Below, one piece after another: positions 1 through 64,000 of a DNA stretch of 64,000 nt (position 1 is its first letter; the number at the start of each line of letters is the position of its first letter). A program made the position numbers and the translations under genes. The notes below the pieces were generated by a model that worked only from the letters and a program-made list of their open reading frames with translations, was not told the DNA's origin and made no database searches. Source of the DNA: Bisporella sp. PMI_857 (lineage: Eukaryota; Ascomycota; Leotiomycetes; Helotiales; Helotiaceae); the NCBI GenBank assembly GCA_021307315.1, contig JAJSPD010000028.1, positions 1 to 64,000 on the forward strand. The letters run 5' to 3'.

Positions 1-1304
1 CGCGATCAAGTTGCAAGTTTTTGCGAACGAGCGAGCTCTTCCAAGCCTAAAACGAACAACGGGAAGGGTGGGAAAAGTGTGGCATTACTCGACGAAAAGA
101 GAATTGGTAGTACCATCGCTGGTAAGAACGAACATTGCACCCCATACTCGGAGCGGTTGACATCACAAGAGCTGCTTGAATATTTGAGCAGAAAGGTAAC
201 GCCAATTTCATGCTGCCAACAGGGCTCCAAAGAGACTCACAATCTGAACAGCGTTTCAGAGCCGATTCAGCAAAAGGCTCCGCTTCTAATCCGTTAGAAG
301 ATGAGAAAAGTGACGCAGAGAAAAGAGTGGTGTAAGCCATAGAGCTTTTGTCTTCTAAGTATAACGAATGAGCTAATTCGGTCTAGCTTCATCACTGATT
401 TAGATTCGGCCGCCATCAATGCTCTTGCAACAACGGCATCACGCACCCAAATCCCAGCTCTACAGAATCTGTTTTACAAACATTTGGTGAGCGAAACGTC
501 TATAGGGGTGACTATTCCTGTAAGTAACTGTGGATCGAGTGTCTATAGCGTATTTACGCTGCCAATATTAATATTATCATTTGATAGTCTCAAGGGTTCA
601 TTAATTTCACTCTCGATTTTCATATTCCATTTAATGTATTGCAGGAAAGTAAAGAGCTACGGAAAGATATCCGAGAAAACTCAGATAGAGAGCCTTTGAG
701 AGGGTCATGGACCCTACATTTCCTATCTATGCCTATGAATAATCGAAATCCACGGATAGTCACTATTATCTGTACGAGGCTCAAACATCTGTTGCTGTGA
801 CAGGGATTGATCATTGGGTGTAGGCCGCATATAGTTTTGTTGACACCTATTTCGATCCGGAGGAAACAGTGGACGGCTACTAACAATTAACCGGAGTAAA
901 AAGAAGCGGCAAAGGACGGGCCGATCCTCTTATCCTCTTACGGCTGGCCAAATTAACGCCGATGAGCTTATATAGACACCTAGGGACTACTTTTTCAAAG
1001 TATTTGAGTTCCGAATGAACCAAATCTTGAGAGAATAGAATTGCATAGTTGATAATGTGAGGAAGAATGTTGAACGGTGCGTATAGTTTGCAGCCTCCGT
1101 CAGTAACTTCGTGCCTCGGCAGTTGAAGCAAGTATAAAAATATTCTATAGTGATTTTCGCATCATTCGGGGTTAGAAAATACCTTTAGTTGTGATGTAGC
1201 ATAGCGAAGTTTGACTGACTTCTATGTAAAGAGATAGAACCATGAATTTCCGCTAACCTCCAACGACCACAATACCAGACAAGAAGTTCGGGAATTTAGT
1301 ATAT
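1..1304 (+). other. Degenerate region with coding-like fragments
   Basis: No intact gene can be drawn here. A frame is open from the window edge to a stop at about position 297. Short protein-like stretches follow in changing frames (for example around 400-480, and around 650-790), separated by stops. They are on the same strand as the CorA-like remnant downstream and may be older exons of the same decayed gene, but this cannot be shown from the sequence. No domain was recognised in this part. Confidence 0.3.
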
Positions 1305-2138
1305 GAAATAGGCGACTGGTGAGACTTCTAAAGCAGCTGATAAGGCGTCTTTCTGACACTGTCGGTGCATGGGACAAATTTCGAATAAAAGACGTCTGGT
1401 ATTTTCTTGACAATAGCAACCTTTCAACCGCCTTACCATCCCTCAAACTGTCGGTCAATGCTGTTGATACGACGTTTTCGGACTTGAAGGAAATTCTTCG
1501 GAAGCTACAAGCTTTGGAAAAAGAATTATGTGAGGACAGTCCACAAGGCGTAAGACTTATCCCTTTGAAATTGATGGCATATTGCATCCGCCTCCTTAGT
1601 AAAGCTGAGGCTAATTAAGACAGGTCAACGCACAACTCGGTTTTGAAAACAACGATGCCGCGATCTTCTAACAACAAACTACTAAGCACCTTGAAGTCCT
1701 CACTGTCATCACTATTGTAAGTTCGTCCAGAAAGCCTAGGTTTGGATAGCATCTCTGATTACCTTTTTTTCACCCAACTTTTAGGTATATTTCCCTCTTG
1801 CCCTTACCGCGAATCTGTTCAGTCCTACAGCGGTCCTGCCTTTCACCCCTAATCTCACAAAATTCATATATGCATTCCTTATTTTGGCAATCCTGATCTT
1901 GACAACGCTCGTAATATTATATAGGTGGCGCTCGTGGTTGCATCAAATGCTTGAGAACATCCCTAAGATAATTGCTTACTACAATGAGCGTTTGGCTGGA
2001 GAAGCGGTACGTGCTGATCCCTGCGTCATTTCGCCGAAAGCTTTCAAAAGGAAAATACTTCCCAGGGGACTTGGGAGGACAGGACTTACAAAGGGTTTGG
2101 ACCTTGAAAAAGGGGTAGAGAAAGCAAAGGCAGGCTGA
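1305..2138 (+). pseudogene. CorA-like membrane protein remnant, C-terminal part, with in-frame stop
   Basis: Three blocks join in frame: up to 1549, 1624-1716 and 1785-2138, with GT-AG introns 1550-1623 and 1717-1784. The first has a CTAAT branch site before its AG. The product begins with a helical segment rich in Leu and Lys. It then has a membrane part resembling fungal CorA-like proteins: a hydrophobic stretch reading LTVITIVYFPLALTANLFS, then a second strongly hydrophobic helix (FIYAFLILAILILTTLVILY), then a basic tail. The middle block carries a TAA at 1669-1671 where a CAA (Gln) codon would fit, so one C-to-T change would explain it. The 5' end cannot be found because stops break the frame upstream of 1305. 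CorA resemblance rests on the hydrophobic pair only; no GMN signature is visible. Probably a decayed gene. Confidence 0.45.
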
Positions 2139-2582
2139 GCTTGAACAGGAGTTGTTATCGGGTTCTGCTACATGCGCATCGGGCATTCTAGAAGTTAGTT
2201 GTGTTTGACGTTCTTTTTGAGGCATGCATAGTATCGCTCCTGATGTCGCATATGAGGAATATATGAATGGTCATGACAGCCGGCACTAGCCGTGCTTCGG
2301 GTGGAGTCTATTCATTTATGAGACCTAGAAATTATCAGGTGCTTGAACAGCCTTAAATGTGACTTGAGTTATTGCCTGATGACATATCTACACCAATGGG
2401 GTGGTTGTCCATGATCGATGCCCAATAGCTCAACCAGCCCATATGCAGGAATGTGCCAGCGCACCACACGTTACCACATGACCAACTTGAGCACCATCTT
2501 TTTGTCACTTCAAGCTAAATGACAGTTCTGACACAGCCTTCTCTCAGTCCTTTCAAAGTAAAGCCTTACTTAGTAGTACCTA

Positions 2583-4572
2583 ATGGCAACCACCTCGCTT
2601 CTTGGTCTCCAAGCTTTCGTCACAGAGATCGGGTTGGAGCTTCTGCCTTCTTTTGTGGCAGCAGACGTATTAAACAACCCTATTGATATATATCACTCAT
2701 ATCTTGCGGAGCACTTACAAAGTCTTGTTGAGTGTGATCCGCATCTCGCTTACAATTCTATCCAGGCTTCCAAGACAATTGAAGACGGAGACTTGGATAT
2801 CGTTTTGCCCAAGCTTAAGTTGGAGGGCATAGAACCAAAAGAGCTCGCAGGCGAGCTTCTCAAGAAGGTCGGCTGGGCCCTCCCTTTTTGTCAGACTCAA
2901 TTAAGATGGCCACATGAATTCTAACGCAACTCTCTTTCAGTTTCTACCTCACGCCCTCTTTGCAGCTCCCTTCAAAGATGGCATTCACATTCGGTTCCTC
3001 TTCTCCACCAAAACTATTCCACGACTTCTTCTCCCGTACATTAGTGACCGAAACGGAATGTATGGCAATTTTACATCCCTTGGTTTGCAGCCCGAACCAA
3101 AGTGTAGGCAGAAAAAAGTCATTGTCGAGTTCTCGTCCCCAAATATTGCAAGAGAATTCACAGCCGCTCACTTTCGAAGCACAGTCCTTGGTGCTTTTGT
3201 GGCAAACATACATGAGGCAATGGGTTATTCTGTAGTTAGAGTGAACTACTTAGGAGACTGGGGCAAGAACCTTGGGCTGCTTGGAGTTGGTTGGCAAAAG
3301 TATGGCTCCGAGGAACTCCTCGGTGAACAGACAAATCTATTCAGATATATACATGAGTTGTATACAAAAATGGAAGATGAGCTTCGGCCTGAGCAGGAAG
3401 CTAGAAAGAAGGCTCGAGATGAGGGGCTGGACCCATGGGTTCTTGAAAGCCAGGGCTTGTTCGCAGAACGGGATGCAAACTTTAAGCGGATGGAGGACAG
3501 CGAACCAAAAGCCATTGCTTTGTGGCGGAAGCTCCGAGATATCAGCATCGAATATTACGTGGAGACATATGCACGACTAAATATCAAGTTCGACGAATAC
3601 TCTGGCGAGTCTCAAGTCAGGCTTAACTCAGAAGCAGTCGCTGAAGTTGACTCGGTTCTGAAAGAGAAGAACATTTGCGAGGAGCAAAATGGCGCATGGG
3701 TTATTGACTTTGATAAGCACGGTGCGAGGCTGGGTACTGCAGCAATTCGAGATCGAAACGGCTCAACATCATATCTGCTAAGAGATATCGCGACTGTCTT
3801 CGACCGGCTTAAAATCCACGCATTTGATAAAATTGTGTACATTGTTGGCGAACAGGAGGTGCACTTTCGGCAAGTCTTCAAAGCTATAGAACTCATGGGT
3901 CGAGCGGACGTCGCCAATAAATTGCAACATATTACTTTCGCTAGAGCCAATGGTCCGTTATCTCACCTAGGCAATACCCAACTGCTTGGTGATATTCTCG
4001 ATCAATGTGAAAAGCATATACATGAAGCCATGATCGCAAATCAGGATCAATATCAGATAGGAGATGGTAATTCAATTGCGAAGGTAATTGGAATAAATTC
4101 ACTGGTCATTCAAGAGCTATCTCTAAGGAAGGGCCACTGCAACGGCCTAGACTTCAGCCTTCTGACATCTTTGGAAGGCGAGACTGGCACAAGTCTGCAA
4201 TTTTGCTATGCAAGGCTGTGCGCAGCAATTGCGAAAATCGGAGCATATCCCAGTTCCGGGGAAATTTCCCAACTTGACTACGCCACACTCTCAGCCCCAC
4301 CATGGTCTGAGCTGCTTCGGCTGATAGCTAGGTACCCAGACGCGACCCGAGCCGCTTTCGAAAAACTAGAGCCAGGGATAATCATTTCATTTCTCTTTTG
4401 CGTAGCCGAGGAGCTGACTTCTTGTCTTGATGAAGCTGAGCAAGACGAGGCCAATGGGGAAGGCTCCGCTGCAGCGCCGAAGTATGCAGCCCGAGCCGTT
4501 CTATATGAGAATGTCCGACAGGTGCTGGATAACGGCATGAAACTCCTTGGAACTACCCCCCTCAGCAGATGA
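2583..4572 (+). CDS. Arginyl-tRNA synthetase-like protein, predicted catalytically dead
   Basis: Two exons, 2583-2867 and 2941-4572 (intron 2868-2940, donor GTCGGC, CTAAC branch), give 638 aa with no breaks. This is near the length of cytosolic fungal ArgRS. The class Ia core is clear: FSSPNIA near residues 159-165, NYLGDWGKN near 197-205, RLNIKFDEYSGESQV near 307-321, and a C-terminal anticodon-binding domain ending NGMKLLGTTP. Both ATP-site signatures are lost. The HIGH-equivalent (HAGH in yeast ArgRS) reads TAAH at 169-172. The KMSKS-equivalent loop (MSTRK in yeast) reads PLSHL at about 434-438, so the catalytic Lys is Leu. Residues that hold arginine in yeast ArgRS look kept (Asn of SPN, Tyr and Asp of SYLLRD, Gln of GEQ). 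With an intact frame, this suggests a pseudoenzyme that may still bind arginine or tRNA. A housekeeping ArgRS must exist elsewhere. Family assignment is sure; function is not. Confidence 0.92.
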
Positions 4573-5906
4573 GTGAGTTCACGCTGCTAGTTTTTATATT
4601 CTGAATGACATAGTTTGAGGCTTGGTTCTCAACTTTTGGTATGCTTTCTCTGGGGTTTCTTCTAGAGTTTCTCGCCTGGAGAATTTGGCTAGTATCACAC
4701 GCCCCCGCCACCAAAACAACCCCCTAAACCCCCTATTAATCTTGCAATCATGAGCCTGTACAAGGGTTTTCTGTTAAAAAGCGAGAAATAACAGCCTCCA
4801 GTTAGTCGAAACTCTTGCTATAAACCAATCAGCTCCCCGTATATGCTTTGTATAGATTTAGTAAAGTAGAACCACAACAAAACAAAGGGGTCGATATATC
4901 TCGAGATATACTAATGGGAACACTAGTCTCTAGCCTATCACTTTCTTCATCCTAGGTCAGTCAGCTTTTCTTATGTGACAGCTCACAAATGGGATTAGTA
5001 GATCTGCATTATAAAAGAAAGTGACCATGGCTCCACATTGCTAGCCTGTCTGAAATTGTGCTGATCTAAGATAGGAGGAAAGGAATGTTAGAGAAGGAGA
5101 TAGCGGCATTGAAGTCTCGTATTGAAAGACAGGGGCATCCTGAGTGTTCGTAAATTGTGCCACTGAGATGGACATTACCATGCCGGAGGATCTGCGATAG
5201 TGCACATTTGTTGTGAATACATAAAATGCAGGCGAATTGTGGCTTGTAAAAAAGTGCCACTATTCCAGCCGCTAGACATACATTTCATATCAACCAATAT
5301 GCTCCAAGACAAATGCCAAAGATACCGGACGATTTGGAGCTGTATCAGAGTTCGTGATATGAGTGCAAAGAATTTGAGAAAAAGCTTGCCCCAGGCTAAG
5401 TCAGCTGCTAACTGAGATGCATTATTGTCCATCCTTTGGGTACTCCTTGTATCATGAGATGGTTAATTTCTACATCTAAATTGGACTATTATTTGATCCT
5501 AAATTCTAAATTGGATGCTTTAAAACCGGATATGGGAAGGAATTGACATTTCAAAAACTGCTGGATGGTCTACAATCCTGTCGGCATTTATCGATTTGTC
5601 CTTTGTGCCTTTTTTGGGAAGTTTTAACCACTACATGCCACGCCACTTAAACTTTTTTTTTGGGCTCTCCCACCCGGAAACGGCGAACTACCACAAAAGT
5701 GGGATTACCACTTTTAAATAAGAAATATAGGCTTGGAAAGAACAGGATGCTAGTACTGCCGGGTAGGAAAGAGACATGAAGGCTCACTAGTGTATGCTGG
5801 ATAACGATATAATATTTAAATCGTTTAGCCTTTCAGTAACGTAACACTCCTGGATTAAAAGAGTCGCAACCGGTCCGAATTACTTTGCATTCTGCACCTT
5901 GTCAAC
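4573..5906. other. Intergenic, no gene seen
   Basis: AT-rich spacer between the ArgRS-like gene and the GH78 gene. Only short open frames without splice support or recognisable motifs are present on either strand. Confidence 0.6.
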
Positions 5907-8643
5907 ATGGATGGATCCTTTGAATTTTCAATGCCCTCGTCCTTTCTAAAGCCACGATATAGCAGTCGCAGTCCCCCTTACGAAGTTCCATATCACATAA
6001 TTGCCAAAAGAGTACATTCAACAACTGGATTTGTGAGAAATCCTGAGTGCCTAACTAGGAACACAACCCGCGAAGACATAGCTCACGCATGTACCCTCGA
6101 AGTCGGACCAGAGCATGTCGGACCGGCATCTGTCATATTAGATTTTGACGTCGCTGTAGCGGGTATTCCCGTGATCCAAGTATCATCGGTAAAAACCAGT
6201 TCTGCACCAGTCTTTATCAATGTCACATATTCTGAAGGATATCCAGGAATCCTTCGTGAAGACGGCGATGGCCCTTTTCCATTCTCAGCCGGTGCTGATA
6301 CTCAACGACGTAGTCGGTTTAAGATTACTTGCGCTGGATTCTATGAATCAAACTATGTACAAGGCAGTCAGCGTTGGATGAAGATTGCACTAGTGGAAGG
6401 CGCTCCATGCTCTGTGTCATTGAATCTAGCTGGCTTCAGACCAACTACAAGCAACACGCCTTTGGACCAGCTCCCTGGCTTTTTCGAGTGCTCGGATCCT
6501 ATGCTAAATGACCTATGGAAATATGGAGCTCGCACGCTCCAGCTCAATTGTATCCCAGCAAGGACAGTTCCACCTCCGTGGCAAGTTTCTGAGGATATGG
6601 GCATCCTAGTTGACTCTCAAAGATGTAACACTTACGGTTGGGGAAGTGACTGGACAGACTATAAAGTTGAGGTTGAAGGTATGGTTGTCCGTGGCGGGCT
6701 TTCGTGGAATGTAAGGGCAAAGGGGGGTCGGCCAGGGCTGCTCTACAATCTCAAGTTCTCCAATACCGGAGGGCCACCTATACTAGAGTCATGGCATGGA
6801 TACTACGATAAGCCTCAAAAAACGCTTGTGCCAGTTTTGTTGTCTCGTACGGAGCTCCCCGATCTTACCCTTGCCCAAAATCAATGGTACAAGATCAAAA
6901 CCATCTGCACCGGGCTATCAAATATTCTTGTTTATCTTGATGACGTATTGATTCATGATCTCGAACAAGGTACGTATTGCAAAAAATATCCTCTCACTCT
7001 CACTTTTAAGTAACCAAAATTAATAATGATCGAGCGAGTACTAGTGTTGGATTGCGGAATTCGGTGCCAGCAATACCTCAAGGTTCTATTGGTTTTGGAG
7101 CTGGCCAAGACCAAGTTTGTCGGTTTCGTAACGTGGTAGTGACATCGGTTCCTTCAGGTACTACATTATACAGTTCTGGCTTAAATACCAATGCTGTTTT
7201 GGCGGACTTTGGCGTTGGCTGGAATCAATTCCCTTACATCTTTGATGGTGCTAAGCGTGATCGCTATGCTTGGACAGCAGACATCATAATTGGTGGACAA
7301 TCGCTATACTACTCGACGGCAGGTTCTGAATTTATCAAGGGTAATATCGAAGCGTCTATGCTAAGGTCCCTAGCAAGATGCAACGAGCCTGGTCTTCTTC
7401 CTGGCGGAACACCACCCGGTCGAGCATTCGAGAGAGCATTGAATGATACAATGTTCAATGTTCTGAACATAAACTATTCATTGTACTTGATTATGGTATT
7501 GTATGATTACTGGCTTTTCACAGGGGAGGCAGACCTGATTGTCTCTTACTGGGGCAGAATCGTGGGCTGCTTAGCACACATTGAAGCGTTAGTTAATGAC
7601 GAGAATCTCCTATATGTAACGGGTTTGGAAGGTGAGTTATGATGCGATATTTGCTTGGTCTTCAGTTCACCATATCTGACTTGATTTTAGCTGGAGATTA
7701 TGACTACTACAACGGCACTCGAGATGAGATTTATACGAAGCGAAATGCTCTTTATGTAGCAGCGCTCGAATGTTGTGCTATCATAGCCCGTTCTACGATT
7801 ATTAATGATATTGCTCTAGCCAAAAGATACGAATCGCAAAGGGTCCAGACAGTAGCAGCCATTAATAAGCATATGTACAATTCTGAATCTGAAATGTATA
7901 ATATATCCTCCACTCGAAAAGTTGGTTTCCAACAAGAAATGCACGCGTGGTTGCTGTTTAAGAACATCGCACCTACAAACATTCGTCAACCACTCATGAG
8001 AAAGTTTAAGAGCTTGTATGAAACGACACACAATCAATCTCCTTTATCCTTCAGTATCGACACACCAAATGTTCCACCAGTCATTTCGCCAATAATGTCA
8101 GCATTTCATGTGCTTGCTGCTATCTCCACCGGAAACTTTTCAGATGCAGAGCATGTCCTACGCAGCGTTTGGCAACCGATGTGTGATCCCTCATCACCGC
8201 ACTTCACCGGCACAACATGGGAGTTCATGCTTCCCGATGGCACACCATTTGAAGACCAGTTCTGCAGCTATGCCCAGCTTTTCAGCGTCGGACCTACGTT
8301 TATTCTCTCAAAATTTGTCTTAGGTGTTGAACCAACGTCCCCAGGGTACAAAACCTTCTCTATACATCCGAGATTTCCCATTAATGGTGTAACATGGGCA
8401 CAAGGGAGAGTACCGACTCCTCATGGTCAGCCAATCATAGTACGCTGGCAAAAGTTCGATAATGCATGGAGGCTCAGTTGTAGCGCACCACCAGGACTCA
8501 AAGGTGTAATTACTGTGCCGAGTTCTCTAGGTCTACGTCCTGAAGGTATAACTCTCAATGGTTTAGTGCTGGATCCGGAAACTCGAGAGGTCGAGATTGG
8601 GTCATCACATGGTTCCGAGATTGATATTTTAGTATGCCTTTGA
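5907..8643 (+). CDS. GH78 alpha-L-rhamnosidase-like protein
   Basis: Three exons, 5907-6969, 7011-7631 and 7691-8643, encode 878 aa. Introns are 41 nt (6970-7010, very short) and 59 nt (7632-7690). An N-terminal beta-rich part has a WKYGARTL segment that in this family leads into the six-hairpin domain. It is interrupted by a concanavalin-like insert (WGSDWTDYKVEVEG to GFGAGQDQVCRFRN), as in many fungal GH78 enzymes. The (alpha/alpha)6 barrel carries DGAKRDRYAW at about 433-442, the family's acidic active-site block, and a later GTTWEFM segment where the second catalytic acid is expected. A C-terminal beta domain closes the protein. There is no signal peptide, so it is probably intracellular and acts on imported oligosaccharides or glycosides (inference). 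It is the first gene of the carbohydrate island. The first splice is constrained because the unspliced frame stops at 7013. Confidence 0.88.
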
Positions 8644-9120
8644 ACTTGCAGGACTATGTATAATAGTTTAAGAATAATTTCAATAGTTGAATGGTCAATG
8701 ACGAATGCCATAATTTCCATGAACTCAAATCGAAAATACAAGCAGATCAAGTTCTTAGTTGTGAATATATTACTCTGCATTTTCGCCAAGAATTTGTGTA
8801 CCAGGTTTATGATAATCGAATTATCCAAGCTTTCATGTGACCAAGCCAGCGGCTTAATTTTTAAACTTCAAGAATCGAGGTGTCACGAGAGTCTCCTTGA
8901 AAGCGCTATCGCACAACGTCAGTTATTAAATTCATATTCTGGGGTTGTAATTCTCAGAATTTTCAGAATCATTGTATTGACAGGTCTATAGACCTTCGCA
9001 TTCCTGTGGCTAAATGCTCTCTCCTTAGGTGTTTGACCTCAGCCAGTGCACGCGCGTCGAATACCTCCACCATTTTCGGATCGCATTTATAGCCCTGAAA
9101 GGGTGAACTATCCATTTAAG
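8644..9120. other. Intergenic before the DBD-less regulator
   Basis: Spacer upstream of the regulator at 9121. I looked here for a missing upstream exon with the CX2CX6C half of a Zn2Cys6 cluster and found none on the + strand. The frame is open back to about 9037 but has no ATG before 9121. Confidence 0.55.
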
Positions 9121-10651
9121 ATGACGGATACAGAGAATACTATCCTTCGTTTCGAACAAGTATCAGAACCTTCTCCGCAAGGGCTGTCTACGATATCCAT
9201 CTTTGATGAGTATTCCAATGATCCACAATTTGTGGAATCTCAGAGGGAGCTTAGAAGCCTACTTTTCGATACTGCTCGGTCGGCTGATCCTACACGCGTA
9301 GGTAGCCCCGAAAATGGCTACGACGATGGCCGAGCGACAACTGAAAAAGCTGGAGGACGAGCTGGGAGTCCCTCATTCATCCAAAGTATTATTTCTACAC
9401 AGCAAAAGGTTATATGGCTCAGGAATTATATTGATGAAGTTGCTCCGTGGCTTGACATGTTTGACATGCAGCAGACTTTTGGAGTAAGGGTGCCAATCCT
9501 TGCTAGAACATCAGCATCTTTAACGTATGCAATTCTCGCTATCGCAGCGCGGCAGATGGAGCTAGCAAACAAAGCCCAGCGTAATTACGACAGTATACAG
9601 CTTTATCAAGAAGCTATTCGATCATTGACTCCACAGCTTCAGGCAAGGGACCCTAACGCCATGGCTACGTGTGTGATACTTTGCTGCTTAGAGATGATGT
9701 CTGCAGCACCGAAAAACTGGAGGAAACATTTGGATGGATGTGCGGCATTGTTCGACTCGTACGGCATCAATGGACTCAGCTCGGGGCTTCCACAGGCAGT
9801 ATTCTGGTGCTACGCAAGAATGGGTAAGTTGAAGTCAGTCCGTAATGCACTTGCGCGCAAATGTGTACCAGCCCATCTGTTTCTCCAATTTACAACCTCA
9901 GAAATTCGCTAATCAAGATCCTGTGCAATATAAAGATTTATGTGCGGCTATCATATCTGAAGGAGCACAAAGTGTAGTTCTACCAATCGATAAGTGGCTG
10001 CCTCCGACCATTAAACCGTCGCAGGCTGGCAATTTTTTCAGATCGTCTGGTGTCGCTGATATGTATGCGAATTATACCGTGTGGCTCTGCGCACGCATAT
10101 GTCATTTGGCTTGGACTCGAACACTTCTAACAGATAACGCTTATGCCCCTGCCGATAGAGAACCATTTGCCCATTCCTGGCATAAATTGTGGTCTGAACT
10201 ACAAGATTGGGCTGATAATCGACCAGCAGAGCTTTTGGAGTTTGACTTCAAGACAGGATCTCAACCTTCTAAAAAAGACACTTTCCCGTTCATCCTTTAC
10301 GCGGCTCCTTGTGCAATATCGTCTAATCAACTATATCATACTGGTTGTCTTCTACTGCTCGATATGAAGCCTTCCATTATCAATACCCGCTCTATGGGCC
10401 ATGTAGGGTCTTCATTATGGCACGCGCGTAGGGTTTGTGGAATTTCAGCAGCCAATTCCCACCATGGGTGTCTGAATAATGCTATACAACCACTCTGGCT
10501 TGCGGGGAAACTACTAAGTCATCCCGTGGAGCATAAAGCCGTTATTGATCTGATAAAACATATCGAGACTACTACGGGTTGGAGCAGTACATGGAGGATT
10601 AAGGATTTGAAGGCATTATGGGGGTATGATAAGGATGATACATCTTTATAA
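9121..10651 (+). CDS. Fungal transcription-factor middle-homology protein lacking Zn2Cys6 domain
   Basis: Exons 9121-9823 and 9936-10651 (intron 9824-9935, GTAAGT donor, CTAAT branch) encode 472 aa. The protein matches the body of Zn2Cys6 regulators: NYIDEVAPWLDMFD near 100-113, then FGVRVPILAR, then helical repeats to the C-terminus (LWLAGKLLSH, TTGWSSTWRI). The first ATG in frame is 9121; the frame is open a little further upstream but only from GTG. No cysteine cluster lies upstream, so the protein has no DNA-binding domain of its own. It shares the IDEVAPWLD block and one exactly matching phase-1 intron site (G|AT before LC/LA) with the regulator at 15023-17233. They are therefore related, and this one may act as a partner or competitor (inference). 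Confidence 0.8.
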
Positions 10652-11495
10652 TATGGTGCGTTCTCAGATCATAACCCAATGCATTCATATTTCGAGGCTT
10701 GATCCCTGGTATATCATTCAACCATGGTGTTAATTCCCAACGATTGATAAGCCTTGAAAGCCCAAAAAATCTTACACTTCATTATATGGTGAGCTCTTTC
10801 CAATCGAGCTTACAGATGTTCTCGCACCACCCTATCGTGATCATCAATTTGAAGTAGATCCTTTACTCAAAAGCATGAAATTCTGCCGGTATCCAATTAC
10901 TTGTCGGTGATATTCTTCACTCAGGTTCACAGAACTATCGCTATCAAGGAAAGCTAACGACTTTTTAATGACACCATGACTCTTCGGCTCATTCATAGTA
11001 TCAGCTTCCCGCAGAAACATTCGTGGCTATTGGACACGCTCTCACTTTACCATGGCAAGTTTGCGGGGATGTAGAGATTCATTACACTAGATTCATTCCG
11101 ATTTGATAGCCGTTAACATACCTAGTAAAAAAATTAAACTTTCCATGCAGAATTTCGGATGCTTCGAAGGTTCCGAAAAACGAGGTTGGGTGAGATACAG
11201 ACGGGGCAGTTGGAGGCACCAACCATTCCGATGCCGAAGGCCATATACACATTATGGCAGATTTTTGAGCCCACTTACTGTATATGGCATGAATAACCAC
11301 CCCCACTCTCGGCCCTCTACCACCTCCCGCCGTTTGCGCCCCTCAAATTTTTACCCCTCAATGCAACCGCAAAATTGTGTTTGGCAAGCGTGCTAGGTTA
11401 CCCTATTTGCGTCGGGCCAAATCAGGAAAATCTTTGAACTGAATGCTGCAATTTTATATTTGCTATCTCGTTTGTGTACATCTACAGTAATCTAA
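10652..11495. other. Intergenic between regulator and reductase 3' ends
   Basis: Convergent 3' region. Small open frames only; no motif or RNA gene recognised. Confidence 0.6.
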
Positions 11496-12687
11496 TCAGT
11501 CAAAGATACGGATTGGCTTTTCGAGATAAAACCCAGGATCATTAAATCGTAGTCCCTTGTCTAGGCTGGTAATCTCTGCAAGCTCCTCCGTGCTCAATGA
11601 GAAATCATTGACCTCCAGGTTTTGCTGAAGCCGTGCCTTATTGTTTGATTTTGGAATTACGGCAATATTTCTGACGCCGTTAGTAATATTCTATCGTTAA
11701 AGTTAAGAACACTTCGAATTACCTCTGAGTCGCCCATCGGAGAAGCACCTGCCCAGCAGATCTGCCATGTGCTTTTGCAACTTTCTGAATGACAGGATGC
11801 TCGAAAAGCATGGGGACGTCCTCAGCTCTCTTCCGGAAAATGGCTGGCAACTCCAGGAATGATTGCGGTCCAAAGGTTGAGTACCCAGTAATTGCAATCC
11901 CCTCTTCTTGTGCCATTGTGACTAGCTGGCTCTGTACCAGGTATGGATGATGCTCGATCTGCAAACTGGAGATAGGGCGTCTTGCATATGATAGAACATC
12001 GTACAGTAACTGGGTAGAGAAGTTGCTGACTCCGATAGAACGACACACGCCCTCGTCGACAAGCTCTTCCATTGCTTGCCATGTCTCCATTATTGGAACT
12101 TTGTCAGTTTGCACAATCTTACGTTCTAAGTCCATCCACCACGCCTAGAATGTTATCTATGCTGCTCTATCTAAAATTTGGAAGTTAACCTACCGGGTAT
12201 CTTAGCTTCTCCGGTTCAATGTATTTCAATGCGACAGGAAAATGAATAAGGTAAAGGTCGATGTAATCCAATCCCCAAGCATCTCGCTGTGCGTATGCCA
12301 TTTGTTTGGCGTGATCTCTGTGGCATATTTAGCCGACTACTTCAAGCAGAGACTAATTCTTTTTACTTATGATGATAGTTGTTCCACAACTTTGTCGTAA
12401 TGAACACGTCCTCTCTCTTGATAAGTCCATCCTTGATTGCCTTTCTGATACCTTCCCCAGCTTCCTTCTCATTTTGATAATCGTAAGCTCCGTCAAATAG
12501 TCGATAACCTGTCTTGATTGCATGGTAGACCGTATCCGCGGTGATATCTCGCGCTACTTTCCATAACCCAAATCCCACAAGAGGCATACTCTTTCCTTAA
12601 AATTAGAGCTTATTCATCCGCATGGTACAATTGAACTTCTTAACGGGGTATACGTACATGGCCAGATGCGAGATTAATTGTTGCCAT
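11496..12687 (-). CDS. Aldo-keto reductase, D-xylose/L-arabinose reductase type
   Basis: Five exons on the minus strand: 12658-12687, 12367-12590, 12194-12317, 11723-12144 and 11496-11670. Introns are 67, 49, 49 and 52 nt. The 324-aa product has the usual length of fungal xylose reductases. The full catalytic tetrad is present at the family's usual numbers: Asp43, Tyr48 ([11 protein letters not shown]), Lys77 (ITTKLWNN) and His110 (LYLIHFP). The cofactor motif IPKSNN and a C-terminal LRFNDPGF are also present. The enzyme reduces D-xylose to xylitol or L-arabinose to L-arabinitol using NADPH; which sugar it prefers cannot be read. It is divergent from the dehydrogenase at 13260, with 572 bp between the starts, so the two probably share a promoter. 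The tiny first exon (10 codons) was placed by its start codon, splice sites and N-terminal similarity. Confidence 0.92.
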
Positions 12688-13259
12688 TGATGCAAATATG
12701 TTTGCGCTGGAGCAGCAGCATGTGTTATTGGCCTTTAAAGAGGAGAGGATGAGGCAAATAGACGCCAGATAGTAAGCAAGTTATTTCGATGATGGGAAAG
12801 AACAAGAAATCTATTATTCTCGAGATGAAGTTGTCCCACAGAATAGCTATATCTCTAGAATTTCCGCATGCCTCGTTAGTCACACCTTAGAAGGTCTCGC
12901 TAATGATTTTAGGTGCCGGTGCTTACAGCTGCCTAAAACGGCAGCTGGCAGGTATAATTGTTACGACTGTGCCTCCGAAGCCCATCAAGAAACACTACAC
13001 TAAGTGCTGGAAGCAGTGACCAAGATAATATGGAGATGCATATCATCCCACTTTCCCCGTTATGTTAGATCTCAAAAGAGCCCGTCGCGTAAGCACAAGG
13101 ATAAGCCATACCTTGTTGCATGTCAAATTTCCTATGGGAGAATGCGCTACCAACCCAAAGCTAAATTTCACGGCGCTGAGGTCTTATAGCCTGTTCTGTT
13201 AAAGCTTTCGGTAACAGTTCACTTTCCATTCACATAAACATTTTCCATCCTTCACCAAT
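12688..13259. promoter_or_regulatory. Shared divergent promoter of reductase and polyol dehydrogenase
   Basis: This 572-bp spacer separates the divergent starts of two enzymes that act in consecutive pentose steps. It holds an 8-bp perfect inverted repeat (12926-12947, listed separately). No GGCTAA-type XlnR/Xyr1 site was seen. Regulation by one of the two neighbouring regulators is inference. Confidence 0.55.
12926..12947. promoter_or_regulatory. Perfect 8-bp inverted repeat, operator-like
   Basis: CAGCTGCC, a 6-nt spacer TAAAAC, then GGCAGCTG. Spaced palindromes of this size are typical targets of dimeric Zn2Cys6 regulators. It lies about 240 bp from the reductase start and 310 bp from the dehydrogenase start. 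Confidence 0.4.
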
Positions 13260-14633
13260 ATGGCACCATCATGGATCGAAGCTGTGCCAAACCATCCAGA
13301 AATGCAAATAAAGGTCGGAACCACAATATCAGAAGTTTTACCACCCGCTCCCGGTGCAGCACATATCGAACATGATGCCGTCGATATATTACAGGCTAAA
13401 AATCCGAGCTTGCAAGTCACAGCAGACCGCCAAATCAAGATGACTAATGCACATGTAACACGCCCCGGAAGGGGGCAGGTTTTGCTTCATATCAAAGCAA
13501 CAGGAATTTGCGGGTGAGACACTGTGCAAAAGTCGGGTATGCTCATCTGGATAACCCTCAGATAGGTCAGACATTCATTTTTGGAAACGAGGCGCGATTG
13601 GAACTCTCACTGTAGATGGCGACTGTATTCTAGGTCATGAAGCAGCCGGAATAGTGCTTGAAGTTGGAGAGGGAGTGAAGGCATTCCAAAAAGGGGATCG
13701 TGTAGCTATAGAACCACAGGTTCCATGTGGCAACTGTTTTCAATGTAGAGGTGGTCGATCGAATCTCTGCGCTGACGTCGAGTTCTGTGGTGTATATCCA
13801 CATCACGGGTCTTTGCAAAGATTTAAAGTACATCCAGCGCAGTTTGTTCACAGGTACGTCAGAAGCCTAAGGCTACATAAGAGAAGAGTGTTAATCAAAG
13901 GGGCTTAGACTACCTGCGAATGTTACATACTCCCAAGGCGCACTCCTCGAACCACTATCAGTAGTCTTACACGCCCTGAGGCGAGCCCATCTCTCGATAG
14001 GTCGTAGCGTAGTGATATGTGGCGCTGGTCCAATAGGCTTAATTGCTCTCGCGGCAGCACGCGCATCGGGTGCTCATCCATTGGTAATCACTGATCTGGA
14101 ACCCAGCCGACTCGCATTCGCGAAAGAGTTCGTACCTTCTTGTCAGGTATATCAAGTCAATCCAGACTTAGACCCCCAGGGCAACGCAAAGGCAATTCGT
14201 GCCATATTAGGCGGAGAATATGAGGCGCCTCAGACTATCTTGGAATGTACTGGTGTTGAGTCAAGCGTTGTCACAGCGGCTTATACTGTGAGAGGTGGGG
14301 GCGATTTAATGGTTATTGGTGTAGGCAAAGACATCATGAACAACCTTCCATTCATGCACATAAGTTTATCCGAAGTCTGTCACACAATTCTTATTGAGTT
14401 CCCGGATTTGGAGCTAATGCACTGAGTAGATCAACCTGAAATATATAAATCGATACTGTGATACTTGGCCTGCTGGTATTTCGGCTCTGAGTGGCGGCAT
14501 CTTGAATCTCGACAAGTTGATTACGCATACGTTCCCTTTGGAACAGGCAATAGAAGCCATGGAATTATGCTCCGATGTCACAAGAGGAAGTATAAAAGTT
14601 CATGTTGTGGATGACAGGGATATCGAGCTGTAG
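13260..14633 (+). CDS. L-arabinitol 4-dehydrogenase / xylitol dehydrogenase-type MDR
   Basis: Four exons, 13260-13513, 13566-13853, 13909-14374 and 14430-14633 (introns 52, 55 and 55 nt), encode 403 aa. It is a zinc medium-chain dehydrogenase. Catalytic zinc ligands are Cys84 (GICG), His109 and Glu110 (LGHEAAG). The structural zinc cysteines are all present at 139, 142, 145 and 153 (CGNCFQC...C). The Rossmann motif is CGAGPIGL. The family oxidises L-arabinitol to L-xylulose or xylitol to D-xylulose with NAD+. L-arabinitol dehydrogenase is the better guess from overall resemblance and from the long N-terminal extension. It is paired head to head with the aldo-keto reductase, giving the first two steps of fungal L-arabinose catabolism. 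Confidence 0.9.
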
Positions 14634-15022
14634 GATTAATGATGCGGAAATTTTAGAGTTAGAGCTTCAACATTAGATACAAACATGATATATTTAAATC
14701 TAGTTATGAAACTGAGGAGAGCTTCATATGCAACATATGATAAATGTGAAGCCATGCATGAGAGCCTGTATTTTACATGTTTGTAATTTAGTTTCAGACG
14801 TAATATCACGTGATTCAGCCTCCCCAGCCTTGGGGCTTTAGCGTTGGAGCGGGGAAATCCACATTGTAAAACTGCCTTCCGCCCATTGCAAGCTGAAAAG
14901 AGCTGATTCAATTGGTATAACTGCATAAACAATATGATGTAATGAAAGACATCGCACCATTCGGATAGTGCCCCAAGAAGGAGAGGTAGCACCAAGCGCC
15001 CCCAGAAACCACCCTAGGCCCG
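14634..15022. promoter_or_regulatory. Upstream region of the Zn2Cys6 regulator
   Basis: Spacer of 389 bp. It holds a CACGTG E-box at 14807-14812 and a CCCCA-gcct-TGGGG inverted repeat at 14822-14835. Either could be a binding site; neither is proven. Confidence 0.35.
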
Positions 15023-17233
15023 ATGCCTGGAGCAGCAGAAGATTCAGCGAATACCGCTCGAGTTCGTACAAGGCAAGGTTGTTTAACATGCAGGAAACGA
15101 CGTAGGAAATGTAAGTAGTAAGACTCCCATCGCTCATACTGTCCAACTAGACATAAGAGCTGCGACTTTTCTCTCCCTGTATTTCATATTTTGCATAAGG
15201 AATATGTTCGCTAATTCTAGCAGGTGATGAACACAAGCCAACGTGTCAAAACTGTATTAACCGAGGACTGAACTGCCGATATGGTGTTCAACTCACTTTC
15301 TTGAAAACAAACACCTTTAGCCGCTTGCCTGACGAAGCGCAAACTTTACCAGAATCTAGAACAGGAACATATAAAAAATTGAAGGTCAGCAGTCTGCGGC
15401 TTTATTTCTATCAGAACCTCACGCGCTGCAGTTTGTAGTCGGATTGAACGATCGTTCTACGCCCTTCGACTCTTGCCGCCTGGGAACTGATGGCCCAAAT
15501 GTGGAGAATCACTCACTGCCAGAGAACCCTGTGGAAAGCCCCGATTCTTTGCCGGCAAGTGAAGAATGGCAGATTGGCACTGGGCGTAATACCCTATCAA
15601 GAGACTCTACGCCTACCGGGCCACATAACCTCGATCAAGCTCATGGCGACAGAATAATTTCGATTCATCGTAATCCACCAAATGAAAGACCCAGTGCTGA
15701 AATCGTTAACCAAGTACCCTTAGTTCCGGTGTCGATTCCACAGGCCAATTCCTCTGCATATCTTCTGGATGAGACTGGACCTGAGCGAGATGTGGAACAT
15801 CCCATGACAGCTGAACCTAGAAGTTCTTTTACGGCAATATCATTACTTCAGGATAAACCGTTTACCACTAGACACTACTTGCAACCACCGCAAACATCCG
15901 GACATGTCACAACCCCAATATCAAGTAATCCAATTGGATATTACTTTACGCGTCATATTGATGACTATAGGAATGAGGAAATATTGAAGTATTATATAGA
16001 TGAGGTTGCCCCATGGGTACGTGTCTTGGTCCAATTTATGAATTCATTTCATAGGATTTAGCTCACTGGACCACAGCTCGACACTTGTACAGCTGAATGC
16101 TCGTTCGGAATTCACCTACCGATCTTGGCCAAACAGTCTCGCCCGCTCTTTGAAGCAATCAGGGCACTGACTTACTGTCAGATATCTTTACTTCCTACTT
16201 CCAGGGATGCGAATATACCACAAAGCACGGAAGTCACCCGCCATGCAATCGCGTCAGTTGAATCCGGCATGTACAGCAATTCTGAGGAAGCTGTCGCCGC
16301 TTGTATCCTTTTGACAATCTCTGAAATAATGCCTTATAACGTCAATGATTGGCATAGGGCCTTGGGAGACCGTATAAATTCGTTCGCTTCTCTCAATATC
16401 CATGGATATTTAACTGGCTACCAAGGCTCGGTTTCCTGGGTTCTTCTTAGACTTGGTGCGTTCATGATATTACACTCTCTGCTTAAAATCTTTCTTGCTC
16501 TTTTCTTATAATGGATGCAACTAACAGTAACAAAGATTTAGCGTATTCTTTATTCTGCCAGACACCATTGATGACGCAAGTCGAGCTTTGGCATGACCTA
16601 TCGTACCCTTTCTTGTATGGAGACTCACATCATCCCGAACAAAGCGACTCTAAAACTAGTGAATGGACTAGCCATTCGATATTCATTTGTGCTCATGCTG
16701 CCCGGTATCAATTTTCCCCATCAGATTCCTGGTCAACCATGCCTCAAACTGAACATGCTGAACGGTGGACATGTCTATGGTCATTAGCTCAGTGGTGGTC
16801 ACACCACCATTCTCCACAAATGTATCCAATTCTAACTTCAGCTATCTCACACATAGCATCCGATAAAACATCTGCCTTCCCGATCATCATTCACACCAGG
16901 CGATCGAACCTCTTAGCATCTATTATGTATCATACAGCGTCCCTCCTTCTTCTACAAACAAAACCTCCCGTCCTTAGACAGACACCGAAATTAAGAACAC
17001 CAGCATGGTACGCAACGCAGATATGTGGCCTCTGTATTAGTAATGGTGCTCAGTGGTCTAGTGATCCGGTGATTATAGCGGCGCTGGTGTATGCCGGGCG
17101 GCTGATCAGTTACCAGGAGCAGAGATCCGAGCTTGAAGATTTCCTTTTGAGAGTCACGAATGAATGCAGCTGGAGATTTCGGGAGCAAATTGAGGAGATG
17201 CTGGAAGGTTGGCGAGCCGATGACAGTATATGA
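15023..17233 (+). CDS. Zn2Cys6 fungal transcription factor
   Basis: Five exons, 15023-15110, 15224-15384, 15432-16016, 16077-16455 and 16536-17233, encode 636 aa. The zinc cluster is split by intron 1 and restored by splicing. Its cysteines lie at 20, 23, 30, 37, 40 and 47 (CX2CX6CX6CX2CX6C) with a basic RKRRRK run, so it should bind DNA in the nucleus. A Ser/Pro-rich linker follows, then YIDEVAPWLD and the fungal-type helical C-terminal domain. Acceptors at 15223 and 16076 were chosen over nearby AGs because they restore the cysteine spacing and the conserved WLD. It sits beside the pentose pair and is the best candidate for their regulator (inference). It is a relative of the gene at 9121, which lacks this DNA-binding domain. 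Confidence 0.88.
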
Positions 17234-17431
17234 TTTAGGTAGTGGAAGAAATTGTGTTTATTGACAGTTTCTTCGACAAGCTATATCTGTTTAAAGTCTA
17301 CCAACTTTTTTGGCCACTATTCATAAGTTCTCCAAATTTGAAAATTAAACCACACCCAGGAGATGCTTCTTAAGTTTATGTTGATATGAGTAATCTTATT
17401 TGACACCAATCAGGATTGAGTACAAGTTGGT

Positions 17432-19309
17432 CTACCTTCCAAATTGTGATTGCTCCACCGTATTTATAAATGCGGTGCCTTCTAATCTATATGTGTCCGG
17501 TTGCGCACGCGAACCCTCCCGATTGAAAAAGAACTCCTCGCCGTAACCTGAGGTGGCATTATATACCGGCCATTTCTCAGCCCCGTGTACTACGAGGTTA
17601 TTAATATCTTTCGTTCACGGGATCACCTACTAACATGCTTGGATCACTTACAGCCGTGTGTATTGGGGTCTAAATCATGAATAAAGCTAATCCACATCCG
17701 GCAAATGAGCTTAGCAAGCTTGAGTGTGCTCTCGGTCGCATTCAGAAATGGGTTTCTAGCTGGAGGGTAGCCCAGGCCGTTCGTATTGCACATTGTGAAA
17801 GCTACCTCGCCAAAGTGAGGTGTTCCGAGGGCAACGGGACCTATAGAAATATGAGAACCTGCCAAGTAGAGTGACTATGATTACTTGCTTTGGCTACGGG
17901 GAGCATCGAACTGATACACGTATGATTTCACGCCACACGATGATCGAGCTTGACTTCTCAAACGGCGGGGGGCAAGAAATATATAATCCCCAAAGAAACT
18001 TGCTGCTCGTTTATATTGAAATCCTGTTTGATTGTTGGGTCGTTCACGGAGCCTAGAAGGAATGCCCAGAGACAGTATATCTGGATATAGTGCCATGAGA
18101 ATAGTGGTAGTGACAGAGTTAGCTCCGGTCAAGCCAATGGCATTAGCAAAATCCCGATCAGTATTGATACCAGATGGTACGAAGAGTGTGCCTTCGTCAC
18201 TGTTTGTGCCAATCAAAAGAGGTCGTTTAGCAAATCTACATGAAGGTAGTAGGCTTGAGCTAAAGTCCTGGACGAATTCTCCATCAATAATTGGCTGGAA
18301 ACCAGTTGGAGAAACAGTTTGTATAGCTTTGTCGAGCGCATCGAAGGGAGCCTTTCGGAGACATGCAAGCCTATCTGCAGTTGAGTTGCACCCAACCAGG
18401 GACGTAAGATTATCATAGCGTTGGCTGGGAAGAGTGAGGTTCTTGACGTTGGATGGCTCGGCAGGACTTTGGGCGATGATAGCGCGAAAGAGACCGTCAT
18501 CCCGACCACCGTACGCCTGCGCCATATAGCCAACACTGCCTCCGCCGGCACTTTCGCCCCAGATAGTTATTTTATCTGAGTCTCCTCCAAATTCAGCTAT
18601 GTTTTCCTTGATAAATCTAAGGGCGATATGTTGATCTTTTAGGCCTAGATTTGCTACACCAGCATCTAAAACTTCTTGGCCAGCAAGGAACCCCCAGGCC
18701 GACAATCGATCTATGATTTCATCTTCAGTTAAATGGGTACTTAGAAAGGCGGGAAACATACAGTCCAATGACACAGCGATGATAGGTTTTCTGGCCTGGA
18801 CGGATTCTTGCACGATGAAACTCAAGTTATAGACACCATTGGCACTATAGTCCATGGAGTAGCCGCCCCCATGAATCCAAACGGCAACTGGAAGCTTTTT
18901 GTTCTTATCACACCCAGCAGGCCGGACAATATTTAGAGTAAGGCAGTCTTCCGAGCTGATATACGTCCAGCTATCGGCATTCTGCTCATCCGATTATTAG
19001 CACATTCGTTAATATGAGGAGCAATGAGAAGCGCACCCCATATCCAACACATGATGGCGCATAAGCGACTGCTTTCTTGACCCCAAATGTTTCATTCAAG
19101 CTTATTGGATTGTTGAAACGGCGCTCACCGATAGGAGACTGTGCATAAGGAATTCCTAGGAAGTGATCTTGCTTATAATGAGAACTATACAATCCCTCAT
19201 ATGTACCATTTAGTAGCTTCACTCTTGGTGCATCTTTAGTGTTAGTGGCAGAAAGAAAACCAATGAACAGTGCGAGAAGAGCAATACCAGAGGGGGTTAT
19301 GGGTGCCAT
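17432..19309 (-). CDS. Secreted type-B carboxylesterase
   Basis: Four exons on the minus strand: 19037-19309, 17898-18981, 17652-17840 and 17432-17589, encoding 567 aa. The start at 19309 gives a clear signal peptide (hydrophobic IALLALFIGFLSA). An in-frame ATG at 19369 would add 20 residues and is less likely. The alpha/beta-hydrolase features are complete: oxyanion loop WIHGGG at 126-131, nucleophile elbow GESAG with Ser235, an acidic block GTNSDEGT, and a catalytic His in GTPHFGEVAF after the second intron. The second intron could use a nearer acceptor (39 instead of 57 nt), adding six residues. A TATA-like run lies at 19389-19400. Such esterases hydrolyse a wide range of esters outside the cell; the substrate is unknown. 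Confidence 0.9.
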
Positions 19310-20322
19310 CGAATTGAAGGGATATATGATTCTGAGAATTTGGGGATCAAGACGATTAGTACAGAGCATGCTCCAGCTTACGTTCCAAGTATATATATAA
19401 TTTGCACGGATCTAATATGATATTTGTGAGTCTTTTATTTTAAAAAGAGCAAAGCTCGACACCGAGATAAACAAGGCATGTGGCGGCTAAAGCGGCATGG
19501 AGCTGAAGAAGATTATCCCAGCCATGCGAATTCCATATTAATGTTGTGAACACACTAGAGCGGTACTTTCATCACTTTACTACTATGGCAATATTTTGGC
19601 CGGCTCGAGCGGGGTGACAAAGAACGCCGATAATTAGTTCCGACCACCACTGGAGAATAATGTGCGGAGAAACCATGCAAAAGAGTGTCCAGGTTTACTA
19701 GGGTGCTACACAAGAGCAAGTAAAATAAGAAGTATTAAGCACCTCCGAGCAGAGCAACAAGAGGTACAATATCCCGTTGCTCCTCGTAATTCAAAATCGG
19801 CACCTCGAGCTCGGAACACACGAATGGGACTGGACGCTACTGGACCTGATCCCCTCCTATAAAGCATGAAACCGAGGGCAATTGAGGGGAGGCGAGTCAT
19901 GTTTATTCGGATGAAGATCAAGCCAAGCATTCAGGGCTTGCGTTCCGTTGCCCTCCCAAATAGGATATTCTAAACGCCGATTCAGGTTTGATTTGGTAGC
20001 TAAATCCGCCCACCTCCGCTTCCCCATTTTCTCCACAATCCCATGGCTCCCCAGAACGGAGAAGGGCATCTAACCATTACCGTCCTAGCTTTGGGCCCAG
20101 CCAGCTGGCTACCCCTCGGGATAGGAAGCTAACTTGGGAAGAAACACTCTCTAGCCGACTCTTTAGAGAGACCGAATCTTCTTAACTGAGGTATAAATAG
20201 TGGCACATAAACTTATCTTTCTTACATTGATCCAGTTCTTTGTGGAATGATCTTCCATCATCATCTTCGAAACTTGGTGTCTGCATCTAATCTCAACATT
20301 GATCCTTCTGCTATCTATCATC
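19310..20322. other. Divergent intergenic, esterase and transporter promoters
   Basis: About 1 kb between divergently transcribed genes. No further gene was seen. It contains TATA-like elements for both genes. Confidence 0.6.
20191..20199 (+). promoter_or_regulatory. TATA box of sugar transporter
   Basis: TATAAATAG about 130 bp upstream of the transporter ATG, in a sensible place for a Pol II core promoter. Confidence 0.5.
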
Positions 20323-22042
20323 ATGGCTAGAGAGCTAGATGCTAAAATGGATATGACGCAACATGTCGACAATCTTAGCAACAGCCTTAACGTTACGGAA
20401 CCGGCAAAGAAGTCAACTATTCAGGAAGTATGGGCACACAAGAGGGTTATGCTTTGGTGTGAGCGCTTTATCTACCACCAGCCCATGATACCGCTGCTAA
20501 AGCTCTTATAGGCCTCCTAATCTTCCTTCTTCCAGTAAACTTCGGGTATGAAATTGCTATGATCGGGAAATTATTTGCCGCGCCATCTTTCCAACAACAT
20601 TTTGGCGAGCAGGTGAAGGGCAAATGGGTAATCAAGGCCAGAGACCAACAAATCTTGAACGCTGGCAGCACAATCGGCCTTTTTTGCTCGGCCTTCGTGA
20701 CTGGATATCTCTCAGATTTGTTTGGCCGCAAAAAAGTTGTCCTCACTGCTTGCATCATCTGCATCGCTGGTATCATGGTCCAATATTTCAGCACTACAAT
20801 CATGATGTTATTTGGTGGCAAAGTTATTGCCTGCTTTGGGTTCGGTCTGGGTCACTCTCTAGGGCCGGTTTGGGTTGCAGAGCTGGCTCCACAGTCGATC
20901 CGTGGTTTATGCCTAGCCCTAATTGTTCGTATACAACCAATGAGGAAATAGGTCTCTGCTAACCAAGACAACAGAATACGATGATCGTCCTAGGCCAATG
21001 GTTTAGCTCCTTATGTGTATACGCCGCTTCTTTCAAGACTGGCGACTCAGCCTGGCGTATCCCCTTGATCACTCAACTTATCATGCCTGGTCTATTATTA
21101 TTAATTGGGTTCCCGATCCTTCCTGAATCTCCGGCGTGGCTGGTCATGCACGATCGCAATGAAGATGCTATCAAAGCGCTTAAAATATTTAATGGCAAAA
21201 GTTACGATGCTGATCAGGCTCTGCGGAAACTTCGCACTGCCATCGATATGGAGGCCGAGAACAAGATTCAACAGAAGAATTCGAGTTGGAGTGAGTGCTT
21301 CCGACAGCCAAATTTGAGGAGGACAATCATCGTTTGCATGGTTTATCTGTCGCAGCAGTTCATCGGTGTTGGGTTCGTTTCCGGCTACCTCACATATTAC
21401 TTCTCACTTGCTGGCGTCAAGAACCCTCTTGGTGTTGGACAAGCTGCGTTCGCCATCCAGCTCTTCGGCAATATTTGCTCCTGGCCACTGATCGAACGGC
21501 TTGGGCGAAGGCCTATGCTTGTTTATGGCTGCATGATTATGACCGCAGGTCTCCTGCTTATTGGCTGTGTTAATATACGCCCTAACGATACATCACTTAA
21601 GGTGACAGTTGCATTCATGTGTCTCTGGGGATGGTTGGTAAGTACCTGGCTACCTGTTGGGAAATTCCATTCTAAGACTTAATCCTAGTATCAAGCCACG
21701 TTGGGAGCCGTCTCTTACGCGGTTGGTGGCGAAACGCCAACTCCCCGCCTCCGCCAAAAGACGTATGCTATCAATATCATGGTAGCAACTGCTGTCTCAT
21801 GTATGATAACACAAGTCATGCCTTACCTTCTGAATCCCGACAAAGCCAATCTCGGCGGCAAGGTGACATTCGTATTCTTTGCACCGTCAGTTCCGATGTG
21901 CCTTTACCTGTTCCTTTGTCTACCCGAAATGAAAGGTCGTTCAGTCGATGAGATTGAGGAGATGTTTACAGAGCGTATCCCAGCTAGGAAATTCAGGGAC
22001 TATGAATGTCATACTGCTGGAATAGAAACTAAGACAAATTAG
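20323..22042 (+). CDS. MFS sugar transporter, sugar porter family
   Basis: Four exons, 20323-20458, 20512-20924, 20975-21637 and 21689-22042 (introns 53, 50 and 51 nt), encode 521 aa. The sugar-porter signatures are present: SDLFGRKK between helices 2 and 3, PESPAWL after helix 6 (usual PESPRWL), RLGRRPML in the second half, and GAVSYAVGGETPT near helix 10. About twelve hydrophobic segments are visible with soluble ends. It should sit in the plasma membrane and import a sugar by proton symport. The exact substrate cannot be read, but pentoses or pectin-derived oligosaccharides fit the neighbourhood. Intron 1 joins TGG-T and GC to give the WC before helix 1. Confidence 0.9.
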
Positions 22043-22566
22043 GTGGTCAAAGGATCATATGTTTATATCTAGATCTGAGCTCTTATACCGCATGAGACTT
22101 AGGCAATATAGAGAAGTTGGAAATGCCTATCACAATTGCCATTTATGTTTAATAGAAGAGCATATTATAACAACAGGCCTACGCGTTACAGCCACCAGTC
22201 AAATAATGAACGAATCTTTAGATTTACATGCTAGCTAGCTAGCCTATACTTAATAGAGATACAGGAAGCCAATTACGGCGGTTAATACAACATTTATTCC
22301 GTATACCATTGCAATAGGAGACAACTATTCTACCATTAAAGTTTTACCTCAAAGCGTTCTTTGCAATCAAAAAGCCTAGGGATAGATTCGACAAGAATGT
22401 ATAACTACAAAGGGCAAAAAGGAACATGGATTGGGCTAATAATTCAAATTGGCTAACTTCAACTTTTTCGCTCCTATCCCATAATCTAAAAAGCAATAAT
22501 TCCCACTCCAAAATCTCAACTGCATTGCCGACAGGCGGGTCTAGGTTCGGAAAGCCCAAGTTCTGA
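22043..22566. other. Intergenic, no gene seen
   Basis: AT-rich spacer between the transporter and the small cysteine-containing gene. Nothing recognised. Confidence 0.6.
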
Positions 22567-22869
22567 TCATCCCCCAAGCGGAGTCCCAATTACTGGCGTT
22601 CCACCGAGCCCGTCTTCCTTCGGTCTCCCAAAACCACCAGACAGTCGGTCTTTGAGAATATCAGGTAGTAAAAACAATGGAGCGGCCGCCTTTTTCACGA
22701 CCGAGCCCTGGACTAAGAAGAACTCCCCAGGGTGTGTACCGTCACAGTTGCTTTCTGCAACAACACTCCTGGATTTGTCAACACAGTGTGCTTTCGCCTG
22801 GCATGCTGTGATAAAGAATGCTGCTGCTGCGACTTGCAATGTCGGTAGAGTGATATGTTCGCGCTTCAT
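22567..22869 (-). CDS. Small secreted-type protein of unknown function
   Basis: Single-exon frame of 100 aa starting at an ATG that gives MKREHITLPTL. A hydrophobic stretch rich in Ala (VAAAAFFITA) follows and can serve as a signal peptide. The rest has cysteines at ACQ, HCVD and NCDG, then a Gly-rich tail. The VD..RSVV.ESNCDG pattern resembles short fungal secreted proteins, but I cannot name a family. A start three codons before an upstream Met (at 22890) is possible but puts charged residues before the signal. Moderate confidence that it is real. Confidence 0.5.
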   Translation of the reverse strand: MKREHITLPTLQVAAAAFFITACQAKAHCVDKSRSVVAESNCDGTHPGEFFLVQGSVVKKAAAPLFLLPDILKDRLSGGFGRPKEDGLGGTPVIGTPLGG

Positions 22870-23386
22870 ATTGAAGTTGAGTGATTGCACAATTTAACAA
22901 GGTGATTGACTTGTAAAAATATGGGGTATATTTAGAGCAGAAAAGAAATGAAATATGGAGATTTGTTGTGAGTAGGAGTTGAGATGATAATTAAATTCTA
23001 GGGATAGATGAGCTAGTTCTTATAGTTTAGTTCTGTGCGATATTTCAAGTGGGATCTGTGTAACTCAAGAGAGCAATCCTCAGATGTATGCATATATTAT
23101 TTACTACATCTGATACTCCCATTTCTTCCTGTTCCTTTACATTCCTTCTGCTCTTCAATATCGGCTGGCAGCGGATTCCTAGCTCCATAAGCCTACAAAT
23201 TCGGGACAGGGAAGGTCTAGCCTACCCTGTCTACAAGCATTTACACTACAAGAGGGTGAAACTGAAAATAGAATCAACACAATTTTCAGTACTCCTTGGG
23301 ATTATGCGACAGACGGGTAGGTAAGTATAAAATCCTAGTGCTTGCAGGATTTGCCTGGCTCGGCTATTCGCTTAATCATCAAACGC
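22870..23386. other. Intergenic, no gene seen
   Basis: Promoter side of the small secreted-type gene, then a spacer up to the target-site repeat of the fold-back element. Confidence 0.5.
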
Positions 23387-24158
23387 GACCCTGCTGGGTG
23401 TCGATACACCTACACCATGGTGTATGTTTAAGTTTTTTAGTCAGCAGTTTCTCCCACCAAAACACTAAACACCCCCCCAAATAATTATTTTTACAATGCC
23501 TGAAAGCATAGTGTAAGTGTACTGGACGCTCAACTTAACTACTTTTTACTACTTTACCAAAATGATCGCGCATCGCATTTTGCATCTATTTGCACTGTAA
23601 TTTTGCTTGCAATTAATGCACCGTTAAACACAATTACATTACAACAATAAATATTTGACTTTTACTGCTACAAAGTCTATAAAGTCTACTATATATGTAG
23701 CGCTTTCGGTACGTAGAGCGCCTACAGTCTACTGTGCCTGTAGCGTCCCCGTACTTACAGCGCCTACAGTGCTTACCGTGCCCGTAGCGTTCTCTGTACT
23801 TACAGCGCTTACAGTGTTTACTGTGCTTAAACGGCTATTTTCAGACAGGCCCAAATTTTTAATACAAGCTTATTTAGCTGAAAAAGCAGCTTAGCTAGCT
23901 TAGCACTTTACTGCACAACAACAGGGATGCAAAACGCGATGCGCGATCATTTTGGTAAAGTAGTAAAAAGTAGTTAAGTTGAGCGTCCAGTACACTTACA
24001 CTATGCTTTCAGGCATTGTAAAAATAATTATTTGGGGGGGTGTTTAGTGTTTTGGTGGGGGAAACTGCTGACTAAAAAACTTAAACAGACACCATGGTGT
24101 AGGTGTATCGACACCCATTCCTACCCCCGGGGTAGGTGTACCTGAACCCGACCCTGCT
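23387..24158. mobile_element. Non-autonomous fold-back/MITE-like element with 9-bp flanking repeat
   Basis: A left arm 23396-23586 and a right arm 23926-24116, each 191 bp, are near-perfect inverted repeats. A 33-bp extension (24117-24149) repeats the terminal motif imperfectly (GTAGGTGTA..GA.CCC). The element then ends in ACCC, mirroring the left GGGT end. GACCCTGCT is present on both sides (23387-23395 and 24150-24158), a 9-bp target-site duplication as made by Mutator-like transposases. The middle holds short tandem repeats and no transposase gene. Its termini (GGGTGTCG) differ from the autonomous element at 47917, so another transposase would be needed. Confidence 0.8.
23697..23828. repeat. 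Tandem repeat inside the fold-back element, 42-45-bp unit
   Basis: About three copies of a unit with GTAC(T/G)TA..AGCGC(C/T)TACAGT..ACTGTGC..GTAGCGT, at 23709-23750, 23751-23795 and 23796-23828 (partial). The copies differ by scattered substitutions. Confidence 0.75.
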
Positions 24159-25885
24159 CAGTCCTACAAGCGAGGCTGACATGCATAATCCAGTGCATGC
24201 TCGTACTTATTTCATATTTGGTGGCTGCACAGGATACTACCCGTATGGGGCTGGAGCTGGACCAACGAGGCTATGAGCAGAAACGCGCCACAGCCTTCGG
24301 GGCAGGTTAAAGATAAGCTTATTCCTTCTTTCATGTGGAGTACATTTTACCCTTGCAGTACTTCCTTTGCGGCAATCTGCCGTGCTCGACGAAGTCGATT
24401 AAATTGAGTGGCTATGTCAAATAATTTTGCGGAAGATAAATAAGCATGTTTGTGCCCCCGGGTACGACTCCTTTCAACAGCGAGAGGGAGCGCAATATGT
24501 CTAGTAGTGTGCTTGAGTCCATAAAGTAAGTTCTACAACATGGCGATGTAGCGTAGCAAATAGAATTTTGGAATTAATTTGCCCGTCACATGTTGAAAAG
24601 TATATAGGTGGGAGAATCTGATCGTCGTGGTGTTGGATATTTATTGATACGGCCAAGTTAAGTATGTAAATACTTGTTACCAGCGCGGACGATGAGATTT
24701 GATAAAATAGTTTACACAGACACCGCAAGTGACATTAGCCAACCAGCAACTTTGGCTAGGCTACAAAATGGAATTATATTCAGACTCAGATCTTTTTAGC
24801 CATAATGGGACCGCTTCATAGACTTGAAAACAATGATCAACCTAGCCATGATAGTATCTGGCTTGAGTAGGCTCGCATCCACCAGCACAATCTGCGCACA
24901 TCGCACATTGATTAGAGGTGTCATAGCAGACGTTTTAAAGGGCGACCATATCACCACAGTTGACTAATATTCCATTGCGTGTATGTGATTAAAAGTAAAG
25001 CCTATGGATATTTCACCAGGGTGTACTTAGTGTCACCTCGCGGTATGAACAGAGGAAGAAGTCTTATTTATATTCGAGAAATTGATATAGATGATATAGT
25101 TCTTTAGCCTGACGACAACAAATTAGAGATGTATTATGCAGTCTTACCCTGCTTCTTCAGAGTTTTACTTACGTGAAAACATTGCTCTAGAGTCCTGAAG
25201 GCTTTGGAGAGCAATGAGCAATGACAAACCGGTCACACCTGCTTGTTCAAATTCTGAGTGCTGTACAGGTGTCGCAGGGGTGTCTGGAGCACTCGATCAA
25301 TGGAACGTGTACGAAATGGATGCTCTTATACAGTTGGCGTTTCTTCGAACTACTATTCAAAGTGGCTTGTGAATTCATGTGGGAACTTATCCAAGACTGT
25401 CTGGCAAGATGTGAGGACACCTACCAACCCGTGAATCTTTCGATATTATCATAACATGGGATATACAATATCCACATACTTAAACGTTCTCTTCAATTAC
25501 AACCCCAAGACGTTATTCAAGCCAGAGTTTTTCGAAGATAGAGAATCTAACGCCTTAGGAGCGGAAGCCCTAACATTAAATGCAGTATTGAAATCTACAC
25601 ACAGTAAAGTGCTGTTAGGGTTCAGCGTTGGCACTAGAACCAACGAGTTCGATAAACCACGATAGATTGATAATCTAGAAGTTCAAGTTGTCACAGAAGC
25701 CAATTAGCCATATTCTAATATGTACAAATTCTGCCTGCTACAATGCAGGTTATTTTCCAACATAGCCAGCCATTTTTACAATATGACCAATTCAAGCTGC
25801 GTCAAGGTTGAAAGCCCTCCTACAGGCTATGAAATCAATATATATGATCATGAAAAACCTTCCCAATTGAGCCTGATCGTTAGTT
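24159..25885. other. Long intergenic stretch, no gene seen
   Basis: AT-rich sequence with only short open frames lacking motifs or consistent splice signals. No RNA gene recognised. Confidence 0.5.
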
Positions 25886-27318
25886 TTAATCAAAAATTCC
25901 CAAAGGAAATACATCAGCAATTCTTTGGTATCCGGCAACGTTCGGATGGAGGTAATCTCCTCCGTTATACAAAGGATTCAATTGTGAACCATCTTTAGGA
26001 TCTCGCAGCCATTTATCGAAATCAAGAACCGCGTCAAAGTCGCCTTCCTCTCTAATCCACTTGTTCACTCGCTGTCTAGTTTTCTCTCTTTCAGGATTAG
26101 AGTATGGCTGGATAGTAGCATTTCCACTAAATGGAGTAATGGTCGCAGCAAAGATTGGGAGCTCAAATGCTTGGACCCTCGTAATTATTTGTTGAAATGC
26201 AAATATAAGTCGATCGCCAATAGCTTTTTGCGCTGCAGGGCTTGTGTCGGCCGTACCTATATCATTTACACCTTCGAAGAGCAGGACATACTCAACACCC
26301 GAATGGGAAAGCACATCGCGATCAATACGGCCTAGTGCATTAGGACCAAGACCATCCTTTAGCACACGGTTACCTCCAGCAGCTTGGTTCAGAATTGCTA
26401 TGTTCGTGGTAGAATGCCGTTTCTTCATATTCGCCAGGAGAAGGTCAGGCCAACTATTTAAATCAGCAGATACTACAAATAATTTCGTGCTTGAAACTAA
26501 CCGATTATTGCCGTCAGTAGTACTTCCACGTCCATCAGTAATGCTATCACCAACAATAGCCAAAGCACGGGACTCCCTGGGTACCCATGCTTCTACAGCA
26601 CTGATAAAATACCTGGAACAAGATAAGCCTAGACAATTGCCAATGAACAGTGGCACACCTACCAATGCGCGGCACTTTTTGTGGAAGTATCTGTAAAAGC
26701 CGCAGAAGCCAACGCATTCCCGAACGTAAACCAAGATGTTGTTCTGCTACCAGGATGGGAAGTAATCGCGAGACCTGGCTGTCCGGTTGCCAAGTAAATA
26801 GTGATCGCGAGGTTAGATTGAGCAGCAACATCAATATTTATCGGATCGGAGACGGCGAGAGCACCATTAGGTATGGTTACAGCGCTGTTACCACTAAAGG
26901 TCACAACCTTCAGAGTATTAGTCTGTATGGCAGAGACTCCGCTGGATCCGTTGACTGGAAGGGCGACAGTGACTCCCGTGATTGGCAGATCATTCACACC
27001 AAATGCGTTAGACAAGCGCAGTCTTATAGTGGAAGCGCCAAGCGTTAGATGAACCGTTTGTCTAATGGTTGAGTTCGCAAATTGAGATTCGGTAGCGTTC
27101 TAAACGGTGATTAGATGGGTTGACAATAGCATATGTATCGTGGTGCTTACGAAGGGGACTGGGGGAAGGTTTCCAACTTCGGTCAACTGGGGCATGCTCG
27201 CCCATATATCCACCCAACGGCGATCATCATGTTTGCGTCTATGAACCGTACGCAAACTGGAAGCCGGTGCAAGGAGATAAAATGTTGCCAGCACCAGTAA
27301 GAGGGTCTGGCGGAACAT
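25886..27318 (-). CDS. Secreted SGNH/GDSL hydrolase, XynE-like esterase
   Basis: Four exons on the minus strand: 27151-27318, 26663-27099, 26502-26612 and 25886-26453 (introns 51, 50 and 48 nt), encoding 427 aa. A signal peptide is visible (MFRQTLLLVLATFYLLAPASS). A beta-rich N-terminal domain precedes the hydrolase domain. SGNH blocks are complete: GDSITDGRGS with Ser225, AAGGNR with the Gly/Asn of blocks II, GVND with Asn of block III, and DYLHPN with Asp405 and His408. Close relatives include acetyl-xylan esterase-like enzymes, so removal of acetyl groups from hemicellulose or pectin is plausible (inference). It lies on the strand opposite the tRNA gene downstream in the window. Confidence 0.9.
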
Positions 27319-27836
27319 GATTTGTAGACAAATTTGAGAGTACCAGTGTTGTTGTTTGATGCTTTCCGCTCGAAGTCCTTGAATATGACTCAGGGAATAA
27401 GATCTGAAAAGAAGCAAAATAATCTTGATGGGTAAATTATATGATGCAGGAACCAAACACACCGTACCCAAGGTATTATGCGGAGAAACACTCTCCATCA
27501 CTGAACCCCTCCATCTTCGGCAGCACAGGCTAAATCGGGAGAGCGGATGAAAAGATTATCCGGAGCGCCACCTTTGGCATCAATACTGAGAGAGTTCTAT
27601 ATAGCATATTCCGGTTTACAGGTTAAGCAACTTGTAGGTTGCAGCTCTGTACATAGGGTGAGCGTCTTATTGAAGGATTCCAAATCAAATGTGGTAAACA
27701 AAAGGAATAGGGGCTCAACTTGGCGGCAAGATTAAGCGAAAGCCTCTAGGCCCCACCCCACACAAAACTCTGAGGTCAACACATATGTATGAGGATTGTT
27801 CTTCAAGGGAACCAAATTAAGTTTAGCTTCCACGAT
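27319..27836. other. Spacer between SGNH hydrolase and split tRNA gene
   Basis: Promoter side of the hydrolase and 5' flank of the tRNA. No further gene recognised. Confidence 0.5.
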
Positions 27837-27845
27837 GGTTCAATG

Positions 27846-27899
27846 GTAAGCTCTTCCTGTGAAGATATATATTATTACTAGACCCTAATCCATCATCAG
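27846..27899 (+). other. GT-AG intron 1 of tRNA-Pro, between tRNA positions 9 and 10
   Basis: 54 nt with donor GTAAGC, branch-like CCTAATC (27884-27890) and acceptor CATCAG. Size and signals equal those of protein-gene introns in this window. Confidence 0.88.
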
Positions 27900-27911
27900 G
27901 TCTAGTGGTAC

Positions 27912-28086
27912 GTAAGTCAGCTTCTCCTAGTAACTTCCCCTGATCAAGAATGTTTTTACGGGTGATTTTCTCATGGGATATGCATATACTTCTACTGAAG
28001 AATCATCTCTTTGGACTGGATCCTTGAAGCACTGTTTGTATCTCAAAACGTTATATTAGCCAAGGTAACTAACTCTAAGATTGTAG
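27912..28086 (+). other. GT-AG intron 2 of tRNA-Pro, between D loop and D-stem 3' strand
   Basis: 175 nt with donor GTAAGT, a consensus ACTAAC branch site (28068-28073) and acceptor TTGTAG 13 nt later. It contains a T5 run at 27953-27957. No hidden tRNA or clear snoRNA box pair was recognised inside. Confidence 0.88.
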
Positions 28087-28130
28087 GATTCTCGCTTAGG
28101 GAAGACCTGAGTATAACTTGCGAGAGGCCC

Positions 28131-28185
28131 GTAAGTTTCCATCAGTCAAGAAACTTGTGTCGACATCAAGTAACATACAAAACAG
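28131..28185 (+). other. GT-AG intron 3 of tRNA-Pro, inside the T stem
   Basis: 55 nt with donor GTAAGT, branch-like AGTAAC (28169-28174) and acceptor AAACAG. It separates the first base of the T stem from the rest. Confidence 0.88.
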
Positions 28186-28219
28186 CGGGTTCGAATCCCG
28201 GTTGAACCCATATCGGTCA

Positions 28220-28225
28220 TTTTTT
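28220..28225 (+). terminator. Pol III-type T6 terminator of tRNA-Pro
   Basis: Six T residues start 11 nt after the discriminator base, the normal place for a Pol III stop. Confidence 0.7.
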
Positions 28226-30477
28226 GCCGTTCTTATCAGTTAAATTATCAACTACATCCAAGTAGACAAGTTTATCTATATCCTATTCACTCCTCCGCAC
28301 CAATATTTCTCCCTTCAAAACCGGGAGGAATGTAGGCCATCAGTCTTTATATCATACCTACAGCTGGCAAGTCACTTCAAGGTTTCAAAGCCATTTAGAG
28401 GTGTTACTTGAAAAAGAAGAGAGAGGCTCGAGAAGCTCAACCTTGGCTCTGTTCGAATGAAATGGTTCAAAACAGCCGTGCAGAATAACGCCTTCCTCAT
28501 ATATTGCATCAAAGGACCAGGAGAAGCGGGCAAGCTAGCTGTACTAAAGGCGGAGTCCTGCTGGCTGACTGTCGCACCAAAAATTACGCCCATATTATGG
28601 TTATTTCCGATTCCATTGCAATTAGTTCCAACTCAAGCATGGTGCTCCTGTACAGGCAATACGGAAACGCAGTAAAAGTATTAATGGCCATGAATTCCGT
28701 GTATGGTGTCATAAACATGTACCTAAATGCTCCTTAGTTTCATCTATCTTTACTTTTCGACCTTCGGATAACATGTGGGAAGTTTCCCATCGACAGGACG
28801 CAGATCCAAATCATGATACAACGAATGATTTTATTAATGATATATGGACCTTGGTTTACCATGAATTAAAATAAACCAAGCAGCCGCATGGGTCTCTAGA
28901 CCACTAAATCAATCTTCTGCTCGGAACTAAGCATACATAGTTGAATGAATGCATGGGAGGTGGCACTCTGGCTGCAGGATTGTTACGAAGAGAGTATGCT
29001 ACTTGGAACAAATGTTTAGTTTAGTGATAGGCAACAAATAGTTCATAAATTGTGCCCGGGATTTTGCTCCGTCAGACCGCGATATTGTAAATACCCCCCC
29101 TATAGCCGCCTTGCACTCGGTGGCGCATCCCTATAAACACGATTTTGATTGAATGGCCGCTCACGAAACTAATGTTAGATGGCATTAGGCGCTTTGTGTC
29201 ATATCATTTCGAGGGATGAACTCTCAGAACACATAGGAAAGCAAAGGAAGATATTCTTGGCCAGGTAGAGCTCAGCACTCGCTGCGTGAGTCAGGAATGA
29301 AGTAGATAGTAAAGATATCTTTGCGCCAAGAAGACGTCTTCATCGGAGGACGTTCAGGGAGCTCAAGCACAAATCGTATTTAAAGGTGATGGGCGAGTAC
29401 TCAGTAGACATGGAGGAGATAAATGAAGGAAGAGGCGATGATGGTAGGAGAGATCAAAAGGAAGAGCCCTTGGTGAAATCTTGAAAGACGAGAGGGGGTC
29501 GGATGCCAAGATGTCATCAGCCCCCTCTTCCCGTTCCCTTAGGTGAATGCGCCCGTTCCCTCAACATCGTAAACCCAGAGGAGAGAGCAAGCTATGGCCC
29601 TTGGATGGACACCAGGAACACCAGTTTTGTCATTATCTATTAAAACAACGAACTCAGAATATCCGAGGAAGCTACCAGGCCTGATATACCCAACATGCGT
29701 AAAAGATGGCACTGGATCTTGATTTTGTTGGTTAAGAGTCCTTATATATATATATATATGAGGGGGGTATTATAGGGTATATTTCTGCATCATTACATCA
29801 GGGCCCGACGAACGTACCATAACAAGCTCTTCTGATTAACCTGGTTATCCCGGTTTGTGCCAGGCCAGCTTTTCGAGTTTCGAAAGTGCCGCTGCAGATG
29901 CATTAACGAGCGAGTGAAAATGCAGAGATTGCACGGATTATCAAGGGTTTTGACCTGTGACAAGCATGAATTGGGGCCAGGCATACTGGGCAGACTGGAT
30001 TGGGTTCCACAACCAACCTGGTAGAACCTGTCAACGCCAACACCCCTCCGCTATAGCACTGTTGCTTGGAAGTACTACAGTACTTGTATTAAGTACTATA
30101 CTACAATACAGGACTGTACTGTACTGTACTGTACTGTACTGTACTGTATCCAGCCCCTCCAAATCTCAGTCGTCATCCCACAACCAGGTTGCTAGCAAGT
30201 GGGCTTGGCTGGGCTTGGGTGGCTCACAGAAAAGCTGCTTGCTTGCTGCTGCTACTACTACTACGACAAACTTGATCAAAATCCCTCGCAGCCTCATCCC
30301 TCTTCCTGCCTGATCTCTTTCCCCTCTCTTTTTTTTTCTTCTTCTTCTCACGTTTATCTGCTCCATCACTATTTACGTCTCCTTCTCCAACATCACAGCG
30401 AAATTTGGTTCAGATCATCACCCACTTCCACACCATCAACTTTGACTTGGGTGGCTCCCCTTCCCCAGCGAACAACA
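28226..30477. other. Long intergenic stretch before the Arg-rich gene
   Basis: No gene recognised. It contains a TA dinucleotide run (29743-29759) and an ACTGT pentanucleotide run. The last 300 bp are CT-rich and look like the 5' leader of the gene at 30478. Confidence 0.5.
30113..30148. repeat. (ACTGT)n microsatellite
   Basis: About seven perfect copies of ACTGT upstream of the Arg-rich gene. Confidence 0.9.
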
Positions 30478-32312
30478 ATGTCAAGACATGGCGGGCCAGC
30501 CTACGAGGACCGGGAATATTACAGCCGCGAAGAGATTCGTGGGGCAGCACCCGTTCGGGTTCTTGAGCGTGATTACGAAGAGGTCGACGCCTATGTTCGG
30601 CGAGACTCTCACGCTGCTCGTCGACCAGATTTTCTACGAGATGACTATGGACAAAATCGGGATGCGGGACCTGTGGTGCTGAGAGAACGGGAAATAGAAA
30701 CCTATTCTCGCCCATTGGAACGTAGACCTCGATCTCCCAGTCCAGAAGTACACATCCGTGAAAGAATAGTCTCGAGAGAACGGTCACCATCCATCCCGGC
30801 GGTGGACAGAGTTCGGACGAATCTGCGTGTTTCGGGGCGAGAACGGTCTCTATCACCACCAGACCGACTGCGGGCGAGAGTCATCGAGACCAGAGAACGA
30901 ATACCCATCCGACCTCGAAGTCCATCCCCTGTACGCATCCGCGAACGAATCTACGAGCGACGGGAGCGAACACCATCACCACCGCGAGAGGAGCGGATTC
31001 GAATCACTGAAACACGAGAAACGAGGCGTTCCCCTTCACCATCATATCGGTCATTGTCGCCCCCCCCTCCGCCTCCCATCCAGGCTCCTCCAATCCACCA
31101 AGAAATTATCACTCACCACCGACACATCGATCATGGTATGCCTTATAATTATCGCTTTTAAGTTTGCTGCTAATTATGCCCATGCACAGGTTTCGAGCGA
31201 GCTCGTGTTCCAACCCCACCCCCACCTCCACGTCGCAACTCTCCACGCGTCAAAGAGACGGATATCGACATCTATACCTCACGCAACAATACTGAGGTCG
31301 ACATTCACCAGAAGACATCCGGTGGTAGTCGATCACGAACACCTGGACTTGCTGTGACTCAAGCATTATCTCGACGCCATAACTACTACGACGATGAGTT
31401 TGTATACGAGCAAGAACGGGATAAATTGCGAGTGAGAGACGACCGTCTGACCATTTCAAGGCGACGAAGTGTGAGCGCACGTCCGACACAACGGGAGAAG
31501 GTCAAGGTTGACATCAGAGACAGTGAGAGCGAGGCGGATTATTATGCACGGAGGGCTGACGATAGAGCATACATCGGGGAAGCTTACAAAGGAGCCACGA
31601 AGAACTGGTCGATTGTTGATGTTCCTCCGGGAACTGAGAGAGTACGAATGGAAGGTGTTGGTGGTGGTGCACAAGAGATCACATGGCAAAAGTACAATGG
31701 TGTCCGTCGCAGTAAATTCATTCCTGAGCGTGAAAGGGACGTCTATCGGGTTAGAGGGCGAGAACCAGAACTCGAGGCCCGCCATTCCAGCACCAACCTC
31801 GAGATAGAGATCTCGAGCAAAGGCCGTCCGCGAGGAGCGACCTATGAGCGCGAATATGAGCGCATTGAGGAATCTTCTGATCGAAGAGTAGGCATGCTAC
31901 GACCGCAGAAAAGCCGAGTTGGCGACTTGTGGACCGAAATCACCAAGGATCTAGTGGAAAAAGAAGCCATTGAGCAAATGGGGTACGATTACGAGGAGAC
32001 AGAGTTCTTCTACTACATCATCCAATATCTCGGATATGTAAGTGCAGTTATATTAAACCTCCACCCGGGGAAACCTACTAACAGACCGTCTAGGAGGATG
32101 TCCTGCAACTAGTCCAACTCTCCGAGCAGATACACCGTGATCGTCAGCATCGTCTGCGTGAGATCGAGCGGGAACGAATACGAATGGAAAAGCGAGATCG
32201 TGAATGGGACCGAGCAGAGCGACGACGATCTCGACATGCTCCATACGACGATGAGCGCATTGTGGAGCGGGAGATAATATATGACGGCAGAGGATCACGC
32301 CGGGGGTGGTGA
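30478..32312 (+). CDS. Arg/Ser-rich DUF8035-like fungal protein
   Basis: Exons 30478-31135, 31190-32037 and 32094-32312 (introns 54 and 56 nt, the second with ACTAAC) encode 574 aa. The N-terminal half is rich in Arg, Glu, Ser and Pro with many RERxxSRERSPS-like runs and a poly-Pro patch (SLSPPPPPPIQ). A conserved central block (GATKNWSIVDVPPGTERVRM, then ITWQKYNGVRRSKFIPE) is typical of the fungal DUF8035 group. The tail (WTEITKDLVEKEAIEQMGYDYEETEFFYYI) is followed by a charged coiled coil. The RS-like composition could suggest RNA-related or cortical roles, but no function is established from sequence. Confidence 0.85.
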
Positions 32313-35227
32313 GGCACACTACTTATTTGAATGATATGCATCATGAGGATATGAAGACGGACATATGACTGACGAGAAACGGCCATTGATGAAGGAATGT
32401 TTGCATAGTGAGCGCTGCGACATTGAGAGGGTGTGGTTTTCTCCTACTCTAACTTAATTTTGGGTTTACCTCAGTTTTGGTATCTTGGAAGGGATCAAAT
32501 AAACTCCAGAGCCTCTGGCGAATGGTGTTGGAAGCTCAGGACTTTTGGACATGGCTTTGAGGAGATCCATGGCTTTAGATTTTATGAATGAAACGAATTT
32601 GTTATGATCCGTGCAGAGATGTTCTGTATTAGGTACGTATATGCTTGCGGTATCTCTTGGCAACGTTTATAGGTGAGTGCTAGCTGGGAAAAGGAGCATG
32701 AGCAAAAGAGGCATAGTTGGAATTAAAGTCTTAGCAGCTTGATAGCTACTGGCTCCATCTCTTTGATGTAATAATTCGGCTCCTCCAAAGAATCAACGAT
32801 CGTTTATGCTCACACTGCCAGCACCATGCTTTCGCTTTGGGGATTCCCAAAAGCCATCATACCATACGCCCGGTGCCTCATGATCCACAACGATGAGAGA
32901 AATATTCAGCTCCTCTCCTCTTCCTTTGCCTTCGGCTTGGTCCCCCTTCGTCAAGCTCCTTCAAGCGTCTTTCCGTCAAGGATTGAGGTTGATTGGATAC
33001 TCGTTTAAAGCACAATCAGCATGTTTGCTGCTGTTGAATCTAGCCCAATGTTCAACGCCGAGTAGCTGGCGTGCCCAATCAAACAGCCTCACTAGTCAGA
33101 TTTGCCTACCACAGTCGACCGTGACTCGAATTCCACAGGATACACTGAACACGCTTCCCATCGCCCCAACTACCACAGATTTTGCTGCGATTCAGCGCCT
33201 CTTCAAGTCTACATACTGACCCAGCTCTTGCTGCACACATTAACACAGCGTATCCTACCCGTGCTGTAGTTTCTTCAAAAATATTTGTCTAGATTTTGCC
33301 ATTTCGACTAACGTCGACCAAGAGACCACGCTTGATCTCTCAGTTGCACACCTGCAGAAGATGCGTCAGGCTGGACCTGCTCTTCTGGAGGATATTGGTG
33401 TATATTTGGGAAGTGTGCTGCATTTCTACAATGCCGTTGAGAAGCAAATTCCCACCCTTCTATGATCGATTAAGTTCAATATATGGATCACACTGGTCCA
33501 CGCTGTGACAAACGATGGGATAATGACACCTTCACAACTGTAGTTCAAGATGATCGGGTTGGAAGGCTAAAGTTTGAGGTTGATAGCCAGTGGATTCAAG
33601 GTCCGCACTGTGGGGATGCTGCTGCATCATGCGGTAGTGCAATATCGGCCAATGGCGGTTCAAAGCCGCAAAGAACAGAGTTTGTGAACACTGCCAAAGC
33701 AGAGGAGACGAACTACAATCGTAATACTCGCTCCTCACGACATAGATGCTACTCTGGAATCCATTGACAATATTGATGGGAACAGGTCAGAAGCACTTCG
33801 TTCCAGCAGTCTTATTTTTGGGAGTTTAAGCAGGCAACCTCCAATAAGCGATGCCGAAGATAAAGCAACAGCTCGGAAGAGGGTGTCAAGGGCTCCGAGG
33901 ACAGAACAGTGAGAATATTTGAATGGGATTATAGATTTTTCTTCGAATTGTTTTGCTTTTGTCCGTTGTATGACTTCTGCCCATATTCTTCGTAACCTTT
34001 TGAGAACAGACGATTACCATTGGCATAGTCTGACACACCAGGAATCAGCATTCCGGTTCATCATACCTTGAAAGTGGAGGACTTCATAGCATACTGGTGT
34101 AGTTATCCTGCATCTGATTCATTCATAGGGCTTTATTATATTGCTGACGCTAATAGTACCGCATGGGTATGAGCTCGATTCAGACTCCATCACAACATTG
34201 GCTCCTCGGGCATTATTTAAGTTTGGTTCAATTGTTCCCTCTACTTTACTTATCAACGGTCATTTATTTCCTTGCTCCGACATTAATTGATGCCAATATT
34301 TTTGAGATTTCAACGGTTGGATACAGTTTACGACGATCAATACGTGAATACTAGATTGGGCAAGGCCCTGGCCATCGACTCGTCCTCGTTGCCAGGTGGC
34401 GCGAATATCAAATAGCCTGAATATATTATGCAAGTTATCGCGCAAGTAAGCCTCGGAACGGAGCCTATGAGGTTCTTGGAGTTCCTCGTTGGCAGTTATT
34501 TAGGCACGGATGAACCCTGAGGACGTAGTTGACTGTTGTTCTCCGAGCTATTTAGCTTGACTTTTCGGTTATTTCCCACCCAGTTCGTATGACACCTGGA
34601 GATGCCCCTGGTTGCATACTGCTACAGTAGATCATCATCTTCCATACCAGTGGTGTAACAGCAGATTTCCAAACGCATTTTTTCATATTACGGACAGATG
34701 GGTATATTGCTTGTCATATTCCTATCTCGCTGCAAGGACCCTATTTGCTCATGGATACGATTGAACCTTTCCCTCCATGGGACTCGATTTAACTTACACA
34801 ATTGAGCAAGTTATTTTGTGATTAATAGGATATTGATTGAGAAAATATTGCGTATAGTTTACTGACAGATATTGAAAGCGATCAAAGAAATTTGGGGGAG
34901 AATGCAGGTACCTCCCAGTGGTACCACATTCCCATCCTATGTGTGCTTGATAGGAGATCGAATGCCATACCAGGGGAGGAGTAAAACCCAGGATTTGCCA
35001 AATTCAGCATTTATCTTCGCTGCACCAGTTATTACAACTAAACTTCTTTACGAGAACGCACATCAATCTTTATGCGTAGGGTCTACCCCTCTCAAGGTGC
35101 ATGCACTCTATTTCTGCATTTTCTGCCATGCCATAATACATTATCCATTGTCAGTGGTTTGGTATATATATCAAGAGATTCCCTACAATATTCAAACTAT
35201 AAAACTCCTCTTGAGCTCATCGTATAG
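32313..35227. other. Gene-poor region with a decayed coding stretch
   Basis: No intact gene is seen over 2.9 kb. A decayed reading frame lies at about 32826-33909 and is listed separately. A TATA-like TATATATA at 35163-35170 precedes the oxidase gene. Confidence 0.5.
32826..33909 (+). pseudogene. Decayed coding region of unknown family
   Basis: Protein-like segments follow each other but change frame and contain stops. One is around 33168-33218 (DFAAIQRLFKS), another is 33213-33290 (DPALAAHINTAYPTRAVV). A third is 33290-33463 (LDLSVAHLQKMRQAGPALLE, then a helical stretch), and a last part ends in a stop at about 33907-33909 (PPISDAEDKATARKRVSRAP). The segments keep order and strand, as expected for one gene damaged by several small changes. 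I do not recognise the family with any confidence. Confidence 0.35.
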
Positions 35228-37273
35228 ATGTCTGCCATGCATTTTATAGCATTTACTGTTCTTTCTACTCTCTTGAGCCGTGCAATCTGTGTGAATTTCG
35301 CCTATGAGGCCATTCAGCTCTCGGATGAGGATACTGCAGCATTCCCTGCCATAGCCTTCGGAGAAACTCCTAGATTACTTAGCTCACCGAACGTTACAAA
35401 CCCAGCGAACTGTCGCGCATTCCCCGGAACACCTCAATGGCCTATCGATGAGGAATGGCAGCAACTAAATAGATCCTTAGGCGGAGCACTTCTTAAGCCA
35501 CAGTCGCTAGCAGCAGTCTGCTATAGCGGCCCCACTTTTGATTCCGCCAAATGCACAGCTCTCCAGTCGGACGCTAGCTCCTCTCGATTCTATCTGGACG
35601 ATCCTCTTACTGTATTAACAGCATGGCCGCAAGGCGATACCTGCCCGCTCCCTGCGCAAGGGAATTGCACCCAAGGCGGCTCTCCAGAATATGTGGTAAA
35701 TGTTACCACTGTTCGACAGATACAGATAGCAGTAAATTTTGCCAGGAACAAGAACATTAGACTCGTGATCAAGTCCGTGCCGTCCATGGCCTCCTTAGAA
35801 AGGATCCAAGCTAACTCCATCTAGAAATACCGGTCACGAGTTTAATGGCAGATCTACTGGAGCCGGATCTCTAAGTATCTGGACCCATCATCTCAAAAGT
35901 TTTGAATTTTTGCCAGAGTATAGCCAGGGTCCCTATGATGCTCCGGCGGCTCGCGTCGGTGCTGGACTTGAAGGATGGGAGCTTTTCCAATACATGGACA
36001 AATACAATATAACGGTGGCTGTGCCGATGGGTAACACTGTTGGTGCGTATGGAGGCTGGATAACTGGTGGTGGCCACGCCATCGTGTCCTCCATACATGG
36101 CCTGGGATCGGATCAGCCTCTCAAGTTGCAAGTCGTTACAGCTGATGGGAGATTCATAACAGCAGATCCTGACACGAATGAGGATTTGTACTATGCTCTT
36201 CGTGGAGGTGGACCAGGTATGCCAATCATTTTTTTTTCAGGCGGAGATATGTCATTTCATTCCTGTTTCCTTATTCCGGTTCTAACTATCAGCTACAGGT
36301 AACTACGGTATCATAACATCTGCCATCGTTAAAGCCCACCCACAGGTAAATGTTACGGAATCGACACTCACTTTCACTAGCGGAGCAGATCTCGAGGTAT
36401 TTTGGCAAGGCGTCAACGAGTTCTTCTACTTTGGCAAAGAGGTTGCCGATTTAGGCGGAACGGCTTACAACTATGTAATACCTAACGGGAATAACAGATA
36501 CAGCTTCCGGAACGTCTTCCAAATGACTGGAATGTCCAATGCTCGTATAGTAGAGGTCCTAAAACCGCTATTTGACACGCTCAACGCCAGCAGCCTCAAT
36601 CCCGTGCTTACAAATCCCGTGCCATCCATAAACTGGAGTGACCAACGCAAAGGGCTCGGCGATATTCCAGGGAATTCCCGCTTTGGCTCGCGCCTCTATC
36701 CACGCAGCAACTGGGACTCTCGATATTCCGCAAAGTTCAATGCAACAATGGACTCCCTCCGCGCTGTAGTTGAAGCCGGGTATACCTTCCACGGAATTCA
36801 TATGTCGCCTAATGAGAAGGTTGCTGGATGGCCAGGAGTGAACAGCGGTGTTAATCCGGCGTTCCGCAAGACGATCATGCACGCTGATATCTTTGATTAT
36901 GTGACAATACGAGGAATGAGTGCACAAGAGCAGAGCGAGAGTCATGACCGGTTGAACTTCTATATGAATAAGATCCGGGCCGCAACACCTGGGGCAGGGG
37001 CGTATGTCAATGAGGCGGACTTGCTGGAGCCGGATTATCAGAAGAGTTTCTGGGGTGATAAATATCAGCGATTACTGAGGATCAAAAGAAGAAGAGAGTA
37101 AGTCTTCTTGAATAACCACAATTATCTCTTGATGGTGCCTCTGAACTAACTTGTGTTTGCGAAATAGTCCTTGGGATCTTTTCTGGGCTCAGTCTACAGT
37201 TGGCAGTGAAGGGTGGGCAGTAAGGACTGAAGACGGCAGGCCGAATCAGAACGGACCACTATGTCGCGTGTAG
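35228..37273 (+). CDS. Secreted FAD-linked oxidase, berberine-bridge-enzyme-like
   Basis: Exons 35228-35772, 35825-36216, 36299-37097 and 37168-37273 (introns 52, 82 and 70 nt) encode 613 aa. A signal peptide is present (MHFIAFTVLSTLLSRAI). The FAD-binding PCMH fold is clear: IKNTGHEFNGRSTG at about 181-194 with the flavin-contact His186, then WITGGGHAIVSSIHGLG, then LRGGGPGNYGIIT. The C-terminal BBE domain ends in DPWDLFWA after the last intron, which contains ACTAAC. Such enzymes oxidise sugars, oligosaccharides or secondary metabolites and make hydrogen peroxide. Next to the GH51 enzyme, an oligosaccharide or sugar substrate is possible (inference). Confidence 0.9.
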
Positions 37274-38094
37274 AAGTAAGATTATCTGCAGCGAATATTC
37301 AGCACTCAGCGCAGTCTCCATTCTGAATGCTACTCGATTATACATCAGATTATATGTAGGAACCATATTCCCTCTGCCATGCAAGTGCCACTTAAAATCA
37401 TAGCTCATAAGGATAGGGTCGCAGATGGAGCTCAACGTCCTGCAAGCGTATGGAATAATCGTAATAGACAGAGAATCAATTACGATGTTGCCTTGTAAAG
37501 GCCTTGCCGTTACCGACCCTTTCATGTTGTAAGACTAATCTATTGATGCAATATCAACCTTTAGGGGGGTTTTTTCCCTTTCCCTATTTTTAAACTTGAT
37601 TGCCACAAACATTATTAAGCCGTTCGCAACGCGGTGCTCTCATGAGCACATTCTATTCCTTAGGGGCGAATGACAGAAATGGATATATGAACCATCAGAT
37701 ATCTGTGGTTCCTAAGTTGTGATGAAACCCCGCATCGAAGGAGAATAGAAATGCCGTTCCAGCGATCTCCCGATTCGTGCGCTTCGCAACGTTGTAGAAG
37801 TTTCTCCGGATCTGCATCTCGGGACACTTGTACCTGCATATTTACCCAGCTTGCGCTTCAATCACAATTCATAAAGCAAGCTAATCCGAATATGTGGATC
37901 GTGGATGTCGGCACTCATGTTCCTCGGCTGTCAATCTCTCATCTACACCTCAGTACTCGTGTTTTCTCTCTATACGGCTCCGTACCTTCGCCATGGGGTG
38001 ATTACGCAATCTGCATGTTGATATTAGTATTAGAAACGATGTATTCCTACTCTTGGTGTCGAGCAATGCTTCTTGCCATCACTTGGAGTTCAAG
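37274..38094. other. Intergenic, promoter side of GH51 gene
   Basis: No gene recognised. No GGCTAA-type motif was noticed near the GH51 start. Confidence 0.5.
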
Positions 38095-40497
38095 ATGTTT
38101 TCAATTCTAGTATCCGGCTTCCTTGCGTGCGTTGCCAATGCAGCAACCCTCAATCTGAGTGTTGCAAGCAGTGGTGGAAATGCCTCGTCACCGCTCGCCT
38201 ACGGGCTCATGTTCGAGGACATCAACCACTCAGGCGATGGAGGACTCTACGCTGAGCTCATCCAGAATAGAGCATTTCAGGGAGGCACAGTGCACCCCAC
38301 TGTGATCAAACCATGGGCTGCATCTGGGGATGCAACACTGACCCTCCAAAATCTTCCCAACCCGCTTTCCTCAGCTCTACCGACTTCTGTAGAAGTCTCA
38401 GGAACAGGCGTCGTGGGCTTGGTCAATCCGGGATGGTGGGGCATCGAAGTCAAGCCTCAAACATATACCGGGAGTTTCTGGGTTCTGGGAGAATATGATG
38501 GGAACTTCACCGTCTCACTTCGGTCAAATGCAACATCTGAGGTATTCGCAAGCACGACGATAGAATCCACGTCTTCATCCGAGAGCTGGACAGAACACAA
38601 ATTTACGCTAGCCCCACAGACAGCTGCAGCCGACGAGAAGAACGTATTCGTGCTCGAATATGAAGCTGCGACGGAGCCGCTAAACTTCAATCTCATCAGC
38701 CTGTTCCCACCAACCTACAAGAACCGGGCAAATGGAAACCGTGTTGAGCTTATGGAAGCTTTAAAAGCACTCAACCCTACTTTCCTTCGTCTACCTGGAG
38801 GTAACAATCTGTACGTGCCCATTCAGAAATTTAAGTTCTCAGTCCCTAACTCGTATCTACAGCGAAGGGGAATCCGCCTCACACCAGCAATGGAAATGGA
38901 ATGAGACCATCGGACCCCTGACCCAACGTCCAGGTCGTCCCGGAACTTGGGGTTACCAGAATACTGACGGCCTGGGACTGATTGAATACCTGCAGTGGTG
39001 CGACGACCTCGAAATTGAACCTATCCTCGCAGTCTGGGCCGGCTTATACCTGAACGGCTACGTGTCTCCTCCTGACATAATCCCAGAGGATCAGCTGGGA
39101 CCATATGTGCAAGATACACTCGATGAGCTCGAGTTCATCACTGGTTCGGTCGACACACCATATGGGGCGCTACGTGCCAGTCTTGGGTATCCGGAGCCGT
39201 GGGTTATCAAATATGTTGAGGTCGGCAACGAGGACCATCTTGGGAATGCGTCGTACTCGTACTCCCAGTACCGTTTCCGCGCTTACAATGATGCCATCAA
39301 AGCAAAGTATCCAGACATCACGGTCATCTCTTCAACTGGAGACTTCACGGCGCTTGCTGAAGGGTATGTACTCCTTTTCCCTAACGTCACGGAAGTCCAT
39401 AAGGTATTGCCCTTTGCATAGAATGCTTCGAATGTAAAGAAACAGCCACATGACAAAATCTTGAATCAAGGACTCCTCAAAATATGTAAACCTTCTAACC
39501 CTTGTATAGTTCAGCCACCGACTTCCATCAATATGCGAGACCCGATTTGAAGGCTTCCCAGTTTGGACTGTGGGATCATGTAGCGACTCCGGATCATTTA
39601 ACTCTGATAGGAGAATATGTAAGTTACCCACGCTTCATCCACAATTGGTACTGACATGCGACAGGCCGTAATCCAACAAAACTCGGCGACGCAGCAAAGC
39701 GTAGACTGGTCCGCGGCTAAGCTCCGGTTCCCAACCTGGATCGGCGCGGTGGGAGAAACCATCTTCTCCTTCTCGGCCGAGCGAAACAGCCCTGGGATCC
39801 TTGGCTCCAGCTACGCGCCTCTCTTGCAGAACCTGAACGGGTATCAATGGACGGTATGCATCCTTTTTCATTCCTTCCATCCTGCACGTTTATAGATATG
39901 GCTGATGCTGACTTGGGGGAAATGAAAGCCTGATCTCATAAGCTACACAGCGGATACATCAGCAACCATCCTCTCCGCCTCATACCATGCCATCAAACTA
40001 CTCTCCACCCACCTTTACGACGCCACCGTCCCCGTGACCGCAGCAGAAGGCACCAACTTCGGGCCTGCCTACTGGGTGGCCGGCGTTTCGGGTACGTCCT
40101 AACCCTCATTCACCCCCCTTGAGGGCTAGCATTCAAGATCCGCCCGAGAAAGCACACCTCCCCTACCACACCTCTTCCCTACCCCCCCCCCCCCAAAACC
40201 CCTCAAGGATCCCCACCAAGCACGAGGCTAACCGCTCCACCAGAACCAGGGAAATATACATTCAAAGCAGCAGTCTACAACGCGACAGAGGCGCAAGACT
40301 TCAACGTTGCGTTCGCGGGCCTCTCGGCGGGTGCAACAGGAGAGCTGACGGTGCTGAGCGCCGCAGACGGCTGGTCGGCCAACGTCCCAGGCGGCGAGGA
40401 GGTGGTGCAGCGGAACGTGACTACGCTGACGGCCGCCGAGGGTGGGGTGTTCAGCTTTGAGCTTGAGGCGCTGAGCATTGCCGTGCTTACTACGTAG
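38095..40497 (+). CDS. Secreted GH51 alpha-L-arabinofuranosidase
   Basis: Six exons, 38095-38810, 38863-39363, 39510-39618, 39665-39853, 39929-40091 and 40244-40497, encode 643 aa, the usual size of fungal family-51 enzymes. The signal peptide [16 protein letters not shown] is followed by the mature start ATLNLS. Conserved blocks are [42 protein letters not shown] ([18 protein letters not shown]), and the acid/base in EVGNED (Glu362). The nucleophile is in LIGEYA (Glu441), whose codon lies just before an intron. A C-terminal beta domain ([13 protein letters not shown] to the end) completes it. The enzyme releases terminal L-arabinofuranose from arabinan and arabinoxylan, feeding the reductase/dehydrogenase pair upstream. 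Acceptors in introns 3 and 5 were chosen by frame and family blocks. Confidence 0.93.
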
Positions 40498-41534
40498 CTT
40501 GAACCTGACGTGCGAGAGAGCGAGCAGTAAAGGGAGGCTAATTGGGCGAGAGGCGGAAGGAAAAGAGCATACTTAATGTAGTACCACGATGAAGATAAGC
40601 ACTTTTTTGTTATGTGCGCTCGGCTCGATGGGCTGTAGTCCTCCTGATATTGTGCAGAGTGCTTTTATTAACACCCGTGATCTGTTTGAATAAGTGTTTG
40701 CCATTCACGAAGGCATTGCGAGCAAAAAAGTTGACGTCCTTTAGTTTATAGCACTACCATTTTAATGCTCAATTCAGTTCAGACAAACTTCTTACCGACA
40801 TTAGGCAATGGGGTCTCGAATGGGGATATGGAACTGGGCTGTCAAGTACAGGGTGAGAGAATCATTTCCCACACAGCATTTATACAGTCTCGAAGTCTTG
40901 ACGAACTTGGAACAAACCTGCTCACGCACCTCACCTGTTATCATGGCAACCGTAATTGCATCTAAGACCTTGATACCAGGACCAAGAGCCAGGATCAAAT
41001 GGAAGTGTAATAAGTCGAATTTCCATAACCACAAAATCAAGGGGGGTATCTCTGCTAAAGTGTCCGTCGTCCATCCGTACCTCTAAAATGTCATCAACCC
41101 ATACAAAAAAAAAATCTCTTCTCGTCAATCCTTCCTCTTTCCTATAAAAACTCCTCAATCCAAATGCTCCAGTAGAATGAATTTCCACCATCAAGGCTCG
41201 AAAGAAGAAGGCTAAAAGTTTGTGTTCTCGATTCCCATCTATCCACGCTGATCAACGACATATGAAAAGTGGTATTCCACAGATGTTAATCCAGTGGTGG
41301 CATGAACACTGTATCCAGTCTATTTTTATTTTCACAACGCTTTTGTTGTTTTTTGCCGAGTCGTCTGATTGCTACTCCTAGTATAAGGGAAAATTTTCAA
41401 CTTTTATTGTTGCCGCCGAGGAATTATGAAATTTTGTGTACAGACGCAAAGAAATAAATATGTAATATGGTGTAGACCTCCAATCATGAGAATTCCGGTG
41501 GAGTGATACGGTAAGCTACTTGGTGGTGTGGCGT
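40498..41534. other. Intergenic between convergent genes
   Basis: No gene recognised; short open frames only. Confidence 0.55.
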
Positions 41535-43279
41535 TCATGGCAGGTGCGAACGGAAAGAGCCCAGCTCCGTCCCAAAGTTCATGCTTTTCTTCAGCTTCAA
41601 AGGTAACTCTTGCTCTTCATCATCGCCGTCCAGTATGTCGTCCGCGGACTGAGTGCCTACTGATACTGCGGGGTTCTCTTCGTCCGGACTTGCGGGCCGA
41701 CTTCTTGCAACCTCCTCCAGCTTCTCGGTCAACGCTGTTAGGAAAGGCTTATCTTTTGCAGGGGAATTGGTTAATCCCAGCTGACCCGTCAACTCCTTGT
41801 CATCATCGGCAGCCTCTTCGCTATCCTCAGTGGTGTAATGAACATGGTTGGCGACAGTATTGGCCTGTGTCGGCGTAGCAGTCCCAGTCTCCAATTTGAA
41901 ATCCCCTTGGCCTAGTCTCGAGATAGAGTGATTTGGTGTATGCCCGGCGTGCATCTTCAATCTTTTATCTTCCGGTTGGCCCATTAGAGCCTTAGCATCA
42001 ACTTTTCCTTTGACTCTTTCAGCTCGTTCTTGCGAGGTCTCCCGTGAACGAGGGGGGCTATTTTCTTTCTCATTTGGAGATAGGCGATCTGGAGCTTTAC
42101 TTGGGCTCAAAACAGTTGGCGTCGGACCGATGGGAGAAATGAAAGAAGGCGCAACCGCGGAGGCTTTGATGGTTATACCTTCAGCACCAGGTTGTAGCTC
42201 AGAGATATCGATACTAGGCGTTTCTGGAATGGTACCCAAATCACTCCGAACGGAATTTGGGCTTTGAACGAAGTCGGAGGGCGTTAGCTCCTTTGATGGG
42301 AATCCAATTGGGCTCTCTCCTGGTATAGATATGGTATTCAATGGCAATGATGCAATCGGTCCATGGGCATCGAAGATGCGACTGGGCTTTTCAGCGTTTG
42401 GGGCGTAGAAAGGGGTTCCATCTGTATTGCGGCCCGATTCTTGTGGGATGGGACTAGTCGTGCTCGCACTCAAGCTTCCTGTGGCAGTGATAGCATTCGA
42501 TCCGGCAGCATAGGTGATTGCACCGAGGGGTGCTTGACCATGGCCATACGATCTCTCCCTCCCTCCTGCGCACAAGTTAGTAATGTGTGCCAAAGAATGG
42601 CCAACGAAGCTATAGCTACGCGTCCATGAGATGACGTACCTGCAGCTGGGCTAATATTTCCTGCTGAAGGGCTCACAATACGGCTGGCTCCGCCTCTTCG
42701 TTCGAGTTCTGCCTCAAGCTCGGTAATCCTCAACTCTTGCTCCACAATTCTCGTTTTTAGCACCTCTCGTTCCGCATCCCAAAGTGCTCGCTCCTCAGCC
42801 TGGACCTCTTGAATCCTGTCGCGATCGGCGGCCATGTGTTTTCGCTCGCCTTCGGCCTGGTCCCTCAATTTCTTCGTATATGCCCTCCAATCTTCTATCA
42901 TTGAAGAGGCCTTCTCTTCGGCACTCGCGCTTCGGGTTTTGGGAGGTGAGATTGGTCTGCGCTGGACAGAAGACGAGCCTGCATGAAGACTGTGGTCAGC
43001 AAACGGAACTATCGGGAGTCGAAGCGTCGGAGACGCCTGATTGGGAATTCGTGGTTCTGGCAAGCAAACTGCAGATACAGGCGAGCCGGGACCAGAATGA
43101 TTCAACGTACGTGAGTAAGGTTGCTGTTGCTGATGTGGTCTTGACCGTGTCGTGTTGAGCGAGAAGTAATCCGGGACGCTGCGAGGGATGGAAATATAGT
43201 TTAGCGAGCCAGGGGAAAGCACTGGTGGTGAAAGTACCGCGCCGGATGGCAAGAACGAGTCGTATGGTTGCCTCGCCAT
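41535..43279 (-). CDS. Coiled-coil, Ser/Pro-rich protein of unknown function
   Basis: Two exons on the minus strand, 42640-43279 and 41535-42565 (intron 42566-42639, GTACGT donor), encode 556 aa. The N-terminal 110 residues are Pro/Ser/Gln-rich. A strong coiled coil covers about 120-200 (DWRAYTKKLRDQAEGERKH onward to ELEAELERRGG). The second half is disordered, Ser/Pro/Thr-rich, with a Lys/Arg patch and an acidic stretch (DGDDEEQELP) before a short basic C-terminus. It looks like a conserved fungal scaffold-type protein, but I cannot name it. The joined G|GA at the intron gives SPAAGGRERS. Confidence 0.7.
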
Positions 43280-44643
43280 GCTCGCGATATCTTCTGTGGT
43301 TTAGGTATTCCCTATGTATTTAGAGGGTTTTCTGGTAGAGTCTTGGGGTGTTGAAGGGTTGACTGAGGAGACTGGGAATAGAGTTTATGACGCTGTTGTG
43401 CACATGCAATCACACGGGGAGACGGATGATCTGTTGTATCCGGGCCCTACCGTCCGTCGTTCTAGCCTCGGATGTGAAGTGCGGTAATAAATAAAATAAG
43501 GAGGAATAGGGTTTTGTCTTGTAGCCAGCAACGGAACAGCAGCAGCGGGGAGTGGATCAACTCGTTGGCGCAATTAATGCTCGATCATATTCGGATTTTG
43601 GAGAGGGATAGAGACGGTGAGCGGGAGGTGTCAGACGCACAGATCCTCCAAGTAGTGAAAAGATTGAGGAATAAGGAATAAGAAAAGGGAGACCACTTGT
43701 TCTCAAAGGCTGTTTTGATTTATCCAGGTGGTTTCCAATTGGCAGAAAGTGGGTGCATGCCAGCAGTCCCAGGAGGTTACGGTAGGGGAGGGGGGAAACC
43801 CTATTTAGTCGTCCCAAGGCCTGGGATCCACGGCCCGGCCCCTCACCCTTCCCTCCCTTCCCTTCGTTCCCCTTCTGCAGCCTTACTTAAAACACAGAAT
43901 AGGGGGGCCAGACCCCATCGCAAATCCAATAAAATCCACCACTCACAACCTCTCTGCCCCGAAACTGTCTTGAACCTGCATCAAATGTACCAAACTCGGC
44001 GAATCCCATGATTGTAAAATCTCCATTCAGAACAACAAATCTGGATGATGGTTGGAACCGTTCTTTCTCGGCCCAACCTACCCTCCCCCCCCCCAAAATA
44101 ATCCCCCGACAAAACCCCTGATCTCCATGCCACTGAGCTGCGCATGCTTTCATGGGTTTTGCTGATGGCCAAGACGACGTGGTGCCAGCGGTGAGGTGCG
44201 CTGGTTCTAATGGACGACGGGGTGAGTGGCGACACGTCGACGCCAGCCCAAATCACAGGACCTGAACGTCCATCGCAGGTGGGTTTGCACGTATTCAATA
44301 AAGGGTGTTGCTGTGTGGCGGTGTGGTCCGGGACAGGGAGAAGAAAGAGGAACACATTGGTATAGCGGTTATTCTAGGCGGGGTTCGGTGGGTGCCGGAT
44401 ACAACTAGAGAAGAGGTATAAGGAGTCCACGTCGGCGTTGGGTAGCTAACAGGTCACTGCTCGACGACCTGTAATGGGGGCAATACCATCCATGCGACGA
44501 AGAGGCATCAGATGAACGACATGGTGGAGATTCGTCGTCGTCGCCCACGGAGCCTGGACTCTTCGCTGGGTTGCGAAGGTGGATGCCATTTATCGACTAT
44601 ATAGATTGTAGACCTAGAATTGTATCTGAATTTGTGTGCTATC
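43280..44643. other. Intergenic, no gene seen
   Basis: Divergent spacer with C-rich and G-rich runs (for example 44081-44094). Small frames only. Confidence 0.5.
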
Positions 44644-45203
44644 ATGGCGTCTCGTTCAGCATTGACTTCTTCTCGTGTCTCAACCCGTGTCTCTACTCGT
44701 GTTTCTACTCAACCATCTACTCGACGGTCGACTCAAGTCTCTGGCCGTTCCGGCCAACCATCACGCACGACACACACAACACGCACGCACACAACACGCA
44801 CACGCACAAACCGTTCATCGACGTCTCGCTCAATTTCTTCCACGAACAAAACCAAGCCCAAGCTTGATCCCATTACCTTCCTCGACGACCTGGGCATCCT
44901 GCTCTTCTGCTACCCCATGTCTGTCCTGCACGATTTCGAGTACGTTCCTCCTTCTGCCAAAACTTGGCCACAGTTTGTGATCTTAGGAGCATACCTAGCT
45001 CTGATTTCTGATTCGCAATAATCACCGATACTACATATTATCCGTGAAAGCGATGCCTAAGATCTTCAACTAATTGAGAATATAGATTGTTGAATTTCCT
45101 CGACGACATTGGCATACTTCTTGTCTGTCGTCCCATGCGGTACCTAGAACGCTTAGCCGCCCTGTTCGTCGGCGTAGAGCTCCGTGCTGACGGGATGCGC
45201 TAG
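44644..45203 (+). CDS. Small basic repeat-rich protein with a duplicated FLDD-GILL motif
   Basis: Exons 44644-44939 and 45086-45203 (intron 44940-45085, CTAAT branch) encode 137 aa. The N-terminal third is a low-complexity run of VST/RST and TTHT/TRTRT repeats with many Arg. The motif FLDDLGILLFCYPMSVL at the end of exon 1 is repeated as FLDDIGILLVCRPMRYL at the start of exon 2, so the intron separates two copies of one module. The join GA|A gives Glu between them. No family is known to me. Stop is at 45201-45203. Moderate confidence that it is expressed; the duplicate motif argues for a real gene. Confidence 0.5.
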
Positions 45204-47908
45204 GTACCTACAACGCAAGCTTGAGTAGATAGCTATTGATGACTTGTGAATAGAGTCGAGAAGGTATTCCATTTCCCCATCAAGGAGCGCCCTGTGCTAA
45301 GAGGAAAATCGGTATCTAGTTGATGTTTGTTCTCTAATAATTTGGAGATGCAGTGTTCCCATATCTTGAAACCTCGACTAAGTAGTAATTCACTGGATGA
45401 GAAGCAAGAAATCTAGGAAGTATGCCATACATCGAGTTGGAAAGAACGGAACGATTGTATATTTTAGTGTATCAATGTTAAAGAACGGGTAAATGTTTTG
45501 GCCAGCAGGAGATAATTTCGCTCAAACAAGAGAGGACGAAAAGAAAAATTCGCAATGTGTAGGAAACTACCACCAAAATAGATCTAAGGTTAACTTAGCC
45601 CGATCTTTCCTTTTTTTTCATCATCCGAGGTGTTATAATAAAGTTGTTGTGGATAATCCTCACTAGTACATTTGACAAAAGCACTTACATATCGAACTAT
45701 CGAACACTTTCGATCTCTGTCAATACCACCGTAGTACGAGGAGAGCAAGAATAGGAGGGACAATAGATTTTATAAATCTAACATGCAAATACTTCAGACA
45801 AGATACAAGTCAAATAGCTCGTGGTCGGCTACAAGATTGAGGCCTTATTAAAATTCAATGTTAGGGATTAAATGCCTCTACCACAGAGAGCAGGCCAAAG
45901 AGTGGTGTAGAGTCATGCAAAGGCTAGGCGGTGATGACGATGACTGAAGAGCCTCTCTCGGTCATAGTGAAGTTACATTTTTGACCAACATAAAAAGGTC
46001 AGGTGAAGGCTTGAGAGGAAAGAGAGATCCTTCAAAAAGAGCAATTAGCCAAGGCTATCTTGTATCCTCATTTCAGCTTGGCAGGCACCCGATCCGCAAC
46101 CAAGCATTTCGCACCTCTCTTAGCAACGGCGTGGACCGAGTAGTGCCGGTACCTGACTTCGAGAACCTCCTGGAGCATTGGGATGGAATGGAGCCCTTGA
46201 CTTGGAATGAGAGAAGATCGAGTTTGACGAGCTTGCGAGTGGACATCATGCAAATATCAAAAAGGCTCTGATGTAGGTCCAAAATGTGGCAATGAGCAAG
46301 AGCTGCATAGCTTCGGTAGGTACACATAAGCTTCACCGAGACTGGGCCGGCCATCTGCAGAATATCCTCCGAAAAGTATATTCCCAAGCCATCAGCCAGT
46401 CATGGTTGATGCAGCTCGACTTCGTACGCACATCTGGGCATCGGCATGGAGATTGCCCGTGACACGAGGACGTCATCCGCTGTACTGCATTGGGCGGGGG
46501 CATCGACCTGAGGGAGCTCCCATTGTGCTATCTTCAAAGTGGCCCGAACTGCAAAATTTGAGCATGGACCGTGGTGAACTTGACCATGCCGCAAATTCCG
46601 AGCAACAAGCTTAACAACGAATAATCGCGGGCAAGGCTACATTAAGACAGTCTATAGGGAGGAGCAAGCCACGAGTATATGCAACCAGGAAAATTCTTCG
46701 AGTCGCATTAAAGTCATCCCCGCCCCCACATTCTCGCCGGAGACGGTTTGCTCTCACACGACATCACTTTGTTTTATAGGTGGTGACCAACGTATTACAA
46801 AATGGATGGATGGATGAAAATGAACATGCCTGAAACTCACCGCCATATATGGGCCAATTGTCGGAGGAAATACAATATAGCATTACATAAAAAATGGCAG
46901 CAGGGCAAAAATGCCTCAAGCCAGGCATTTGCAGGGCCACAAACATTGATAGTCGAAGGAAAACAATAACCCCCAACTTCTGCCGACTCTTTAAGCCGCA
47001 TCTCTTCGTCCCCCAGTGCCTACGTTTATCCAAGATACCTTCCCCCCAAGCAAAATACAACGGGCAGGTATGGCACTTCTTTCCAATGCACAACTGCCAT
47101 GTCCGTTTCATCATCCAAGGTCGCTTGGCCTGGAGCAAGAATCCCGCCAAGGTGGTGCTTATTCTCCGCGTTTACCAGATGAGAAGATAAGCTCGCTGCA
47201 AGCCCGGTCTGAGAGTCTCTGATCCGGTGCACATTCATGCACGGATATGTAGGAGGAGTAGACCTGCCTGCCTTGCCTTGCCCTGCCGTATCGTAGCATT
47301 CATTGTTGAATTGTTCTAGGTGTAGCTATCAACTTTAGACATGACATGCAAGTCGCCCAGACAAGACCAGGCGTATGTATTGATTTTATTGTTCTTTGAA
47401 GTAAGGCGTAGTTTGTGGGTTAAGGATGGGAATGCAGAATGAATGGGGGGGTCACTCTTCCTGACGGGCAAATGGCAATGCACCGATGCCTCAGCAAACA
47501 GGCTAATGATATCAAAATTCAGGTGTAGATTGGACAAGAACAGCCCCGTGAGCGCCTCACGCGAGGAGACGAGCCCGCAATATATACTGTACGAAGTATA
47601 ATCTTTCGGGGAAATCAGGTGACAAGAGAGAGTTCGTGGGGTATCATTGGAGGGGTATTTTGCTACTCTCACAACCATGCTCAGGAAAAGATGAGGCAGA
47701 TAAGTCAGAGATGTCGTTGCGGTTGAGCTCTTTGCTAGTAAGGAGAAGTAGAAAGAAGAAAGAGGGAGAGGAGATACATTTGTTGTTGAGCAGCCAAGCT
47801 CCAATTTTACATGTTCTAAATGAATGTTTCTCGCTGGGCTCAACCAATTGCCCGTCCACATTTAGTAAATTTAGTAGCGGGGCCAAGGGAAAGCTTGACG
47901 ATGAAGGC
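45204..47908. other. Long gene-poor stretch
   Basis: No gene can be supported over 2.7 kb. Several open frames of 60-130 codons occur on both strands without splice or domain support. Confidence 0.45.
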
Positions 47909-50606
47909 TTTCTCAAGGCGAGTGATACACGACCTCCCCCCCTGTTTACTACACGACCTCCCCCCCCCTTGTAATTTTGGTTTTCTGCCACCAATCAGAC
48001 TATTTAGGTGGGGCGCTCACCAAAATAAGCTGATGACTTGAAGAAAAAATGAAGAACTGAATTGAATAGGATATGGCAAATATAGTATTAAAAGTCTAAA
48101 AAAATCGAGTTATTTGGCTTTCAAAATCGGTGGCGTATTGAGTTGCAGGTACTCGCTCTTCCTCTTGCAGCAGATTCCCTCCAGTTTGTATGTGATTTCG
48201 ATGATTTTGACTGCTATAAACAGAGCCGTAGACTGGTTGTAAAGAAGAGAAAGGGTTAGAAATAAGCAGATCTCGGTTTATAGGAAGCGTAGAAGGCTGA
48301 TTAGGGCATGTACTTCGAGTATGGCCAGTTGATTGGCACCCTTTGCAAGTTGCTTTATCATGCCCATAAGCAATACAAGCTGAGCAGTGCCGTAAAGGCT
48401 GTGTTATTTCTTCAAATTGGCTCAATATCCTTCCTGTTTGTGCAGTTCGTAGTCGATTGTATTGGCGTACGTGTGCTCGTTTTTCTGCTTCAGCAGATCG
48501 ACGTCGTTGATAGCTAATAGGATCAAGAATCGGAGTTGGAAATATAATAGGTTCAGCACCTGGAGAAGGTCGTAAATAGTGATAATGAGGGTGGAAATCG
48601 AGTGGCTGAATAGCTTGATTGTACTCAATTTTGAGCTTGATTGTATGCCAGCACGGTACGCCAAACGCAGAGGAGAAATTGCCGGTACAAATTGTATGAG
48701 AATCATCTGTTTGCGATTGTTGATTTTGTTGATAAATAGCGTATTGCTCTGATAGCATTTTCAGCCCAAAATTAGTGATATGGCTCACTACGCCATAGTA
48801 AAATGAGCTCGAAAGGTGTATAGGTGTCGACTGACGTTCTCTTGCTCTTTTCTGTTGTATTTTGATTAACTCATCTTCAATTGCACGCTGCGTACTCTCC
48901 CATACGGTTGTTAAATCACCCGTAGAAGTGCCTATCCAGCTTTTGAGAGTATGATGGCCTCCTTCAAGAGCCGACGTAGTACGTGCTCCTGCATGGAAAT
49001 ATCGATCTACCCAAGCGTGTACGACCTTCGATTTGTGCTTACTTAGCCATTGACCGATGCAGTAAGCAAGTGCTTCACGCTCTAAATCGAATTCAGCCAA
49101 TTCTTGGATCTCTTGCGGTGTTGAAGAAGCCACGCCTACGTGTGGATGGCCGTTGTTCCAATGAAAATCGTCTTTCCACTCTTGCAATATATCCTCATAT
49201 TCGCCCTCGGTTTTAGCTTGTACAACGTCTCGAAATCCTTTTAGAAACAGCTCCCAACGCTCTTGAGTTTCGAACTTGGCTTTACAGTGAAGAGCGACGT
49301 TTTTAAGAATGTGCCAAAAGCAAAGAACGACTTTAGTGCGAATAGCTGGAAAGTAACGTTCAAGAGCCGAAATCAAAGCAATATCGCAGTCAGTTGCAAG
49401 TATTGAAGGATACACAAATTGATCGAAAAGCTGACGAAATTGCAGTACAGCTTTGTTGTAACAATCTTCATTTTCTTGATCAAGAAAGCAAATCGCAACT
49501 GTAAACGTCTGATTCATACCGTCGATCCCCATAATATGAAGCAAAGGCATACCGAATTTGTTGGTTTTGTAAGTACAATCAAGCAATATTACTTCAGCGT
49601 TTTTGTTCAAATACTCTACTGATTTTGCGGCTGCAATGAACAGGAAATTGATATGCCCTTGATCATCTCTCTCCATAGCAAATACCACTTTCCCTTCAGC
49701 TTGTTGAGCTTCTAATTGCGCAATTAAAGCTTCAGGAGGTGACTTCCCACCTCGTTTAGTACGAGTCAATTCAGCGTTGATATTATAAATATCTCGAGGT
49801 ATGATTTCCAAAGAAGGATCTAGCTGACGCAAAGCAGCTATTGTCGATTTAGGAGGCACTCTAGCAAGTTGATGAGAAGCTACAATATCGAGGTGAGCTG
49901 AAGTTAATTGTCGATGAATATGAAAAGCGCTTGAACGTTCTGCAGGAGGGTGATTATGAACTGAGTATTTGGGATCTTCGCGGTATAAAAGCTCCCATAT
50001 TCCATCAGAGCGTTCCTTTACTTTAATAGAGAATAAGCACCCAGTTTTAGCTGTATTCCCTTCTCTTTTTCGGTGCTGACTATTTACTCCAGGTCGAAGA
50101 AAAGCAGCTTTTTTACAGCCTCCTCGTTGGCAATTCAACACTCGAATTATACGCCCTTTACGCCTCTCTGAATGACCAATTATAAAAGCATACAAAGCTT
50201 GTTTTGCATGTTGTTGCGTATGAGCAAAAAGGTCGTCGAATGAATTAAAACAGCCTGGTGGTGGAAGGGATAATGGTGCAATTGAAGCTTCAGCATTTGA
50301 CGAGGAGGAATCGATGTTTAAAGCTGCTGGAGGAGCCTGATTTTCGGTGGCAAATGTAGTCAATGACATATTGATCAACTGGAAAGATGCAACGACTAGC
50401 GATGGTAAGGTGGCGACAGTAAGGTGGTGACAGCGAGGTTAACAAATGTCTACAGCAGCTACGGTACAAAATTTTAGAGCCAACCCCTTACTACAGCTTG
50501 GTACCTTGGCTGCTCTCTACACCGCTTGCCTATTACAACAGGTGCAGGGGGGGGGAGGTCGTGTAGTAAACAGGGGGGGAGGTCGTGTATCACTCGCCTT
50601 TCTCAA
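47909..50606. mobile_element. Complete Mutator-like transposon with perfect 52-bp terminal inverted repeats
   Basis: The element spans 47917-50598 (2,682 bp) and is flanked by an 8-bp direct repeat TTTCTCAA (47909-47916 and 50599-50606). The terminal repeats 47917-47968 and 50547-50598 match perfectly over 52 bp. Each holds two copies of ACACGACCT followed by a C-run (7 then 9). It encodes one intact transposase. Identical ends, intact gene and clean target duplication point to a recent insertion. Confidence 0.93.
48096..50369 (-). CDS. MULE-type transposase
   Basis: A single uninterrupted frame of 757 aa, starting at the first ATG (the frame is open slightly further up, but without ATG). 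An N-terminal FAR1/WRKY-GCM1-like DNA-binding domain shows Cys/Cys/Cys/His-His spacing (NCQRGGCKK, TGCLFSI, VHNHPP). The MULE catalytic domain follows. It has the first Asp in LLDCTYKTNKFGMPLL, the second in ILATDCDIALI, a conserved CFWHILKN, and the final Glu in SALEGGHHTLKSW. A C-terminal zinc knuckle (CKGCQSTGHTRSTC) ends the conserved part. All three catalytic acids appear present, so activity is plausible. It moves DNA by cut and paste in the nucleus and should recognise the terminal repeats of its own element. Confidence 0.93.
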   Translation of the reverse strand: MSLTTFATENQAPPAALNIDSSSSNAEASIAPLSLPPPGCFNSFDDLFAHTQQHAKQALYAFIIGHSERRKGRIIRVLNCQRGGCKKAAFLRPGVNSQHRKREGNTAKTGCLFSIKVKERSDGIWELLYREDPKYSVHNHPPAERSSAFHIHRQLTSAHLDIVASHQLARVPPKSTIAALRQLDPSLEIIPRDIYNINAELTRTKRGGKSPPEALIAQLEAQQAEGKVVFAMERDDQGHINFLFIAAAKSVEYLNKNAEVILLDCTYKTNKFGMPLLHIMGIDGMNQTFTVAICFLDQENEDCYNKAVLQFRQLFDQFVYPSILATDCDIALISALERYFPAIRTKVVLCFWHILKNVALHCKAKFETQERWELFLKGFRDVVQAKTEGEYEDILQEWKDDFHWNNGHPHVGVASSTPQEIQELAEFDLEREALAYCIGQWLSKHKSKVVHAWVDRYFHAGARTTSALEGGHHTLKSWIGTSTGDLTTVWESTQRAIEDELIKIQQKRARERQSTPIHLSSSFYYGVVSHITNFGLKMLSEQYAIYQQNQQSQTDDSHTICTGNFSSAFGVPCWHTIKLKIEYNQAIQPLDFHPHYHYLRPSPGAEPIIFPTPILDPISYQRRRSAEAEKRAHVRQYNRLRTAQTGRILSQFEEITQPLRHCSACIAYGHDKATCKGCQSTGHTRSTCPNQPSTLPINRDLLISNPFSSLQPVYGSVYSSQNHRNHIQTGGNLLQEEERVPATQYATDFESQITRFF

Positions 50607-51027
50607 CCCGCACAGAACATACAAGTAGGGATGGTTCATTGGCCCTGGCCAATCGCTGAAAATATACACTATCTTGTCCGGTACCTGTTGCAAGTGAGTT
50701 TCAACATGATCCTCTATATCACATCATCAACTCAAGTATAGACCCTTTATTAGATGACGGCCATCGCGGTGGTGGCACTGAAGAGGTAACACTTGGCAGT
50801 TTTATCTATTGTAATACTTTGCGCAACCGAACGGCAAGTAACGGAGGTCATCAGATCTGGGAATGGCATCCCTCCTTCTCACTTGGCGACCATCATTCAA
50901 CAGGGGGCCATAGATGGGCGGTTCAGCCCTGATCCCAGAGAAAAAGCTTGGTTCCCTTGCACCCCGTCCTAGATAACCATATCGTCCGCCGTAGCTGCAG
51001 GGTGTGTCGATCGGTAAGCAGATTGTA

Positions 51028-51067
51028 CTGTATTGTATTGTATTGTATTGTATATTGCATTGTATTG
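51028..51067. repeat. (TGTAT)n microsatellite
   Basis: About seven slightly broken copies of TGTAT/TGTAC. Confidence 0.85.
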
Positions 51068-51437
51068 TACTGTACAGTGAGCACCTGTACCTTCGTATAT
51101 CATAACATATATGTATTGAGCGGGGCAGCACAGCTCTGCTTTTACAGTCATAGCTGGTACAACGAATTGCTTGCAATAAATACTAGACAGCGCCTTTACA
51201 TAAACGATATCCCCCCCCGCCCCGGAAATAAGTAATTATCTCAAACTCCAGATAGTAATACTGCTCACTCATGGTATGGATCATCCATCATCCTGTGACG
51301 CAGTAAATGCACAGAACAGTAGGTTCCACTGTTGATCGCCTGGCGTGCTCATTTACATTACTGTACGATCGCATTCGTTTGGAATCGGTTGGTTGCATCC
51401 TCGGACAAAGTATGAACCCCTCCTCCCCTCCTCCACC

Positions 51438-51460
51438 ATCGCATCGCATCGCATCGCACC
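51438..51460. repeat. (GCATC)n microsatellite
   Basis: About four copies of ATCGC. Confidence 0.8.
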
Positions 51461-53277
51461 GCAGCCCATCCTCCATCGCCCAGCCTCTTGGTTCATCTGC
51501 CTTCGGGTTAGCAACCCATTCACGCACACACTTCAAGTCCTTCCTGTTGGCCTATCCGCAATACCAAGAGTCCTCGACAGCACCAAGCATCAGAGAATAA
51601 TCCAGAAGCTGTCTATTTAATTTTCTCCAAGACCGACAACACCCGTATCAGGTAATTCGTTCGTTCTTGGGGTGTTCTTTGCGTCTTCTTCATCATCTTC
51701 ATCATCCCACCACCACGTAATTGCGTTCATCCTTGACTGCTATCGATGATTGAGCTTGCGCATCTGCGTATCCACGGTTCGGGAAGCGTTTTTCCTGTTC
51801 TTTCTGAATATCAGCTCGCCTCTGGATGATGACTGGCAAAGTGGAGCGCCACGGAATCATCTCGGTCAGGGTGGATGCTGCGGTGTTGCTGATGGGGGTT
51901 GCTTTTGTATCCATTCACGGCGCGTGGTTGGCACCCAGCTTAAGCATAGTCAGTAGTAGACCCTCCTCCCTTTTCCACCCCGTGGAGTTCCCTTGTTGCA
52001 TCACATCCATTGCCTCGTCGGCACGCATTACGAGCGACAGTCCATTTGAAGCCTCTTTGCCGTGCTGCTAATTTCGATAGGTTGACGGCGGGTCAAAAGG
52101 TAAAGGGCCCCCTAGCCGGGTAAGGATTTCGGCGGGGGATAAGGCCAACGATAGTCAAATATATCATCAATTCATTAAATAGTTTCTGAATGAGCTCAAA
52201 GGATTAAAAACGTGCTTTCTTTGGCCTGATTGGTTTTCTGTTGGTATCTACTCCCTAACACTTTGATTCTATATACACCTCCATACCTGGCGTCCTTGAT
52301 CTCCAGGCTTGGTACCTGAAAAGAGCCATCTAAGGGCATCTACTTCTATATCGACACAGCCAAGCCGAGTCGTCCCCCCTGATAGGCTTGGTAAGTGGCC
52401 GCCCTAGATTCCTGTCTGTCCGACCTCGACTCCATCACATCACGTACAGTACAGCACAGTAATTGTCTGGTGGGGTGTAGGATATTTTGATTGAGCAGCT
52501 GGGGCAGCCCACCGAGATCAACCTTCTTCTTCTTCTCCTTCTTCACTACTCGGTTGATCCCACGTTCAAACTCAATTCGTTCGCACTCGCGTTGTGCGTT
52601 TCGGCTTGAAGCCCGCTATGATACACCTGGTCTAGCAGGATCAAGAATCTTGCTAGCAACTGCGGCTAAGGGTATTATCTATCTATCCCCCATTTATTAT
52701 TCATCCACCACCACCCATCCCGACAGACCAGTACTGGTACTACATATACGCACCTGGTCGATAAAAGTACGATTGAGACTTATTTAGCTTCTGCATCGCT
52801 TCTGTGCATTTCACCCTACAGAAACCTACAACGTATCCACCCGCCTACTTATACCTGCCAAGTCCGCAGCTCCTTCCCACGCATGCCCAGAATTTGTCTG
52901 CGCAACCGCTTGTCCTCGACTGTCCTTCTCGCCAACTTCTACAAATCCTCCCTCCCCCGATCTCTCTACGCGTGTGCACAGTACTCTTCCCCCTTCTCTC
53001 TCTCTCTCCCTCCTACGCACAATATTTTCCCTATCACCACATTGCAGAAAGTAACATGTGTCCGCAATCTTACACAATTTAGATTCTGGGCGCGAATGCC
53101 CGTGTCGGGGAGGCCGTTTTCAGACACCACATCCCACATTTCCTCCTATAACTTCTCGCATTCCGCCAATTCCAGGGCCACTTCTCCCTGAAAGCTATAT
53201 ATCATTTACAAGTACTGCGGTGGTGAAGGATCCGTGTCACGTCTGCCAATTCGGCTCTTCGCCAAAAGTCCTTATTG

Positions 53278-55452
53278 ATGTCTTCGACCACTGCTGCTGC
53301 CCCGCCAGCACCCCACTTCCCAACCCTCTTCCATGACGAGCATGACCAGTCCGAATCCATATCCTCGAAAAGCGCCTGTCATAGCTTACCGCCAGATCCT
53401 CTGCCAGCCAACCTTAAAAGCCTTACCCTAGAAGAGGAAGATGAGACAAGTAGTGAGGCAGCAAATGAACCGGTCACACCTATCGATAATCAGCTTCACC
53501 CTGCAGACTTCACCAACAAATTGAGTGCGAAATTGGGATCGCATACGAATGGTGAAATTCATAAGCAGCCTCCTCTGATTTTAAACACGTCTGCCACCCC
53601 TCCACCTCCTCCCTCGAGACGGGATTCTGCTGCGACACCAATATCTTCCGCACCAGTCTCCGATTCACAATCGACACCAGCCTCTACATCGAGAAGGCCC
53701 GGCTCATCAGGCGAAGGAAAGGTATCGCGAGTCATGTCGGGCTTGTTCAGCAGAAGGACAAATTCCGGTTCAGGTAATAACGGAATGAGGCCGGATCTGA
53801 AAAGTAATGGATCAGATCCAATGTTAGAACAAGAACATCGCCGCACGGCAACCAAAACCATGGACGCAGGTATCTCTGCAGTCACTACCAGATCGAACAC
53901 ACCTCCATCACCTGGCTCCCCTTCAGAGAAGAACGCGAAGAATAGACCAACACATCTAACCGTACAGGAGCCAAAATTATCCGACTTCTTTCATAGTACG
54001 AACAAGAAGCGTACTGCAACTGGCTTTAGCTTCAAGGACAAATTTTCAAGACACAAAAATCAGGATGCTGCTAAAGAGGACAATCGGCGTCTACGTTCGA
54101 CTAGTGTAGACCTAAAAAATGAACCTCAAGGCCCTGTTGACCCACAGTACCCCGTGCAGCATATCTCCCGTCAGCCATGGGGAATGCCTGCTGAGACTGG
54201 TATCGGCCTGAAGTCACGACGCTTGAGTTTAAGCCTTCCTGATGACTTCGACGTGGATGTGATTGATCTATACTCGGAATTTTCTGATCAGAGCAAACTA
54301 TTGGGCAAGCGTGGAAAGACTGTAGGAAAGGGAGCTACATCGAATGTGAAGCTAATGCTAAAGAAGGGTGGAGGATCCGGAGATGTATTCGCGGTCAAAG
54401 AGTTCCGAGGCAAATCATCCAACGAGACGGAAGAGGAGTACGAGAAAAAGGTCAAATCGGAATACTCGATAGCAAAGAGCGCTCATCACCCAAATATTGT
54501 GGCGACAATTCGACTGGCTACTCATCACGGACGATGGAACCACGTGATGGAGTTTTGTGATCAAGGTGATCTTTTCTCTCTTGTCAGTTTAAAGTATCTC
54601 GCCGCCCCCGATCACCAAGGTGATCGATTATGTCTCTTTAAGCAGCTTATTCAGGGTCTCCACTACCTACACAACCATGGAATCGCCCATCGTGACGTCA
54701 AGTTGGAAAATTGCCTGATTACAAAAGACAGTAAGCTAAAAATCACCGACTTTGGAGTTTCAGAAGTGTTCTGCGGAATTCATCCAGGGCTCAGATCAGC
54801 AGGCGGGGAGTGTGGAAAGGGCATGGAAGAGGCCAGACTTTGCGCTCCTGGCATGTGTGGCAGTCCACCATATGTTGCCCCAGAGGTGGTTGCCAAAAAA
54901 GGTGAGCCTAGGAATATGCACTCCCTAAGACGGCCTAACGAAATACTAGGACAATATGATCCGCGGCCAGTGGACGTTTGGGGCGCCGCGGTCGTCATGC
55001 TCTGCATGTGTGCTAATGGCCAGCTTTGGGATAAAGCCGAACCAGGGAGCTCTAAAACATACGATGATCTGATCAGAGGATGGGATAGATGGAATGCTAA
55101 GCACTGTCATGATACCCACAGTGACATCATTGATAGCGATGACTATCCTCACGTATCCTTCTTTAACAAATTCATCAACCCGCCAGCTCTCCGACGATTG
55201 CTTGTGAATATGCTGAATCCGGATCCCGCTAAACGTACCACCATGGCCGATGTCGCGAACAATCGCTGGTTCAAAAACGTTGAGTGCTGTCAAATCGATG
55301 GCTATGATGACCCGTCAGTGGTAATTGATGCATCAAAGGCTTCCAGCTGTAGTAACAGGATGACCAAGGTTGTGTTACACAACCATCTGCCTCCGGTCAA
55401 ACACCATGGTCATGCCCTTGTTCGGCTACCAGGAAGCACCGAAATGAAGTAG
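53278..55452 (+). CDS. Hal4/Sat4-type serine/threonine protein kinase
   Basis: Exons 53278-54901 and 54950-55452 encode 708 aa; the start is the first ATG, one codon after a TTG. A disordered Ser/Pro/Thr-rich N-terminal third precedes the kinase domain. That domain has the glycine loop VGKGATSNV near residue 349, AVKEF lysine, catalytic HRDVKLEN (Asp473), DFG (Asp491) and the APE block. The activation-segment insert with GECGKGMEEARLC is typical of the fungal Hal4/Sat4/Npr1 group, which controls potassium and nutrient transporters at the plasma membrane. The 48-nt intron 54902-54949 is a multiple of three and has no in-frame stop. It was recognised because removing it restores KKGQYDPRPVDVWG. 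Its retention would add 16 residues just after APE. Confidence 0.9.
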   Translation: MSSTTAAAPPAPHFPTLFHDEHDQSESISSKSACHSLPPDPLPANLKSLTLEEEDETSSEAANEPVTPIDNQLHPADFTNKLSAKLGSHTNGEIHKQPPLILNTSATPPPPPSRRDSAATPISSAPVSDSQSTPASTSRRPGSSGEGKVSRVMSGLFSRRTNSGSGNNGMRPDLKSNGSDPMLEQEHRRTATKTMDAGISAVTTRSNTPPSPGSPSEKNAKNRPTHLTVQEPKLSDFFHSTNKKRTATGFSFKDKFSRHKNQDAAKEDNRRLRSTSVDLKNEPQGPVDPQYPVQHISRQPWGMPAETGIGLKSRRLSLSLPDDFDVDVIDLYSEFSDQSKLLGKRGKTVGKGATSNVKLMLKKGGGSGDVFAVKEFRGKSSNETEEEYEKKVKSEYSIAKSAHHPNIVATIRLATHHGRWNHVMEFCDQGDLFSLVSLKYLAAPDHQGDRLCLFKQLIQGLHYLHNHGIAHRDVKLENCLITKDSKLKITDFGVSEVFCGIHPGLRSAGGECGKGMEEARLCAPGMCGSPPYVAPEVVAKKGEPRNMHSLRRPNEILGQYDPRPVDVWGAAVVMLCMCANGQLWDKAEPGSSKTYDDLIRGWDRWNAKHCHDTHSDIIDSDDYPHVSFFNKFINPPALRRLLVNMLNPDPAKRTTMADVANNRWFKNVECCQIDGYDDPSVVIDASKASSCSNRMTKVVLHNHLPPVKHHGHALVRLPGSTEMK

Positions 55453-56788
55453 GGGGAGACGATTGATTATTTTTCTTCTTGCTGCGCTTAGCGGGAGTTT
55501 TGGGTATTGTTCCCACACGGATATATGGAGGCGCTTTGCGGCATAAAAATGGGTTGAGAGTTTTGCTTTTTCAGACTGGGCATGGCATGGCATACCTTAG
55601 TATCTTTAGCTGCATCATCAGGCGGCAATAAAAATATAGTCGCCTTACTCCTCAGTGCTCATTTGTCCTCATGAATGGGCATGGAAGGATGGTGCATGAT
55701 GGCCTTTGCAACTATACCTTTATACATGTATGATTCAGGGCAGACTCTAATCTAATATGATGAGCATATAGAAGAATACCTTTAATCTACCTCTATAAAT
55801 TTGTACTCCATCTCCATCAAAACCCGCCGACACAACGCTAAGATGGCCAAGATATTATAACACCAGCTTGTTGAATTTTTAATTCTTACCTCCTTCAGTC
55901 TTGGCCTCTCCTCTTCAGTGATCACTTTGCATCCAGGAGCATATCAACGGCGCGCCACCTGCCGGATATCTCGCAGTATTTTCCCACGGAGATCACGCCG
56001 TGTGGCGAATGCACAGCCAGATAAATAGGCGTGCGATAGCGGCGAGCTCCTTGTACGAACAAGGAAAAGGGAAACATGGAGATGATGCAGGGAAATGCAG
56101 GGAAATGCAGAATATGCAAAGCAGTGTGTGTGTGTGTGTGTGTGTGAATTGGCAATTTTCTGTTTTCAGTGGTTTGGTGAGCTGTCAGACAGCTTCCGGC
56201 TTTTGCCAGGGGCCCAGCTCGAAGCTCTTCCCCCATGGAAGCTCTGGCCTGCCCAGATCGGATGCCGGGCCTGATGTGTCGCCGGGATGTATTACAAGCG
56301 GATGCCACGCTTACTGCTGTACAGTACTGACCAAAAGCAAATTGCAATTCTGCGCGGTGAGCCTCGATCTGCTGCATATGCTTGATGGAGCCGGAGATCG
56401 AATAGGATGCGTGTTGAAGCAGATATGGTGTGATGCGGTTCTTCTTGTAGCTACATACTGTTCAGGTTGATCTTTTGTTCCGGCGTGTTAACTTCCATCC
56501 ACCATTTACAGCCTTTTTTTTGTTTTTTGACCACTTAATCGATGGTAATTCAATAAGGACATCAGTGTTGTGAACCCAATGCTACGAGGTCTAGACCCAG
56601 CTATCGAGATTTTGGATCACCATCGAATTTTGCACTGCAAATGTTCGAAGAAGGGCTCCAGAATACGATACGTGCGCTTCCTTGTCCAATCTCGTCCAGG
56701 ATTGGGTTAGTTTCTCCCCAAGCTCCCTCAACTGCGACCTCGCATACGCTGGAGACGTCCAAGATAATACGGCCTGCGAAAGGCTTCA
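55453..56788. other. Intergenic between kinase and SSK1
   Basis: No gene supported. Holds a (GT)n run at 56123-56146. Confidence 0.55.
56123..56146. repeat. (GT)n microsatellite
   Basis: About twelve GT units. Confidence 0.9.
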
Positions 56789-59140
56789 ATGGCGATTGCG
56801 GGTTTGAAGCAGCGCATGCTGGCCAAATTGACGCGTCGACATTCCACTACTGCCAACAGTCGAGCATCGTCCGTGGCATCCGTGGATGGCGAGTCTCAGC
56901 ATGAACCACCGCGCAGGGGCGCACGATCGCTAAAATCCAGAGCCAGTCAAAAACCAGCCTCAACATTTGGCAGTCGAACAATTGATGAGAAGGACGAGGA
57001 AGAACAGGACAAAGTGGTTGGGATTGTTGAGGATGATGATGATAAAGATGCTGAGCAGCAGCAGCACCACGACCACCACCAGCATCAGCCACCAAAGCAA
57101 GACGGCGTCGTCGGAGTCGAGAACGTCCGCCAGCTAAATAAATTGGACCAAGGAAGCAACGATCTACACGAAACCACCACACAACCACACCCACAGCGAC
57201 TAGACATCGCTCCTCACGACACTAGGCACGACAGCACATCGACGACGGCAGGATTTCCGACGCCGACTACAGATATTGCACCAGTGCTAGCGGGGGAGGA
57301 CGACCAAGAGCTTCAGTCGCCCCCCTCTGTAGGGACAAATGAAATAGAATTTGCCTTGATCAGTCCTACACCTGGCTCCAACGATAAGAGACCCATAGAG
57401 CTATCGCGACGACAAAGCCTGCTCCCTCACCAGCAGACTCGGTTGATCAAGACTTTGCTGGAGACCGACTTGCCCCCAAACACAAATCCGGTCGCCGTCG
57501 ATTATTTTACACAAAACGGACCTTCGACCATCAGTGCGAATATGGTGAGCAGGAAGATATGGGTAAAGCGTCCGGGTGCATCAGCCACGCTGGTCACAAT
57601 ACATGAGGATGATTTGGTAGATGATGTAAGGGATATGATATTGAAGAAATATGCCAATTCGTTGGGAAGAAGCTTCGATGCCCCAGATGTCACGCTACGA
57701 ATCATCCCAAGGGAGAATCGCCAGGAGAGGACTCTGGGACCAGAAGAACCAATGGGACGGACTTTAGATGCATACTTCCCAGGAGGTCAGACTGTTGATG
57801 AGGCATTGGTGATCGATGTCCCATTACGACGAACCCCTAAACCTTCGCCTCGATCCAATGGGCCATACTACGATGATGATCGACGTCCCGCTGAAGCAGG
57901 TTCTGAATACTTCCCTCCCATGCCGGCTCCTTCGATACCTTCACCACGTTTGCCCCACGCTATTCCAGGTGCCGTCGCGGGCAACCACCATCCGCCACTC
58001 ACCTCGCATTCCATGTCAGTTCTTACCACAGGCCACGTCCCAAATCTCCCCTCGCCTGGAGGTACGGGTAGAAGACATCACAGTTCGCGACCTCGCATGG
58101 GCCGCCAACATACTTCTTCGCCAACGATCATAGCTGGGCAGACTCAGGTACCAATTCAACACAATGGTATGCAAGCATATCCCGCAAGGATTCCTCACTC
58201 AAGAACTCACTCCAGTGCCTCAGAAAAATCCGCCTCTGGCATGCCACCTGCCGCTCCTCCCCTCCCCACTCCACCGCCCCAAGTCGAGGGATCCGCCATC
58301 CAACGAGTAGCCACACCACCCCCTCGAGTCTCTTCTCCACGGCCGCAACAGCGTCGAAAGAGCAAAAAGGTCACTGAGCACCCAAGTTTACCAACTGGCA
58401 TGCTCAACGGCGCAGTTCCTCCTATCAATGTCCTGATCGTCGAAGATAATATTATCAACTTGAAGTTGTTAGAAGCATTTATGAAACGTCTCAAAGTTCG
58501 ATGGCAGACGGCCATGGATGGAAGACAGGCAGTATCCAAGTGGCGAGCGGGAGGGTTTCACTTGGTTCTTATGGATATTCAACTGCCCATTATGAGCGGC
58601 TTAGAGGCCACAAAGGAGATTCGGAGACTGGAGCGTCTTAACTCGATCGGTGTCTTCTCAAGCAGCGCATCTTCAGCGAGTCCCCAAGAGGCTGCAGAAG
58701 AGGAAGCTCAAGGAGAGGATAAGTTACCCAGCACCGGTCTCTTCAGGTCACCCGTTATCATCGTTGCCCTCACCGCATCATCTTTGCAATCTGATCGTCA
58801 CGAGGCTTTGGCTGCCGGTTGTAATGATTTCTTGACCAAAGTAAGTTGTCCACTCCAACCACTCATTCAGACACACGACTGACAAGGTCACTAGCCGGTC
58901 AACTTCGTCTGGCTTGAACGCAAAGTCATGGAATGGGGCTGTATGCAAGCACTCATCGACTTTGATGGCTGGCGGAAGTGGAAAGATTTCAGTCAAGGAA
59001 ACAACGACGAGAAGGAAAAGAAGCTTCCTTCTGGCGCAAAGAAAAAGAAAAATCGTGCCAGCGTTGGTAGCAATCCGGGAGGCTCGACGTCCCGTGTAAA
59101 CATTTCTATCAAGGAAGAGAACGAAGATTCACTAAAATAA
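56789..59140 (+). CDS. SSK1: Response regulator Ssk1 of the HOG pathway
   Basis: Exons 56789-58840 and 58895-59140 (54-nt intron, GTAAGT donor) encode 765 aa. The long N-terminal half is Ser/Pro/His-rich and mostly disordered, with a conserved block around FTQNGPSTISANMVSRKIWV. The receiver domain starts at NVLIVEDN (Glu552/Asp553). It has the phospho-acceptor in LMDIQLP (Asp596) and ends FLTKPVNFVWLERKVMEWGC with the conserved Lys-Pro split by the intron. In fungi Ssk1 takes phosphate from the phosphotransfer protein and, when unphosphorylated, activates the Ssk2-type MAPKKK under osmotic and oxidative stress. A Lys-rich C-terminal tail follows. The exact start could be a few codons later (MLAKLTRRHS). 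Confidence 0.92.
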
Positions 59141-60759
59141 CCTTTTCGACTTGACGCATACGAATAATTGTCCTTTGCTGTTCAGCGAGCATATTCCTTT
59201 TGTTTAGCGTTCTTGGTGGCTGTACATAGAGCATGGAGGTACGAGTTTGGCTATGCTTTGCGTACACATGTATTCATACCCTTCTCCATTATGGATAGCG
59301 CGGCGTTTAGAGTTTGGGGTGAGTGAGTCACCGTATACGATATATGGCTTCTGGAGTTGGTGGCTTGCTTTGATCAATAGAAGTGCTTTGAATACTCTAA
59401 TTGCACGGCATGATACTGGTGAAGGGAGACGGAGGGGTGAGGGATGTATTGATACATTATGTATATTGAGCCAAATGGAAAACAACATCAGCCCCGATCC
59501 CTGTTTTCTTTTTCCCTTGTGACTCAAATTTCATCTTCCATTGATCCCTCCTTGCACCATAGCACATAGTCTGCTCATCGACATCTCAAAATCACCCATC
59601 ACATTCCTAAATAATCTATCTAATATTCCATAGCACTTTCCAATTCTGCACGCTTATAATCATATATCGGAGAAATACCATCCATTCTCATACCCGTTTC
59701 ATCTCTGGCCGGATCACACATCCGATGATTTGGATAAGCCGAATGAGAATGGCGCGCTCAAGGGAAAGGCATGGGACTTATGGTGCAGAGCTTGATCAAG
59801 GAGAGCATTCATGAGTATCTGTTGAGGGTTATAAACGTGGAGGGATGACAGGGAAGAATTACAGGGCGGTAGGGGGGGTTGGAGAACCAAGGCGTCCTGT
59901 CTTGCTCAGTAGATGGAAATGACCGATCAAAGCGGTGCTGGATTCGAAGGTGTTGAGAAGCTGCCGTGCATAGCCTGTGTAAATTGATGCCCCGGTAGCC
60001 TTTGCGAGTATGCGGTGACCCATGGGACAAAGGGACATGCGCTCCCCTTTCTTTATTTCTGGCTCAGCGTTCGGAGGCATCGCATTCCCGGTTCTCGTAA
60101 GGAGATATCTTGAACTTATCGTTCTTGTGGTTGTGCTCGGTGGCTGCGCTTCGTGCTTGCCCTTGTGAAGAATCAGCTTTATGGAGGGGATCCATGCGCC
60201 GCTTTCTATGCGCCGTACTGTGTGAGAGAGAAGGGGGGCTGCGGATCGGAGATGGGCAGGGAGACGTCGGTCTTGGAAAGAGCTGGATATATAAGACGGG
60301 TACGGATGTGGGTTGGGAGGTATATAAGGTGGAAGGGGTGGGTTGAGGAAGAAGTCCGGAGGAACTTTCATGATATCAGGGGATTGTCATCGTAGGCCGC
60401 AGATGGACCCTCATGAGAAGATGGTGATTTCAATGTATTGGGAGTTTATTTGGAGGCAGTTTCCGTTCGATTGGAAACGGGATGATATGGAAGGACGGTT
60501 CTTGAACTGAAGTCAAGCCCGAAACTGTGAGCTCATCTAGCCTCTGGATCAACATACGGCCAGAAGTCTCATCTGAGGATCACCGGCTAGCAGCATTGTA
60601 GCCTGTACTTTTGGTGCTTCAACATTCGCGTGTTAGATCTTTAGCTTGGATCATCTCGAAGCCTATCTGAGGATCTAAAATTTCCTCGATGTTCACTTGT
60701 AACGGATTCAATATATGCCTGCTCCCAAGCCCTGCCATCCTAGCGCATCCGAAGGGCGT
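59141..60759. other. Intergenic, one weak open frame
   Basis: A 170-codon frame with an ATG start lies on the minus strand at 59859-60371, Pro-rich at its N-terminus. It has no recognisable domain and mirrored open frames on the other strand, so it is not called a gene with any confidence. Confidence 0.4.
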
Positions 60760-62367
60760 CTAGAAGCTGTTTCCGGTGTAGCTGCTTTTGAAGAAACGTA
60801 TAGAGGTATTTGCTAAGTTGTGTTTCCAGCTCTTGCTTGTCAAACCCAGGTTCATCAGAGCATGCCTGCTTTTAAACCGGGTATTTCCAGTGTCTTGATT
60901 GCTTGGGTCATCTTCGCCTCCAAAAAACACCATTGAACTATTTTCTAAGAAAATGACTCCTCCCATGCACCAGGTAGCGGGTATTCGGCCTCATCATCTT
61001 CGCGGTTCTCTTCCTTCCAAAATATTCCCGCAAAGCAATCGGTTGGGTCAGCAAACCAAAATTTCCAATCATCTGGCTGAGGCCCATAACTGAAGCTAAT
61101 GAGACGGCGTCTCAGATATATAGTTGAACTGTGCTTATGTGATATCGATATATCACATCTAGCGATCCATGAAGTTTCGAAGTTGTAGTTGTAGCACATG
61201 TTACATCTGCAATCTTTCAGCGAGATAGATATCATTTAGAGAGCTCGAGATCAACTTACGTGCATCTAGACGTATTGTTACTCTCACGGTACAGTGCATA
61301 TGCAGTTTTTTCTTCGCGGCCATATTCCTGAAGATTGACACCACAAGCTAACAGATCATTCAAGAACCCCGAAATACCATTCAATGTGTACTTAAGCAAT
61401 TTATTGAAAGCATTTAGGCTCTCTATGTAGTAGTACGTTTTCGTTATCATTGCTAGAGGGGTTCTACTCAGAAGTTCCTGTATCTCTGAAACGTTCCTAT
61501 CACAAGCATACTCAAATAGTGATGAGTCTTTAGGAATTGCACGATAGGTATGAAACCAGAACTATCAGCTTGTGGTTTTCTGGTGCACAAGAATCTCCCA
61601 TACTATGTTTGACCACCACCTTGGAACCTGATATTTTGCTCTGAAAGTCTGGCGATCTTGCTTGGGTACTTTTCCTTCTCTAATATTAAAGTTGATGAGA
61701 CCAAGAAGGTTTCGGCTCTGGAAATCATTAGATTGCTAATCGTCTGGCAAATGACGACTCATGGCAGAGGAAAGTCTACCGTCGGCTCTGTTCTCACAAA
61801 TGTCCGCTACTGCAACTTCGGGAGGACTGGTTGTTATTAATTTTGTAGCTAAAGAAATGACGGTTTGTGACTGCAAATGTACCAGGGTACTAGGATAAAT
61901 TAGAAGGGCGACATTTCAGAATGGGGATGCTCACTTGGTTTGCAAAGCAATAGCAAGAGAGAGTACATGTAGAGCATGTTTTAATCTGCTCTTTACTCTC
62001 TTGACCTCATCTTTTTCAGCGCCACTTTCACAGAGGGGACCTTTTATTTCCAACCAGTCTTTCCCTGCATCTTCATTGACATCTCATTCACCAAGATTCC
62101 CAATTCTCCTACACTCTCCTGACATAACAAAAGACACTTCTGTAAAGCAGCATCACTTGTCGTATTATTAATCCCGGGTGCCCTGTTACCAATCTCAGAA
62201 ATGACCAAGCCCAAAACCTCGATTTCTCGCAAAAGATATTTGACCTCAAGTGGTGCCTCTTTGACTTGTGTCCGGAATGCCTTCAACTTGATTATATTAC
62301 TTGTGATGTTACCAGCGAGTTTACCGACCGAAATCCCGCTAGCGATAGTGCCTAGTACTTCGGCTAT
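60760..62367 (-). pseudogene. Decayed fungal N-terminal-domain/ankyrin-type protein gene
   Basis: Reading on the minus strand from 62367, the product would start (M)AEVLGTIASGISVGKLAG. This is the hallmark N-terminus of a large fungal family (STAND-like N-terminal domain), continuing through IIKLKAFRTQVKEAPLEVKY to about 62044. The start codon itself is ATA (62365-62367) instead of ATG, a G-to-A change. Later, 61256-61560 reads FHTYRAIPKDSSLFEYACDR and VSEIQELLSR, as found before ankyrin repeats in this family. The segment 60945-61235 has QPDDWKFWFADPTDCFAGIFW and PLPGAW, family C-terminal blocks. Stops and frame changes lie between the blocks, more than introns easily explain. Probably a dead gene; the family role is thought to be in non-self recognition, but that is uncertain. 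Confidence 0.55.
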
Positions 62368-63034
62368 GATTTGGTATGCAAGGTGAGTTGGCGTAAATCG
62401 ATAGACACACGGAAGAAGCACGTAATGGGTGCGATGGATGCCAAAGTGGCAGTAGTGCTATATCGGAGGGAAAATTAGTGCTGCGTGTTATGAAATAATA
62501 TAGGACAGAGAATAATGATACGGAGAAAAAACGCAAACGACTCATCAATTTGGAAAGATGAGGCCGCACTTTGCATTTCAAGTTGCCCACGAGTCTCCCT
62601 AATACATTGCATGCGATGAGTGCCATACCTAGACACATTATTCAAGAATGCTTGCGCCACACATTGAGAGAATATAGCCTCACTTGAAGAAGGCTGAATC
62701 TAACTGTTACTTCATTGAAGCCTAATAGACAAGGAGCGACAAAGAAGAGTTCTCGGTAGGTGGTAAACAGTTTACACAGGCATAAATTGAATCCGAACAA
62801 AGAAAATACAAGATTGCGCACTGAAACTTGAATCACCGTTTCCTGATCTATAGACTCTGTAATGCAGTTTAAATGATGGGGTCATCATTATGCATTGAGA
62901 CTTTCATCAACGTATTAACCCGGTATCCATGGAGTCATTCAACACCAACTATAACTCCGGTACCCCCAGAAATTTACGCACCTTTTAAATTCTAAATATA
63001 AAATTACAATTCGTTCCAGTTATCAAATATATTC
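62368..63034. other. Intergenic, no gene seen
   Basis: Spacer between the decayed gene and the membrane-protein gene. Confidence 0.5.
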
Positions 63035-63994
63035 CTATGATTTGTAACCTGTATGTACATTTGCATGGTATCCCTCTAGCCTTTGTTCCGACTCCCGACT
63101 ATGCTCTACGGTGAATGTTACGTCGTGGTTAATCTCCAGCACACTCGTGTCGTTGGTGAAGCCCTGCTTGCCATTGCCATTCCCATTCTCGATGATATGC
63201 TCTTGGCTCGTGCTAAAGTAGCCCGCGCCAACCTGAGCTGCGGATCCATCTTCGGAATCTGCATCTTCTTTACCTCGCTTGCTCTTCATCTCAAACGCAT
63301 CGTCGTTGACGTTCGAACTGATCTGGGTACGCTTGTTACTGGCCATCCAAGATCGCGATGGTTGTTTACTGCCAGTCCCGCCATATGAGTTGGCGGCTGA
63401 TGAACCTCGACCAGTGAGAATGGGCAGTAACTTGCGAAGTACAGGCCAAAGCGTTGGTAAATTGATAACGTAGACACCGACTGTCGTCTCACGCATATAC
63501 CACCATGTGTAGTTGATAGAGTCATTGAGGAGGGAGGGGACAGTGGAATAGACTTTGTTTAGAATAGCTGCAACAATGACGAAGACGCCCATGCCGAAGA
63601 CCGCAACGATGCCTATCTTCTGTTGCACTGGGACTTGAATGAAGAGAAGCAGTGGGATGCCGACGAGGAGCACGCCGACATCTGAGGTTATATTGAAGCA
63701 CCCTTGGACAATGAGAACATTGAAATAAGATGCGCATTGGTCTAGATGAGGTCTTAGTCACTGTTTATATTAGGAAAGTGATATAGGGTTCAAAAACGCA
63801 CCTTGTCCTGGTGGAGGAGGAACAACAAAATAGTCTGTGAATGGACGACACATGGTGAAGTAACAGATCTGGGTAATTCCGTATCCAACATACGTGTATA
63901 TTGCCAACCAGTTGATCCATTGCCTTTGCTTCAGTCCTTCACTATTTGCGCTCAAATTAGCAATCGCGAGGAACTTGTGAGATGTAGCGACCTA
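63035..63994 (-). CDS. Rhodopsin-domain integral membrane protein, partial (5' end outside window)
   Basis: Two exons are visible on the minus strand: 63802 to about 63991, then 63035-63741 (intron 63742-63801). An in-frame TAG at 63992-63994 shows that another splice site lies at or near 63991, so the gene starts beyond the window. The protein matches the C-terminal half of the fungal rhodopsin-domain/Pth11-like membrane family. It has a helix with YTYVGYGITQICYFTMCRPF, then DQCASYFNVLIVQGCFNITSDV, then further hydrophobic helices. A loop WWYMRETTVGVYVINLPTLWP and a cytosolic Ser/Asn/Glu-rich tail follow. The join G|AC gives GQDQC. Function is unknown in most members. Confidence 0.85.
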
Positions 63995-64000
63995 CGTCAA

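Follow-up and report, generated by a model that had tools for sequence, protein, structure and literature searches.

An mRNA-type intron in an RNA polymerase (Pol) III transcript is familiar from the U6 snRNA of fission yeast. Short spliceosomal introns have likewise been described in a structural RNA gene outside the realm of Pol II, namely the nuclear rDNA of ascomycete lichen fungi (57 nt in the case used), and yeast was able to remove one of these introns from a Pol I transcript, as set out in parts of PMC8527467, whose main text makes no mention of tRNA. In the pertinent passages of PMC4090602, PMC13149111, and PMC8450103, tRNA splicing is described without the spliceosome. The second of these sources, a 2026 review, restates that the process is spliceosome-independent; the third, the tRNAscan-SE 2.0 paper, limits eukaryotic tRNA genes to one intron; and the first, also a review, does not contain the word "spliceosome" in its main text. 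Several introns per tRNA gene, located in the D and T arms, have been described in Cyanidioschyzon and in nucleomorphs (passages in PMC4090602). Full-text searches of openly licensed PMC papers did not turn up any account of nuclear tRNA genes with spliceosomal introns, which is not proof of their absence.

Here, we describe what is very probably a nuclear tRNA-Pro(AGG) gene of Bisporella sp. PMI_857 that consists of four exons, with three GT-AG segments likely removed by the spliceosome and a 17-nt intron predicted to be removed by the tRNA endonuclease and ligase, and that is one of at least 15 split tRNA genes in this genome. It resides in a stretch of 64,000 nucleotides (hereafter the window), on contig C200 (638,208 bases) of the 55.6-Mb genome of this helotialean fungus, the arginyl-tRNA synthetase being 100% identical to the Bisporella sp. 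PMI_857 protein. The parts of the gene are as follows:

27837..27845, plus strand: exon 1, the 5' acceptor strand and positions 8-9, with 7/7 pairs to 28202-28208 (ARAGORN on the joined exons)
27846..27899, plus strand: GT-AG intron 1, 54 nt, at position 9/10, missing in the C208 paralogue
27900..27911, plus strand: exon 2, the D arm up to the first base of its 3' strand
27912..28086, plus strand: GT-AG intron 2, 175 nt, missing in the C208 paralogue
28087..28130, plus strand: exon 3, the remainder of the D stem, anticodon arm, variable loop, and first T-stem base, containing the canonical intron
28102..28118, plus strand: canonical 17-nt intron 3' of the anticodon, a predicted tRNA endonuclease substrate (ARAGORN i(37,17))
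28131..28185, plus strand: GT-AG intron 3, 55 nt, within the T stem (49/50), missing in the C208 paralogue
28186..28209, plus strand: exon 4, the remainder of the T arm (B box), 3' acceptor strand, and discriminator base
28220..28225, plus strand: T6 run, likely a Pol III terminator, judged from the sequence

The exons of 9, 12, 44, and 24 nt join into 89 nt, 17 of which belong to the canonical intron, and ARAGORN identifies this joined sequence as a tRNA-Pro(agg) with a 17-nt intron, just as a preliminary description of the locus had proposed; the coordinates and the segment lengths of 54, 175, 55, and 17 nt given there are also correct. The unjoined window, by comparison, yielded 0 tRNAs by ARAGORN and 0 Rfam families at the gathering threshold. 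The 17-nt segment lies one base 3' of the anticodon according to ARAGORN and matches the canonical eukaryotic intron at 37/38, which the three GT-AG introns do not. Pairing is complete in the acceptor, anticodon, and T stems, where the earlier claim of stems without mismatch holds; it does not extend to the D stem (GTCT/CGAT), where three pairs, one of them G-T, accompany an unpaired T-C, i.e., 3/4. Neither lost stem pairing nor lost invariant bases, the marks of a tRNA pseudogene, were found in the gene. Branch-like sites occur as described in intron 1 (CTAAT, with its A at 27888, 11 nt from the 3' splice site), intron 2 (CTAAC, A at 28072), and intron 3 (GTAAC, A at 28173, 12 nt from the 3' splice site), the last of which does not fit the YTRAY branch motif. 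A repeat (introner) origin was considered for intron 2 and rejected, the sole genome match to the intron being intron 2 itself. Elsewhere in the window, the minus strand of 48096-50438 contains a long single open frame that resembles a MULE-type transposase by eye.

The arrangement is not confined to this locus: 14 further split tRNA genes bring the curated set to 15 and the number of GT-AG introns in it to 18, answering a question that the preliminary description had left to be checked. A whole-genome covariance search, in which 63 of 2170 candidates were scored, gave 49 tRNA matches when the limit was set to E <= 0.001 and 60 when it was set to E <= 10, and the 11 weaker matches were all fetched; eight of these loci, representing seven distinct genes, are tRNA genes interrupted by GT-AG segments. 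A T-arm pattern search for one class returned 99 matches, and many of them must be due to chance, since the same pattern reversed returned 145; a second pattern was similarly weak in specificity (104 matches versus 125 reversed). From 70 fetched T-arm loci came Ile(TAT), His(GTG), Leu(CAA), and another Gln(TTG), and the set was completed by two Pro(TGG) genes (L084 and L161), Lys(TTT) (L082), and the window gene. With T arms fetched from one class, the count of 15 is a lower bound. Joined exons are called as tRNA by ARAGORN in 15/15 curated genes, with scores of 104-121, and the isotype assigned by the program differs in two of the 15, where His is read as Thr and Leu-CAA as Phe; the former was named by alignment to an intact copy and the latter by eye. 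Identical sequences on two contigs (L074/L075) were counted once, and L081/L089 are one place.

Several loci were excluded from the set. One is L080, a third Lys(CTT)-like gene cut by the end of contig C266, which has GTAAGT at the T-loop site of L071/L072 and a 9-nt insertion in the anticodon arm. Another is the second gene of L132/L154 (C241:419446, minus strand, and C263:759067, plus strand), a T arm about 1 kb from the split Arg(TCT) that may belong to a multi-intron or a degenerate gene. L073 and L077 were considered weak, and the Pro-like copy on C233, discussed below, is known from pattern positions only. The Gly(TCC)-like gene L048/L083 (G000:C230:974203-974259, minus strand) was likewise set aside; it has, by eye, a 23-nt duplication of the D arm (TGGTCTAATGGT repeated) that is not GT-AG, and its T-side sequence is common to C252:1059570 and C256:104874. 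The same tRNA genes (L074/L075, L133/L138), at a spacing of about 55 kb, occur on both C241 and C263 in opposite orientation, and so part of the assembly likely represents two haplotypes or a duplication. Among the remaining loci, L117, L118, L119, L124, and L145 are dispersed repeats, non-tRNA by eye, that share a tRNA-like T arm (AGGTTCGAATCCT or CCC) with similar sequence upstream of it, and this family is possibly a tRNA-derived element. Many copies of Glu (e.g., L113, L115, L120, L129, L135, and L136) and Asp (L123, L125, L133, and L134) genes contain short canonical introns of varying sequence, as judged by eye, and these genes are absent from the RF00005 covariance matches.

A template scan for single introns, open to every combination of boundary dinucleotides, was dropped as a test of significance: GT-AG did best with 9 loci (6 genes), but TG-AG and AG-CA gave 7 each, as boundaries slide and flexible loops tolerate many cuts. 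Its GT-AG matches were confined to the curated genes, with 0 among the T-arm loci judged to be non-tRNA by eye. A stricter version recovers 7/14 split genes besides that of the window and found nothing in the window itself, where just two T arms could be tested; little weight is placed on it with regard to specificity.

As a group, the introns of the set carry sequences that look like short introns of the U2 type, with GT-AG ends in 18/18, an extended 5' consensus, regular branch spacing, and a size like that of mRNA introns, window intron 2 being the outlier. Donors are GTAAG, GTGAG, or GTATG in 14/18, and the four weak donors read GTTAG, GTACG, GTTGG, and GTAAA. A YTRAY motif with its A positioned 10-14 nt before the intron end is found in 17/18, the exception being window intron 3 (GTAAC, 12 nt), while in 2000 shuffles of the intron cores, 1.3 of 18 on average and 6 at most had such a motif. 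Seventeen of the 18 introns are 49-56 nt in length, and the 175-nt intron 2 of the window gene is the outlier. Five mRNA introns of the window, placed exactly with the aid of two predicted Bisporella proteins, measure 51-73 nt, and four of the five have YTRAY 11-18 nt before their end; a sixth candidate of 41 nt was dropped, as the protein was still read exactly without it. The earlier statement that the sizes match those of the local mRNA introns is accordingly right for the 54- and 55-nt introns and wrong for the 175-nt one, which exceeds all five. Eleven of the 18 insertions are at or within the D arm, and the others occupy the variable region (2, Pro-TGG), variable arm (1, Leu-CAA), T stem (2, Pro-AGG and His), and T loop (2, Lys-CTT, where the B box is cut).

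In the set, constraint is seen in the exons and not in the introns. Joined exons of Lys(TTT) are identical to the intact gene at 75/75 positions, and those of two split Lys(CTT) genes at 74/74. Between the two split Lys(CTT) genes, the exons are identical (74/74) and the introns agree in 39/51 columns; between the two Pro(TGG) genes, the exons agree at 72/72 positions and the introns in 38/59 aligned columns, with GTGAGT, CTAAC, and AG kept. In His, the split gene has A-T at pair 7-66, the two halves of which lie in different exons, and the intact gene has T-A; this compensated pair is the sole difference outside the region of the anticodon-loop intron. The split Met(CAT) gene aligns to its intact copy with paired changes in the acceptor and T stems. 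In the split genes besides that of the window, where compared, exons equal those of intact genes or are altered in pairs, and no pseudogene-like loss of pairing or of invariant bases was found. Paralogues with and without the introns represent clean cases of intron gain or loss, with exon limits known almost to the base.

The window gene has relatives of its own on two other contigs. A Pro(AGG) paralogue at C208:103314-103395 (minus strand) has no interruption at any of the three junctions of the window gene: GTCTAGTGGTA is one base away from GATTCTCGCTTAGG, with 0 mismatches to a 28-nt pattern over junctions 1 and 2 and 2 mismatches to a 24-nt pattern over junction 3, and the spacing would accommodate a canonical intron that exceeds the one in the window gene by about 11 nt. 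Because this paralogue matches the joined sequence without interruption, the split pattern of the window gene is beyond chance. A copy without these introns also means that the window locus may be redundant or dispensable. The preliminary description had regarded an intact copy, combined with decay of this locus, as evidence against its reading; the intact copy exists on C208, at least across these junctions, but decay was not seen, and the acceptor, anticodon, and T stems remain fully paired. A third Pro(AGG)-like copy is located at C233:164774-164913 (minus strand, G000), where the distance from the D arm to the T-side motif, taken from pattern positions, is 105 nt versus 34 in the joined window gene; judging from this spacing, it is probably split once, by one intron of about 70 nt. 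A DNA search with the joined Pro(AGG) sequence gave 0 matches and also missed the window's own exons, and so it carries no weight.

Whether the fungus depends on splicing of tRNAs is best approached through isoacceptors for which every copy found is split, a phrase that refers to the 63 of 2170 candidates scored and the one T-arm class fetched. The codon CAA is readable by the UUG anticodon only. Two nuclear-type Gln(TTG) genes were found, both split, and a genome search that tolerated up to 3 mismatches found no contiguous Gln(TTG) and returned only Gln(CTG), at 2 mismatches, a recovery showing that the search works. A third Gln(TTG), L041, is on a 10.8-kb contig and looks mitochondrial. Similarly, both copies of Pro(TGG) found are split, with no intact copy among the matches listed, 100 out of 104 for the T-arm pattern. 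With a split structure in each of the two nuclear-type Gln(TTG) genes found, and with no contiguous version recovered, splicing is likely essential in this fungus, as far as can be told from its genome. We consider it probable that some of the tRNAs used for decoding, among them Gln(UUG) as the sole reader of CAA, are made only by way of the spliceosome; that tRNA supply and mRNA splicing would thereby share one machine; that single tRNAs such as Pro(AGG) would be processed successively by two unrelated splicing systems; and that the spliceosome would act on uncapped Pol III transcripts.

Other explanations must be weighed against this one. The split genes could be dead copies that have accumulated introns or junk, with translation resting on intact copies, and versions without these introns do exist for Pro(AGG), Lys(TTT), Lys(CTT), His, Met(CAT), and Leu(CAA); moreover, a passage of PMC4090602 has it that interrupted copies of this kind, occurring singly in eukaryotic nuclei, are taken to be pseudogenes. 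Dead copies would not be expected, however, to keep exons that are identical to intact genes or changed in compensating pairs while their introns diverge, nor to retain GT-AG ends in 18/18 and the branch motif in 17/18, and Gln(TTG) and Pro(TGG) are split in every copy found, all of which makes this explanation improbable. It is more improbable still that the segments are ectopic introns of the sort found in red algae and nucleomorphs, which the tRNA endonuclease excises. The bulge-helix-bulge recognized in such cases consists of a 4-bp central helix with a 3-nt bulge on each side, and a complete 4-bp central helix is present in 0/18; GT-AG ends and a branch motif at a fixed distance would also be unexpected of introns of this kind, even though the D- and T-arm locations are like those of the ectopic introns of these lineages (parts of PMC4090602). 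Self-splicing group I or II introns have a negligible probability, as about 50 nt is too short for either and the window has 0 Rfam matches at the gathering threshold; precedent for them is found in bacterial tRNA genes, where group I introns are known (part of PMC3984707). Introns of spliceosomal type alongside a tRNA endonuclease intron, as first proposed for this locus, fit best, given the 14 additional genes, the exon identity, the tight branch spacing, and the lack of bulge-helix-bulge motifs.

A further alternative concerns the polymerase, and here the evidence points in two directions. On the proposed route, Pol III would transcribe the gene from a TATA-like upstream region to the T-run; the spliceosome would excise the mRNA-type introns in the nucleus, whereupon the acceptor, D, and T arms could form; RNase P and RNase Z would trim the ends; and the endonuclease, measuring the folded tRNA, would remove the 37/38 intron together with the ligase. 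The spliceosome is placed ahead of end trimming and endonuclease cleavage because the D, T, and acceptor arms depend on its action in order to form. A run of T5 or longer occurs within 60 nt downstream of 15/15 split and 30/36 intact genes, versus 124/2132 60-mers of the window, and TATA-like sequence is located upstream of 9/15 split and 21/36 intact genes, versus 265/2132 60-mers (for L161, the flanks comprised 28 nt upstream and 14 nt downstream). This resemblance to intact genes favours Pol III. Speaking against Pol III, the introns displace or interrupt the promoter boxes, with the B box split in Lys(CTT), and TTTTT occurs inside two introns, i.e., window intron 2 (27953-27957) and the Lys(TTT) intron, where it could stop Pol III early. 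These same features would suit tRNAs made by Pol II within spliced noncoding transcripts and trimmed out later, their introns being ordinary ones, and capped Pol II transcripts are the usual substrate of the spliceosome. The downstream T-runs and upstream TATA-like sequence, which match those of intact tRNA genes, are at odds with this idea, and we regard it as rather unlikely.

If the spliceosomal reading is true, the spliceosome serves another class of essential RNA, probably one without a cap or a Pol II tail. Counts of tRNA genes in fungi of this sort would then be underestimates, and it would become possible to test directly whether spliceosome capacity and translation are linked. Among the known systems, the rDNA introns of lichen fungi differ in that they concern rRNA and Pol I (parts of PMC8527467), as opposed to the tRNAs considered here. 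The multiple tRNA introns of Cyanidioschyzon resemble the present ones in location, but bulge-helix-bulge motifs are critical there, as opposed to 0/18 in Bisporella, and the insertions of the Guillardia nucleomorph measure 3-24 nt, in contrast to 49-56 nt and 175 nt in the present set (both from passages in PMC4090602). A U6 search of the Bisporella genome gave five matches above the cut-off, each spanning the whole model, and three weaker ones below it. Finally, the U6 intron of fission yeast, which resembles the Bisporella introns in being of mRNA type and in lying inside a Pol III transcript, as the split tRNAs probably are, resides in one snRNA gene, whereas here a whole set of tRNA genes appears to be involved.
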